Below, piece by piece: positions 1 to 64,000 of a stretch of DNA of 64,000 nt. The notes under the pieces were generated by a model, which was not told the origin of the DNA, ran no database searches, and saw only the letters and a list, made by a program, of their open reading frames with translations. A program made the translations under genes and the position numbers. The stretch is taken from NCBI GenBank assembly GCA_009602725.1, contig WELB01000010.1:125950-189949 (forward strand), in the 5' to 3' direction. Position 1 is the stretch's first letter. The number at the start of each line of letters is the position of its first letter. The stretch comes from Spirogloea muscicola. Its lineage: Eukaryota > Streptophyta > Zygnematophyceae > Spirogloeales > Spirogloeaceae.

Positions 1-73
1 CAGTGACTACGTCCAAGAAAACGCGCAACATGAGGCCTCTGACCTGATGGCTCTGTGGCGGCGGCAATGACAG

Positions 74-955
74 ATGCTTTCGTGGAGCTCTACAAGGAGC
101 AGAGCGGCCGTCACCTCGTTGAGCCTGCGCATATGGTAATGCTGCAGCACCAACCGAGCCCGGCTTCTTTCATTGCAGTCTGGCTGCTAGTCCAGAGTAG
201 CAGGTTGCTCCTAAATTTAGGGCTTGGGATGGCTGCTCAGCTTGGTCACTCAGCGTCGAAGGACGGCAGAGCTTCCTCAAACTGATGCAATTGATGTCCG
301 TGCAGGCCAAATGTTCTCACGAAAGCGATGCTTGAACATCTGGCTGCAGGAGCTGGCGGAGCCATCCATTGCGCAGGCCTTTGACCGATGTGTAGAGCAG
401 GGCGCACGCTGCGTGGTCGTGAGCCCCTACTTCCTCTCGCCAGGCCGACACTGGAGCCAGGTGTTGCAGACTACGAAGTGCATAGGCTGTCGCAACAATG
501 ACATTAAGCTTTGCTCGTTGCGTTACTCGTAAATGTAAACTCCTTTCTAATTAGTATCACTTATGCCCAGTGGCCCTTGACCTTATATCTAGTTTCTGCC
601 CTTGACCTTACATCTAGTTTCTGCTTTATATGCAGGACATTCCCGCACTGACTGCGGAGGCTGCAAGCAAGCACCCGGGCATTGGGTTCCTTGTGACAGC
701 TCCCATTGGGGTGCACAAACTTGTGGCGGTAAGCTACAGCTGGCTCTCCCTAATTTTGTAAGCCTTCGCACGAGCAACTTTGTGCAGGTGGCAGTTGGCT
801 GAAAAGAACTGCTGCAATTTGTATGCCATCCTATTTGCCAGCAAGTCGTGGAGGAGCGGATTGAGCACTGCATGAGTCAAGTGAGGGATACAACAAATAA
901 GTGCGACATCTGCCGTGGCACCGACAAGTGCGCCTACCATATCGCAAAGCTTTGA
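74..955 (+). CDS. SIRB: Sirohydrochlorin ferrochelatase (5' end outside window)
   Basis: Inserts iron into sirohydrochlorin in the last step of siroheme synthesis, serving plastid sulfite and nitrite reductases. Exons: about 74-135, 350-460, 636-728 and 842-955 (TGA 953-955); all joins keep frame. Visible blocks: VEPAHM then ELAEPSI across the first intron, VVVSPYFLSPGRHW, DIPALTAEAA, FLVTAPIG and VVEERIEHC, the usual order of the short plant/CbiX-type enzyme. The C-terminus has CDICRGTDKC, the Cys cluster that plant SirB uses for an Fe-S centre. The exon with the initial DHGSR-type motif and any transit peptide must lie upstream of base 1. The start of the first visible exon (acceptor before 74) is the least certain boundary. 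It converges on the next gene; bases 956-1288 hold no further coding signal I can support. Confidence 0.87.
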
Positions 956-1288
956 GTGCGCTTATGAGATGGAGCTGCTTAGACTGCAAGCATGATGGCA
1001 CAGGGGCAAGAGCGAAGGGCTTGCTGCCCTGCTCGAGGATGCTGCCAAGTGCATAGTGGGCCAGCCTATCACCAGCTTGAGCTCCTATGTGCCAGCCTCT
1101 CACCAGCTTGAGCTACTTTGTGGTGGTGTAAAGTAACCTGCACTTGCATAAAAATCATTCCATTGCCATTGCCTCTACTCCAGCTATCCTTCACTCCTTC
1201 CACTTGCTCGTGCTGGCACCTGGCCTTCTGGCCTGTTCTATCTTGCAAGATCCCCTTGACATCAACTCATTAACACTGGGAGCCCCTA

Positions 1289-1851
1289 TTATTGCTTCTT
1301 GGTCATGGCGGCTACCACCTGCATGTGGAAGACGGGTGAATATCAGCTGCGATACCCTACATCTGAGGGTGGCTCCCAAGCAAGCCGCCAGCTGGAGACG
1401 ACTGCAAGGAGAAGGCAAAGGTCGCCCTCCCTCGCTGCTAGCCGCACCACGACAGCTGCGGCTTGCCGAGGCTGGCGCTAGCAGCCGCGTGGTCAAGCTC
1501 GGCGGCTGCTGGCGCCAGTGCCGCCCGTTGCTGCCGTGGCAGAACAAAAAGGCTGAGACTAGTTGACGAGGCCAAACCTCCGACGCCTTGGGCGGCGCAA
1601 CAGACTTGGGCGGATACAGCGCGTCTCGCACAGGGGGAACCACGATCACGGCCGCAATGCCTGCCACGGCAGCCGCGCCGCCGCAGCGGGCGAGACCCAG
1701 CTCAGGCTGCAGCCCTGGGCCGGCTGCGCGGCACTGGTGCGCACGCTGGGGCGTCGCCGAGGCACTCACCAAGGGCGGAGATGAAGCAACACCACATGAC
1801 GACGGGCTCCTGGATCATGGCCATGCGTAGCTTGGCCGCCACGCCCGCCAT
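1289..1851 (-). CDS. Putative complex I B9/NDUFA3-like subunit (64 aa)
   Basis: Three exons on the minus strand, 1770-1851, 1578-1660 and 1289-1318 (TAA 1289-1291), join in frame to a 64-residue protein. It starts MAGVAAKLRMAM, has IQEPVVMW, a hydrophobic span to AAVIVVPPVRDALYPP, and ends VVAAMTKKQ. A tiny one-helix protein with an EPV motif before the helix and a PP after it is the layout of the B9/NDUFA3 accessory subunit of mitochondrial complex I, which sits in the membrane arm. Assignment rests on this layout and remembered family pattern, not on a search. The second donor (GAG|GTTTGG) is weak but gives the only in-frame join. Other small inner-membrane proteins remain possible. Confidence 0.55.
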
Positions 1852-1914
1852 GGCCGCCCACCGCGCCCCTTGGGGCGGCGGCGGCGGCTGCGGCGAGGGG
1901 GGTTGTACGATGGG

Positions 1915-2155
1915 CTGGCAGGGGAGAGAAGGCGCGCGGGGCGCATGAAATGAAATGGAGGCCAATTCAAGCCGGTACATTGTTCAGGCAGAGTTTAGGG
2001 CAAACTAAACAGGGCTACATGATACGGATAGAAGAGAGAAGGCGCGCGGTGCGCATGAAATTGAAGCGAGGCCAACTCAAGCCAATGCATTGTTTAGGCA
2101 GAAAATGCAGAAAGTGCAAAGAATGCAGAGCAAAGAATGTGGCTACATGAAATGA
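1915..2155 (-). repeat. Two copies of a dispersed ~60-bp border module
   Basis: Bases 1921-1985 and 2035-2105 are diverged copies of a module whose minus strand reads roughly YWLELASxSxHAPRAPS when translated (core GGCCAATTCAAGCC, then GCGCGC...GCGCAT). The same module recurs near 4300-4404 (inverted pair), 5040-5095, 5165-5215, 28565-28622, 35840-35900, 38085-38125 and 43875-43925, always at edges of retroelement debris. Probably part of a retroelement untranslated region. Confidence 0.6.
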
Positions 2156-2279
2156 CGCCCTATACTAGGAGGGCCGGAGGTGCCACAGAGCGGGGGGAGC
2201 CGTGCCGACGGGGACCATGTCGACTCGACCTGTACCGCTTGTGGAGCTGCTAGAGGAAGAGAAGGCGAGCAGTGCGCAG

Positions 2280-2760
2280 AGGAGGGTGCAATGGCCATAA
2301 AAGCGGCTGCTGATATTAAAAAATCGGCCTGTAAACTGCCAGCCAGATGCATACAGGTGTTCATGACGGAGCCAAAGGCTAGGCAGACAGAAGGGAGGGC
2401 GGGGGGTGGAGAAAAAGAATGCGGCTGCTGATATAAAAGAATCTGCTGTAAACTGCCAGCCAAATGTGACGGAGCCAAAGAAAGAAAATGCGGCTGCTGA
2501 TATTTAAAGAATCGGATGTTAATTGCCAGCCAGATGCATACAGGTGTTCATGACGGAGCCAAAGGCTAGGCAGACAGGGCGCCCTCAATACCCCCGTTGT
2601 CAGCAGTAGGAAGTCAGATGAACCGAGGGGAGGAAGAAAGTGCTCGCCCATTGAGAATAGGGGCTGGAAAAGCCAGCCCAAAAAAGAATTAACAATGGAC
2701 GAGAAGGGGGCCAGGGGAAGAGCCCTTCGGCTGAAAGTGAGAGTCATTTACGAGAATTGT
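2280..2760 (-). repeat. Three tandem partial copies of a retroelement 3' tail
   Basis: Units at about 2300-2395, 2420-2487 and 2490-2625 share the block GCGGCTGCTGATAT... AACTGCCAGCCAGATGCATAC. On the minus strand the last unit is the end of the element ORF (LLT-G-stop region, slightly damaged) followed by its 3' region. Similar single copies lie near 27100, 29180-29310, 31550-31660, 34035-34170, 58445 and 58820. A GGCTGG/CCAGCC hairpin follows at 2655-2675. No gene is present in 2150-2935. Confidence 0.6.
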
Positions 2761-2937
2761 CACCCATTCAAAGTAGCAATTAGCGAAGCTGTGTTACGAC
2801 AGCGCTTTCCGGCCGGTTCGGATCTTGTCCAGGCTCATTGGGCTCGCTTTCCAGCCCTCGCCCCATGAAGATGAGCTTGCTTCTCTTCTACTAGTGGGCC
2901 AGTGCGCGATGCTCCCAGCGCGCGGTGCCAGAGAGAA

Positions 2938-2988
2938 CGCTAAAAACCCTAAACCCTAAAAACCGTAAACCCTAAACCCCAAACATCG
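2938..2988 (-). repeat. Interstitial plant-type telomere repeats
   Basis: About seven slightly degenerate CCCTAAA units on the plus strand (TTTAGGG on minus). They directly abut the end of the helicase fragment: the helicase reading frame runs into the G-rich strand and its stop codon (2972-2974) lies within the telomere-type repeat. Confidence 0.85.
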
Positions 2989-3431
2989 CCCACTCCGCAT
3001 CGCCGGCAGTCCGAACAGGCCGCAAGAGCACCATCTTCTGTATCATTCGCCAGAGGTATGAACTCTCCAGGCTGGCATCCACCGTAGCAGTCCTCCCAGC
3101 GCCCCGTACGACCGGCCCAATCTGTCGGAAATCCCCGAGAAGCACCATCCGCGCTCCACCAAACGGTCGCGTTCCATCTCTACGCACCACACGCAGCATC
3201 GCATCCACGGCCTCCACAACCGCACGGTTCTGCATGGCGGCCTCGTCCCAGAGGAATACCGCAGCCGCTTCGAGGAGGGCAACTCGCTCGGAACCGAGGC
3301 TCACCTTGGCCTCCACCTGCACATTGCCCTCCGTCACGTCCACCTTGAAGAGTGAGTGCGCCGTACGACCACCGAGGTGGAGGCTCGCCGCCAGAGCCGT
3401 CGTCCAGAGGGCGAGGCGACGGATGCAATCG
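2972..3431 (-). pseudogene. PIF1/Helitron-type helicase fragment
   Basis: The minus-strand reading contains GGRTAHSLFKVDV, then VFLWDEAAMQNRAVVEAVDAML (Walker B/motif II) and GGARMVLLGDFRQIGPVV (motif III), the succession seen in PIF1-family DNA helicases, including those of Helitrons. The N-terminal Walker A part would fall in the scaffold gap. The C-terminal half is missing: translation ends in telomere-type repeats just after EWAMFGV. It is therefore a truncated gene or transposon remnant. The helicase family is clear; whether cellular PIF1 or Helitron cannot be told, since no Rep domain or Helitron ends are visible. Confidence 0.75.
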
Positions 3432-3893
3432 NNNNNNNNNNNNNNNNNNNNNNNNNNNNNNNNNNNNNNNNNNNNNNNNNNNNNNNNNNNNNNNNNNNNN
3501 NNNNNNNNNNNNNNNNNNNNNNNNNNNNNNNNNNNNNNNNNNNNNNNNNNNNNNNNNNNNNNNNNNNNNNNNNNNNNNNNNNNNNNNNNNNNNNNNNNNN
3601 NNNNNNNNNNNNNNNNNNNNNNNNNNNNNNNNNNNNNNNNNNNNNNNNNNNNNNNNNNNNNNNNNNNNNNNNNNNNNNNNNNNNNNNNNNNNNNNNNNNN
3701 NNNNNNNNNNNNNNNNNNNNNNNNNNNNNNNNNNNNNNNNNNNNNNNNNNNNNNNNNNNNNNNNNNNNNNNNNNNNNNNNNNNNNNNNNNNNNNNNNNNN
3801 NNNNNNNNNNNNNNNNNNNNNNNNNNNNNNNNNNNNNNNNNNNNNNNNNNNNNNNNNNNNNNNNNNNNNNNNNNNNNNNNNNNNNNNNNNNNN
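3432..3893. other. Assembly gap (462 Ns)
   Basis: Run of Ns. It separates the helicase fragment from GC-rich low-complexity sequence, so continuity across it is not proven. Confidence 0.99.
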
Positions 3894-4320
3894 GCTGCCC
3901 GTGAAGACAGGAGGCGCTTGGTAGGGGAGGACGAGCTCGGCTCCCGCCGGGGTAGAGGAGGCCGGGGCGCCCGAGGCCGCCGCCGCGGGGCTTGAAGCGT
4001 CGGGAGGAGCAGCTGTCGCTGGCGCAGGCACGGGGAACTGCTGCCCAGCCGAGGGTGACCGGGGGAACTCGGCAGCGGCGAGGCAACCAGAGGGGCGGGG
4101 GCAGGGTCTGGCGCGGCCTTGAGCGTGGCGCCCGAAGAAGCCCCGGGGCCTGGCGCGGCCATGAGCTCGTCGGCGCCAGCTCGCCAGCCGGCGGCAGCGG
4201 GGGGCGAAAGGACCGCCGCCGCCGCCGCGGCGGCGGCGGCGGCGGCGCGGGGGGCAAGCGCGGGCGCGCCAACGGTCGGGTTGGGGGTGGGCCAAGAGAA
4301 TGAACAGGAGAGAGAAGGCG
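3894..4320. other. GC-rich low-complexity stretch without a supported gene
   Basis: Contains a GCC/CGG run near 4205-4260. Open frames exist on both strands but read as Ala/Pro/Arg repeats with no conserved motif. No coding feature is supported. Confidence 0.6.
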
Positions 4321-4336
4321 CGCGGGGCGCATGAAT

Positions 4337-4404
4337 TGAAAGGGAGGCCAATTCAAGCCAATACATTGTTCAAAATGTATTGGCTTGAATTGGCCTCCCT
4401 TTCA
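4337..4404. repeat. Perfect inverted repeat, 31-bp arms, 6-base spacer
   Basis: Left arm 4337-4367 and right arm 4374-4404 are exact reverse complements around the spacer GTTCAA. Both arms are copies of the dispersed border module (GGCCAATTCAAGCC core), so two retroelement ends meet head to head here. Confidence 0.9.
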
Positions 4405-4409
4405 GGAAT

Positions 4410-4900
4410 GAACAGGGGGTAAAAGGTATCACCCGCTGGGTGGTCCTTGTACTTGTGCAGCTTCTTCTGTTCGGCCACCTTCACGGCATAGCCGGTCTCA
4501 GAAGTAATGGGGCCCTTCGTCCGGAAGCTGTCGGTTAGGGCGACGTCCATGAGGAGCCGCTTGCCACCTGCCCGGGGGCCGCCAACCAGATCGACACGCC
4601 TCGTCCGAGGGACCCCGTTGCGGAGTTGGACGCGCATCACCCCGGTGCTCCCCAACGCCACTTGATATCCCGCCTCCTTGACGATGCCATACATGGCGTC
4701 ACGTAGGAGGTTGTGGGAGCCCGTGCGCTCACTGCCTCTGGCACACCTGAGCATGTGGTCACCCATGAGCAATGCATCATGCTCAATAAGCCCACATTCA
4801 CATTGGGTCACCCCTGCCAAGCACAGGGATGGTAAGCCAAGGCGGCGGCGCATAGCATCGCAGAACAATAGAAAGGAGGAAGGGGGGAAAGGAGGGCCGG
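4410..4900 (-). mobile_element. Retroelement fragment: zinc motif and nuclease-like domain
   Basis: Minus-strand reading carries the C-terminal part of the element protein: FCDAMRRRLGLPSLCLAG, then the C-x-C-x12-H-x3-C motif (CECG...HMLRC), NLLRDAMYGIVKEAGYQ, RRVDLV...KRLLMDVALTD, and AEQKKLHKYKDHPAGDTFYPL. It stops abruptly at both ends and lacks the reverse transcriptase. Nearly the same as the domain in the 31.7-34.1 kb copy. Bases 4900-5215 hold two border modules. Confidence 0.8.
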
Positions 4901-5199
4901 AGGTGCCACAGAGCGGGGGGAGCCGTGCTGACGGGGGCCATGTCGACTCGACCTGTACCGCTTGTGGAGCTGCTAGAGGAGGGTGAGGAAGCAGCATTGG
5001 CAGGAGGGAGGGCGGGAGGGGGAAAGGAGGGCCGAGAGAAGGCGCGCAGTGCGCCTGTGATGGGGTAGAAGCCAAAGCAAGCCAGTCCACTTACTGTATG
5101 TGGGCTGGACTCGACGCGCGACTTGCGGCGGCGACTTATTTTGCAGCTAAATCTCAAGCCGAGTGAAGGCGCGCGGTTCGCATGACATTGAGAGGGAGG

Positions 5200-6330
5200 C
5201 CACTTCTAGCCTTACAGATGTCCTGGTAACGGGGTAATGAGTTGGCTAAAGGGGGCACTATTATCCTCGAGTAAGCACATACATATCTGACAAGCTAAGC
5301 TGAGGAGCCAGACCACCACGGAGGCCATTAACCTGGCCTAATGCACGCCCAGCACGCTGGTGTATCGCGAGTGCCTGGGAGCGCTGCAGACTCAATGATA
5401 GCCGCATTTGATAGCCGAGAGGTCTTTCCTCGGTGGAAGCAGCCGTCCGCCGCATAGCCCGAGGGCGCTGACGCCATTGTGGGAGGTATCAGTGGTCGAC
5501 GACCCATGTGGTAATTTGGTCCCGTTGGTCCTATGATGGAAGAAATTTTCGTGCAGTTGAAACAGACGAAAGCCAAAATGGCCAAGTACAGAGGCAAGCG
5601 CAGCTGATGACGTAGATCCCCCCCTGCAAATCGACCCGCTCAATAACCACAGGTCAACACGTTAAGGTTGCTACTCGATGACTACCAGATGGCAGATTCG
5701 AAGCCCTTCTGCCACCAACTAGAGCTCGCCCAGCTTTCTGGTGCAAAGCATGAGCCTGAGCACGCTGCACACAGGCTGACACTCGTCGTCAAAGAACGCA
5801 GCTGGCAAGCCCATCTCAGCCAGAAGCACATCTGCACGTTGTGCATAGCCTAGATTGGCAACATTCTGAAGGAGAGGGTGGAAACGAGGACCTAAACAGC
5901 CAAAGATATCGACTGCAGCTGGTAGGAGCTGATCGCATGGGGGGTATTTGAAGTAATGTTGCAGCTTTCTGTGTTCTGCACTCCCCACTGCGTAGCCAGC
6001 GATGTGCGTCAATGCTGGACCTGTATAAGCCATCCGTAATAATGTCAACCAAGGCCCATGGTCCTCCACCAGGTTGCACGCCCCACAATATCAAGGGTGC
6101 AACGATGATGACGTCCCTGGGCATCCGTGGTCATAGGCATGATACTGTTCACTTCGATGACCGCATGGTAACCAGTGTCATGCATCAAACCCGTCAAACC
6201 TGCCCGGTGGAAGGAGTAGGGAGTGGTGCTTTTGGCATCCCTTTGAAGTCGAACTGTGGCTCCAAATGCACGTTCTCACTGCTGGGCACCTTGGCGGCCT
6301 TTCAGTCTCTCGTCTTCCAACACGTATAGC
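5200..6330 (-). mobile_element. Degenerate retroelement 3' end, second subfamily
   Basis: Pieces in two frames read (minus) GVQPGGGPWALVDIITD, then HIAGYAVGSAEHRKLQHYFKYP and CSVLRLMLCTRKLGEL, matching the nuclease-like domain and C-terminus of the subfamily seen intact at 34.7-35.3 kb. At least one frameshift separates them (near 6060). The stop-codon hairpin follows, imperfect, at 5631-5657. A further fragment ending DMYVLTRG lies at 5261-5460. Confidence 0.7.
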
Positions 6331-6339
6331 CCCTTCTGA

Positions 6340-7146
6340 CTACGGCAACTAGTCCATTAAAGCCGCTTGTTCCTAGTAACGTCTCAGGTTGAGAAGGAGA
6401 CAAAGAAGGTCCAAGGTCAATCGACTGTGGGTCTAATGTTAGGAAATCACTCTGGAGCCAGAGGATGCATGGGGTGCCGGAGCGCCACCCACTGCTCTTG
6501 CTTTGCGCTCACAAACCTGGCTGCTTCTTTGCTGCTCCCTGGCCTTGAGCTGGATATCGGAACTTCAGATTAGCATTAAGTGTACAAACAACACCTGGCA
6601 GCAGTGCATGCTGCTGCAGCTTCGGCATACGGCTTGAGTAGTGGAGGTGCTGCAGGCGCCTGCACGGGTTCAATGACCAGAATTGCTACCTCCCGGCCCT
6701 GGCCCATCAGTGTGCCATTCACGCCACCGCTGCCACCCACCATGGCGTCCTGCTCCCGGCCTTCATTGACGACTCTTCACAGGCAGGCAAACCAGGCGAG
6801 TCCTTGCCAACTGTCAGAAACTGCAGCAGGAGTTGGCGCCCTCCAGCTTCTCCATCCCAGACGTATAGTGCTCAGTATGCTCATTGCAGGCCCTGTGCAC
6901 CTCCCTTTCCTTGCCGCAGGCATGCCAGGCATCCCTTCCCAATCCATGACTGTCTGCTCCATTGTATCCGAGAGCCTGCAGGTGCGTGGGTGTAGGTTGC
7001 ACAACTTGCAAGCCTCCTGCCCCACTGAGCAGCATGCTCAACTGTGCCAAGTCAGGTTACTACGAGGACAACATGCTGCACCTAGGCGCCCCAGGCAACA
7101 TCTCAACGCACCCCTGCCTGTACGTTGTGACCTGGGCCAGCTCTGC
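6340..7146. other. No supported gene
   Basis: Mixed-composition sequence between retroelement debris and the 3' end of the DUF3598-like gene. A 239-codon plus-strand frame (6580-7299) overlaps real minus-strand coding sequence at its end and has no recognisable motif, so I do not call it. Confidence 0.4.
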
Positions 7147-8613
7147 TCACGCCACCTTCTCCTCTACAGCTATGGTGGTGGATACCACCATGCCATCGGG
7201 GTCATGAGTGCGCAGGATGCGCCGCCGCCGGCCCGTTGCATCCATCCAAGCGCTCTCAAAGTAGAATGCCTGGCCGCGCGCAACCAGTCGTGGGCATGAG
7301 ACGGCCAGCCCGCCGGGCAGCAGGTACGTCTGGAGGCCGCCGCCAAAGACCAGGAGCATGCCTCCCTCCTGGACGCTGGCTCGGGAAGTCAGCGTGGTAG
7401 TGCAGGCGCTGCCTGCCAGCCCCAAGCGCATTGTCTGCAAGGCCGTGCACATACTTTTTTTAATGTGAGCCAAATGCGCACGGCACACCCCGTCTCGTGC
7501 ATCAGTTTATGCATCTCATCTACTCCATGGGATGTAGACATGGAGAATGCCAGCTGGGATTGGAAATTTCTGCTTGCCCACAAATAAGGTGCCACTCACA
7601 CATGCTGCTACACATGCCACTTGCTTTTAGAGAGCCGCGCAGGAGGTTGAGCATACCTGCACCAGCTCACCACCCTTGTCTCGTCTGTACTCAAAGGCTA
7701 TGTCCTGCTTGGATGTAGTACTGTCGTACAGGGAGCTACGCTGCGTCATTGCTTGGCCCCGCCACTCACCCAGCAGAGCCTCCAGCCTGTCCTCGCCGCT
7801 CACCTCATCCTGAGACATTCCAGCGCCAGGTCTGCTTCAGCTGCACAGTGAAGTCGACCCTATACGCTGTTCATGCTTCAGCTCCTCCTGATAAGCTGAC
7901 TAATCTCGTCATGAAAGAGAATAGGGCTTTCTAGCATTTAGCCCCTGTAGTGGCTGCTTCATGCATCTACGACAACCACTGGGAGAGCATACTGCTCTGG
8001 GCATGCCAGCCGCTCTTGCCATGTCAGTTTGGCACGGTGGTGGAGCCGGCTGGCGCCGCTTGCAGCAAAGGTGGGCCACTCACCTGCCCAATGTCGTCCA
8101 GTGCGCCCACATTGCCACCTCCTCGGCGTTCGCGGAAAATGCCAATGGTGTCAAGAAAGCCGCGAGGGTCCAACACGTGATACGTCCGGATCCGAGCATC
8201 ACCGGCTGCCGAGTACAGGCAGCTCTCGCTCACCAGCGCGGGGCGCCTGGACGGCAGCCTCAGGCTCCTGAGCGCCGCACTCACCGCCAGCCAACGCTCG
8301 TCAAGATCCCCGAATTGACGTGAAAGCCAGCAGAAGCGATTGTCATTGACACTGTGCGGCTATCAAATGGACACCAGGCAAGTGGTTTGAAGTGAAAAAG
8401 CCTATGAATGAAAGGATCAAGGTTAGGGTTTGCGTCAAAGTGACAGGTCTTGAAGGTTCAGGATTCAAGGCACAAGAGGAGCTGGACTCACGATGGTATC
8501 TTGTCCTCGCGGGCCTCAACTGCACCGAGGACTCCGACCTGGATGGCCTGGTCCAGGAGCTCGGCAGTGAGGTGTGAAGCAGCAAACGCTTGCTGCTCTG
8601 GGAAGACAGCCAC
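7147..8613 (-). CDS. DUF3598-like protein (5' exons unresolved)
   Basis: Four minus-strand exons join in phase: 8492-8613, 8084-8351, 7657-7809 and 7434-7147 (stop 7147-7149). Blocks: DNRFCWLSRQFGDLDERWLA, DARIRTYHVLDPRGFLDTIGIFRE, RLEALLGEWRGQAM, and YLLPGGLAVSCPRL...FYFESAWMDATGRRRRILRTHD...TTIAVEEKV. The last two match the pattern of cyanobacterial and plastid-lineage DUF3598 proteins (LLGEWRG start of the C-terminal barrel; pyrimidine-free lipocalin-like strands ending near T-x-E-x-x-V). The molecular role is unknown; a plastid location is likely by family distribution but no transit peptide can be seen. The first exon(s) should lie in 8617-9800; a reading with LEALGGLCAGSWRGTLTV near 9215-9290 is a candidate. 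Confidence 0.6.
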
Positions 8614-8616
8614 CTG

Positions 8617-9721
8617 CAGGACGAGCGAACCACATCTGAGCGGCTGTACAGGCCTGCCGTCATCAACAGGCTGGCAGGAGCCGGCAAGGTGCCTTGCCGC
8701 CGGCGCAACTGTGACTCCGGCAACTGCCGGCTCTGCCAGCTCGCCTGCTTCCGGTCCATCGACTGAAGCGTCAGCTCCTCGGTCTCAAGGCTGGCCCAGC
8801 CGGCCCCGGAGCCCACGTCGCCGTTGGGCGCCCTCCTGACCTGCAGGCTGGCGGCGAGGCTGTAGCTTCAGTGGCAGCGCGAGCGGCGGGCCAGCTTCGC
8901 CGCAGCGAGGCTGTGCAGCTCCGCAGGCCGGCAAGTGGCGGGAGGTAGGTCCTCGGAGCGCACGTCTGGGCGAGGCTGGCGGCGGCACCCTCGCCAGCCC
9001 GCGCGACGTCCACTCTCGTGGCAATGGCGGCCTGCAGGGCCTTCCCAGTGGAATCGTAGTGCTGCGGAAAGCGCGGGAAGGCGGCAGTTTGGATCAGGGC
9101 CCGGCGCCGCCGCCGCCGCCGCCGCCGCCAAGAGCTACATGGTTGTGGGTTTCCCGTTCCGTATCTCCGGCAACCAGAAGATGATTGTGCCAGCGCCACA
9201 GCGTTTCTTGAGCAGCTCGCGGGGGGTTCCCGACCGTCAGCGTGCCGCGCCAGGAGCCGGCGCACAGGCCGCCCAGCGCCTCCAGCGCCGCGGTCTGCGC
9301 AGCCGCCGGGCCGCCCTCCTCCGTGCCCAGCCCGCAGGCGCCCGGTTTAGGGTTCGGGCGAGGGTCTTAGGGTTTGCGTCTAGGCGGGCGCTAACGGCGG
9401 GGGGCCGTTCCGCGGAGGCTAAGCGTAACTCGCTCGTTGAATGATTTCAATCTGCGTAAAGTGGTGTGAGTTCCCGAACTGACACAGTGGCCTTTGATCA
9501 AGGCTCCAAATCATCAACCGGATGACACTACGGGGAACATGCATCCGCTCCTCCAAGTACAAAGCGTACGGGCGCTCGGCCTCGCCGCACGTGTGCAGGC
9601 CGAGAGCGCGAAGCAGCTCGGCAGCCCCGCGGAAGCTTCGCCTGACGGCTGCTCGCGTCACGCCCCACAGCCGCCGCCACGTGGCCAAACCACCGAGCCC
9701 GGCTGGGCGCAAGCGGCAGCC

Positions 9722-9756
<35 letters not shown>

Positions 9757-9843
9757 ATTGTCGGCGGCACTTGCGGCGGAAGTGGCGTCGGCCCTTGCGG
9801 CAGCGGCATCTGCGACGGCGTTTGCTGCGGTGGCGCGGCCGGC
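8617..9843. other. GC-rich divergent promoter/5' region
   Basis: Lies between the divergent DUF3598-like and DUF1295 genes. Holds probable unresolved 5' exons of the former, CCG runs at 9105-9128 and 9715-9765, and two TTTAGGG-like units at 9343-9350 and 9367-9375. No other gene supported. Confidence 0.5.
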
Positions 9844-12013
9844 ATGGCCCGCGCTTTGGATGACAACTACCTCGCCATCACCGCCATCGTGACGGTGGGC
9901 GGCCACCGCGCGAGGCCCCGGCAATGCGGCCCGCCGCCATCGCCGCCCTACTTGGCGACGCTGCCGTCGCCGGGTTCTGACCGCCGATTGCTGCGCCGGG
10001 CGCTGGTGGGCTCCAGGCGGCGTACCAGCTCCTCTTCTTTGCGGTCGCCGCGACCTTCAAGTTCGACAAGGTCACGGACTTCGCGGGTGCGGGCCGGCCG
10101 TCGCCGCCGCCGCCATAGCCGCCGCATTTTTCGCCGCCGAAGCCGCCGGCGACGGCGCTGCTCTCGCGTGCACTTCTCGGCCGATCACCGCAGCTTCTGA
10201 ACGGGGGACGGCCCCATGCTCTGCCGCAGGCGGCTCCAACTTCGTCGTCCTCGCGCTTCTCACCGCCGTGCTCAAGGGCCAGTGGGCCGCCCGCCAGGTT
10301 GTTGACCCACAGCCAAGCGGCGGCGGCGGCGGCGGGAGCGGCGAAGAGGCCGTAGCGGCGATGGAGGACCAGAGCCGGCGCCGCAGCAGCTCCTGAGAGC
10401 CACTCCCTGATACACTCGCTCGCGGTGCAGGGTGTGCTGACGGCGCTCGTCGTCGTCTGGGGCCTGCGGCTCGCCATCTTCCTCCTCCTCAGGTCTGCCG
10501 CCACTGCGCACCGGCCGCCGAGCACCCGCCTGCGCGCCCCGGCCTTGCGAACCGATGCTCCGCCTTGTCGCTGATGCTCACATCCATCTCTGCATTGCTC
10601 CAGGTACCATAAGACTTTTCGTCGACACAGTCCTCAAGTCCTCACGAAATAGACTATACTTCACATGGATTATTCATTCTCCAGGTCGCCAAGTCTGTCT
10701 AGTTTAGGTTACATCGCAGAGAGGCTGCTGCAGGTTGTGGTGAGGCCAACAGCGGCCCCTCCTTTGGCGGTGTCTGAAGCAGGATCCTGGCGTGGGGCAA
10801 GGACACCCGCTTCGACGACAAGCGCGACAACCTCGTGGCCTTTGCAGGCTTCTGGCTCTTCCAGGCGGTGTGGGTGTGGACCGTCAGCCTGCCAGTCACG
10901 GTGGTGAACGCGACCACGCGCAACCCCTCTCTCGGCGCGGCGGACGCCGTCGGCTGGGCCATGTTCGCCATCGGCCTGGTCATGGAGGCCACCGCTGACC
11001 AGCAGAAGCTGGCGTTCAAGCGGGACCCTACCAAGAAGGGCCTGTGGTGTGATGCTGGCATCTGGCACTTCTCCCGCCACCCCAACTACTTTGGCGAGGT
11101 GACGGCACAACGAGCGCTGCTATTACAGCCCAGAGCTTCTCCATGTCTATTCCGCCCAAGATGCATGCATACATGCAGCTCGAGCTCCATGCAGTGAGGC
11201 TGCCTTGCACGATGCAATAGTGACGATCCGCTGCCAGTGCCGCAGATCCTGCTCTGGTGGGGAGTCTTTGTGGCGAGCACGCCGGTCCTGCGGGGCGGCC
11301 AGTGGGCCGTCATCTGTGGCCCCCTCTTCACCACATCCATCCTTCTCTTCCTCAGCGGCATACCGATGCTTGAGGTGAAGTGCACTTGGCACCATGGGCA
11401 CAATGTACAAGCAGGATGCTCAGGTCTTGGTTGAAATCAGGCCTGCAAAAATGGCAGCCGATGTGCAGGCACCGTTCTCGCCAATCTTCATGTCACACCC
11501 AGCCTACAGGGGAGCAGGGGACACTGAACAACGTGTGTGGGGACCTCTGATTGTTGGCCGCAGGCATCAGCTGACAAGCGCCACGGTGCAAATCCTGCCT
11601 ACCGCCAGTACAAAGCATCAACCAGGTGATGTCTGAGCACCATGCTGACATGCAACTAAGACATAGCAATCATCAACAATGTCAGACCATGAAGAATGCA
11701 ATCTATTGAGCTCCGCCTTTCACTGGAAAACGCGAGGCCATAGTGATGGTGTCATACATAGTTAAATGTCGGCCCTGCAGATGCACGGCAAAGGCAGTGA
11801 ATATGACTCCTTGCACTCAGTCTCAACTGCTCACTGATCGTGTGGTCCCAATCGTGGTTCCTGTACAGCCCCCTCCTACCATTGCCCCCTTCCTTCTATA
11901 AACGACTTCCTGACAAGTTAAAAGCAGCACTCTTTCTGGAACTCCCCTTCTACAATTCGCACCTCGCTGAGGGCCAAAAGCAGCTCTGCCCGGCCACAGA
12001 GACAGAAACATGA
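9844..12013 (+). CDS. DUF1295 (steroid 5-alpha-reductase-like) membrane protein
   Basis: Eight exons, 9844-9894, 10017-10086, 10230-10297, 10431-10492, 10783-11098, 11246-11374, 11564-11625 and 11869-12013, all in phase, giving about 300 residues from ATG 9844 to TGA 12011. Blocks agree closely with plant DUF1295 proteins: NYLAITAIVT, FKFDKVTDFAGG, VVVWGLRLAIFLLLR, FWLFQAVWVWTVSLPVTVVN, ADQQKLAF, FSRHPNYFGE, ILLWWGVFVASTPVL, LFLSGIPMLE, SADKRHG and YKASTSPLLPLPP. Several hydrophobic spans make it a multipass membrane protein. The HPNYFGE segment is the NADPH-binding signature shared with sterol reductases and isoprenylcysteine methyltransferases. Substrate unknown. Length is full and nothing looks broken. 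Confidence 0.92.
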
Positions 12014-12858
12014 AGGCAAAGGAGGGCGAGTGGGGTGATGGTGCATAGACATCACAGCTTAAACTTGGACCTAGACGTGTTGAGGGGCTTGTGGGGAGGT
12101 CTGAGCGTTAACTTACTCAAGACATGAAGTTTTAGGAAAGGAAGGGCTATGTAATTTATTGCTCAGCCTTTTTTTACATTGATGTAACATGGACATCAAA
12201 ATGCTTTGGCTCTACATTGACATGTATTCAGCAAGCATGACATGTATTTAGCAAGCATGTACAGTCAAGGCGATGTGAGTCTACAAGTTCAAACAACTCC
12301 TTGACAGCATTCAAAGTACAAAATTTTAATGGTGCCTTGTTTATCGCAGAAGTGATCACCTACTTAAGCAGTGGTCATGTAAACTATATTGAAGTAAGCA
12401 TCACATATCGAGCATGTTTGAGCAGCATAGATCATTCTTCGAATCTCTCCTTAAAAAAGTGGCTGCTGCTACTCTTCATTACTGACTGCTATGACTTTTA
12501 CCAAAGACATGCTACTGGTGATGAATTAGAGGTCTCAACATGTAGGCGGGCAAAGACAACTTATGCCTGCTTGCACAGCACCGACACCTTGCAAACGAAG
12601 TGTATCTTACAGCTTCCAAATCTGCAACCCAATCCGTTGCTTTTGCAAGACAGGGTGTTGCATGCAACTGTATGGTTCAATACATCAGCAGATGGCTGGG
12701 CTGCCACAATGTTGCTCATCTCAAGAGTGGCAGCTTGACAAGCCACAATGCCAATCATAGTTACATACAAGAGAGGCTGAGAGCCTCATCCTGGGCTAAC
12801 AGCAACAATCATGCCTGCACAGGACAACAGCGCAGTGCACTGAAAATTTCGCAGAACC
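12014..12858. other. Intergenic between convergent genes
   Basis: AT-richer sequence, presumably the 3' UTRs of the DUF1295 and GRAS genes. A 145-codon plus frame at 12301-12738 lacks any motif and is probably chance. Confidence 0.5.
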
Positions 12859-15829
12859 CTAGTAAGAGGGTTGCCAGGTAGTTGTATGCATTACAGGAAA
12901 GTTGTTCAGGTGGAGCATGAGAGCCCCATTGCGCTCCTCTACAGCGCATTTTCCATATGCCTCTGTCACAACCTTGACTTCCTTGATGTCTTTTGCCTTA
13001 AAAAGTCTGCAATAACACCATGATATGCTCCAAGAATCAGCGCAATTATGCAGATTGCTTGTACATTAAGACAGCCAACTGCGGTGAAACTAAGGGAAGT
13101 CTATACACGTTGACATCCTTGTGTACATCCTGCACAACATCAATTGAACGCAAAGACGGCTACCACAACTTCCACCATTTGTGTGAAGTGACGAATCAGT
13201 GATGGTGTTGCGGAACACGACTCACCTGCTTGAAAATCCGGCTTCCCGGAAGCGCAACTGCCACTTGGGCAGGTACTCAGTCCTCCTTGTGCGTTGCAAG
13301 CCCTCACAGGCAACGATGTTCATAATGTCACTGCCAAGGTAGTCCCTCTCAAAAATCAGCCGATCTTCGCTGTTCCGAGGTATGTATGTATCTACAGCAG
13401 TCATGGCTGTATGGTATGTGTCCAGAGTCTGCATTGCAGAAAGTGACATCGTTTTGAGCCCCTGTACTGCGAACTTTGATGCAGTGACAAGACACTTCGT
13501 TGCCCACTCTGTCCAGAATGTAGACATTAGCTCAATCAAGGCCATTTGGGAGGGAGACAATCACACTATGCAACACTCTTGACAGACGTCGTTGTATTCC
13601 GTAGAAGACCTTCTAATTACTGGACTCAAGGCTCTACAACGATGCAGAGCAACACATGATGAGCTGCAAAGCGCTACCCAGTCATGTAACTGAAGGGCTA
13701 GATCGAGTAGAGGAGGTACCATGCAATACTTGAGCTAGCAGGCACTACAAGTATGTACAACACAAGCCTCTACAAATGAGAAAGAGACAAGACTGCACAC
13801 CTGCTTAAACCGCTGCAAGAAGAACGGGTTGTTGCCATTGGCATGCTTCTCAACCAACACCACGACTGCAGGGTTCAGTCGTCGGATCATCCTCAGGACT
13901 CTATCCCTCGGATTGGACCGCAACACGAATTCATCTACCAAGGTGTGCAAGCGCATCACAGCGCTCACAGCAAGTGCTTCCCCCTCGTCAAGAAGCAAAT
14001 CTGCTGCAGTCATCTGCTCCAGATCGCAATCCACGAAGTTATAACTGAAGCGCATCCCCAGTGAGTCTGCCAACTGGCAATATTGCTTATCAGGCTCCAC
14101 AACTGGAAGAGGTCGAGGGCATCCCTTATATGACTCCTTGCCAAAGGAGAGGCAGGTGATCCGCAACTCTGGCGGCCCTTGCGGCCGAGCTGCCAGCGCT
14201 CTGATAAGCGCCTCCCACTGGCCTCCCTGCATAGGCCAAGGAAAGAAGAGTCGCGCGAGTCAGCAGCTGTTAGTCGCACCAGACAAGAAGAACAGAAGGC
14301 ACACCATTCAGTGGACCACAAGCTTGCTTGTCTGTCAATGGCACAGATCAGAATCACAGGCGGGGTAGACTCTGCATGGTACAACAACGAATACTAGAGC
14401 ACGTACTTGCCAAGAACCCATGTCAAGAATGTGTATTCTGTCTCTGTTCATGACGGCATCCAGGATGGCCACGGTCGCAGACATGTGACTAAACTTGAAG
14501 AATGGCATTTGATCACAGACGTTGATGGACATGGTGGGCGTCAACTGAGCAGGTCACACAGGAGGTCAACAAATAACACGTCAGCCCAGCTGTGCAAGTC
14601 CTGATGTGACTGCGCTGCACCTTAAAGCTATGATGCAAGCAGCAGGGAGCGAGCTGGCATAGCAGCTGTCTGCATCTGCAGAAAATGAGGGCAAGTACGC
14701 AAGATGTACCCCAGCCACACACATTAACAAAGAACCTCTCTAGGTGTACAGCAAAGTGAGACAGAGTATGACCCCAATGTGCACTGTAAGCCACTGCTCC
14801 TTGCAGCTGCTCAATGCCAAGGTATGGAAGAGACTGGGCAAGCATGAGGGTTCCTCTGGCTACCTTAGCCTTTACTATTTGCTGGCTGCTGTGTGCAGGG
14901 CTTTCTCCTTGCATGCGCGCCTGGAGCGCTTCCATAAACAAGTACGCTGTCCGCTGCATGACATCCCCTAGCGGCTTTGCATTCTTCTTCAGCAGGCCAA
15001 GTAGGAAACGCGAGCGCTGGAGGTCATCCGTGGCGATGGCTTCAGCGAAGGCCACCAGATGGTTCCTGAGCAGCGCACTTGAGGCCTTGGTCTGCTTGTC
15101 CACGGCCAGGCCATCAACGGACGCCAGGGACAGAGGCCTGTCAATGTAGAACGGGTCCTGCGACAGTGTGGGCTTCCAGGGGCTTAAGCCGGTCCAGGCG
15201 GGGGGACTGATGCCATAGGACGCCAGTGGCACGATGGCGTCCATCGAGAGACCCCCCTTCGCAGCACCTTGAGGTTGGGGGAAGAAGCTGTCTGACTCGT
15301 CATTCTCGAATGACATGCCTGCATCGGCGGCACTTGGGAACTTGCGTTTGGCGGGGCCGGTCTTGGCTGGCAGATTGCAAGACAGCTGCGCCGCCGCAAG
15401 CGGCACGTTGTCCGAGCTGGAGTCGGAGGACGTGGACGAGCATGGCTTGCTCTTGTCCTCCACCTGATCGAGCTCCTCGAGCATGGGCGCGAGGTCAAGC
15501 TGCCACCAGAGCGGGTCCCGCTTCTCCTCCACCACGTCCATGACTGCTGCCGGCTCCGTGGATATGACGGAGTCGATCCAGGCCGTCGTCTGCAGCTCGT
15601 CAAACAGCGGGTCCGGCGCTCCGGCTGACAAGAGACCATCGCCAAAGCTCCTCGAGTCGTCGAGGAGAGACCGCTTGAGGGGCGGCGCAACGTCCTCGAG
15701 CACGGCGCTGCCGGCGGCGCCGCAGCGCTTTCTCAGGGCCACGCCCTCGAAGCTCGGGAGGGCCGCCTCCGGCGCGGACGTCTCCCACGCCGAGACATTG
15801 CTGCAGGGCCGGCTGTCAATCATCGCCAT
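12859..15829 (-). CDS. GRAS-domain transcriptional regulator
   Basis: Five exons, 15829-14864, 14544-14407, 14226-13801, 13428-13226 and 13006-12859 (TAG), keep phase and encode 626 residues. Residues 1 to about 255 are acidic, Ser/Pro-rich and disordered. The GRAS domain follows in order: leucine-rich region LLRNHLVAFAEAIATDDLQRSRFLL, the VHIID-type block FFKFSHMSATVAIL...IHILDMGSWQ, QWEALIRALAARP, the second leucine-rich region with EALAVSAVMRLHTLVDE, PFYRE-like IPRNSEDRLIFERDYLG, VACEG, and a C-terminal SAW-like segment ending MHTTTWQPSY. No DELLA motif is present. GRAS proteins act in the nucleus as co-regulators. The gene starts divergently from a GC-rich region containing G and C runs. 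Confidence 0.93.
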
Positions 15830-17361
15830 GGCAGATGGAGTCTTATGGCGCCACAGCAGCTGCTGCCGCTGCAGCAGCCGCCGCGAGCCGCGGCGAGGGA
15901 GGCGGGCGGTCGGACGCCGCGGGGGCAGGCAGCGACTGCCGTTGGTGCTGGCGGCGGCGGCGGCGTCGGCGACAGCTGGCAGGCATTCGCGGGGGGCGGG
16001 GGGAGGTCGAGGGGCGGGCTATGGCGGACGTGAGCGTGGTGGAATGGGGAATAGGGAAGGGGGAATGGCGGGTCGCGGCGTTTCACTAGACAAGGTGGAA
16101 AGGGGGGGGGGGGGAGTGGCCGCCCCTCCCTCCCCACGTACAACACCGGCTCATCTGCTGCGCCCCTCGCCCCGAGGAGAGGGGGGCGAAGGTGGGCGGC
16201 GGCTGCCGCTGCGAGCCCCTCCGGGAGAGTACCATCTTCCGCCGGGGCGGACGGCGAGAGCTGCGCCCTCGCTGCTGAAACGTGACCGCGACGAATCCCC
16301 ACCTCCCCAATTTCCGTCGTCAAATGCCTCCCTCATACCCCCCCCCCCCCCCGCCTGCTTCACTGCTTCTACCACTCACTACCTGCTGCCAGGGAGGCCG
16401 AGCTCGTTGAATTGGCGGCCGTGGCGCGCACGCCACTGAGAGGAAACGCAAGCGCATCTAATGATGGCATGTGTGAAGCCCCCAACAATTGCAGCACCGT
16501 TGGGCGCCACTTTGTCGCGCATCCTGGAACCCTAGCGCCTGCGCGGAAGCAGCACAGGGACGCGCCCGCCCCCGGGTGCAACCTCCCCCTGACGTGAGAG
16601 TGCCCCATAAGCCCCACCCGCAGGCCGCTCCGGGGGGGCCACCACCTTTGGTCCCGCCGTTGGACCGCCACGCCGTCCAGACGAGAGCCACCAATGAAGG
16701 CCGCCCGTCATCCGGGCTGCAACGGCGCCCACGGAGCCGGACAGGTGGCCGGCGGAGTGGGCGCAAGAGCAGTCGGCGCTGGCGGGCTGTCACGCCACCT
16801 CGTGGCCGCCACGCCCGACCCGCGACAACGTTCCCCGAGCGTGTCGCCCCAAATCTGGCCTCCCATCCAGTCCCCCGTCGCCGTCAATCTGCCCACCCTG
16901 TGGCTCCGACGACGTAGTCATAAAAGCCATCTGCATGCACCTAAGCTGGCTTGTACAGCCCCAATTTTGGTATCAGCAGCCGCATTCATCTCACCCATGC
17001 CCCCCCCCCCCCCCGCCCCACGCGCGGCCTAGTCCAAGAAAAACATGTGGAGTCCAAGGTGGGGGCCCAGGGCCGCTGGCCCCCACCACCTTCCGGCGCC
17101 GGCCGGGCCCCCAAGCTCGCCCCAGCTCCCGGAAGCACCTCGCCCAGCTCCACCCCCATTCCCTTCTGCTTCCTGCGGACTCGGTCGGGCTGGCCAGCGA
17201 CAGCGTCGGACTCCTGGACTTCGGGGTCCCTTCCTGTCGAGCGCCTGGTTGCAGCTGTGCGGGGGTGCCCAGCAGGAAATGTGCCTCTCGCAACGATCGG
17301 CCAGCCCGGAATTGAGCTCATCCAACGGGGGCGAGGGTGGTTAAATGGCAGCCCGAACAGA
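15830..17361. other. GC-rich upstream region with homopolymer C/G tracts
   Basis: Contains runs of 12 or more C or G near 16105, 16340 and 17000. Open frames are Pro/Ala/Arg-rich and overlap on all frames; none shows a conserved motif. Probably the GRAS gene promoter plus unrelated intergenic sequence. Confidence 0.5.
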
Positions 17362-17763
17362 ATGGACAACATGTCAGGCGCCGGAAAGCGAATGAAGCTC
17401 GAACGAAAGAGGCAATTGCCATTAAGAGTCAACGTTAGAAACTTTAAGGTCGAGAAGAAGCCCAAAGGGATAGCGCCCCATGAATCAGCGAAAGAACTGA
17501 CTACCGTGGATGGCACTCAGCAACCCGTAGTCACAAGACGCAACGAGGTAATAGCTGAGAAGATTCACCCTGCAGAGAAGAATGTAATTACTCTCTATAA
17601 ATCTGGGGCCGAGGCAATGACCCTCGTCTACTTGGAGATGCAACCTGTGCCATCCGGGCTGGCCTGCGCGTCCACATTGCAGGCCTTGCCATGCTTGTCA
17701 ACGGACATGGTTCACGTGTTGCCAGTGAGGACCATCATCCAAGAAAAGCATGCTCTCATTTAA
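17362..17763 (+). CDS. Unrecognised basic ORF (133 codons)
   Basis: ATG 17362 to TAA 17761-17763. Composition changes sharply from the GC-rich upstream sequence to a Lys/Arg/Glu-rich reading (MSGAGKRMKLERKRQLPLR, VEKKPKGIAPHESAKEL). No motif or homolog recognised, no intron evident. It could be an exon of a larger gene or chance. Confidence 0.25.
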   Translation: MDNMSGAGKRMKLERKRQLPLRVNVRNFKVEKKPKGIAPHESAKELTTVDGTQQPVVTRRNEVIAEKIHPAEKNVITLYKSGAEAMTLVYLEMQPVPSGLACASTLQALPCLSTDMVHVLPVRTIIQEKHALI

Positions 17764-18339
17764 GCGTAATGGCCTCCATAGTCAGCTTGACGGCCCCCTC
17801 TGTTGAAACTCAATGACTTGGACAGCTTAAGCAAATCTGTCAGCAGATCTCTCATGCTCCTCATTTCTATCCAGCTTTGGCAAAGCACATCACGCATCAC
17901 AGCCGTACACTCTTGCTGCCATATTCGACACTCCATCTTGCATCCCTTGCACCAGATGCCTGCGCTGCTCAGTGCAGGCATTGCAAGCCACGCAGCAAGT
18001 CTTGGGAATCTCCCACTGATTGTTTGTGTCAAAGATTGTTGCCGCATATTGAAGTCGCCCTGCGGGATGTAAAAGACGTACACGGATCTATGCAGATTAT
18101 ACAGCAAACATGTACCATCTATGCCTCTCTAAGACAGGATTTGTGCTATCCACTATGGTCAGTTTGACACAGGTAACTGTCAAGAATCTATACATAAACA
18201 CCTGACACGATTGCCTAAATACCAGCAACCTCAGAAGTGGCGACAAGCACGTCTACAGCGAAGGCCTCTTCCAGTAGAGGGCGATGGCTGTGATAGGCCA
18301 GGCCACAGCGATTAAATAAATGGCAATTCATCCTGTACA
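17764..18339. other. Intergenic; one open minus frame without known motif
   Basis: A minus-strand frame at 17760-18107 contains KGCKMECRIWQQEC and a leucine-rich end but matches nothing I know. The rest looks like the 3' side of the peptidyl-tRNA hydrolase gene. Confidence 0.35.
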
Positions 18340-20748
18340 TTACAGTTTCGAGTCAAGGGTAGCTCTTGATTTACTAGGATTTGAGCTGCTGACTGCCTTT
18401 TCTAGCCCTTCTTCCATAATCATTCTCAATACACTAACGCCGCGCTCCACAGATAAGTTGACCTGGAAGTCAAGGACAAGTGGATACTCAGCACAACAGG
18501 ACTTCACAGAGTAGTCTGTCAAGTAGCCACTGGCTTGCCTTCTGATCAGATCAGAAAGGCAGCAAGCAGCTTGTCAAATGACAGGGCTGCTGCTTTAATT
18601 ACTTCTGGTGCCACAAGCAGGCCTTTGCATTGGCAGGAAACACTCCATGGCTGGTGCACTAACCAATTCTCTACTGGTCTTATCAAACTTCTGTAGCACG
18701 TATGCAGCCGCCTCCATGCTTCCTGGAGGCCTCCCGATCCCTGTAAATGAATGCAGCATACAATTTCATTTTTCACATTGGCAAATTCTGGCTGCCAGAG
18801 ACTTTAAGTAAGCTTGTTGAGCATCGGCGCGCAAGATGCTCACCTATTCGTATTCTTGGAAAGTCCTTGCTGGACTTCAGGTGCTGAATTATACTCCTCA
18901 TCCTGCACACCAGATCAGGAGCAGCTAGGTGGAAATTAGAGACATGGGCTTCAGATTGCCTGCGGAACCTGCGTGCAGATGGTTATCATGCTAGAGCATG
19001 GTAGGCAGACTCTGTAATACACCACTTTCTGTCAAGCAGATCACGAACATCCCTGCCCAGATCCAGCCATGAGTTGGACCCTACATAGCCCCCATTGCCA
19101 AGCACCTCGTTGCAGATTCCAGCTGAGTTTAATGATCTTCCACCCAAGCTTATCACAGACACTCATTCTCAGGCCTTCAAATTGCTCCGAGCTTCAACTG
19201 CTCGACTTCTGAACTTGGAGTAATCTCATCCACTACAGTATTCTTCCATAGTTGTGGTGCATGGCCTCCACTGGGATGTATGAAAATTCTCACCCATTGT
19301 GGCCACCATGGCCGCCCTTTGGCAGGAGCTTCAGTGTGCCCGTCGCTAGGTCCAGATCGTCATACATCTGTACAAGTCAAAGAAGACAGGTAATTGCATT
19401 GGGCTAACACCTGAGGACAAATACAATCCTCTTGTGAAGCAATTATGAAGCATACACCTGATGTCAGGAAGCTTGACTTGCTCAACTCACCACCAAGACT
19501 CGCTGTGTCGGAATCTTGAAGTAAGAGGCAAGAGGTGCCACCTGGCAGCAAAATGGCGTGCCAAGCTTCAGACTAGCACTCAGCTCTCTGAGACTAGCCT
19601 GTTTAAGTTCGTCATGTCCAGCTGTCCGCGTAAGTCCTATCAACCAGCAAACAAGGGACTTCTCTCTGACACTAGCAGCATGTCACAGCATGGAGGATGC
19701 AGGGGATGCTGCTGACAAAAAAAAAAGTTCGTTTTGTTAACATTTCTTGAGAGATATCTGCATGTATGCTCCCAATGCAGCACCTTCTCCTCAAAATGAT
19801 AGCTAAAGAATCATTTCTACAGACCGCGGCAAACAATGCCAGGAGCCAAGTCGGGGCACTCGTACCGACTCTCCACTAAGATTCATGTACGTCTGGGGCT
19901 TGGCCAGCAGCACCGGCGTCCCACAGATGCGGCCTGCACCGGCCAGCTACACAGCCCAGCTACACAGGTGAAGAGAACACATGCAGAGCCCTGAGCCCAT
20001 TAAATCCCAGGATCGTGAAAAAGGATCTGACAGGATACACATTGTCAGTACGGCAGGTGCACAAAGAGTGCACAGAAGGTCACAGTGGCACCAAAGTCTG
20101 CACAAGTGCTCAACACCGGCTCCACTGCAGGTTGCAGGGGTTCGGTGCTGGGGGCTCACGCACCCTTCCCAATCAGCGCTCGGCTCTGAACTGCACTCAA
20201 GCTGATGCCCTCGGCACGCGCAATCGCGTCCACCATCTCGTAACCGACCTGCCGATGCATCAGCCGCAAGCAAGGGCAGTTTTAAGTGCCGGCACGGCGA
20301 CACTGCCAGCAGCATGGAGCACAGTCCCTCAGCACTTGGGATCCCGCTCGCGAAGCTCAATCGCAGTCATAACGAGGTCTTGTTGATTGCGTCGCAGTCA
20401 GTAAGACCAAGAGTGGCCTGGAGCGAGGAGCATGCCAGGCTAAGCCTTGATGGAGGGTTGCCAGGCCCTGACTGCCGCCGGCGCGGGGGCGGGCATGCCT
20501 TCCTAGGCCCTGGACATGGAGCCCTGTGACGACTAGGCTCGTCTGCGGGTGCGGCGCGGGAGGCGGCAGGGGCCCACGTTGTGGCGCGTGCCGTCGAACT
20601 TGGCGCCGGGGTTGCCGAGGCCCACCAGCAGCCACGGCCCGGAGGCAGCGGCGCCGCCCGGCGGCGGCGCTAGTGGCGAGCCGCCGCCTCCGCCGCCNCG
20701 GCGGCGGCGCCGGCGGCGCCCGGCGGCGGCGAAAAAAAAAAGCGGCAA
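18340..20748 (-). CDS. Peptidyl-tRNA hydrolase, bacterial (Pth) type
   Basis: Releases peptides from peptidyl-tRNA that dropped off ribosomes; in algae and plants this family serves organelles. Eight exons in phase: about 20748-20578, 20248-20164, 19933-19866, 19541-19491, 19367-19294, 18902-18844, 18740-18664 and 18462-18340 (TAA). Motifs: WLLVGLGNPG, TRHNVGYEMVDAIA (catalytic His), KPQTYMNLSGES (tRNA-binding Asn), MYDDLDL (catalytic Asp), LLPKGGHGGHNGMRSIIQHL, FPRIRIGIGRPPG, FDKTSREL, and a helical end. The 5' end is uncertain: the region is CCG-rich, has an N at 20699 and an A run at 20733-20742, so the start codon and transit peptide cannot be set; no ATG lies in frame close upstream of the GLGNPG block. 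Confidence 0.9.
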
Positions 20749-20929
20749 CGGGCGCCGCGGCCGCCGCCGCCGCGCAGCAGCAGCGCCGGGGCGGCGGTCG
20801 CGGCCGCCGCCATCGCGGCGAGGGGGGGCAAGTTGGTGTGCTTAAACCCTGAGCCCTAGGTGGTCGCCGATCCGCCGTCAGAGCCCGCGATGCCGTTGCC
20901 AGCCACCCCGTCATTTCGTTAGAGTGTGT

Positions 20930-21330
20930 AGTGTGAGTGTACCCTCTCTATTGGGCTGGCCTCTAACAGCCATTGATTGTCTTACGTTGAGAGAGCTGTA
21001 ACCTTGTGGGCTAAGCCTTGTTCGTTCCTTCTGGGCTGGCTTGCCGAAAGAAAGTGCTCGCCCATGAGGGACTGGCAAAGCCAGCCCAAGAAGAATGGAC
21101 AATGTCCAACGCCAAAGGAAGAGGTGCCGAAAAGGGACTACACTACAAACCACGGCAAAAAACACACGACGATGCAAAGGGAAGCTCAGTACCCGCGAGT
21201 GAGCAACATCAGGTCGAAATCGCTGGCTGCAGGGAACGAGGCACTCCACCGAGCCTGTCACGGCCACTACCCTGCATTGGTTGAGCTGTTTCACAGCCCT
21301 CGCCGCTTCGGAAAAGCTGCTGACTCTGAT
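20930..21330 (-). mobile_element. Retroelement 3' tail with hairpins
   Basis: GGCTGG/CCAGCC hairpins occur near 20953, 21033 and 21067, followed by a block shared with 48440-48680 and 62440-62700 whose minus strand contains a degenerate ORF end (near 21190-21205) next to ATGTCCAACG-type sequence. No complete domain remains. Confidence 0.6.
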
Positions 21331-21873
21331 GCCAGACGTTGTGTCGGGGTGGAAGTTGTCATAAGGATACTGTTGTTCTCAAAGCCTCAGACATGCATGC
21401 CCACTACACACCATCCACGACAACAGGCCGCGGCGAGCGCAGCCCACGTGACAGCCGGCGTCAAACATGAGCGCAGCCAGAGCCAGGACACATTGCTGTC
21501 GACAGCGGCAGGGGTGGCTGTGACTGGACCCTTGCCCACATTGGTTTTGCGCCAAGTGCTGCGCATCTGGGAGGGCCATGAGCCTAAGCGGATGTGTGGG
21601 TTGCTGAACTCCACGTTTGTGTTCAAGAGCTCGCCATCGTCATCAGGCGCATGGACGGCGCTGACTTCAAGCAGGGTCGCAGCGCAGGCCCAACAGCCCC
21701 CTGCTGGATGCGAATGGGTTGCTGCTGCTAGACTTGCACGAGGGCCAGCAGCTCTCGCACCGAAAGCTCGACGCACCTGCGGCTGGCCAGTGCAGCTAAA
21801 GCGGCATCAGTTTGGCTTCCACGACACCGTCGCCCCGAGCCCAGGGTCTGCCCAGTACGCCGCCAGCGTCCCA
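21331..21873. other. Region upstream of ankyrin gene; unassigned minus reading
   Basis: Minus strand 21560-21690 reads GELLNTNVEFSNPHIRLGS WPSQM-like sequence that looks protein-like but fits no family I recognise. It may be an exon of a divergent gene or the ankyrin gene promoter. Confidence 0.25.
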
Positions 21874-23335
21874 ATGGTGCCGCGCACGTCCTCTGAAGAT
21901 GATGCCGTTGGTGGTGCCGGGAATGGGGCGCCTGAGGAGCAGCCCGCCACCGGCAGGGGCCCCAATGAGGCGCAGACGCTGCTGCTGGAGGTGCATGGCT
22001 TCCTTTGCGACGGGACGCAGCAGCCACGGGCACTGCTGCAGCCATGCCGTCTAGCGGAACTCCACCGCTTAGCTGCACCCTGACCCATTTCACCTTCAGG
22101 GCGCGCGGTATGGCGACGAGCCCGACGTGGCGGCGGCGCTGGCGGCAGGCGCACACGCTGATGCCGCCGACAGCCTCGGCAGGACAGGTGGCGAGTTGGG
22201 CAACCCTCTGCCTCTAAGCAGCTGCTAGTCGGCAGCAGCTGCGATGAGTACCCTGACAGCGCCACTTCTGGTGCTGCCCTGACGCGCCTGCAGCGCTGCA
22301 CATGGCCGCCGCCAATGGCAATACCACCATCGTGCGGCTTCTCTTGGGTAGCGGCCAAGCGGTAGGTGAAAGCCACATCTGCATTCCGCTTTGGTCGGCT
22401 GAGCTTCGCTTCAGTGCTCAGCAGGCCAGGCGGGAGCACGCTCGTCAACATCCACAACTGTCCTAACGTCTGTCGCTAATCAAGATCTGTTCTTTGATGC
22501 CCGACTCTGCCACCGCAGGACGTCGGTGCATGCAATCTAGAAGGCTCCACAGCCCTTCATTGGGCCGCCCTCAACGGCCACCAGCAGGTGCATCTGCAGT
22601 CTACACCTGTCGCTGGCCTGCACAGGACATGCATGTTCACCTTATGCTGCAACTGAAGGGCCACAGCAGCTAGTGCTGTGTCTGCTGACTTGGAACTTGG
22701 TCGTCAACTTGGCAACACACCACAAAGCCACCTAAGTGAGTCTCCGGGAATGTCGGTGCAATCTAACAGACTGAGCCACTGCAGGTGGTGGAGCTGCTGA
22801 TTGAGCAAGGTGCGGACCCGGCCGCTCTCAATCGGTAAGCGCCTTGGTCCACTTTTCCCAGGTCAGAGAAGGGGGTTGGTGACTGGTCAAAACATGCATG
22901 CAGCATCCTCGCAGCCCCAGGTTGCCCAGGTCTCTTGCTTGAAGTAGATTTTCAAGTAGATGGGCTTTGTTGTGCCGCTTGCATGCTGTCTCGGTGACTT
23001 GCCACCTCAAGAGGGTCAGTCAAGTGATGAAAAGGAGCAGGACAATCAAGAATTCGGCACTGCCGCTGCTAGCTTGATAGCTCCTGTCAGCGAGGGGCTG
23101 TCTCTACTTGTCATTAAGAGCCTGGAAGGCCATGGTCCCCAATGTGCCAAAAATAGAGTTTGTCATCTGCCTGATGTGCTGCAAGTGGATTCTATGCCAC
23201 AGGCACGAGAGGACACCCGTGGATGAGGCCCTCAGCCAGGGCCACGCCGCGCTTGTGCAGGCCATCGACCTTGCTCTTGCGGCCCGCAGCACCAGCAGCC
23301 TACAAGTTGAGAGCCATGCTGACCTAATGCCTTGA
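21874..23335 (+). CDS. Ankyrin-repeat protein, YAR1-like (171 aa)
   Basis: Six exons in phase: 21874-21990, 22100-22187, 22294-22361, 22519-22587, 22785-22834 and 23212-23335. ATG 21874 is followed by an acidic, disordered head, then about four ankyrin units: LLLEGARYGDEPDVAAALAA, GRTALHMAAANGNTTIVRLLL, GSTALHWAALNGHQQVVELL and RTPVDEALSQGHAALVQAI. Small size and the ALHMAAANG...ALHWA-LNG succession resemble the yeast Yar1 group (chaperone of ribosomal protein uS3) and its plant relatives. That role is inferred from resemblance only. Introns are 106-377 bases. Confidence 0.85.
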
Positions 23336-24533
23336 TCTTCACAGCCTGAATACAGAGCACTTCCTACAGACCTAGAAGCACGTGCAGGTCAAGCAAGTAG
23401 GCCGTAATCTTAGTCCAGTTCAACTTGGTGGAGACATTCTATACTGCAAGTTTCCAGGGCCGCACTGTAAACTGCGAGCCCTGCGTGTGGATGCGGTTGC
23501 AGCATTAGATGCAACATACAGGCAGACTTAGACTCTTCTCGCATCTTCTATGTCAAAGGCTGCACATTGCGCATAATGAATGCAAACTCTTACTGTGTAT
23601 GTCCTCAGACAAAGCCAGCTGTAACTGCACTTCAAGCACCCATGCGTGATTTGTCACTTCTACAGCGATTGTACTTGCTTGTGACAGCAACAATATGTGC
23701 ATAATGGTGTGACAATCACATCTAACGAGTGCACAGTAGCTCTCGTGGAAGCTGTGAACAAGTTTAAGCATTCTCTGATCGTAGTTGCCGGTCGAGCACA
23801 GGGCTGTATTACAAGCACTGCTGCAAGGGCACCTTTAGCCAAGATAGGCTCTCACAAAGTACAGTTCCGAAATGCACACATTGCAGCACTACAATGCCTG
23901 TGCTTGAGTCGCTGCAATTTAGCAGTGCCTCAGCCTTGCTGTAGTCTGTCCTCGGCATGCAAACAAGAGGTGAGCAGTGGAGTGGATTTCGCCTGCCAGG
24001 CCAGATTTATGCAGATGATATGTCACACTACAGCCAACCCAAATGCCATGATCGTCAATCATGGTTTTTCTGCAGCTTTCTTGACTCTGACAATGACAAG
24101 ATGCGAGCATGTTCAAGGCGCAAAACCTCCTTACAAAGTTCATGAGCGAGACCCTACGGCTGAAAGATTCTACATGTTCCCCTGAAAAGCTTAATTTGTA
24201 GCAAGGCTGCAGCAGCTCCACCACTTCAGCTTCTACATTTTGACAGTGAAGTCTACGACAAGCGCTCAACTTGTATAGACAACGCTGTCATTCTTCTTGC
24301 ATGAGAAAGTTTGAATTGAGATCCGGTTTCGTGTATGGGTTTTCCCCAGCATGCGCAGCATGGCCTCAGCCGCTGCCATGCCTTTATGTAACTGCAATGC
24401 TCATTGAAGTGTGTTGCATGCCACTGAAAAGTTTGCGCTTTGAGGATTTGTATGCTTTCTTCTTGCTCATATTGACTGTACCTCCATTCCGCGGTGTGAT
24501 TCTTGGAGTGACCCAATAGTAGTGAGAATCAGA
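23336..24533. other. Intergenic between convergent genes
   Basis: AT-richer; no conserved coding motif. A 162-codon plus frame (23697-24185) and short minus frames are likely chance or UTR. Confidence 0.45.
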
Positions 24534-24703
24534 TCAATCGACCTTGCCATCATGCAGGTACTCACACCTTGAACCATTGCGGCACCCGCTGGGCGTGCAA
24601 TAGAAGGCGCACGGCCTTTTCGAACCCCGCCCCCGCCCGCCTCTTCCACCAGGCTCGGGCTGCCAGCCCCGCCGCTGCTGCTGCTGAGGTTGCTGCTGCC
24701 GCC

Positions 24704-24741
<38 letters not shown>

Positions 24742-25486
24742 AGTTGCTGCTGCTGCTGCTGCTGCTGCTGCTCTATGTGCTCGACCAGGGAGCGAGGAGG
24801 AGCGCCATTCTCACCTACTCCAACCGGAAGGGAAGCATGCTGCTCGTGGAAGTGCGGATGCATAGGAGGGTAGGGGAGAAGAGGAGGGGGTGGCGCCCCT
24901 GCACCAGGGCCCATGCCCAGCGAAGCAAAGGCATCCAGTCGGGGTGCGGCGCTGAGAGGCTGCCCAGATCGCCCGACACCGCCGGGCAGGCTCAGCTCCC
25001 ACGGGCGGAGCTGCTCAAGCTCTGCCACTGGCCCTCGCTGCACATACATGGCCTCTTGCTGCTGCTGCTGGTGCCGCTGCCGCAGGGGATGTTGCACCAA
25101 GAGCAAGTCTAAATGCTGCAGGCCAGGCCCGGGTGGGGGCCTGGCCTGGGGCCTGCCGGCATCGTGGAACCTGACGCCCATTGGAGCTGGCGGGTGGCCG
25201 ACGTAGATGTCGCCGCTGGTGGAGGGTGGCGGGTGGCCGATGTATGCGTCACCGTTATGGAGGTGCCGAGCAGGAGGAGGGCCCGGCGGCAATGGCGGCT
25301 GGAAGCCGGGCCGCAGAGAGTGACCTTGCGGCGCTGCTGCTGAGAGCAACTGGTGGGTGCTAGGAGCGAGCAGCCGCGCAGGATCACGTGCTGCCAACGT
25401 CGGAGTCATGTGATCAAGCACATCCGGCAAACGGGGCTGCAGCAAAGGCCGCCTGGCCTCAAGAGCAACAGGCAGCACATGCAATG

Positions 25487-25521
<35 letters not shown>

Positions 25522-25627
25522 GGCGGTGCTCGCATGGGGGGCGGTCCCGGCGGAAGTGGCGGAGGAGCAGATACCCACCCTTGCCCATGCGAACTGCTCG
25601 CCTGAGTGACGGCAGCGGCGGCAGCAG

Positions 25628-25658
<31 letters not shown>

Positions 25659-27020
25659 AGGGACGGCAGGAGCAGTGGCGGCAGCAGCAGCGGCGGCGGC
25701 TGCAGCAGTGACTGCAGTAGGTGGCAGCCTAGCGGGGCCTGTGGAAGGGCGCTGGAGCATGGCAAGCAGCTCGGCAGGGCTGCCAGGCCCGGCCGCATGT
25801 GGCTGGCTCGCCAGCGCGCTGACGAACGCCGGGTCGCTGAGGAGCTTCACCAGCAACTCATGGTCATACTCTTGGCCGCCTGACAGCGGAGCCGCTGCAG
25901 CTGGCGCCACTGTAGCAGCCACCGAGGCAGCAGGACTGGCTGCAACCACAGCGGCACTGGTTACAGCAGCAGTATCATCCCCGTCAGGCTCAGGTCCTTC
26001 GTCGTCATCAATCGGCACGGGGCTGATAATCGGCGTCGCAGTGTCGTCCTGTGGCGCCTGGGCCTCCTCCGGCTCGGCGGGGCTGCAGGCACAGGCAGCG
26101 CCAGCATGCACGCGTGACGGCTGAGCCTGAATCTCCACCTCCCATCGATCATTCCTCTCTAGCATTACTGGCAGCCGTGTGGTGCAGGCAACCGGCGCGC
26201 TACGGGATGACGCACCTACCTGGCGGGAATGGAGGACTCGCGTGGGTAGACCGCCTCGAAGATCCGCTGCTCTCGCTCCCGCTGCAGCCGTGCCTCGTCG
26301 CTCTGGTCCCCGGCGGCTACCATCCACTCCGCTTCCAGCGCGACCTGATTCACGAGCGCGAGACCGCGGCGCCAAGCTAAAGTGGCGCTAGCGCGCCGCA
26401 GCACAGCAAGCGTAAGGGCGGCCTGTCGCCATGACGGACTCACGAAACTGCAGGCACCACTATGTGCAGCCGCTCCGCAGAAAGCAGGCAGGTGAGTCAC
26501 TGACCATGTTAGGGACTCGCCATGCAACAGCGGCGGTAGTCTGTGCCACGGTATTAGCAACGCCGCTGCCCAGCGAGGGCTTGCCAAAGCCCGGCGGCAG
26601 ACTCTCCACGAGCAGCTTCTGCTTCTGCTGCAGCAGGTGCTGCGTGACGCCAGCCAGCACCGGCGCGTCCTCCGCGAGGAAAAGCCGCACCTGCCAATGT
26701 CGCACGGGCGTGAAGCCTCGTCTCGTCAACATCTCAGCGTCAGAGTCGCCATGGACATCCGAGAAGCACGTATCGCTCGCTTGCTGCCTCTGTGGCTGCG
26801 GCGTCGGCAGCACGGACACCATGCACAGCGGAAGGTCAGGGCAGCGCAGGCGCGGCAGCGGGCTCGCCGCCACCTGGGTGAGGGCCGACGACCAGGAGAC
26901 CCGGCGGACGCGGGCGCGCTTCGCTGGCTGCGGCTGGGGCAACGGGGGCCCCGCCACGGGAAGCCCTGGCGGAGCGTGCCCCAGGAGGCCCGCCCCAGCC
27001 GCACTGGCGCTGGGCTGCAT
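24534..27020 (-). CDS. CCCH zinc-finger protein, plant C3H6/PNUTS-like
   Basis: Minus-strand exons: 27020-26874; 26690 to about 26570; a third ending at 26220 (start about 26395-26460, unresolved); and 26082-24534 (TGA). Exon 1 ends PAKRARVRRVSWSSALTQ, a basic stretch with an RVxW/F-type PP1-docking motif. Exon 2 reads VRLFLAEDAPVL...LPPGFG; exon 3 EWMVAAGDQSDEARLQREREQ then RIFEAVYPRESSIPA; the long last exon TPIISPVPIDDDEG, a helical LLVKLLSDPAFVSAL, polyAla and polyGln tracts, Pro-rich repeats, an RGG-like patch and C-x8-C-x5-C-x3-H (CAFYCTPSGCRNGSRCEYLH). This order matches plant C3H6-type proteins and the metazoan PP1 targeting subunit PNUTS. Probable nuclear RNA/PP1 scaffold. CAG repeats at 24700-24775 and 25495-25520 may vary in length. 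Confidence 0.82.
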
Positions 27021-27059
27021 GCCAAGCACGCCGCCGCCGCCGCCGCCGANCTCCGTCCG

Positions 27060-27240
27060 TTACTTTGTGCGTGCCATGTCTCAACCACCTTCTGCTCAAT
27101 TGTGGCTGCTGATCTCAAAAGAGCGGCTGTAGAAGGCCAGCCAGATGCATATAGGTGTTCTGCCTGGCTGTCTCAGTCTCTCATGTGACAGAAGACGAGA
27201 TAGGTATGCAAGTAGCCTCAATACCCATCGTGAGCGAGTC
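27060..27240 (+). repeat. Retroelement tail fragment
   Basis: GTGGCTGCTGATCTC...GAAGGCCAGCCAGATGCATA matches the tail block of 2300-2620, immediately outside the 5' end of the CCCH gene. Confidence 0.5.
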
Positions 27241-27354
27241 TTCTGCACCCTCTACTAGACAAGGCCTACCAGTCCTCAGAGCTATGCAGGTTATATCAAG
27301 AGTAGCACAACAGACTCTCACAAGGCGCTAGAGTTTAGGGGTAGAAGGTTTGAC

Positions 27355-27786
27355 ATGAGAAGATCCTTCCTCACATGCTCTCAAGAGTCTCTAGTGATAT
27401 GCAACAAAGAATTACCTCAGAGACCTTCCTGGTACATGAAGGCAGCATCCTCGTACATACATATACTCGAATTCAATAGTGCTAGGCTATACAAGGACAG
27501 TGTAATAGCTTGCTATCATCCTGAGATACTGTGCAGTATTGAGCAGCCTAAAGCAGTGGAAGCGTTTCTCTCAGGGCTCAGGTTTATACTGTACATGGCG
27601 TTGGTGGACTCCTTACTACTCCATGATACAAGGAAAAGGAATGGGAGAAGAGTCGTCCCCTTTCCCCTTAGTGAACAGAGAGCGCCCTATGCCTTGGCAC
27701 TCGTAGCTATTGAGTGGTTCATCATCTGGCCGCGCTTCCTGTTCATCCACCCCGGTTCTGAGTTAGCGAATCTGACCCCTTCGTAA
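27355..27786 (+). CDS. Unrecognised ORF (143 codons)
   Basis: Open from ATG 27355 to a TAA at 27784-27786. Reading is not low-complexity (AASSYIHILEFNSARLYKDS, GLRFILYMALVDSLLL) and composition is lower in GC than neighbours, but I recognise no family. It sits at the edge of retroelement debris and may belong to an element or be chance. Confidence 0.22.
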   Translation: MRRSFLTCSQESLVICNKELPQRPSWYMKAASSYIHILEFNSARLYKDSVIACYHPEILCSIEQPKAVEAFLSGLRFILYMALVDSLLLHDTRKRNGRRVVPFPLSEQRAPYALALVAIEWFIIWPRFLFIHPGSELANLTPS

Positions 27787-27789
27787 TTT

Positions 27790-28640
27790 GGCCCCTTCGG
27801 ACCCTGTTTTTGGGCTGGCCTCTCACAGCCCTAGCTCTCAGTGGGAGGGGCCACTTACTTTCTTTTGTTAACTTTGGATTCCGTTTGGTCTAGCCCCATT
27901 CATCGCATTAGCTTCTGCACAAGGGTAGTTCCATGCTTTTGCGCCTTTCAGCCCTTTCAGACCTTGTACATTCCTCTGGGCTGCCCTTTCACAGCCGCTA
28001 GGCGAGCACTTCTCCCTTTCAAGCCATACGTGCGGCGTCTGGGCGTGGTCACCACCCCCCAGGGCGGTGGGCCTCGTCTGCTCTTGGACGTGGTACTGAT
28101 TGACGCACACAAGGCTGGCGCACCAACGTCAACCGTGTCTGGCTGGGCCACGTCCAGCGCGGAGCGCAAGAAGGAGCGACACTACCAGGACCATCCTCGA
28201 GGGGACCATCCTTACCCGTGTGCCATGGATATCTACGGAGGCTACGGCGTGAAATGGTCCTCCCTGATCCAACATCTGGCCCGGCTGGTTGATGTGCGCC
28301 GTCGAAGTGGGGGGGGGCAGCTTGGGCCACTCCAGCATTCCGCAGGCCTTAGTTGCATACTATAGAATGCGGCTCTCGCTTAGTTTGCAGCGCTCGCAAG
28401 CATTGGCTCTTCATCAGCTCTTTCTTGGCGGCGCTCCAGCTCCAAGTTAGCTTGTCAGATTAATTTGTGCTCGCCCGTGGGTACTAATCTCACCTTAGGC
28501 ACCTTACTTAAGGTCTCCGTAGTATGTAGCCTTTGTTAAACTGCCCTATAGACTCTGCCTGAACAATGTATTGGCTTGAATTGGCCTCCCATTCATTTCA
28601 TGCGCCCCGCGCGCCTTCTCTCTTTCACAGCTGTTGCCGT
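27790..28640 (+). mobile_element. Retroelement nuclease-like domain fragment and tail
   Basis: After two GGCTGG/CCAGCC hairpins (27813, 27980), the reading 28030-28310 gives VRRLGVV...GGGPRLLLDVVLIDAHKAG, AERKKERHYQDHPRGDHPYPCAMDIYGGYG and SLIQHLARLVD, the nuclease-like domain. It is out of frame by the usual C-terminus (LSLQRSQALALHQ, about 28375-28420). A border module ends the fragment at 28565-28622. Confidence 0.75.
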
Positions 28641-28649
28641 AAATTGGAA

Positions 28650-29020
28650 GAGCTGTTCCTTTCGTGAGGAGCAATGCACTGTCTCGACTTCGATCCTTGT
28701 CAGTCTTTCGCGGGCTGGCTTCTCACAGCCCTTGCCCCCATTTGGGAGAGCCACTTCCCTTCGCACTCAATCGGTCCCACTCGTCGATCACGCGCACCGC
28801 GCGCCTTTCCCCCCGCCAGCCCGCCAGCCCCGCCAGTCCGCCGACGCCGCCACCGCCGCCACAGCTGCCGCGCTCGACGCCGCCACAGCCGTTCCATAGA
28901 AGCCAGCCGGCGATGCCGCCGCCGTCGCCGCCGCCGCGGCCGCCGCCGCCGCCGGGGCTCGGGGTGAGGGCCAGGGGGGGAGGGGGGGCTGCCTCTGCGC
29001 GCCCTCGATTTGGTTGAGCA
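28650..29020. other. Hairpin plus CCG-rich stretch
   Basis: Holds a GGCTGG/CCAGCC hairpin at 28714 and a CCG-rich run (28830-28990). No conserved coding motif on either strand. Confidence 0.5.
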
Positions 29021-29039
29021 TTCGAGGGGGCGACGTGAC

Positions 29040-30200
29040 GCCTGATCAACGAGTGACCAATTGATCCTCGTGCTGACTCCCGGATGCTCCTCAGTTGTAC
29101 TTGGAATGCCAAAGAGCCTTCCTCCACCTCGGCTGCAGGGCCGGCCAGGCAAGGGAAGCGCAAGGGAAGAAAAGAAGAAAGCGGCTGCTGATATGAAAGA
29201 ATCGGCTGTGAAATGCCAGCCAGATGCATACAGGTGTTCATGACGGAGCCAAAGGCTAGGCAGACAGGGCGCCCTCAATACCCCCGTGTCAGCAGTAGGA
29301 AGTCAGAAGTCAGGGAAGAAAGGAGGCAACCGAGAAAGGCTGCCTGCGCCGTCTGTTTAAGTGACCGGCAGCCCAGGCCGCCCATAAGTGTGGGAAGGGA
29401 TGCCTGCAGGGAGGATGAAGGTGAGGGGAAGGATGGGTGTTGAATCAGGGAAGCCAGGGTTTGCAGGAGGGAGGTGTCGAACTCCTTGTACAGCTCGCCC
29501 ACCATGTCCGCAGGGCACGCGGTCGGCCTGGCGGCCCCGGGCAAAGAGCGAAAATATGCCGACCACCCGGTTGGTGACGAAATTGCGGCCCTGGTGATCA
29601 ACGTCCACTGGGCTTTCGGCAGCCGCTGGCTGGATCTCCTCCAGCGGCTTGCCCGTCAGGCCATGGACTGGCGGCCGGGTCTGCCAGGGGCGCTGCCCGG
29701 CTTCAACGCCGCCGGTTCGCTCGCCCAAGTCTTCCGCATGCGTCCGGCACTGCTGGTGGCTGAGTGCTGCTTGAGCGCTGGCTGGAGCCTCCAGCTTTTA
29801 GTGTTTGAGACCCGCCCAGATTGTGGGCACGCCTGTCATGATATTGTGTGTAGGCTAGGTCAACAAACAGCCATCTACTCTAGTCCTGTAAGCCTATTTT
29901 CTTAGCCCCTCTTAGCCCAGAGCTTCCTTTATGAAGCCCTATCCTGCACTATTATTTGCTTGAATAGTGTACTGGCTGGCTTTTCTTCCCTTTCGATCAA
30001 ATATACGATATTTTTCTTTCGATCTACACCACCGCGCGCCCTCGCTCTTTGGGAGGAGCAGTCTCTCTTTTTCATGTGCGGAGGCCCTACTTCTGCCCTG
30101 CTTCCATAGCGCCTCCTAGCCTTGGGCTTCGCCCTGTCAAGCCCCACTGTTTGCACTTCCCTCCCATTTGCATGATACAGTACAATCGCTAGCTTGGCCT
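29040..30200 (+). mobile_element. Scrambled retroelement fragments in both orientations
   Basis: A tail block (29180-29310, ORF end on minus strand), a minus-strand reverse-transcriptase thumb/linker piece (29330-29530: ELYKEFDTSLLQTLASLIQH, GGLGCRSLKQTAQAAFLGC), then a plus-strand nuclease-like piece (29515-29755: GHAVGLAAPGKERKYADHPVGDE, FGSRWLDLLQRLAR, GFNAAGSLAQVFRMR). The switch of strand inside one open stretch shows nested or inverted insertions. 29780-30200 has no supported gene apart from weak border-module similarity. Confidence 0.7.
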
Positions 30201-30359
30201 CCCTTTCACATCATACACGCCCTCTCTATGCCAACTCTAGTCAAGGTTGGCCCTCGCCCCTCGGCCTGTTTGCAGCGTGCTCAGGCTAGTTAGTGTTCTG
30301 GTACCAGAAAGCTGGGCGAGCTCTAGTTGGTGGCAGAAGGGGAAAGACGTGTGTATTAA

Positions 30360-31130
30360 GAGATGGGGAGGCCATGTGTGGCCAAGTACAAAGGCAAGCA
30401 CATTGACAAATGTACGTCACCTGCTGCTAAGCTGACCGCTCAGTAACCATGAGTCAGCACATAGAGGTCGCCAACTGATGCTCGAATACCGGACGGCAAC
30501 CGACAAGCTCTTGTACTACCAGCCAAGGCTCGACCAGCTTTCTGATGCAACGCATGAGCCTGAGCTCGCTGCAGACAAGCTGACATTCGCCGTCGCAAAA
30601 ATGACAGATTGGCTGCCGGCACACCCATCTGGGCTGAAAGCATATCCTCGCGTAGTGCATATACCAGACTCGCTATGTTCTCAAGTAGGGTATGGAAGCG
30701 AGGACCCAAGCAGCCGAAAATGTCGATTGCGGCCGGGAGAAGGTGGTCGCTGCGGGGGTAGTCAGAGTAGTGTCGGAGCTTTCTCTGCTCAGCACCTCCC
30801 ACTCCGTGGCCAGCAATGTGTGTAAGCGGAACTTTTATATGCCTCGGTCACCACCACATCCGCCAAGGCTCGTGGGCCTCCGCCAGGTTGTACACCCATA
30901 ATGTCCAGGGTGCGACGGTGATGGGGACCCTGGGAATCCGTGGTGATGGGCATTACATTGCTTACTTCCACGGTGGCGCGGTAGCCGGCGTCGCGCATCC
31001 AGCCCGCCAGGGCGTCTCGTAGGCGATTGTGGACGCCCACCACCTCAGGGCCTGTGAGACACCGCAGCATGTGGGTGGCTAGGTCTCCGCCCTCTGAAGG
31101 GCTCCGGTTCTGGCATCTAGTATTCATGCA
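30360..31130 (-). mobile_element. Retroelement nuclease-like domain, second subfamily
   Basis: Minus strand reads EGGDLATHMLRCLTGPEVVGVHNRLRDALAGWMRDAGYRA, HHRRTLDIMGVQPGGGPRALADVVVTEAYKSS, EQRKLRHYSDYPRSDHLLPAAIDIFGCLG, ACLQRAQAHALHQKAGRAL and ends SVGDLYVLTHGY-stop, with one frameshift near 30800. The stop-codon hairpin (with a one-base deletion) is at 30431-30458, then the 3' tail GTGCTTGCCTTTGTACTTGG on the minus strand. Confidence 0.8.
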
Positions 31131-31140
31131 TCGATTAGTG

Positions 31141-31545
31141 ACCTTTATGTTTTGACCCGTGGTTATTGAGCGGGTCAATCTGCTGTAGGTTATGTAGATC
31201 ATTAGATGTGCTTGCCTTGTACTTGGCCATTTGGCTTACATTTGTTTCTAATACACGGAATTCTCCTTCCCTTCCTCTCCTTGGAGATCCGCAGCTGGCG
31301 CTGGCCATCCTTACTCGCTGCATTGGTCAACGAGCTGGCTACATGCAGCGAACAGTCGCCCCAACGGACATGGTGGGCGAGCTGTACAAGGAGTTCGACA
31401 CCTTCCTCCTGCAAACCCTGGCTTCCCTGATTCAACATTCATCCTTCCCCTCACCTTCGACCTCCCAGCAGGCATCCCTTCCCTTTTGCAGCAGCCTCTG
31501 GTTTGCGCAGCGGGGTTGCTCTTCCTCCCCTCAGCTCATCTGACT
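31141..31545 (+). mobile_element. Retroelement tail joined to RT thumb fragment
   Basis: Starts with the stop-codon hairpin and tail (TGCTGTAGGTTATGTAG, TTGTACTTGGCCATTTGG), then at 31280-31430 reads DPQLALAILTR and MVGELYKEFDTFLLQTLASLIQH, a reverse-transcriptase thumb piece. Two partial elements end to end. Confidence 0.6.
31152..31178 (+). other. Stop-codon hairpin of retroelement ORF, subfamily 1
   Basis: TTGACCCG (31152-31159) and CGGGTCAA (31171-31178) are perfect reverse complements around an 11-base loop containing the TGA stop (31167-31169). Same arms at 38769-38795 (+), 38506-38532 (-) and 62148-62174 (-). Confidence 0.8.
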
Positions 31546-31693
31546 TCCTACTGCTGACACGGGGGTATTGAGGGCGCCCTGTCTGCATAGCCTGTCTCCG
31601 TCATGAACACCTGTATGCATCTGGCTGGCAATTTACAGCCGATTCTTTAAATATCAGCAGCCTGTCCAAAACCCACCTTCGCCTGCTCAACCG

Positions 31694-34170
31694 GTGGACC
31701 TGGACCCGGCTGTCTTCCGTCGGGCGATTGTGAGTAGCCGCAAGGCAGTCGCCGGGGGTCCATTGGGCATGCTCTTTCAGCACTTGCGGGAGCTGTATGG
31801 GGAGGACGACTCGGAGGATTTCGATCTGCTGCTTAGGGTCGCGCAACATGTTGCGCGTGGACACCTCACCCATCGTGTAGGCGCAGTCCTCTGCACAAGC
31901 AATTTCATTGCTTTGCAGAAGGACAGCGGGGGAGTGCGTCCTATCTCGATGGGGGAGGTTCTGTCGCGCCTCGTGGGGCGCATCCTATAATTATGCAGAT
32001 CCAGGAGGATGCCCAGGCGCACTTCCATCCCCACCAGTTTGGGGCTGGGATGCGTGCTGGCGCTGAGACCCTGGTGCACGGGGTATGAGCGGCACTGGAT
32101 GTCAATCCCCATTGGCTGGCCTTGAGCGTGGACGTACAGAACGCCTTCAACTCCGTGGATCGGCAGGTTTTGCCGAGGAGCTAAGGCAGTACTTTCCCAC
32201 ACTCCTCCCTCACTTCCGCTGCATGTATGGCTCGCCATCTGCATTGTTGTGGGGGGCAGGGACTTCTTTGGCTGTTCTGCAGTCAAAGACGGGGACACGC
32301 CAAGGTGATCCAATGGATGGTTTCCTCTTCGCTCTGGCCCATCACCGTGCTTTGCGCAACACGGCGAGCGCTCACCCTGGCGTTCTCCTCCCGAGCTATG
32401 CGGATGATACCACGCTCCTCGGCCCCCCAGAGGAGGTGCTGCGAGCTTTCGGCACGCTTCAGCACCAGCTCCAGCTTATCGGGCTTGGGGTCAATCCGGC
32501 TAAGTGCTCTGCCTGGTCCCCCATTGGCATCCCCCTTTCCCTCTTCCCCTCGTTGCCGACATCTTGTCAGACTCCAGAGGGCGGCTTGAGGATCTTGGGA
32601 GTGCCACTAGGCGACCCGTCTTTCTCGGAGGGTGCTGTCCTTGCTCGTCGCCAAGGATACATGCAGGTCCTGCCAGAGCTCCCCAGCCTTGGGGACTCTC
32701 AGTTGGCAGTGGCCATTATGACCAGGGGTGTAGCACAGCGGCCGTGCTACCTCCTGCGTACGGTCTCACCATCGGTCAGCTTGGATGCTATCTATGCATC
32801 CATTGATGTCAAGCTTCAGCAATGCCTTGCTGATCTGATTGCTCACCCACTCCCAGAGCAGTCTCCAGCAGCACTGGTGCAATGTACGCTGCTCATACGC
32901 CACGGTGGGCTTGGTTGTCGCCCCTTGGTCCGCTTATGCAGACCAGCGTACCTTGGCTGCTGGGCTCAAGTGGCTTCGTCCATATCTGGACGATTCCTCC
33001 TTGAGCAACAATGTGTACTGGCGCCTCACATCAGTAACGTGGTTCAGGGGAGTCTGCCTTTCCAAGTGACTCTCAAAGAATGCCAACAGGACCTCTTCGC
33101 CGCATACCCGCCTCTGGTGAATGAGCCTGTTAGTTTTGCTGCCTGGGCTGACGTTTCTGATGTTAAGGCTCAATCGCGGTTTTTCCATGCTGCAGATGAG
33201 CAACCACTGGAACATCTCCGGAGTCTCCTCCAAGGGGATGCTCGAGGCCAGGCTCGGCTCCTATCTGTTTCGTCTCTGGGAGCGTCTGAGTGGCTCCGCG
33301 CTTTGCCTTCGCATGCGGGCTTGCGGATGGAAAATGCTCTTTTTTGCGATGCTATGCGCCGCCGCCTTGGCTTACCATCCCTGTGCTTGGCAGGGGTGAC
33401 CCAATGTGAATGTGGGCTTATTGAGCATGATGCATTGCTCATGGGTGACCACATGCTCAGGTGTGCCAGAGGCAGTGAGTGCACGGGCTCCCACAACCTC
33501 CTACGTGACGCCATGTATGGCATCGTCAAGGAGGTGGCATATCAAGTGGCGTTGGAGAGCACCGGGGTGATGCCCGTCCAACTCCGCAACGGGGTCCCTC
33601 GGACGAACGTTCTCCTGGGAGGTGGTAAGCGGCTCCTCATGGACGTCGTCCTAACCGACAGCTTCCGGATGAAGGGCCCCATTACTTTTGAGACCGGCTA
33701 TGCCGTGAAGGTGGCCGAACAGAAGAAATTGCACAAGTACAAGGACCACCAGGCGGGTGATACCTTTTACACCCTGGCCATGGATATCCATGGGTGTTAC
33801 AGGGGTCGGTGGTCCTCGTTACATTTGCTGCTGGCCTCTCAAGCTGACCAGCGGCGCCGGGAACAGGGTGCAGCCCTTCCCGGTGGCTCGGCCCCTTTGG
33901 ATCTTGTTTCCTGCTACCCAATGCGTCTATCTGTGTGCCTACAGCGGTCCCAGGCAATTGCTTTGCATCGCCGGGCTGGTCGCGCCCTTGCAGCAGCCTC
34001 TGGTTTGTGCAGCGGGGTTGCTCTTCCTCCCCTCAGCTTCATCTGACTTCCTACTGCTGACACGGGGGTATTGAGGGCGCCCTGTCTGCCTAGCCTTTGG
34101 CTCCGTCATGAACACCTGTATGCATCTGGCTGGCAGTTTACAGCCGATTCTTGAATATCAGCAGCCGCTT
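31694..34170 (+). mobile_element. Best-preserved RT plus nuclease-like retroelement (copy 1)
   Basis: 31694-31987 gives the RT start (GGVRPISMGEVLSRLVGRIL) and ends at TAA 31988. RT motif A (SVDVQNAFNSVDR, about 32125-32163) is in another frame. From about 32170 one frame runs to 34046: motif B TRQGDPMDGFLFAL, motif C YADD (SYADDTTLL), PAKCSAWSP, GLRILGVPLG, thumb, then zinc motif CECG...HMLRC (C-x-C-x12-H-x3-C), LMDVVLTDSF, EQKKLHKYKDHQ, AMDIHGCYRGRW and VCLQRSQAIALHRRAGRA. After a shift the frame ends SSDFLLLTRGY-stop at 34064-34074, followed by a tail block. No apurinic-type endonuclease is visible upstream. Two frame shifts and one stop make it inactive as it stands. Confidence 0.9.
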
Positions 34171-35480
34171 TGGCTTTCCCACACGAATGGGTAGCCTGGG
34201 CTGCCGATCACTTGAAGAGACGGCGCAGGCAGCCTTTCTCGGTTGCTGGCACCAGGTTGCCTCCCTCCTCCCCTTGCGCTTCCCGTGTCTGGTGGGCCCA
34301 GCAGCCGAGGTGGAGCAAGGCTCCTTCGCCTTCCAAGTGCAATTGAGGAGCATCCAGGAGTCAGCAATCTGCTCCTTCCCCTGCAACCCCTTCTCACCCC
34401 CTTCTTAGCGCTGGCCCAAGCACCGGACAAAGCGGCACAGGCCAGACTCGTTGCTGCAGTTGAGGATGAGCGTTGCAAGTCGCTGAGGACGATGCCAGAT
34501 ATCAGTACCAATCCAAGGAGTCTGGCACGTCTCACATCGCTCGCAACAACTGCGGCATTGGACTGGCTTACAACGCACGCCATCCACAACGCTTTCAGAT
34601 TCAGCCCCGAGGCATTCTGGACGCTTCTCCAGCTGTTCCTCGGCCTACCCCCGACCTGTCTGATTAGAGTAACTCATTATGAGTGCTGCTTCCGTGCGGA
34701 GGGCGGAGACCTTGCCACCCACATGCTGCGGTTTCCCACAGGCCCGGAGGTGGTGGGCGTCCATAACCTCCTACAGGACACCCTGGCTGGCCTGATGCGC
34801 GACGCCGGCTACTGCGCCATTGTGGAAGTAAGCAACGCAATGCCCATCACCACGAAGTCCCAGGGACGCCATCATCGTCGCACCCTGGACATTGTGGGTG
34901 TACAACCTGGCGGTGGCCCACGCGCCTTGGTGGACGTGGTGGTGACGGAGGCATACAAGAGCTCCGCTTCCACACACATGGCTGGCCACGCAGTGAGAGG
35001 TGCTGAGCAGAGAAAGCTCCGACACTACTCTGACTAACCCTGCAGCGCTAACCTCCTACCGGCAGCAATCGACACCTTTGGCTGCATGGGCCCTCGCTTC
35101 CACACCTTACTGCAGAATATTTCAAGCTTGGGGTACGCCCGACGTGAGGATAGGCTTCCAGCTCAGATGAGCATGCCGGCAGCCTATTTGTCATTCTTGC
35201 ATCGTCGTGGGTCAACTTGTCTGCAGCGAGCTCAGGCTCATGCGTTGCATCAGAAAGCTGGTCAAGCCTTAGCTTTAGCTCAAGAGCTTGTCGATTGACG
35301 TCCAGTACTCGAGCATCAGTTAGCGACCTCTATGTGCTGACTCGTGGTTACTGAGCGGGTCAGCTGAGCAGCAGGTGACGTACATATAACAATGTGCTTG
35401 CTTTTGTTCTTGGCCACACATGGCCCTCCATCTCTTTATACACACGCATTCTCTTCTGGGACGCCACCTACTTATACAAA
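34170..35480 (+). mobile_element. Retroelement, second subfamily, 3' part
   Basis: One frame, 34243-35037, reads the RT linker (ALAQAPDKAAQARLVAAVEDER...LARLTSLATTAALDWLTTHAIHNAF), a damaged zinc motif (CCFRAEGGDLATHMLRF, last Cys lost), HHRRTLDIVGVQPGGGPRALVDVVVTEAYKSS and EQRKLRHYSD-stop. The C-terminus continues from 35086 (DTFGCMGPRFHTLLQN, CLQRAQAHALHQKAGQAL) in another frame and ends SDLYVLTRGY-stop at 35352-35354. The 9-bp stop-codon hairpin is at 35336-35364 and the 3' tail follows to about 35460. Confidence 0.85.
35336..35364 (+). other. Stop-codon hairpin of retroelement ORF, subfamily 2
   Basis: GCTGACTCG (35336-35344) pairs with CGGGTCAGC (35356-35364) with one T-G wobble. Same arms at 47235-47263 (+) and 36509-36537 (-). 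Relative to subfamily 1 the second outer pair changes from T-A to C-G on both sides. Confidence 0.8.
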
Positions 35481-38400
35481 GTAGTAAGCAGCCGAAGAGA
35501 GCGCTCTCTTTTGGCTCAACGAGATATTGCTCTTGAACAGAGCTCTTGATAGCTACTCTGTCAGATTTGAGGCTCCTCACTCGTTGCTATTGAGTGATTC
35601 ATCCTACCCTGTTTTCAGAATTGCGCTTTTGGCCCCTTCCTACTTTGGCCCCTTCGAACCTTGGCAAATCTTTCGGCTGGCTTCTCACAGCCCTTGCCCC
35701 ATTGAGAGAGCCACTTCTCTTGAACGAAGGGGAGGGCAGGCTCAGACGGATGGTCGGGACTAACAGGGTGGAGCACATACAAATTCGACGGGCTATTTTG
35801 GGAAGTTGGAGCAACGCCACGGAAGCCAGTGGCCTGTTTAAGAGAGAAGGCGCGCGGAGCGCATGAAATGATAGGGTGGCTTATCAAAGCCAATACATTT
35901 CAGGCAAAAGCTAATGCACAAAGTCGTGCTACATAAATTGAAGCTCAAGACTTCAGGTGGCTAAGATAACAGTGTGACGTTAGTACCCGCAAGTGAGCAC
36001 ATCAAAGAGAGGAAGAGGCTTCCAGGAGTGGGCGGTGGCTGGGAGAGGCCAGCCCAAAGAAATGATGAACATAAAAACCCGACAGGTTAACTCGGGGAGC
36101 CGGTGCGCCGCCACGGAAGCCGAAGTTCTAGGAGCGCACCCAGCACTTTGATGAAAAGTGTGGCACAGACTGGCGGAGCTGACGAGAGCGCCAGCCGGGA
36201 GGAGAAAATGGAGAGCAACGGAGTCTTGAGGGGCCTGAGTAGAGGCCACGTCCAAAGGCGAAGGCGAGGATGAGTAGGTGATAAGGGCAGGCGCGCACGA
36301 ACTGGGGGTCGCGGCGTCATGCGCAAGCGGCAGATACGGAGATCTCGGGGCTGGACGTCGCGGCGGGCGGCGGGGTGGGGCGCCCGTACCAGCCGCCGCG
36401 CGGCGCGGTGCGGAGGTGGAAATGCGTGTATATTAAGAGATGGGGAGGCCATGTGTGGCCAAGTACAAAGGCAAGCACATTGGACAAATGTACGTCACCT
36501 GCTGCTAAGCTGACCCGCTCAGTAACCACGAGTCAGCACATAGAGGTCGCTAGCTGACGCTCGAATACCGGACGGCAATTGACTAGCTCTTGTGCCAGCA
36601 GCTAAGGCTCGACCAGCTTTCTGATGCAGAGCATACGCCTGAGCTCGTTGCAGACAGGTTGACACTCGACGTCGCAGAAATGACAGATTGGCTGCCGGCA
36701 TACATACGGAGGTGGAGGTGCGCGCAGCGGCACTGTTGTTGGTCTTCGACTTAGGAAAAAGCTCGCCCATAGAAGAGGGGCTGGCAGAAGCCAGCCAAAA
36801 AAGAATGGACCATTGCCAAAGAGCTACAGGAGAATCACTTAGTAACCTTTGCTAAGCAGCCGCAGGTCGGAGATGCTAGGCTTCGACTAAGCGCTTTTCT
36901 GGCCCCTTTAAATGTTATGCACTCCTTTCTTCTGGGCTGGCCAATAACAGCCATCGCCCTCAACTGGAAGTTAAAAGAAGAGTATCTCTCTTTTCTGGCT
37001 CCTTTGATCTTCGCCTCCTCTCCTGGAAGCGTCTTTCTTTCTTCGATCTTGGATCATTCCGTTTTCTTTCTTCTTTCACCTTGACCACCTTAGGATAGCG
37101 CTCATTTCAGGTAGCCCCACGTTTTGCACTAGCTTTCGCCTGAACAGTGTATTGCTAAAGCTGGCCACTCTTTCGTTCATGTGCTCCGCGGGCCTTATTC
37201 TGCGCTGATCACAGCCATCGCCCTCTTTGGAAGAGTCTCACTCTCTTTCATTCTCTCTTCCTAAATTCTTGCGGCGGCGGTAACAACAAGCGAGCTCGTC
37301 CAAGGGGGGCGGGGTCTGTAAATGGCCAGCCCATATAGAAAGAACACGGTCAGAAGGGCCGAATGTCGCCAGAACACACAGCTATGCAAGAGACTACAGC
37401 GCATCTGACAATACCTGTCTCAGCGAGCGGGTACCTGTCTCAGCGTCAGTACCTGTCTCAGCGGTCCCCGGAGAGTCCGCTGCGCCGCGCGGCGATCGCC
37501 GAGAGATGCGGCGAGATCCACGGAGCTCGCGCCGCCGCAGCCGCTTCTGCGCTTGGGCGCCGCGGCGCGCCGCGCGGCCGGCGAGGCGCGAGGTCGCGGC
37601 GGGCCGCGGCGGGGGGTTTAAATCCTCACGATAATTCTCACTGGGCGAGCTACTTTCTTCCGATAATCACTCTCTAGGCTGGCCAATCACAGCCATCCCC
37701 CAAGTTTGAAAGAAGTCTCTTTTCCTTTCCAAGCCCCTCGGAGTCTTTGGTGGGGCGTGCGGGATCAGACGAAGGCTCACGCGGTGTGCGTGCATCGGGA
37801 GACCTTTTTACACCTGGTACATTCCTTCGGGCTGGTCTCACAGCCATTGCCTTACATTGGAAGAGCTGTTTCCTAGAGGGAGGCCTATTTACGCCGATAC
37901 ACCTTTCAGACAGGAAGCCAGTGCAAAAATTGGGGCTACCCAATGCGGAGCTTTGCGCTGAGGGGGGGCTGAGGTGACAGAGCAAAAGCGGGAACAATGG
38001 GGGCTTTGAGTTCCGCGATCACGAATGAGCACACATCGTATTCGACAGGCTAAGTTGGGCAGCCGGAAAGGGTTTGAAAGGAGGCGCGCGGTGCACATAA
38101 GATGAGAGGGAGGCCAAAGCAAGCCAGTACACAGGTCAAGAGAAATATATATGTAGGTGAGAGAAGTAAAATCTGCATACAGGAGAAAAGCTGAGAGACC
38201 GGAACACCGCCACACAGGCCAGTGGCCCGGGCGTGCGCGCCCAGCAAGCTTGCTGGGAGCAAGCTGATGTGCATGTAGCACAGCCAGAAGAAGGAAGTGC
38301 TCGCCCGTTGAAGAAGAAGGCGCGCTCGAACTTTTTTCAGTCTTTTCTGGGCTGGCTTTTCCCAGCGCCCTATCCTCATTGGGCGAGCCCCTCTCTGTGC

Positions 38401-38890
38401 GCAGAGCAGGAGAAGGAAAAAAGATCGTGTATTAGAAAGAAATGTAGGCCAAATGGCCAGGTACAAAGGCAAGCACATCTAAAAATCTACATAACCTACA
38501 GCAGATTGACCCGCTCAATAACCACGGGTCAAAACATAAAGGTCACTACTCGATGCATGAATACTAGATGCCAGGAACGGAGCCAAAGAGAAGGGAGTGG
38601 TGCGGAGCTTCCCAGCTTACTCTTTCCTGGACCTTGTGAATACTTTTCGGGTTTTTGTCATTCTTCTTCTGGATTGGCCAAATCTGACATCGCCCTCCAC
38701 TAGTTGGTGGCAAAAGGGCTCCGTTTCTGGCATCTGATATAAATGCATCGAGTAGTGACCTTTTTATTTTGACCCGTGGTTATTGAGCGGGTCAATCTGC
38801 TGTAGGTTATGTAGATCGTTAGATGTGCTGGTCTTTGTACTTGGCCATTTGGCCTACATTTGTTTCTTATACACGGAATGTTTCTTCACT
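35480..38890. mobile_element. Mosaic of retroelement tails and hairpins
   Basis: No gene. Contains GGCTGG/CCAGCC hairpins near 35672, 36033, 36778, 36936, 37678, 37829 and 38349; border modules at 35840-35900 and 38085-38125; subfamily 2 ORF ends on the minus strand (36425-36690, hairpin 36509-36537); subfamily 1 tails at 38440-38560 (-, hairpin 38506-38532) and 38740-38880 (+, hairpin 38769-38795). Bases 37470-37620 are very GC-rich without a motif. Confidence 0.65.
37408..37463 (+). repeat. Three direct copies of a 14-mer
   Basis: TACCTGTCTCAGCG occurs three times with spacers of six and four bases just before a GC-rich block. Meaning unknown. Confidence 0.7.
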
Positions 38891-40056
38891 GGAAGAGACT
38901 CTCTCTTTCGGGCTCGCTTTGGTCACAGCGCACGCCCCACCTTGGCGAGCTGCTGCTTCTTCTTTCCCGGCGGGGCGGACGGCGGCGTGGACACGAGCGG
39001 GGGGGGCGATGGACGGCTTGCCGCACGGGCGAGCCAGGGCGCCGGCCGACCTTCCGCATCGAGTGGAGTGAGGACCGGCGGGGGATGCGGGCGCGCACCT
39101 CGGCACGCCCCGGCGCCCGCGGCCCCCGCAGCGGCGGTTCGTGGGCCCTACCGGAAAAGATCGTCGCACGAGCGGGTAGCTGCTGTTGTTTGGGGCGAGC
39201 GCGCGCGCCTCGTATCGAGCTGCAGATCCCGGCGACCGGGTGGAGACGAGAGCGGACCGCCGGGGGCGACAGGGCGCGCCGTCTTGGGGAGCCGCGGATC
39301 CCCGCTCCACGATGAAAGCCACCGCCGCGGCGATAAGGCGCGCGCTTCCACGAAAGGTGAAGATGGTGGAAGCCGCGCCGCTTTTTGGCCGCGGGCAGGG
39401 CAGCCGCTTGCGCTCCCGTCTGGGGCTGCGAACAGAAGGGGATCCCCCCACGATTAGCAAACCCGCCCCTGACGGTGATACGGGCAGCCCGCTCGTTCCG
39501 ACCGCCCGACCCGGCCCCCAGCCGCCCGACCGGGCGCCAGGCTGGCCGCCCAGGGCGGGTCGTGCGGGCGCCCCCTGGCCTCCGCAGACCTCACCTGGAC
39601 GGCAGGCCGCGACAGCGCCCCGGTGGCGCCCAAGTGCACCTGGGAGGTACGCGACGCCCGCGCCGCTGCGGCCAGGGCCTGCAGGAGACGTTCCGGGCGC
39701 GGGTGCCCCGGCGGGGAGGGGGGTGCCCGGGGCTCTGTCCCACAGCGGTGAGGGGCCGGCGCCGCCCACGGGAAACATTACGATGTGGAGCCTGCGCTTC
39801 GGAGGGGAAGGGGGGACGCCTTTGGAGGGGGCCGCCGGGCGAGGCGCTCGGCGGGGGCGTGCAACCGGTGCCGGGGGGGGCAGCTGCGGCAGCTCCAACC
39901 ACTGCCGCCCCGCACGCCCTGCCAGTCAGCCCCGGCGGGCGGAACCCCCCCCCCCCCGGCCCCTTGTTCCCCCGCCTCGGAGCTCCAAACCCTCCGACCC
40001 CGCGCCTCGAACCCGCCACTCTTCCGCCGCCCACCCCCTCCTTCCCCCCGGCCGCC
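38890..40056. other. GC-rich 5' region of the bHLH gene
   Basis: Long open frames exist on both strands because of base composition, but they read as Arg/Pro/Gly repeats without motifs. A C run lies at 39947-39957. Probably promoter and 5' UTR. Confidence 0.5.
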
Positions 40057-41496
40057 ATGTCCGCCATGGAGCAGCTGGTGGCCGGCGTGATCGCCCAGCA
40101 GCTCCCCGGCGCGCTGGCCGGCCTCAACGGCCTCCCGCAGCCGCTGCTGCAGCAGGCCGCCGCGCTCTCGCTCTTGCGCCAGCTCCGCGCCCGCCAGCCC
40201 CAGCAGCCCACCGCGCCGCCTCCGCCGCCGCAGGGCTTCGGCCACGCGGAGCTGGCCCAGATGCTGGCCCTGCAGCAGCCCCACGCGGCGCAGATGCCGC
40301 CCGCCCAGCTCGTCCAGGCCGCCGCCCAGCAGCAGCAGCAGCAGCAGCAGCAGATCCAGCAGCTGCAGCACCTCCAGCAGGCGCAGGCCATGTTCGGCGC
40401 CGGCGGCGGCGGCGGCGTCAGCCCGACCAGCGTCCTGCCCGGCGGCGTCTCCCACGAGCTGCTGTGGAAACTGCAGCTGCTGCAGCAGCAGGAGCGCCTA
40501 CGGGCCAGCCCGGCGAGCCAAGCCATGGCCATGCTCGGCGGCGGCGACTCCAGCCGCCTGCTGCTGGCGGAGCAGTGCGAGGAGTCGGCCGAGCCGGCCT
40601 CGGCGACTGCCGCCGCGCCCGTGACGCCGTCGCCCGTCTCTGCTGCCGTCGCCCCACTGCCGCCGGCCCCGCAGATGTCCCATCATCTCGATCCGCTCGC
40701 GGAGTTCTCGCTCGGCGGCGAGCCCGAGAACTGGTGCGACGCCCTCCTGTGCATGGACGACGCAGGCCTCCCCGACTCGTCGCTGCTTGCCAACCTCGAC
40801 CAGCTCGGCTGCGGCGGCGGCGTCGGCGACTGGGCGCCCCCCCGCTTCTTCCTGCAGCCGGAGATCAACGAGGTCAGCGCGTCGGCAAGCTCCGGGTCGT
40901 CTGGCAAGCGGGTGCACTGCGAAGCTGCATGGCAGCCCGAGAACTCCTCCCAGGAAGACTCTTCTGCGCCGTCTGCCAGTGGCCCCCGCCCTGCCAAGCG
41001 CGTCTGCGTGGAGCAAGCACAACCAACAGCAGCCGCGGCTCCTGCAGCAGCGGCAGTCCCTGCAGCGGCAAAGTTTGAGGCTATGCCTGCGGCCAAGCTT
41101 GAGCTCCTCTCGCCGCCGTCGCCTGCTGCTGATGTGGAAGCCGCAGCCCTGGCCAGCCCCTTCGAGGAGGATGACAACGACAATGACATCGACAACGAGG
41201 GTGAGAACGAGGGCGAGTCTCCACCGGCACCTGCTGTAGGATTGGACGGTGCCAAGATGTCGCCCGTGCTGGAGCCAGCAAAGCCGCGGCAGAAGCGCGG
41301 CACTGCCACGGATCCCCAGTCGCTGGCAGCGCGTGCACGCCGCGAGCGCATCAGCCGCAAGCTGCGCACGCTGCAAACACTTGTGCCCAACGGCAACCGG
41401 CTCGACACTGCCACGATGCTGGACCAGGCGATCGAGTACGTCCGCTTCCTGCAGCTGCAGCTCCGGAACAAGAACAGCAACCACTACGCCCTGTGA
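40057..41496 (+). CDS. bHLH transcription factor (479 aa, single exon)
   Basis: ATG 40057 follows GCCGCC and opens a frame to TGA 41494. The head is Gln/Ala/Leu-rich with a polyGln tract (40327-40353), then acidic Ser/Pro segments. The C-terminus holds the DNA-binding domain: KRGTATDPQSLAARARRERI (basic region with the E-R-R pattern), SRKLRTLQTLVPNG (helix 1), loop, TATMLDQAIEYVRFLQLQL (helix 2). This is the plant RSL/LRL-type bHLH signature. No intron interrupts the domain, unlike many plant members. The frame remains open upstream of 40057 but that part is low-complexity, so I prefer this start. Confidence 0.9.
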   Translation: MSAMEQLVAGVIAQQLPGALAGLNGLPQPLLQQAAALSLLRQLRARQPQQPTAPPPPPQGFGHAELAQMLALQQPHAAQMPPAQLVQAAAQQQQQQQQQIQQLQHLQQAQAMFGAGGGGGVSPTSVLPGGVSHELLWKLQLLQQQERLRASPASQAMAMLGGGDSSRLLLAEQCEESAEPASATAAAPVTPSPVSAAVAPLPPAPQMSHHLDPLAEFSLGGEPENWCDALLCMDDAGLPDSSLLANLDQLGCGGGVGDWAPPRFFLQPEINEVSASASSGSSGKRVHCEAAWQPENSSQEDSSAPSASGPRPAKRVCVEQAQPTAAAAPAAAAVPAAAKFEAMPAAKLELLSPPSPAADVEAAALASPFEEDDNDNDIDNEGENEGESPPAPAVGLDGAKMSPVLEPAKPRQKRGTATDPQSLAARARRERISRKLRTLQTLVPNGNRLDTATMLDQAIEYVRFLQLQLRNKNSNHYAL

Positions 41497-42660
41497 TCGC
41501 AGCTGCCTCCTTTGCCGCCACTCTCCAGCCTCCCAAGTGCTCAACTTGAACGCTTTGTGTGATTGCAAACCACGCACTCTCTCCCCCCTTCCTTCCTCGT
41601 GTTTGGTGGTGTGTGCCGACTATGCTGAACCCGGCATGTGGTAGTTTGGGTAGCTGAGCCACAATCCTTAAGATAGTTTGGTTTTTCCGGATGCTCACAT
41701 CCCTTGCTGGGCGTTGCGCCCAGCTTTGGTGACTAGAGGAGCTTGTAGACGAGGCCCCCCCCCAATCTCATCCCTGGTCCCCAACCCCCTCCCCCCTCGG
41801 CGTCGCGCTGCTGGGCAGGGGTTTGGTGACCAGTGTGCTTTGTCAGGCATCCATTTTGCCTGGCTACTTTCCTCAAATAATTGGTCGGAGCCCCCTCTCC
41901 CACTATGGGAAGGCCGCCCACAAGTAGCATGACACATCTGTAGCAAGCAGACTGTTCTGGGTGCAACTCAAATAAGCGAACTTGACCATGACATCTGCAG
42001 TCTCGGCCCTCTTGCAATCTCATCTCACCTCCTCCTTCGCATATGTGACCGGGTTGCCTACAACCTTGTCCTTGTCCTCAGATGTCCAGACTAGAAGAAA
42101 CTTGCCTTCAAAGAATAATTTAAGTGCAGTGATGCAGGCAGATTTGTGTCAAACGTCCAGTTGCAGGTCGTTGTCAGGGAGTCAAATGTGGTCACAATCA
42201 AGAAGAGTAAGCAACTGGCCTGCTCTGACGGCACAGCGAGGGCTGTCACCGTAAGATTGGTCAGCCTGCCTAAGGTATGGCAAATTTCAGGCTGGAAGAG
42301 GTACTCCACATGCAGCAGCAGCCAACTTGATCATATTGTATTGCCCTCGCAGCTCCTTGACTTTCTTCTAGGTTGGAGCTCCACCGATCACTTGCTGCCA
42401 GACGCCGATGCACTTGACTAGCACCATTCACAGCAGCTGCCAAGTCAAGCTCGGTGGTATAAGGCAAGGGGATAGGCATAGAGCAGCGAGCAGCCGGAGG
42501 CCAGATCTAGTGGCTCTTGCCTTGGTTTCTCACATGCATGCCTAGGTGACGCGCCAGCAAGGCCAGCCGTTTGTCATGCATCTGCACGCTGCATCTGCAA
42601 GCTGGGCGCGCTGTAGCAGCAGCCTTCGGTGTCCTTGCAGGGCCTCCCTATGACTTTCCT
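41497..42660. other. 3' region of bHLH gene; no supported gene
   Basis: AT-richer. Short frames near 41980-42420 on both strands (e.g. ESNVVTIKKSKQLACSDGTAR on plus) could be exons of a small unrecognised gene but I cannot support one. Confidence 0.4.
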
Positions 42661-42799
42661 TTCACCGAATCTCAGTTGCTGAGAAAGATGGCTGTGTGCC
42701 TAGCGGCAGCTCGCTGGAGTCCTCCGTTTGGCGTCTGATCTGGCCGGCAGCAAATCCTGCCTTTATCTGGTGCGCTCTTCCCGGTGCGAAACGCCAAGA

Positions 42800-43070
42800 C
42801 CGGTGAGTGAATGGGAGGGCTTCGGCAGAGGCCGCCACGCCCCCCGCAGGCATTACGATGGAATCCCCCAGAAGACTCTTGCATCCGTGCACTGAGGACA
42901 AACATGGAGGCTACGGTATGAGGTGGTCCTCCTCCTTCCAGCATTGGGGCCAGCTGGTTGACGCGCATCATCGTAGTCGGAATGGCAGCTTAATTTCACT
43001 GGCATTTCGCAGGCGATGGTTGCATGTCACAGTATGCGGCTCTAGATAATTTGCAGCGATTCCCAAGCTT
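42800..43070 (+). mobile_element. Short retroelement nuclease-domain remnant
   Basis: Plus reading 42895-42985 gives KHGGYGMRWSSSFQHWGQLVDAHHRS, matching AMDIYGGYGVKWSSLIQHLARLVD of the 28.2 kb copy. Degenerate on both sides. A decayed ORF end lies near 43160-43185. Confidence 0.55.
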
Positions 43071-43479
43071 GGCTAAGACATCGGTCTGCTGGGCACGCAC
43101 CAAGCCAGGCCACTGGATACCATGAAGCGGTGCTCCGCCTCCCCGAGTTAGCTTATCGGAGTCGTATGTGCTCACTCGTGGTTATGGAAGATCTTCAGCC
43201 ATGCGCTTACTCAGACACTCTTGGCGTAGGGCTCGCTTTGTATAGCCCAAGCCTTTGCACTAGCTCGCTAAATAGACTATTGAATTGACCTGGCATCCCT
43301 TTCACTCTCTGTGCATCACGCGCCTGCCCCTTATAGGTAGTTAACATGTGTCGAAAAGCTTGCCTCAGTACTTAGCCTTTGCCTTGCATGACTTATCAGA
43401 AGCTTTTCCCAGTAGGCGGCACCACCGCCGGGCCCGTCACAGAAAGACACTAGTACTCGTCAAGAGAAGAAGTTCATTT

Positions 43480-44140
43480 GAAAGGGGGCGAGGTCTGAAA
43501 AGCCAGCCCGCGAAGAGATAGAGAAAAGATGCTGGGTGCGCATTAGATAAAGGCCGACTAAGGCCAACTCAAGCTTAGCAGTGCTCAGCAAAAGCTGGTG
43601 CTAAGGATGGGTCTACATAGAGGGAGGCCCTCTGCTGAGGGGGCCTGACTTACCAATACGGAAGTGGGCCGAAGGGGGACTTCAGTACCCACAAGTGAGC
43701 ACATCCAGATCCGACAGGCTGACTTGGGAAGCCGGAGCACCGCTCCACGAGAGCCGGAGGCCTGGCCTAGAGCGCGCCCAGCACGCTGATGAGTAGCCAG
43801 AGCTTGGGATCGCTGCAAACATACCAGAAGAGGCAGTCTGTGACATGCAACACAAGTGATGAGCAAGAGGGAAGGCGCGTGGAGCGCATAAAATAGAGGA
43901 GGTCAATTCAAGCCAATACATTGTTCAGGCAGAATCTAGTGCAGAATAAACAAGGCTACATGAAGCGGAGCCCTCTGCTAAGGTGCCTAAGGTAACAGGA
44001 TGACATTGGTACTCACGGGTGAGCACATGCAAATCCGACAAGCTAACTTGGGAAGCCGGAGCGCCGCTACGGAAGCCGGTGGCCTCATTTAGAGCACGCC
44101 TGCACGCTGATGAACAGCCAGAGCTTGGGAGCGCTGCAAA
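43480..44140 (-). mobile_element. Two successive retroelement C-termini
   Basis: Minus-strand readings at 43690-43860 (LQRSQALATHQRAGRALGQASGS...DLDVLTCGY-like) and 44005-44140 (RSQALAVHQ, GAPASQVSLSDLHVL) are two diverged copies of the same protein end, head to tail. A border module is at 43875-43925 and a weak hairpin at 43495. Confidence 0.65.
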
Positions 44141-44199
44141 CTAAGCGAAAGAGAGAGTGCTCGCCCATTGAGAGAAAGCGCGGCCAGATTGACTGGTGG

Positions 44200-44790
44200 C
44201 TGGGAAAGGCCAGCCCAAAAGAATGGACAAGGTCTGAGGGAGCTTGAGTGCGAACGACTAGGACTAAGACATCAGCCAGGGAACTCAGTAACCTCTAGAC
44301 AGGAGATGCAGATCCGAGTAGCTAGCTGGTGGAAAGACGTCGCCCTGACGGAAGCCGGAGGCCGCCGCCAAAGCACAAAAAGATTGATTTGGGATGAGCT
44401 TACAAAGATATGGCGAAGTAATAAAAACTGTGTTAGAGGTTTTATCCTGAATGCAGTCAATGGAGGATATGCTGTAGCTATTGCTGGTCATATTGCATGT
44501 AGGCCTGCGCGCAAGTGAACCGCGAAGGCGAGGGACCGCTGCATCGAGACGGCCAAACGCATACGGAACACCTGAGCGAGGGACCCGGCTACGTTGAAGC
44601 CGGGCTGCTCGCCCTGCTGCCCGAGGCGGCGGGCCGCTGCACGCCGCGCCAGGCGGTGGAGCAAGTCAAGCCATTTGGAGCCAAAGGCTCCGTACACGTC
44701 CAGTGCCAGTGGAACGAACTCGTCGCCCACCGGGTGGTCAGAGTACTTCCGAGAATAGGGGCTGGAAAAGCCAGCCCAAAAAAGAATAAA
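44200..44790 (-). mobile_element. Retroelement C-terminus plus hairpins
   Basis: Minus reading 44510-44730: VGDEFVPLALDVYGAFGSKWLDLLHRLARRAAA...GFNVAGSLAQVFRMRLAVSMQRSLAFAVHLRAG, interrupted by an internal join at about 44510; a separate ORF end (SDLHLLSRGY) lies at 44285-44315. Hairpins at 44206 and 44759. Confidence 0.7.
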
Positions 44791-45720
44791 CAGAGTACGA
44801 GAAGGGGGCCAGGGGCAGCTCTAAGAAAAACAAGCACACAGAGAAACAAAGCAGCTACGAATCACTTAGTAACCTCTGCTAAGCAGCCGCAGCGAAAGCT
44901 GCATTCTGTAAAGTACAACTAATGCCTGCGGAATGCTGGTGTGACCCAAGCTGCCCCTCCGACTTTGGCGACGCTTGTCAACCAGCCGGGCCAGATGCTG
45001 GATGAGGGAGGACCACTTCATGCCGTAGCCTCCATGGATATCAATGGCACATGGATAGAGGTTGTCTCCGTGGGGAGCTTCGCGCTGGTCGTGGCCCAGC
45101 CAGACACAGTTGACGTGGGTGCTACAAGGTCTGTGACGCAGAAAAAGTAGCTCTTCCGAAGGGGCGGAGGGCTGAGAAAAGCCAGCCCACAAAAAATGAA
45201 GTGTCCACGGGATCCGGAACATCCGAAGGGAGCAAAGGCTGTGAGAAGCCAGCCCGGAAGAAAGAAAGAGCTCCTTCAGCCCGGAAGAAAGAAAGAGCCC
45301 TTTTAATGTTAGGCAATGGCTGTGAGAGCCAAAAGAACTATACTGGATTAAGCTTCTCCGAAAAAGGGGCGGGCCTGTGAAAAGCCAGCCCAGAAGCGAT
45401 GGACAAAGAAGCAAGGACTCTTCCAGTAGCGGGCGATGGCGTTGATTGGCCAGCCCAGAAAATAAAACGAACAAAGACCGAAGGGGCACAAAAACGTGAA
45501 AGCACACAGCGACTCAAGTTGCCACTGGGTGCTCAATATCCCCAGTGTACAAGGTCCAAGGGACAAGGGCCGGAAGAAGCCCCTTGGCCCTTCTGAAGAA
45601 GTGGCTCCTCCAATGGGGGCAGGGACTGTGAAAAGCCAGCCCGAAATGAGTTGACAAAGGTACGAAGGGGCCAAATGACGGAGGGGCCTAAAGCGCTAAG
45701 CAGCTACGGAGGGGCCTGAA
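44790..45720 (-). mobile_element. Retroelement tail, hairpin array and protein remnant
   Basis: Minus strand 44925-45125 reads PHGDNLYPCAIDIHGGYGMKWSSLIQHLARLVDKRRQSRRGS. Upstream of it on that strand lie GGCTGG/CCAGCC hairpins at about 45167, 45239, 45371, 45433 and 45626, spaced 60-190 bases. No host gene. Confidence 0.65.
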
Positions 45721-45753
45721 GATGCTATGTCAGAACGGGGGAGAATGGACCAT

Positions 45754-46260
45754 TCAGTAGATACGAGTACGGAGCCTCAAAACCGACAGACTAGCTGCCA
45801 GAAAACTATCCTCCTGACGAAAGCCGGAGGCCGCAGCGAGAGCACGGCCAGCACGCAGGTGCAAGGCGCACGGACCGCTGAAGGGAGACGGACAATCGCA
45901 TACGATATACCTGAGCCCACGAGCCAGCGGCGTTGAAGTCAGCCGGCTCACCACGCCTGCGGGACACAGCGCGCCGCGCGAGCCTGGCCAGCAGGTCGAG
46001 CCACTGGGACCTGAGAGCCCCGTGCACGTCCACGGCCAGGGGTATGAACTCGTCGCCAGCCGGGTGGTCAGAGTGTTTGGCCGCCTTGCTGCGAGCGACC
46101 TCCGCCGCAGCGTGGCCAGCCCGCGAGGCAGAGAGCCCCGGGTTGGAGCGGTCGACCACATCAGTGGTGACCACATCAACAATGATGCGCGCGCCGCCGC
46201 CCGGCGTGGACGCCACCAGGTCGACGCGTCGCGTGTGGAGTCCGTCGGCCCTTCGAACTT
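45754..46260 (-). mobile_element. Retroelement nuclease-like domain, third variant
   Basis: Minus reading: RRVDLVASTPGGGARIIVDVVTTDVVDRSN, SRAGHAAAEVARSKAAKHSDHPAGDEFIPLAVDVHGALRSQWLDLLARLARRAVSRRR, AQVYRMRLSVSLQRS, one shift, then HLRAGRALAAASGFRQE and a decayed ORF end. Cut off abruptly at about 46260, where a plus-oriented element begins. Confidence 0.8.
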
Positions 46261-46269
46261 CGTTGACTC

Positions 46270-47350
46270 TTTTTTCTGGGCTGGCCTCTCCCAGCCACCG
46301 CCCTCTCCTGCGCTGGCCCAAGCACCGGACAAAGCGGCACCGGCCAGACTCGTTGCTGCAGTTGAGGACGAGCGTCGCAAGGCGTTGAGGACGATGCCGG
46401 ATATCAAGGATAATTCAAGGAGTCTGGCACGTCTCACATCGCTCGCAACGCCTGGGGCAACGGATTGGCTCACCACACACGCAATCCACAACGCTTCAAA
46501 ATCAGCCCCGAAGCATTTCGGACGCTTCTCCAGCTGTCCTGGGCCTGCCTCCGACCTGCCTGATTGGAGTAACTCAGTGTGAGTGTGGCTTCCGTGTGGA
46601 GGGCAGAAACCTAGCCACCCACATGCTGCGGTGTCCCACAGGCCCTGAGGTGGTGGGGTCCACAATCTCCTACAAGACGCCCTATAGGGCTCGATGCGCG
46701 ACGCCGGCTACCGCGCCATTGTCGAAGTAAGCAATGTCATGCCCATCACCACGGATTCCCAGTCGCCATCACGGTCGCACCCTGGACATTGTGGGTGTAC
46801 AACCTGGCGGAGGCCCACGAGCCTTGGTGGATGTGGTGGTGACCGAGGCATGCAAGAGTATCCGCTTCCACACACATGGCTGGCCACGCAGTGGGAGGTG
46901 CTGAGCAGAGAAAGCTCCGACACTACTCTGACTACCCCCGCAACGACCACCTTCTCCCGGCCGCAACTGACACTTTCGGCTGCTTGGGTCCTCGCTTCCA
47001 TACCCTACTTGAGAACATAGCGAGTCTAGGATATGCACGACGCGAGGATATGCTTCCAGCCCAGATGGGTGTGCCGGCAGCCTGTCTGTCATTTTTGCGA
47101 CGTCGAGTGTCAGCTTGTCTGCAGCGAGCTCAGGCTCATGCGTTGCATCAGAAAGCTGGTCGAGCCTTGGCTGTTAGTTCAAGAGCTTGTCGATTGCCGT
47201 CCGGTATTCGAGCATCAATTAGCGACCTCTACGTGCTGACTCGTGGTTACTGAGCGGGTCAGCTTAGAAGCAGGTGACATACATTTGTCAATGTGCTTGC
47301 CTGTGTACTTGGCCACACATGGCCTCCCCATCTCTTAACACACACGTTCT
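46270..47350 (+). mobile_element. Retroelement, second subfamily, 3' part (copy 2)
   Basis: Begins with a hairpin (46279) joined to RT linker sequence (ALAQAPDKAAPARLVAAVEDERR), then zinc motif (CECGFRVEGRNLATHMLRCP, C-x-C-x12-H-x3-C) near 46580, IVGVQPGGGPRALVDVVVT-like sequence near 46790-46850 with shifts, and one frame 46876-47253: GAEQRKLRHYSDYPRNDHLL, FGCLGPRFHTLLENIASLGYARRED, LQRAQAHALHQKAGRAL ending ISDLYVLTRGY-stop. Stop-codon hairpin 47235-47263; 3' tail to about 47345. Close to the 34.2-35.5 kb copy. Confidence 0.85.
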
Positions 47351-49620
47351 CCTGGAAGCGTCTTTCTTCTTCGAAGAACAAGTCAGCCAAGTCAGCCAGC
47401 CACCAGTGGCCTTACGAGCCATCGTCAATTCTTTTCGGGCTGGCTTCTCACAGCCCTTGCCCCCATTGGGAGCCACTTTTCTTCCGAGCACTCGAGCTTT
47501 CGACTGCTCGCTAGGCAAATGGAGTGTGTTTCGCTAGGGCATATTGAGCACCCAACGGCCACTTTAGCCGCCATTCGTTTTGCCCTTTTCTGGCCCCTTC
47601 GGATGTGGTTCGTCATGTCTGGGCTGGCCATCACAGCCATCGCCCATCTACTGTAAGCACGTCCCAGTCCAACCCGCTGCCGCGGGCGCGGGCGTCGAGC
47701 CGCCGCGGACGCCAGCGTCCGGCCCGCGGAAAGGGGGAAGGGTTGGCCACCACGAGGTGGTCGCAGCTAGTCGCGCAATACTCCTCCCGCGAGCGACGTC
47801 CTTTTGCGCCCGCTGCGCCACGTGGCGCCGCGCAGGGTGGCGCGCCCTGGGCACGCACCGGCACGTGCCCGCCACGCAGCAGGTGGCGCCCAGGATAAAT
47901 TCCGACAAGAAACAAATGTAGGCCAAATGGCCAAGTACAAAGGCAAGCACATCTAAAGATCTACATAAGGGCGGGCGGCTCCACCGTATCAAAAGGGAAT
48001 TATGTCTTCTGGCATTCTACATAAGTAATTTTGGCTTGCAACGTTTACAGCTGGTTATCCGATGGACACATGTTCACCAGCGGCCACTCCAAGACTCGTC
48101 ATTGCCCTCCGACATTTGCCTTATAAGCCACGAAGCTCTTATTGCAATGACCATGATAGGGTTCATAAGGGAACATGAAGGAATCAATAAGTCACTCTGA
48201 CGAATTTAAATGCCCGCCCCCACCGCCCGTTTACGCGTCGCCCCGATTGCGGAGCGAGAAAGCGCTTTTCTGGATATGTTCGTCTTTCCAGGCGGGCCAA
48301 TCAAAGCTAGCGCCCTCTTCTGGAAGAGTCTTTCACCGCAGAAGAAGCTGTTCCACAGGGAGCGGGCGGTGACTGTGAAGAGGTAAGTTCTTCCCACGAG
48401 AGGGCGATGATTGTGTGACCAGGTAGGTCATGAAAAAGAAGAAGGTGCTCGCCCATTGAGAAGAGGGGCTGGCAAAGCCAACCCAAAAAGAATGGACAAT
48501 GTTCAAGGCCAAAGAAAGAGGTGCTGAAAAAGGACGACACTACAAAGTGCAAGATGGTGCAGAGGGAGATGCAGATGGCTGCTCAGTATCCACGTGTGAG
48601 CAACAGCAGATCAGAGTAACTCGGAGCAGGAGAAGCGGCACTTTGCCGAGACCCGGAAGCAGCTGCCATAGCACGGCCAGCCCGCGCGTGGACCGCATGA
48701 AAAAGGACGGACAGGATTCAGTGGGGAGGGAGTCCTAACACAGAAGCGCAAATCATCGGCCGAGAAGCCGTTCGTAGAAACAAGGGGACCCAATGTCAAC
48801 AGCGACAAATTCGCTAGACAAGAGGGGTAGTCTTCCAAGAAAAAGCTGGAAGAGCTGCTTCTTCTTTCCAAGGGGTCGAGCGCGGTGACAAAGGAATGGA
48901 AGATATTCAGCCCACAAAAGAATGACAAGGTCCAAATGTTGCAGAAAATCGAAAGTTTCTGGCGCACCGCCTGTAATGAGAAAAGAATTAGCTCTGCCCG
49001 TGTAAGGCCGGTAGCTCTAGACCGTAGGCTCGCAAAATCCCGGAAGATGTGAAAGTACCGGTCCGGCCTCAGCCTGCTACGCGGGGCTGAGAGCGCCGAC
49101 CCCGTGCCTGGCGGCACGTCTGCCGGAAAGTTACCGGCGCGGGGGCGCCCCGCCGGTCGCGCCTCGTCGTCCCGTGATCAAGCTCTTCCTCTCTCTGAGA
49201 GGAAGACCTTGTCCAATCCTTTGGGCTGGCCTCTCACAGCCACTAGTCAGTCTGCCGCGCTTTTTCTGAGAACCCAGTCCACGGCTGTTGATACTCTTCC
49301 CGAGTAGCAGTGAGCACTTTCAGACAAGAAAGTGCTCTCCCATATTTCATCATAGAAGCGAGAGGGGGCGGGGGCTGTGAAATACCAGCCCAGAAAGATC
49401 GAACAAGGTCCAAACAGCAGCTCGTCCAATTCAAGGCAGTGGCTGGGAAAGGCCAGCCCAAAACGAATGGACAAGGTCTTGTCACGAGAACCTAGACCAT
49501 GGCCGTGTAGGCGCTAAGTGCCAGAGGAAAGGCAGCTCCGTGTAGACTTTAAATGGTCACAGCAGTCCCGGATCTTCGAACCAGCCGCAATGTATCTCGA
49601 GTGGTGGATGGCAGGTGACA
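47350..49620. mobile_element. Retroelement tails and hairpins, no gene
   Basis: GGCTGG/CCAGCC hairpins near 47439, 47621, 48468, 49222, 49369 and 49440; a subfamily 1 tail at 47910-47970 (TGTAGGCCAAATGGCCAAG, minus); a tail block at 48440-48680 shared with 20930-21250 and 62440-62700. Bases 47650-47890 are GC-rich without a motif; 48690-49200 shows nothing recognisable. Confidence 0.55.
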
Positions 49621-50386
49621 TGAGAACATGGGGATATGTTCGCCGCCTGTCGGGGAGCTAGCGGGGCGCGGCGCCGGCCGTCAAGCCCGCGGCCCCTCGT
49701 CGGGCGCACGCTGCTTTGAAACGCCCCACGCCGGGCCCGCGGCCCGCTCGCGGGCGGGGCCGCGCCGCCAGCGGCCCCTCTCTCCCTCCCTCCGCAGGCG
49801 AGGCTTCTGGTAAGCTCATTGATTCATCGTGGGCAATGCGGCTGCGCCCAATCCCCCACATCCTCCCTCCTCCCGCCTCCACTGAAGGGCCCCCCCGGCG
49901 TGACCACGGCNGCGACGGCTGACGGCAGCTGCACCGGCGCGCCGGGGCAGATGGCGGCCGCGCCCGTCTAGCCGATGCCCTCCGCCGTCTCGCTGGGGCG
50001 GGCGGAAGCTCGCTCGGCGGTCCCGCGTGTGCGCGGCTCGGAGGCTCCTCTCTCCCATTGCAGCAGCGCCAGGGGCCCGCGTTCGCAGCGGCAGGGCGCG
50101 GGGACTGGAGGCCACTCGGCGTGCTCTGCTCCGCCGTACCCATGAGTCACGCGCTGAAGGTACGTGGGGCGACGTCTACTCCACACTCGCTCGCAAGCCA
50201 TGTATGAGACCAGAGAGCGCCTGGCTGCCTCCTTGCAGGCTCTCCTCTCTTTACACCCGCCAGTCCCCCGCTCTCTCTCTCGCTCTAACCTCCATGCCAC
50301 GTCCCCCGCTACCTCGTCCATTACTCCATCAATTCTCCTCCCTCTTCCCTCCCTGTCCCCACCTCTTTCTCTCCATCCTAAGTCAA
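49621..50386. other. GC-rich 5' region of the SBP gene
   Basis: Contains an N at 49911 and a pyrimidine-rich stretch at 50240-50380 just before the probable first coding exon. No separate gene supported. Confidence 0.5.
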
Positions 50387-53300
50387 ATGCAGGAGTTTAT
50401 TGATGCTATGTGGCCAATTGAGCGGCGCTCGCAGGCGTGGGAATGGGACAGCCCCTTGTTCATCGCCCATGCGCCCGCCAATGGCGCCGAGGAGGCCGCC
50501 AGGAGGCAGGCAAGGCTTGCAACGCCAGTCGCTCGATCTGGAGTTCCCGCGAAAGCTGGGCTGCCTTATCAGCTTCGCTGCTGCACATGCCGACTTGCTT
50601 GCTTTGCGGACTTGGCTCACACCGCAATGTGCTGCCATTGTCTTGGCAGCAAACCCGCATGAGCGTTGTGGGTGATTCTGCTGCCGGCCCAGCCGCAGCC
50701 AGGGGCCCATTTGCTGGAGGCGCTGCTGCCGCTGCCGATGACGACAATGGCGAAGAATCGCTGTCGCCTGGCCCGGCGGCAGCAACTGACGCACAGCCGC
50801 TGAGCCAAGGCCCAAAGCAGAGCGCAGCGGCGGCTGCCGGCGGCGCCGGCGGCGAACCCACTGCAGAGGAGGGTGTCGACAGCCCGCACGTGCGGGAGCA
50901 GATCAAGAGGCTCAAGGAGACCGCTGTAAGCAAGCGAGTACGGCCGGGATCGCCGACGCGCGCAGCATGTCAGGTGGACGGCTGCGCCGCGGACCTGAGC
51001 AGCGCCAAGGAGTACCACCGGCGGCACAAGGTCTGCGAGGTGCACGCCAAGGCCACGACGGTGCTCGTCGTCAGCCAGGTGCAGCGCTTCTGCCAGCAGT
51101 GCAGCAGGTCAGCATCCATGCCCCCCTTCTCTGCTCCCGCCTCTATCTGCCGACTGCCGCACCCACCCACCTGAGCATGGCCCGCTGCATGCTGTGACGC
51201 TGCTGCCGCAGGTTCCACATGCTTTGGGAGTTTGATGAAGGCAAGCGCAGCTGCCGCCGGCGGCTGCTCGGCCACAACCGGCGGCGCCGCAAGCCCAAGG
51301 GGCAGGCCCTGGGGGCGACCAGCAGCGCCCCCCAGAGCAAAGGTGCCCTCGCTACCCCTGCCTGCAAATGAAGTCAAGGGACGAGCTCGCTGCGGCCATT
51401 GCGGCAGCGAGTAGTATAATCTGAGAGCAGTGGCCGCCAAGGGCAAGCTTTGAGCCGAAATTCATAAGCAGAGCCGTCGCATGCTGGGTCCCATTGCAGG
51501 TGACCAGCTCAATTTGTTCCCAGGGCAGGCTCAGTTCCCGCCGGTGCGTCTGAAGGACCTGGAGGACGCCGGCGGGCGGCCGCAGAACTTTGCCAGCGAG
51601 AAGGACGATGGCGTGGCACCGGCAGCAACGGCGGCGGCGGGCGGCAGCGGCAGCGGCTCTAAGCTGGAGTCGGAGTCGCTGCTGCGAGCGCTTTCGCGGC
51701 CTGTGCCGGATCGCCTCGGGCTGTACCTCCACAGCCAACAAAAGGGCGACGGCCTGGCGGCCGCCAGGTCTTTGAGCCGTGTCCACGTTACCTGCAGCTT
51801 CGACTCTCAACTGTGATCTTGGGTCCACGCTGACCTCGCCTGTGGACGCACTGTCCAGCGCTGGACAAGCTCAACTTAGGACTCCATGCGGCAGCGCCCG
51901 AGCTGATGCGCCGTCGCTTGTGTGTGCAGCTATTCGGCCGCTGATGGAGGAGCGAGCCAGCAGCAGCAGCTGCATGACGAGGCGGCGCCGGGGTGGGCAC
52001 TGTCGCTGGCCGGCCCGTCGACCTCAGGCGGCGGCGCTTACCGGCATCCGGGTGCCGCTCAGCTGCCCCTCAACGGCATGGGCGCGCCGCATGCCCCGCA
52101 CGGCACCGGCCACGGGCCGCCGTTTGCCGAGCCGGACCCGCGCAGCATCTTCCTGCCGAGCCAGCTGTCGGGCTTGCAGCCAGCGTATGTGAAAGGCGGT
52201 GGCGATGGCCTGCCGCCGGCACCGTCATCGCAGGCTCTCACCGGCATGCAGCTGTTCCCCCCAGCACAGAGCCAGAGCCACAGCCAGAGTCAGAGCCAAG
52301 GCCAGGAGCTGCCCCTGCCAGCCGGCGGCAGCACCGATGCTGGGCTCCTGCAGGGACAGATGCTCGGCCAGCTGTTGAGGCGGCCCGAGCTCGACAACCA
52401 CCAGATTGCGGAGCTCTTGTCGCACTCCTCTGAGGGCCGGGCACTGCTTGCTGCAATCCAGGTCAGAATCCGCCCTGGGGAACCGCATGCCCTCGATGTG
52501 CAGGACCCAATCGGCACTATTGAGCAGTTCCTACTTGCCATTCATGCGGATGCCATTGAGTATGGTGGCCGTGCTCTTTGAGACGCGCAACTATTTCCAA
52601 GGGCAATGTGACGATTGTTTGCTTTCTTGGACATCTCAGGCCAAGGATCGGCATCTGGAGATGGGGGCCTTGCTGCCGCATAAGCAGCAACAAGTGCTGG
52701 GGCCGTCTTCAGGCTGGCCTGCGCAGCCGCCTTTCTCAGCCCACTCTGCCGCAACACACAAGCAGCCAGCGGAGGCCTACCGTTTCCCGGTCAGTCGACC
52801 CCTTGGCTGAGTCCTTGGGGCCCACACAGGCTGTCTAGTTGACACTTGGCCTGTGTTTAAGCTGCCGCTGCTGCATGAAGCACCTCAGTTCCACCAACTA
52901 ACGGATCCTTCCATCCGCTCTGTAGCTTCAGCGGACCTCGCGCATCTCTCTCAAGCTTTTCGAGAAGAACCCGGAGGACCTTCCCGTGAATCTGCGCAAC
53001 CAGGTGGGCGGCAGCTTCGGCCTGTACTGACTGATCGGGGCTATTGACAAGTCCCGCACTCGCCACGCCGTTTGTTTGAGGCCCTGCTGTCCTCTTGCTT
53101 GCAGATTGTGGAGTGGCTGGCTACAAGCCCGCAGGACTTGGAGAGCTACATCCGCCCGGGGTGCCTCTTGCTGACCATCTATGCTGGCCTGCCCAAGCAA
53201 CGGTGGGATGAGGTCAGTGGCAGCCTTGCGATCATGTGACAGTGCTCTCAGCGCTCAAAGAATTGACCGTCACAGAAAGGCCAACAGATTTTTAAGACCG

Positions 53301-56132
53301 TGTGCTTGTGAGTCCGCTACCTCTTGCAGTTGCAAATCGATATAGAGTTCAGTCTCCAGCGACTGCTGGATGCTGAGGGCTCTGCACATTGGCTCCATGA
53401 GAAATTACTCTGTCAAGTGGACAGGCACCTGGCCTCTGCATGCTGTGGTGAGAACTTGTTCGTCGCATCTTGGGGACTGAGCAGAAGTGTCAAGCACCTC
53501 GGCTGGCATCACAAAAGGGGACAAGTAGTGGCACAGGTGTTGCAGGAGGCAGCATGTGCATGTCTTGGGCATGCTGCCAAATTTGCAAGACCTCATTGGT
53601 CAGAGTCATCTCTGAGTTCGTGGTCACCACAATTGCAGCGAGGTTGTGGACTGATCAACTAGTTGAGACATGTCTGCATTATCCTTTTTAAAGTATTGCG
53701 AGAAGCTCTCCGTCTTAAGCATGCTCACAGGTCGTCTGGTGCGCCTCTCGTAAACTCTGAGACCCGAAATCAAACTCTAGACTGGGCTTGTTGATGATAC
53801 TTTTCCTCATCCCCCCTGCAGGCAAGCTTGAATCAGTCACACCCCTGGAGCAAAACGACACGCCGTATATCTCAAGAATACGACCCCTGGCCATCTGTCC
53901 AGGCGAAGAGACGGAGTTCACAATTGTGGGTTACAACCTGTCCCTCCCCGGCTCAAGGTTAGTAAGAACGACTGATTGACAGATGTGGCACATTTGTCAC
54001 AGCCTAATTAGAAAGGTCAACAAGCTCAATGCAGTTGCAAAGAAATTCGGAACGAGTATCTAGGAGCTACTTTCTGTGTTTATGTACGAGTGTGCCCAAG
54101 CAGACCTGCTGTCATGGTCTAATCATGGCCTCAATTTCTTGGTAACACAGGGTGCTCCTCGCGTATCAAGGTGGCTATGTCTGTGCCAATGTAGGAGGCC
54201 CTCAAGAGCTGCCAGAAGCCAAAGAGGGTCCTAGCTGGGATGATGATGGGGCAGGTGAAGACGATGAGCCTGAAGACGCAGCCATCTCTAAGCAGTGCCT
54301 CCGGCTTCGCCTGCCGCCAGAGTCTGCACATGGTCGAGCATTCATCGAGGTAAAGAGCGAGCTTCCAAAGCCATGTTTGTTTGGACTGTTTCTCCTGATT
54401 GCTGGATGTTAGTAGTACAACTTGTAAAATAAGCTCTGCTGACAAATAACCACAGTATCATGGTTGGCTAGTCGTGTCTGCAAATTGCATTCATGAACTT
54501 CCTTCTCTTACCAGACTACCGTTCTATAGCAAATATCCTCAGCACACTCAACTTACTGCCAGATGCGCACTAGACATCGGTTACTCTGTAGCTCCATAGC
54601 TGAATGACATTGTTTGCTTCTTGAGCATCAGGTAGAGAATGGAGCTGGTGGGAGCAATGCCTGCCCTCTTCTGGTGGTCAGCTCCGGAGCACGGTTTGAG
54701 CTCCGGGAGCTTGAGCAGGTCATCGCCATGGCCGGCTTAGCTGCTGAGGAAGATGGGCAGCGGCAGAACTTGCCGCTTTACCTGTGCAAAGCATTGCACC
54801 AAGAAGCCATGAATTTGATGGAAGCTGAGGTTAGCAGCAGTGACCATACACTCGTGTATGCAAGGAGGCAGCTGCGTGTCGTTACAGACACTGCAAAAAT
54901 CAATTACATATGTATCACTACAGATACTACACATACATGAGAAGGCCTTGTACATATGCATAATGAAGAATGACAAAGTGAATTGCACGTACACAGAGAC
55001 TTGTGTCATCGATCATGTCACATGTTAACACAGCTAAGTTGACCAGTGGGGTCTTGACTTCCGCATAACAGGTGCTCATCTAATGTGCCCGTGGCCTGTG
55101 CATTTCAAGACTAACTTGGCTGTGTTCTGCCCCTTTGCTCTGTGGCGCCGCAGTCTACAGCTTTCTTGAATGACCTTGGCTGGGTGCTTCAGAAGGCGAC
55201 TTGGTTCACGCAGCGGATGGGCCGCGGTGTGTCCATAACGGGCCATGTAAGTCTCTAGCAGCCACTGTGCTCGCCTCTTTGTTTGTTGATGAGAAAGTGG
55301 TACTTGTGTGGATCTCTGCTGATTGTTAGCGAGCAAGGGCACCACTGCATTCAGATGTGCATGTTGCAGCTTGGCACTGCATGCAGTCCTGTTCTTATTC
55401 ATAGGCCTTCTCTAACAGTGCTACCTGTATCGACAGTACCCGGCTGGCAGCCCATTTGCAGTGCCCGAGAGGCAAGTGAAGCGATTGCTGGACTATGCGG
55501 CCCAGCGAGGTTGGCGCCACGTTTTTCAGGCCGTTGAAAGCGCAGCAAGGGTGGTCATGGTGGCAGATCACAGTGCACCCAGCCTCACAGCTTCTCCTGG
55601 CTTTGTTGTGGACCCAGGCAGCCAATCACTAGGCTGGCCCTTGGGTGCAGCACGGCATGAGGATTGGTCAGGTGCAAGCAAACCAAGCAACGTGACGCTG
55701 GAGATGAGCTCCACGCTGGACTGGGTGTCTGCAGAAGCCCGTGGCAGGGCAGCCGCTGCTGCAGAAGTGGGCACCGCAGCTAGGGGCCCAGGGCTTCTGT
55801 CAATAGCCACGGTGCTGCTTGATGCTGCACTGAGCAGGCCACGAAATGTCCAGCTGCCTGAGGGGGGGGTCGGACTTCTGAATGGCGGCCAGTGCAAGGA
55901 TGGCAACATCGTCGTAGAGGAGGGTGGCGTTACCACGCAGCCAGGTCATACGATGGTGTTGGAAAAGCATGCTGCGCCTCAAGCACAGGCTAGGCATGCA
56001 TTAGGCCGACGGCGGCCACTGCTGATCCTCACCGCGGCTGTGGCATCCGTGTGCTCCATCCTCTGCATCATGCTGCTCGACATCCCTGGCTGGTTCTGTA
56101 TCGACTGTGATGTTGACGCTTCTGCCTTCTAG
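50387..56132 (+). CDS. SBP-domain transcription factor, SPL1/SPL12-like, with C-terminal membrane segment
   Basis: First exon from ATG 50387 has the SPL1-type head ([12 protein letters not shown]); its junction to the SBP exon (ends 51107) is unresolved. Later exons keep phase: 51212-51342, 51500-51767, 51930-52461, 52640-52789, 52932-53003, 53105-53212, 53330-53447, 53822-53957, 54151-54349, 54632-54829, 55154-55246, 55437-56132. SBP zinc module: [23 protein letters not shown], then [17 protein letters not shown] (nuclear signal overlapping the second finger). The long tail shares SPL1/12/14 blocks: [84 protein letters not shown]. Near the end, [20 protein letters not shown] is a likely membrane helix, as in those plant proteins. 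No clear ankyrin repeats. Confidence 0.92.
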
Positions 56133-56873
56133 ACTTCTGAGCCAACATCCGCTCCGAGTCCTCCCGTTACTGCTCCCTCTGCCCGCCCAATTAGTGGGTG
56201 CAAGGAGGGTGCAGGGATTTTTGCAGTCTGAGAACTGCGTACCACATCCATAACCAGCGCGCGTTCTGGTGGCGCTGCTGATGCCCTCATGACTGAGGCT
56301 GCGTATACGGACCGTGCATGGTCAGCGGCAGCCCTGTGAACACCCAGACTGTTGCTCTTGGCGTGCATCTAAGCTTTGAAGCGTGAGGGTTGTGCAGGGA
56401 CTCAATTAACTTGCAGTCCTACGGTCCAGACAAAGCTCTACCTGAGTCTAGCTGCTAGCACAAACTGAGCAGATGAGCCCGCCAGCCGTGCAACTCAACT
56501 CACTGTTGCACAGCAGGACGCATTGGGCTGCTTGCTGCTTGGCCCGCTCTGCTAATGATGATGACAGCAGTAGACCTGTCGCCCTGCCACTGCCTACTTC
56601 CAAAGACATGAGTTAATAAGTGTCTCCACGCGACGCATTGGAGTAGAGCATGCCTGCACGAGTTTCGGTTACCGGCACGCATCCAGCAATGCACGGCCAA
56701 ACTTCACATGGAGGCTGTGGCCAGCCTGCACTGCCAACAGATGTTTCAAGGTTCTCAGGAGACAAGTACATGTAGTACTTGCAGGGCTTTAGGGTCATCA
56801 GTCATACGGAGTTGCTACACGAATGTGTTTATAGCTAGTTATATATATGGCCTTTGGTGTTTGCGCTGCAGGA
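56133..56873. other. Intergenic between convergent SBP and lpxC genes
   Basis: 3' UTR-like sequence; no coding motif on either strand. Confidence 0.5.
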
Positions 56874-58079
56874 TCAGTGAGTGATGAGGGGGACCTTGAA
56901 GGCCACAACGTGGGCGACTGGCAAGCCTGGGTAACCATGCTCGCCGCACAGTGCAAGGTCGCCCACAAGGTCCAGCAGCTTGTGCCGCACGGGCTCCTCG
57001 GCGTAGCGCAGCGGTGGGTTGAGCCACCCCCGCTCCTTGCTGCGAGCGATGGCAGCAGGCGGAGGACGAGCGGCCCCACATGAGAGCAGCTGATGACATT
57101 AGCAGTGCCACCGGCGCCCAGCAAAGGCACAAGGACGACTATTATCATAGTTGACGCAGCGAGCTCGTACCTGCAGACGAGCGCGTTGTCCAAGGAGCCA
57201 CCTTTGATGAGGCCAGCAGCACGCTAGTACTCCACCTGCAAGCGGCCATCACGGTCAAGGCAGCATGTGTTAGCTGGCAAGCTTGCTCTCGGCTTCAGCT
57301 CCAGAAGGTGGAATGCCCAGATTGAGAGGCCTCAAGCAGCAGATGGACAGCCGGGAGAGGGCTACATAACGCTCAGTGGGCAGAGCACTCGCCTCCTCAG
57401 CGATGCCGAACGTCCGAGCGCCGGCAATGTCCGTCGCATACGTCCCAGGCTCGCTGGCATTCCACGTATACCACTGCCGACCGACTACTGGGAGCTGCGC
57501 CACTGGCGTGCTGCCGTGCTGATCAGCGACGCCCTCCGCAGGCAGGCAGCCGTGTCATGCGCTGTCAGCCATCACCGACGGCCGCGCGCGACACACTTGC
57601 CTGCGGGAAGTCGATGCCGCAGGTGATGCGGGCGGTTGGCGCCGGGAAGGCGGCGACGAAGGACTCGCCGTCCTGCACGACGACGGGCGACGTGGGGGCC
57701 AGAGCGGCCTGCGGCACGGTGGCGCCGCCGGCGTCCCGGGCGTCCACCACGCCCGCGGCCTCGATGGCCTCCACCCACAGCCGCGCCGAGCCGTCGAGCA
57801 GCGGGACCTCCGGGCCGCCATGGAGCTCGATGCGCACGTTGCCGACGCCCAGGCCTCCAGCGCCGACAGCAGGTGCTCGACGGTGGCCACGGAGCCGGGC
57901 CCGCTGCCCAGCGCCGTGCTCAGCCGCGTGTCGAAGACCTCAGCCAGCGCCGCGGGCATCGTCGCTGCCGCGCCGCCGCCGCCGCCGCCGGCGACCACGA
58001 AGACGCGGCCACCGCCGCCGTCTCCGACGCCAGCGTCATCACCGTCGCCGCCGTGGTCGCTCCCGCCTCCCCCGCGCAC
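56874..58079 (-). pseudogene. lpxC: UDP-3-O-acyl-GlcNAc deacetylase with frame breaks
   Basis: LpxC is the zinc deacetylase of lipid A-type synthesis, in plants a mitochondrial enzyme. Minus-strand blocks: DTRLSTALG and VATVEHLLSALE (zinc His) before about 57853; VRIELHGGPEVPLLDGSA...ITCGIDFPQ to 57601; exon 57494-57393 (VVGRQWYTWN, IAGARTFGIAEE); AAGLIKGGSLDNALVC near 57170-57215; exon 57039-56874 ([26 protein letters not shown], zinc HKxxD). Two breaks: one base appears missing at about 57853, and TAG falls inside the exon before AAGLIKGG (VEY-stop-R). Two introns start with GC (GCAAGT at 57600, GCGAGT at 57392). The usual GH near the C-terminus is replaced by KVPLITH. Either a decaying gene or sequencing errors. 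The N-terminus (58080-58450) is GC-rich with an N at 58259 and unresolved. Confidence 0.8.
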
Positions 58080-58440
58080 CCCGCCGCTGAGCCAGCCACC
58101 CGCCTCGTCCTCACCGCTGCTTGCTCCGTCTGAGCCTCTACGGTGCCGGCACTGTCAGCGCCCCTGGCCAACCCAGCGTGCTCGGACCTCGCACGAGCGC
58201 GCTTGCCAGCAGCAGGCCAATCGTGCTGCGCAGACGCGGGCCACGTCCGCAACGGGCANGCGGCATCGGCGGCCGGAGCGGCGGCGACGGCGGCGGCGGC
58301 GGCGGCGCCCATGCCCGCCGCATCTGTCGCCGCGCTTCCCGGCGAGCTTGGCGGGGGGACGGAAGGCGCAAAAGGCGCCAAAAAATCCCCCCAACTTGGC
58401 AACAGCTGTCTCTAGGTCACCTAAGTTTGTTTCAATCTCA
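58080..58440. other. GC-rich 5' side of lpxC
   Basis: Should contain the start of lpxC; frames are Ala/Arg/Pro repeats and no clean first exon can be chosen. Confidence 0.4.
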
Positions 58441-59275
58441 ATGAAGTCATGAACTCCCTCTGTATGCACCTGGCTGGCATGTACAGACGTTCTTTTGACA
58501 TCAGCAGCCGCATCTACTCTATGCAAGAGGCTGCAGCGCATGGGAGCTCACAAGTCCCGGAGTCAGCAGCCGCAAGTCAGACTGATTTGCAGCTGAGGGG
58601 GAGAAGTGGGCTTCTTCCAGTCGAGGGCAAGGGCCTGGAGAAGCCTGCTTACAGTTGTGTGTTTCAGCGCTTGGGCCCCCTCCTCGTACTTTGTTCATTC
58701 TTTTTTGGGCTGGCTTTTCCAGCCCCTATCCTCAATGGGCGAGCACTTTCTTCTTTTCACGGGGGCGAGCGGACCGGTTCACACGACCTCCTGTGAGACG
58801 GCATGCAGGGTGTGTTCATGATGAGCGGCTGCTGATATCTAAGAATCGGCTGTAAACTGCCAGCCAGATGCATATGGAGGCCGGCTACAAGGTGGCAGTG
58901 GAAGAAAATACGAGAACGATGCCCCGTCCAGCGGGGCCGCCAACGGCCAGCTCCACCCCCGCTGCGCTGACCTAGTCGCCATCCCGCCGAAGGAGGTCCG
59001 CATATCATCGCAGATTGCGTCGACTCCGCCAATGGCCCGTGCAGCGGCCCGCCGCCACTGGCAGCAGGGCGAGCAGCCTGGCTTCAATCTCGCCGGGTCC
59101 CTCGCTCAAGTCTTCCGGGTGCGCTTGGCCACCGCTTTGCAGCTGTCCCTTGCCTTCGCGGTTCACTTGCGCGCAGGCCGCGCTTTGGCAGGCGGCCTCC
59201 GACTTCCGTCAGGGCCACGTCTTTCCGCCTGCTAGCTATCCAGACTTACATCTTCTGACTAGAGGTTTCTGAGTG
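58440..59275 (+). mobile_element. Retroelement tail blocks and C-terminus
   Basis: Tail blocks at 58445-58520 (minus sense) and 58820-58875, a hairpin at 58706, then plus-strand C-terminal protein: RAAARRHWQQGEQPGFNLAGSLAQVFRVRLATALQLSLAFAVHLRAGRAL (59032-59190), shifting frame to end SYPDLHLLTRGF-stop at 59270-59272. Confidence 0.7.
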
Positions 59276-59305
59276 TCCCCTTCGCTGATGTCTTAGTCCG
59301 AGTGG

Positions 59306-61303
59306 GTGGTGTTGGCAGTGGACGTCCGCAACGCGTTCAACTGCGTCGACCGCGCAGCTGTCGCCGAGGAGCTCCGTGATGCCTCCCCCACCCTGCTGCC
59401 GTTCTTCCGGCTGGGCTACGGCCAGCCCAGTGATCTCCTATGGCGACTTGGAGCCGGAGGGGTGGAGGTCCTTCAGTCTTCCACGGGCACGCGTCAGGGG
59501 GACCCGCTGGCGGGGTTCTTCTACGCGCTGGCCCACGACCGCGCCCTGAAGGCCACGGCAGCTGCTCACCCGGGCGTCCTCATGCCCACGGATGCCGACG
59601 ACACCACCCTAGTCGGGCAAGCAGACGAGGTCTTGGCTGCCTTTGCCACCCTCGAGGAGCAGCTGAAGGAGATCGGCCTGGACATCCACGCGTCGAAGTG
59701 CAGCGCTTGGTCCCCACAAGGGTTGCCAGCCCTCCTCCACCTACCCTCCGGCTGTCAGACACCAGCGGGGGGCCTCACACTCCTCGGGGTTCCCTTGGGC
59801 TCACCGGCCTTCGTGGACGAGCAGCTGCGCGGCAAGCTGCAGGAGTACCTCAAGCCGGCGGCCCGCCTCCCTGAGCTGCACGACGTGCAGCCAGGGCTCG
59901 CCATGCTGACGCGCAGCATTGCGCAACATCCCCTGTACCTGGCTCGAGCCCTCCCCCCCTCTCCGGCGGCGCAGGCCGCTTACGCAACCTTCGATGCAGG
60001 TATCCTCGCCAGCACAGCGGCCCTGGTCCAACACCCGGCCTTCCTGGCGACGCCGGCTGCCGTGCACCAGGCCTCCCTGCCTGTGAGCCGCGGGGGTACG
60101 GGCTGCCGTCCGCTGGCTCGTGCCTGCCGGGCAGCACACCTGGGGAGTTGGGCGCAGGTTGCGGCTTCGGTGGCCCAGCGTTTCATTCGGCATGGGGGTC
60201 GCCTTCTGGAGCAGGCGGCAGCGGACGTGGAGACTGGCACGTTGCCCGTCCAGGCGGCTCTCCGCTCAGCCCGGGATGCGCTGCTTGCAGATCACCCCGC
60301 TCTGGTGCCACGGGCCGTCCCGTTTGCGCACCTCGCGCGCACGGTCGACCTCCGGGCCCAAGCTCGCTTCATGGCAGAGGTAGATGCGGCCTCCTTCACC
60401 ACAGCGATAGGGCTCTTGCCATCGGCCGACCTCTGGAGGCGGGGGCGCTCGCGGTTGCTCTCGGCATCCTCACCAGGGGCGGCAGCTTGGTTGTCTGCCC
60501 TGCCGATCCACGACGCGCTCCGAATGCCCGATGACGCCTTCCGTACGGCGGTGCACCGCCTGCTCGGCCTCCAGCCACCCTGCCTCAGTGGATTACAGTA
60601 GTGTGAGTGCGGAGAGGGCAGTTCAGACGCGGCATTGCTGGCAGCTCACATGCTCAGGTGCGCACGGGGCGGGGAGCGGACAGGAACACACGACCTGCTG
60701 CGGAATGCAATGTTTGGCATCTTTGTCGAGGCCAATTACACACTGGCGCTCGAGAATACCAGCATCATGCCTCCGACCGCGGGGGCGGATGGCCGCATCC
60801 ACACCCGGCGGGCCGATCTCGTCGCCAACGCGCTCGGCGGGGGGCCTCGGCTTATCACCGACGTTGTCACGACTGATTGCTTTGATTCCAGCAGCGCCAA
60901 ACGCTCGTCGGAGGAGGCGGGCTACGCAGTCTGCCAAGCGGCGGGCGCGAAGGAACAGATATTCTCGGACCACCCGGTGGGAGACGAGTTTGTTCCACTG
61001 GCAGTCGACGTGCACGGAGCCTTTGGCACAAAATGGCTTGACTTGCTTCACCGCCTTGGCGGCGTGCAGCAGCCTGCCGCCTCCTGCCTCGGGCAGCAGG
61101 GCGAGCAGCCCGGCTTCAATGTCGCCAGCTCCCTCGCTCAAGTCTTCCGAATGCGGTTGGCCATCTCGATGCAGCGGTCCCTTGCCTTCGCGGTTCACTT
61201 GCGCGCAGGCTGAGCTTTGGCGGCGGCCTCCAGCTTCCGTCAGGGCGACGTCTTTCCGCCGGCTAGGTACTCAGACTTGCATCTCCTGACTAGTGGTTAC
61301 TGA
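59306..61303 (+). mobile_element. RT plus nuclease-like retroelement (copy 2, nearly open)
   Basis: A single frame from 59306 to the terminal TGA 61301-61303, broken only by TAG 60599-60601 and TGA 61211-61213. Order: RT motif A LAVDVRNAFNCVDR, motif B TRQGDPLAGFFYAL, motif C DADD (first Tyr of YADD is Asp here), SKCSAWSP, GLTLLGVPLGSP, thumb, zinc motif CECGEGSSDAALLAAHMLRC (C-x-C-x12-H-x3-C), LLRNAMFGIFVEANYTLALE, RRADLVANALGGGPRLITDVVTTD, AAGAKEQIFSDHPVGDEFVPLAVDVHGAF, AQVFRMRLAISMQRSLAFAVHLRAG and DLHLLTSGY-stop. The RT fingers are missing at the 5' end (truncated), as is usual for non-LTR elements. Inactive because of the motif C change and stops. Confidence 0.92.
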
Positions 61304-61515
61304 GCGTTCCCTGGCTGATGCCTTAGTCCTAGTCCTTGGCACACCGGCTCCTTCAGACCTTGTCCATTCCTTTGGGCTGGCCTTTCCCAGCCACCAGTCA
61401 ATCTGGCCGCGCTTTCTTTGCTGATGTCTTTAGTCATTCGCTCTCCGGCTCCTTCAAACCGTGTCCATTCCTTTGGGCTGGCCTCTCCCAGCCACCGGTC
61501 AATCTGGCCGCGCTT
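61304..61515 (+). repeat. Tandem 3' hairpin modules
   Basis: Two ~100-bp direct copies (about 61330-61425 and 61440-61515) each with CCTTTGGGCTGGCC then CCCAGCCACC, i.e. the GGCTGG/CCAGCC hairpin, followed by GTCAATCTGGCCGCGCTT. They sit directly after the ORF of copy 2, placing the hairpin in its 3' UTR. Confidence 0.8.
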
Positions 61516-62130
61516 GCCAACCCCGCCAAGTCGGCGACGCTCGCTGGGCACGCGGTCGCTTTGGCGGCTCGGAGTAAGGAGCGCAATTTTGCTGACCAGC
61601 TGACCACCCTCCAGGGGATGACTTCGCGGCCCTGGCCATTGACGTTCACGGGGCCTTTGGCAGGGGCTGGTTGGATCTCCTCCAGCGGCTTGCCCCGGCA
61701 GTCCATCGGACGGCGGCCGGGTCTGCCAGGCTTCAATGCTGCCAGGCTTCAATGCTGCTGGCTCCCTCGCCCAGGTCTTCCGCATGAGGCTGGCGGTCTC
61801 GCTCCAGCGCTCTTTGGCTCACGCAGTCCACACGCGCGCTGGCCGTGCAATGGCTGCTGCCTCAGGGTCTCGGCGGATTGCCGCTTTTCCTGCCTGGATT
61901 TATTCTTACTTGCTGTCACTCGTGGGTACTGAGCTTCCATCTGCATCATTACGTGTCCTGGTGTGTAGTTTCGTCTTTCCGTTCACCGTTTCTGTGGCCT
62001 TTGAGGCCTGCGGACATTGTCCAATCATTTCTGGGCTGGCTTTGCTAGCCCCTCTTTTTTGGGTATTCTGTGTATCTGAAACAAACGAAGGTAAAATGGC
62101 AAAGTACAAAGGCAAGCACATCTGAAGACC
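61515..62130 (+). mobile_element. Retroelement C-terminus and tail
   Basis: Reads GHAVALAARSKERNFADQ, then in shifted frames FGRGWLDLLQRLA-like, SLAQVFRMRLAVSLQRSLAHAVHTRAGRAMAAASGS, an ORF end near 61925 (CACTCGTGGGTACTGAG), a hairpin at 62033 and tail to 62125. Confidence 0.7.
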
Positions 62131-62139
62131 TACAAACCC

Positions 62140-62700
62140 TACAGCAGATTGACCCGCTCAGTAACCACGGGTCAATACATAAAGGTCGCTAATCGATGCC
62201 TGTATACTAGATGGCAGATACGAAGCCCTTCTGCTACCAACTAGAGCTCGCCCAGCTTTCTGGTGCAAAGCATTAGCCTGAGCACGCTGCAAACTGGCCG
62301 AAACTCGTTGTCGCAAGAACGACAGATATGCAGCTGGCAAGCCCATCTCAGCCGGGAACTTATCTGCATATCTTCTTCTATGGGCGAGCCATTTCTTCTT
62401 TTTTGGGCAGGCCATCGATCATCGGCAGGGTCCGCAAGAAGAAGAAGGAATGCTCGCCCATAGAGAATGGGGGCTGGCAAAGCCGGCCCAAAAAGAATGG
62501 ACAATGTCCAAAGCCAAAGAAAGAGGTACCGAAAAAGGACAACACTACCAAAGACGACCACGCACTAGGGAAGCTCAGTACCCGCGGGTGAGCAACATCA
62601 GGTCGGAGTAGCTCGTTGCCGAGAGAGAGGGAAGGAGGCACTCCGCCGAGACCCGGAGGCCGCGGCCAGAGCACGTCCTGCGCGTATGTGGACGGCGTGG
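62140..62700 (-). mobile_element. Two minus-oriented retroelement 3' ends
   Basis: Stop-codon hairpin 62148-62174, ORF end SISDLYVLTRGY and VCSVLRLMLCTRKLGEL-like C-terminus to 62370; then hairpin 62468 and the tail block shared with 20930-21250 and 48440-48680, and a second C-terminal piece at 62660-62770. Confidence 0.7.
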
Positions 62701-62800
62701 GCAGGAGAGCGTCGGAGCGATACCGCCAGACGCATGCGGAAGACTTGGGCGAACCGGCGGCGTTGAAGCCGGGCAGCGCCCCTGGCAGCGCCCCTGAGTG

Positions 62801-63034
62801 ATTCGTAGCTGCTTTGTTTCTTTGTGTGCTTGTTTTTCTTAGCGCTTCCCCTGGCCCCCTTCTCGTACTCTGTTCATTCTTTTTTGGGCTGGCTTTTCCA
62901 GCCCCTATTCTCAAAGAAGAAAGTGCTCGCCCATTGAGAATAGGGGCTGGAACAACCAGCCCGAAAAAGAATGAACAGAGTACGAGAAGGGGGCCAGGGG
63001 AAGCGCTAAGTAACAGAAACAAAGCTGCTACGAG
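62801..63034. repeat. Long foldback of two retroelement tails
   Basis: Arms 62838-62914 and 62934-63010 (77 bases each) are reverse complements with about three mismatches around a 19-base spacer; weaker pairing continues outward (62801-62822 with 63014-63034). Each arm itself contains the GGCTGG/CCAGCC hairpin, so the structure is a hairpin of hairpins. The same tail occurs singly at 44750-44860 and 58660-58750. Confidence 0.85.
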
Positions 63035-63038
63035 ACAC

Positions 63039-63475
63039 TCAGTAACCCCTGCTAAGCAGCCGCAGATCAGAGATGCTGGGCTCCTGGAAGTGGGTCCCCT
63101 GGCCAGAGCCAGAGGCAGCAGCGAGGGCTCTGCCGGCACGAAGGTGCAGCGCCCGGGCCATGGACCTCTGCAGCGAGACGGCCAGGCGCATTCGATACAC
63201 TTGCGCCAGCGACCCGGCGGCAGGGAAGTCAACCGGCTCCCCATGGAAGCGCTGGGCGATGGTGTGGCGGGCGAGCTGGGTGAGCAGCTCGAGCCACCGA
63301 GCGCCCAGCGCCCCATGTGTGTCGATGGCCAACGGGAAGAACTCGTCTTCCCGCGGATGATCCGCGTACTTCAGCTCTTTGGCCCGAGCAGCGCAGGCGA
63401 CCGCATACCCAGCCGTGGTGGCACATTTGGCTGGGTGTGAGCGGTCATAGGCATCAGTAGTCACCACGTCCAGGA
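63039..63475 (-). mobile_element. Retroelement nuclease-like domain, third variant
   Basis: One minus frame: VVTTDAYDRSHPAKCATTAGYAVACAARAKELKYADHPREDEFFPLAIDTHGALGARWLELLTQLARHTIAQ, GSLAQVYRMRLAVSLQRSMARALHLRAGRALAAASGS and SISDLRLLSRGY-stop at its 3' end. Truncated before the zinc motif. Confidence 0.8.
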
Positions 63476-63489
63476 GAAGACGTGGCCCG

Positions 63490-64000
63490 CCGGCCTCTCA
63501 AAGGGCGAGCACTTTCTTCTTTTCCAGCCCCTATCCTCAATGGGCGGGCACTTCTTCTCCCTGGCAGACCCGGCCGCCGGTCAATGGCCTGACGGGCAAG
63601 CCGTTGGAGGAGATCCAGCCAGCGTCTGCCGAAAGCCCCGTGGACGTCGATCGCCAGGGCCTCGAATTCGTCACCAACCGGGTGGTCGGCATATTTTCGC
63701 TCTTTGCCCGGGGCCGCCAGGCCGACCTGCGGACATGGGCGAGCTGTACAAGGAGTTCGACACCTCCCTCCTGCAAACCTCCTACGTGACGCCATGTATG
63801 GCATCGTCAAGGAGGCGGGATATCAAGTGGCGTTGGAGAGCACTGGGGTGATGCCCATCCTCCTCCGCAATGGGGTCCCTCGGACGAGGCGTGTCGATCT
63901 GGTCGGCGTCCCCCTGGGAGGTGGCAAGCGGCTCCTCATGGACGTTGTCCTCACCGACAGCTTCCGGACGAAGGGCCCCATTACTTCTGAGACCGGCTAC
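63490..64000 (+). mobile_element. Inverted RT/nuclease fragments running off the window
   Basis: A hairpin half at 63520-63535, a minus-strand nuclease piece (63560-63720: ERKYADHPVGDEFEALAIDVHGAFGRRWLDLLQRLA), then from about 63730 plus-strand RT thumb (ELYKEFDTSLLQT) fused to LRDAMYGIVKEAGYQVALEST, RRVDLVGVPLGGGKRLLMDVVLTDSF, open to the window end. Confidence 0.75.

Follow-up and report, generated by a model that had tools for sequence, protein, structure and literature searches.

Inverted repeats that span the stop codon and can fold into a hairpin are found at the 3' ends of non-LTR retrotransposon copies. These hairpins are confined to one clade of high-copy element ends, comprising families A and B and the older lineages Q, P and O. 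Our favoured reading, held with a little less than even confidence, is that they represent an inherited RNA stem-loop that works in the element's own sense RNA, likely as part of the 3' end bound by the reverse transcriptase (RT). The repeats can fold, do so beyond what shuffled sequences achieve, are present in some old copies, and show an excess of kept pairs among widely inherited substitutions. The window, by which we mean the whole 64-kb stretch of DNA analysed, lies on contig 10 of the assembly that was searched (153 Mb, 471 contigs), and copy numbers were high, with at least 150-155 places per protein query. All comparisons were made within this one genome, and divergence inside the A/B/O clade is small. 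The window contains the following stop-spanning hairpins.

31152..31178, plus strand: family A hairpin, arms TTGACCCG(T)/(G)CGGGTCAA, stop codon TGA in the loop, -13.1 kcal/mol
38506..38532, minus strand: family A hairpin, -13.1 kcal/mol
38769..38795, plus strand: family A hairpin, -13.1 kcal/mol
62148..62176, minus strand: hairpin of lineage Q (older A), with an extra outer A-T pair, -14.2 kcal/mol
35336..35364, plus strand: family B hairpin, GCTGACTCG(T)/(G)CGGGTCAGC, -15.2 kcal/mol
36509..36537, minus strand: family B hairpin, -15.2 kcal/mol
47235..47263, plus strand: family B hairpin, -15.2 kcal/mol
30431..30458, minus strand: family B copy with a decayed hairpin, -7.5 kcal/mol
5630..5658, minus strand: hairpin of lineage P (old A), 10 pairs with wobbles, peptide LTCGY, -12.0 kcal/mol

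All nine stop-spanning inverted repeats listed in the initial annotation were present, one of them off by a base: in the minus-strand copy at 62 kb the 8-bp core occupies 62149-62175, shifted one base from where it had been placed. Judged by energy, the stem has 9-10 pairs including the T-G pair beside the loop, and the hairpin loop consists of nine bases (GGTTAYTGA) with the stop codon inside. The 5' arm would be formed by the last codons of the open reading frame (V-L-T-R) and the 3' arm by roughly ten bases that directly follow the stop. The young A family has lost the outermost pair (T-T in 54/61). Decay of the copy at 30431..30458 (-) left the 3' arm one base short and the R codon altered. 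The hairpin of the 5.6 kb copy, which had been called imperfect, still forms its 10 pairs by using wobbles (-12.0 kcal/mol). Its LTCGY peptide, a change of CGT to TGT, was seen in four of the five lineage P copies inspected (window 5628-5661 on the minus strand, L232, L237 and L241), and reflects either a shared lineage or repeated CpG decay. The reported pair that is T-A in one subfamily and C-G in the other, changed on both arms, is real outside the window as well, being T-A in 49 of 52 distinct A copies and C-G in 53 of 56 distinct B copies. The pair that alternates between C-G and a T-G wobble likewise held up beyond the window.

To place these hairpins among related elements, the loci and the window were scanned for stop ends resembling L-T/S-R-G-Y. 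This yielded 155 distinct ends (208 in total, some window copies appearing twice), which fell into eight families (A-H) plus ten singletons. The majority of the A and B copies had been fetched by similarity to a peptide containing LTRGY, and the family C loci L010-L038 with a query stopping short of LTRGY. Each family was represented by one real copy, in which the 40 bases following the stop were shuffled 1000 times; in a second variant, synonymous codons were randomised as well as the untranslated region (UTR). Fold energy gave P=0.002 for family A with the UTR shuffled and 0.001 with codons randomised too, and P=0.008 and 0.003, respectively, for family B. Families F (P=0.027 and 0.039) and E (P=0.064 and 0.069) have weaker hairpins, which pair other bases. 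A stop-spanning hairpin was not beyond chance in family C (P=0.29 and 0.14), family H (0.41 and 0.42), family D (0.75 and 0.66) or family G (1.0 in both variants). With eight families allowed for, A is notable, B is borderline and not independent of A, and F is not notable. The stop-spanning hairpin is not general among the eight families with an LTRGY/LSRGY end.

When scored by the longest stem including G-U pairs, A was not significant (P=0.10) and B was (P=0.026), while Watson-Crick pairs only gave P=0.0005 for A (8 bp) and 0.035 for B (6 bp). Folding in context placed the A hairpin above 50% in 69 of 74 copies and the B hairpin above 50% in 30 of 67 copies with longer context and 43 of 67 with shorter context; the B hairpin is often not dominant because upstream pairing competes with the stem. 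A further, outer helix that joins coding GUGACCU to UTR AGGUUAU when the A copy is folded was discarded, since by reading it is not kept in B. Among the lineage O copies, L226 forms 12 pairs at -21.2 kcal/mol (matched by 0/500 shuffles). L213 (P=0.008) and L030 (P=0.01) also fold better than shuffles; L209, L224 and L225 are no better than shuffles.

The window also holds element ends of other families.

32085..34046, plus strand: part of a family C element open reading frame encoding a reverse transcriptase (RVT_1); near the end it is not in the same frame as LTRGY
34057..34074, plus strand: family C C-terminal LTRGY-stop codons, hairpin not beyond chance
48583..48600, minus strand: family D LTRGY-stop codons, hairpin not beyond chance in the family representative
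61286..61303, plus strand: LTSGY-stop end of another copy (tail like family G), without the hairpin

The initial annotation had added that the copy at 34.06 kb can pair around its stop. It can (-7.3 kcal/mol), but no better than chance (P=0.14-0.29 for family C), and it was rejected as a copy sharing the hairpin.

It had further been suggested that the hairpin may explain the fixed LTRGY peptide, the codons being fixed by RNA structure. In A and B the 5' arm does overlap the codons for L, T and R. However, families C, D, G and H keep the LTRGY/LSRGY end without a hairpin beyond chance, E and F pair other bases, and the Leu, Thr, Arg and Gly codons vary. Comparison of one A copy (L004) with one B copy (the window copy at 47 kb), in which 64 of 85 C-terminal residues are identical, revealed synonymous codon differences at 3 of the 5 LTRGY residues versus 32 of 59 shared residues upstream, so that the LTRGY codons are no more conserved than the rest. 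LTRGY is accordingly a motif of the protein, and the hairpin does not account for it. We rejected the link between hairpin and peptide, to which we give next to no credence as it is already contradicted. LTRGY is best read, from the sequences at hand, as a protein-level C-terminal motif with a cause other than the hairpin.

A motif-free repeat of the search, relying solely on a 29-residue block further upstream and covering the window and loci of 1 kb or more, recovered 113 distinct copies with a downstream stop, 85 of them with a tail of 15-32 residues; the tail measured 23 residues in 64 of the 113. An exact LTRGY or LSRGY end was found in 55 of the 85 tails, a proportion drawn from a biased sample in which many loci are family D copies fetched with an LTRGY-containing query, and the 30 other ends arose in many cases by frameshift or decay. 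Within the 55 exact ends, Leu is encoded by CTG, CTC, TTG or CTT, Thr by ACT, ACC, ACA or ACG, Arg by CGT, CGG, AGG or AGA and Gly by GGT or GGG, with two Tyr codons and the stops TGA and TAA. The tails of families A-H end in SDLxxL(T/S)RGY-stop after a conserved LQRxxAxAxHxxAGRA block. The C-terminal tail of these families appears to be under protein-level constraint. LTRGY would thus be kept separately, as the protein's C-terminus, and the codons of the 5' arm would be subject to two constraints in the A/B/O clade and to one in the other families. If this is true, hairpin-less sister families within one genome offer a comparison by which the RNA constraint on these bases can be told apart from the protein constraint.

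The initial annotation also proposed that selection acts on RNA structure at this site. We aligned 108 distinct A/B copies and then added older copies by DNA similarity. The old copy in L030 gave 24 matches including itself; the other 23 were fetched, and most of them are old B copies. Lineage O consists of six copies assigned by eye (L030, L209, L213, L224, L225 and L226), and the labels Q and P denote copies whose best BLAST query was the window copy at 62 kb or 5.6 kb, respectively. The first tree test used 167 distinct copies, a midpoint root and 9 pairs. In this test 38 of 76 changes from the paired state kept pairing against a null of 0.435 (P=0.17), and double changes were kept twice against a null of 0.96 (P=0.25). 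Branches of at least three copies showed 6 kept, 3 broken and 1 restored. The 3' arm underwent 4.11 changes per column versus 8.15 in the rest of the UTR, mostly in single copies, a pattern that speaks for ascertainment or mutation rate no less than for selection.

These results bear on a less favoured but quite possible account, that the structure is inherited but functionless. The ancestor of A, B and O would have had a chance inverted repeat whose pairing persists passively, the peptide keeping the coding arm and sequence conservation, low mutation or chance keeping the 3' arm. This account is consistent with the negative first tree test, the scarcity of 3'-arm changes of all kinds, the low divergence within the clade, the weak signal of the 3' arm alone (below), and the six of eight families that have the same protein end without a comparable hairpin on the same bases. 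It is opposed by the contrast between inherited and private changes and by the base-matched null described next, as well as by the long stem of L226 in lineage O and by a second outer pair that covaries.

Our initial reading of "no covariation" (P=0.17) was revised once the data included three further O copies, L226 served as the root and inherited changes were split from private ones. The resulting 170-row tests, including the inherited/private contrast and the base-matched null, counted L224 twice. With 9 pairs, 42 of 82 changes kept pairing over all branches (P=0.096) and 12 of 14 on branches of at least three copies (P=0.005); with ten pairs the corresponding counts were 51/95 (P=0.045) and 17/20 (P=0.004). 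A crude tally of rescues and doubles in the 170-row test was far below its null. The cut-off of three copies, the choice of 9 or 10 pairs and the root were all picked after seeing the data.

For the inherited/private contrast, changes present in at least three copies were compared with those in single copies, two-copy changes being left out, on 30 trees (the first and 29 bootstraps) built without the stem columns. Pairing was kept by 10/10 inherited changes versus 34 of 71 private ones (34 kept, 37 broken; P=0.001), and over the 30 trees the median P was 0.012 (range 0.000-0.422, below 0.05 in 26). Ten pairs gave 15 kept and 1 broken versus 40 and 40 (P=0.001, median 0.008). Removal of a site of repeated A/G flips left 7/0 versus 24/32 kept/broken (P=0.005, median 0.026, below 0.05 in 19/30). 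The non-coding 3' arm alone gave 5/0 versus 17/13 with 9 pairs (P=0.081, median 0.19, below 0.05 in 4/30) and 8/0 versus 20/15 with ten (P=0.021, median 0.18, below 0.05 in 8/30). When two-copy changes were added to the inherited set, 11 were kept and 7 broken on the full tree. Under the base-matched null, P was at most 0.010 in 25/25 trees built without stem columns for changes in at least three copies, and at most 0.070 for those in at least two; the partners in this null come from UTR columns that vary more, and its result therefore also benefits from plain conservation of the 3' arm.

Pairs were also counted directly on 36 lineage-balanced rows (31 distinct). Three pairs had changed on both sides among the distinct rows (A-U/G-U/G-C, U-A/U-G/C-G and again U-A/U-G/C-G). 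The proportion of cells paired was 93.9% versus 90.8% in shuffles that ignore relatedness (0/500 as high) and 26.5-48.1% in slid controls. There are two clear double changes, G-C to A-U in the outer pair and C-G to U-A in the next; they fall on one branch of one (full) tree and on successive branches in the trees of the other tests, and so amount to nearly one event. Selection on RNA structure therefore receives moderate support in one clade, though the events are few and some versions of the test do not show it: an excess of kept pairs appears among inherited changes (10/10 kept), but not in the first test (P=0.17) or in the 3' arm alone with 9 pairs (P=0.08), and it is weak once two-copy changes are counted. 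Selection on the stop-spanning hairpin within the A/B/O clade is plausible, not proven.

Where wobbles have become fixed in lineages, they read U-G on the sense strand; the opposite strand would carry A-C mismatches at these places. The pattern is consistent with folding of the element's own RNA and not of DNA or antisense RNA. Under our favoured reading, the hairpin would act in that sense RNA, most likely as an upstream element of a structured 3' end that the element's RT binds before target-primed reverse transcription. It may work together with a second hairpin near the 3' end, GGCY..RGCC, and would then be an extra, clade-specific upstream part of one 3' domain shared with it. That the RT recognises the 3' end through the stop-spanning hairpin, as raised in the initial annotation, is possible; the GGCY..RGCC hairpin is the better candidate for it. 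Two copies of the latter in the window are given here from sequence, the test being at family level.

35412..35425, plus strand: 3'-terminal hairpin GGCC-ACACAT-GGCC of a family B copy
38843..38854, plus strand: 3'-terminal hairpin GGCC-ATTT-GGCC of a family A copy

GGCY..RGCC ranks first among the local hairpins in each of the eight families, one representative being examined per family; the stems differ, and its distance to the 3' end, which was placed approximately by eye, is 7-37 bases. Its P values for A-H were 0.060, 0.099, 0.029, 0.001, 0.514, 0.139, 0.029 and 0.003, that is, below 0.05 in four of the eight. The motif occurs in 134 of 165 copies of the A/B clade versus 0.8% of shuffles, mostly as shared sequence, and in none of the three O copies examined. 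In L210, L218 and L209 the 3' tail has, by eye, small deletions that join GCTTGCC to ..AGGCC; a GCC..GGC hairpin would thereby be restored at that position.

The class of the element was examined with family C. Locus L010 carries 751 aa of open frame with an RT domain (Pfam RVT_1, E 1.5e-17), and no Pfam match beyond RVT_1 was found in that frame; a PDB search with the window open reading frame returned no matches. The best solved relatives of the family C RT domain are R2 proteins (E 1.8e-5 and 2.3e-5), although L1 ORF2 scores nearly as well (7.5e-5). After the RT domain there follow a Cys/His cluster (CECG..H..C) and an R..D..DVV stretch, which, by motif reading, we take as a putative CCHC motif and restriction-like endonuclease resembling those of the R2 group. 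The 3' flanks of the copies are not shared. Searches of Rfam at gathering scores and a tRNA scan found no matches.

In stringent-type LINEs (UnaL2, ZfL2-1 and ZfL2-2), passages of PMC4176376 describe a stem-loop in the 3' tail that is bound by the element's own protein and whose mutation lowers mobility. The present elements resemble these in the non-LTR-like RT of the family C frame and in a small stem-loop close to the RNA 3' end, here the GGCY..RGCC hairpin. The stop-codon hairpin does not correspond to that stem-loop, four families having none beyond chance; unlike the stringent 3' tail as those passages present it, it is half coding, ends about 80 nt upstream of the approximate 3' end in A and B (by eye), belongs to one clade only and is known here from sequence. 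No stop-codon hairpin of comparable kind was found in literature searched at the level of abstracts and passages, including PMC4176376 and PMC4640811. A more specific proposal, which we consider rather doubtful, is that within this clade the final codons both encode the invariant C-terminus and form a hairpin arm, the RT recognising an RNA domain across the coding/non-coding border. If true, a LINE 3' recognition domain would extend into coding sequence. Independently of that proposal, the LTRGY end kept without the hairpin and the GGCY 3' hairpin of eight families offer two testable handles on how the element finds its own RNA.

Control of translation, by termination, readthrough or re-initiation at the stop codon, is an improbable role for the hairpin. 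The loop does hold the stop codon, but the frame after the stop is not conserved between the family A copy at 31152 and the family B copy at 35337, whose read-on peptides share only their first three residues and end after 11 and 7. Known readthrough hairpins are located 3' of the stop, and a stem enclosing the stop codon would be unwound by the ribosome. Nothing in the frames read in these two copies favours the readthrough or termination that had been suggested.

Copies of the same element also lie in inverted orientation within the window. One close pair, 38426-38584 and 38717-38875, is 91% complementary and 132 nt apart, and another, 30521-31101 and 34692-35274, is 83-87% complementary and about 4 kb apart. 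Adjoining the element cluster, positions 39385-41496 of the plus strand contain an open frame of 703 aa that encodes a helix-loop-helix domain towards its end (Pfam HLH, E 1.6e-7) and is possibly a host gene.
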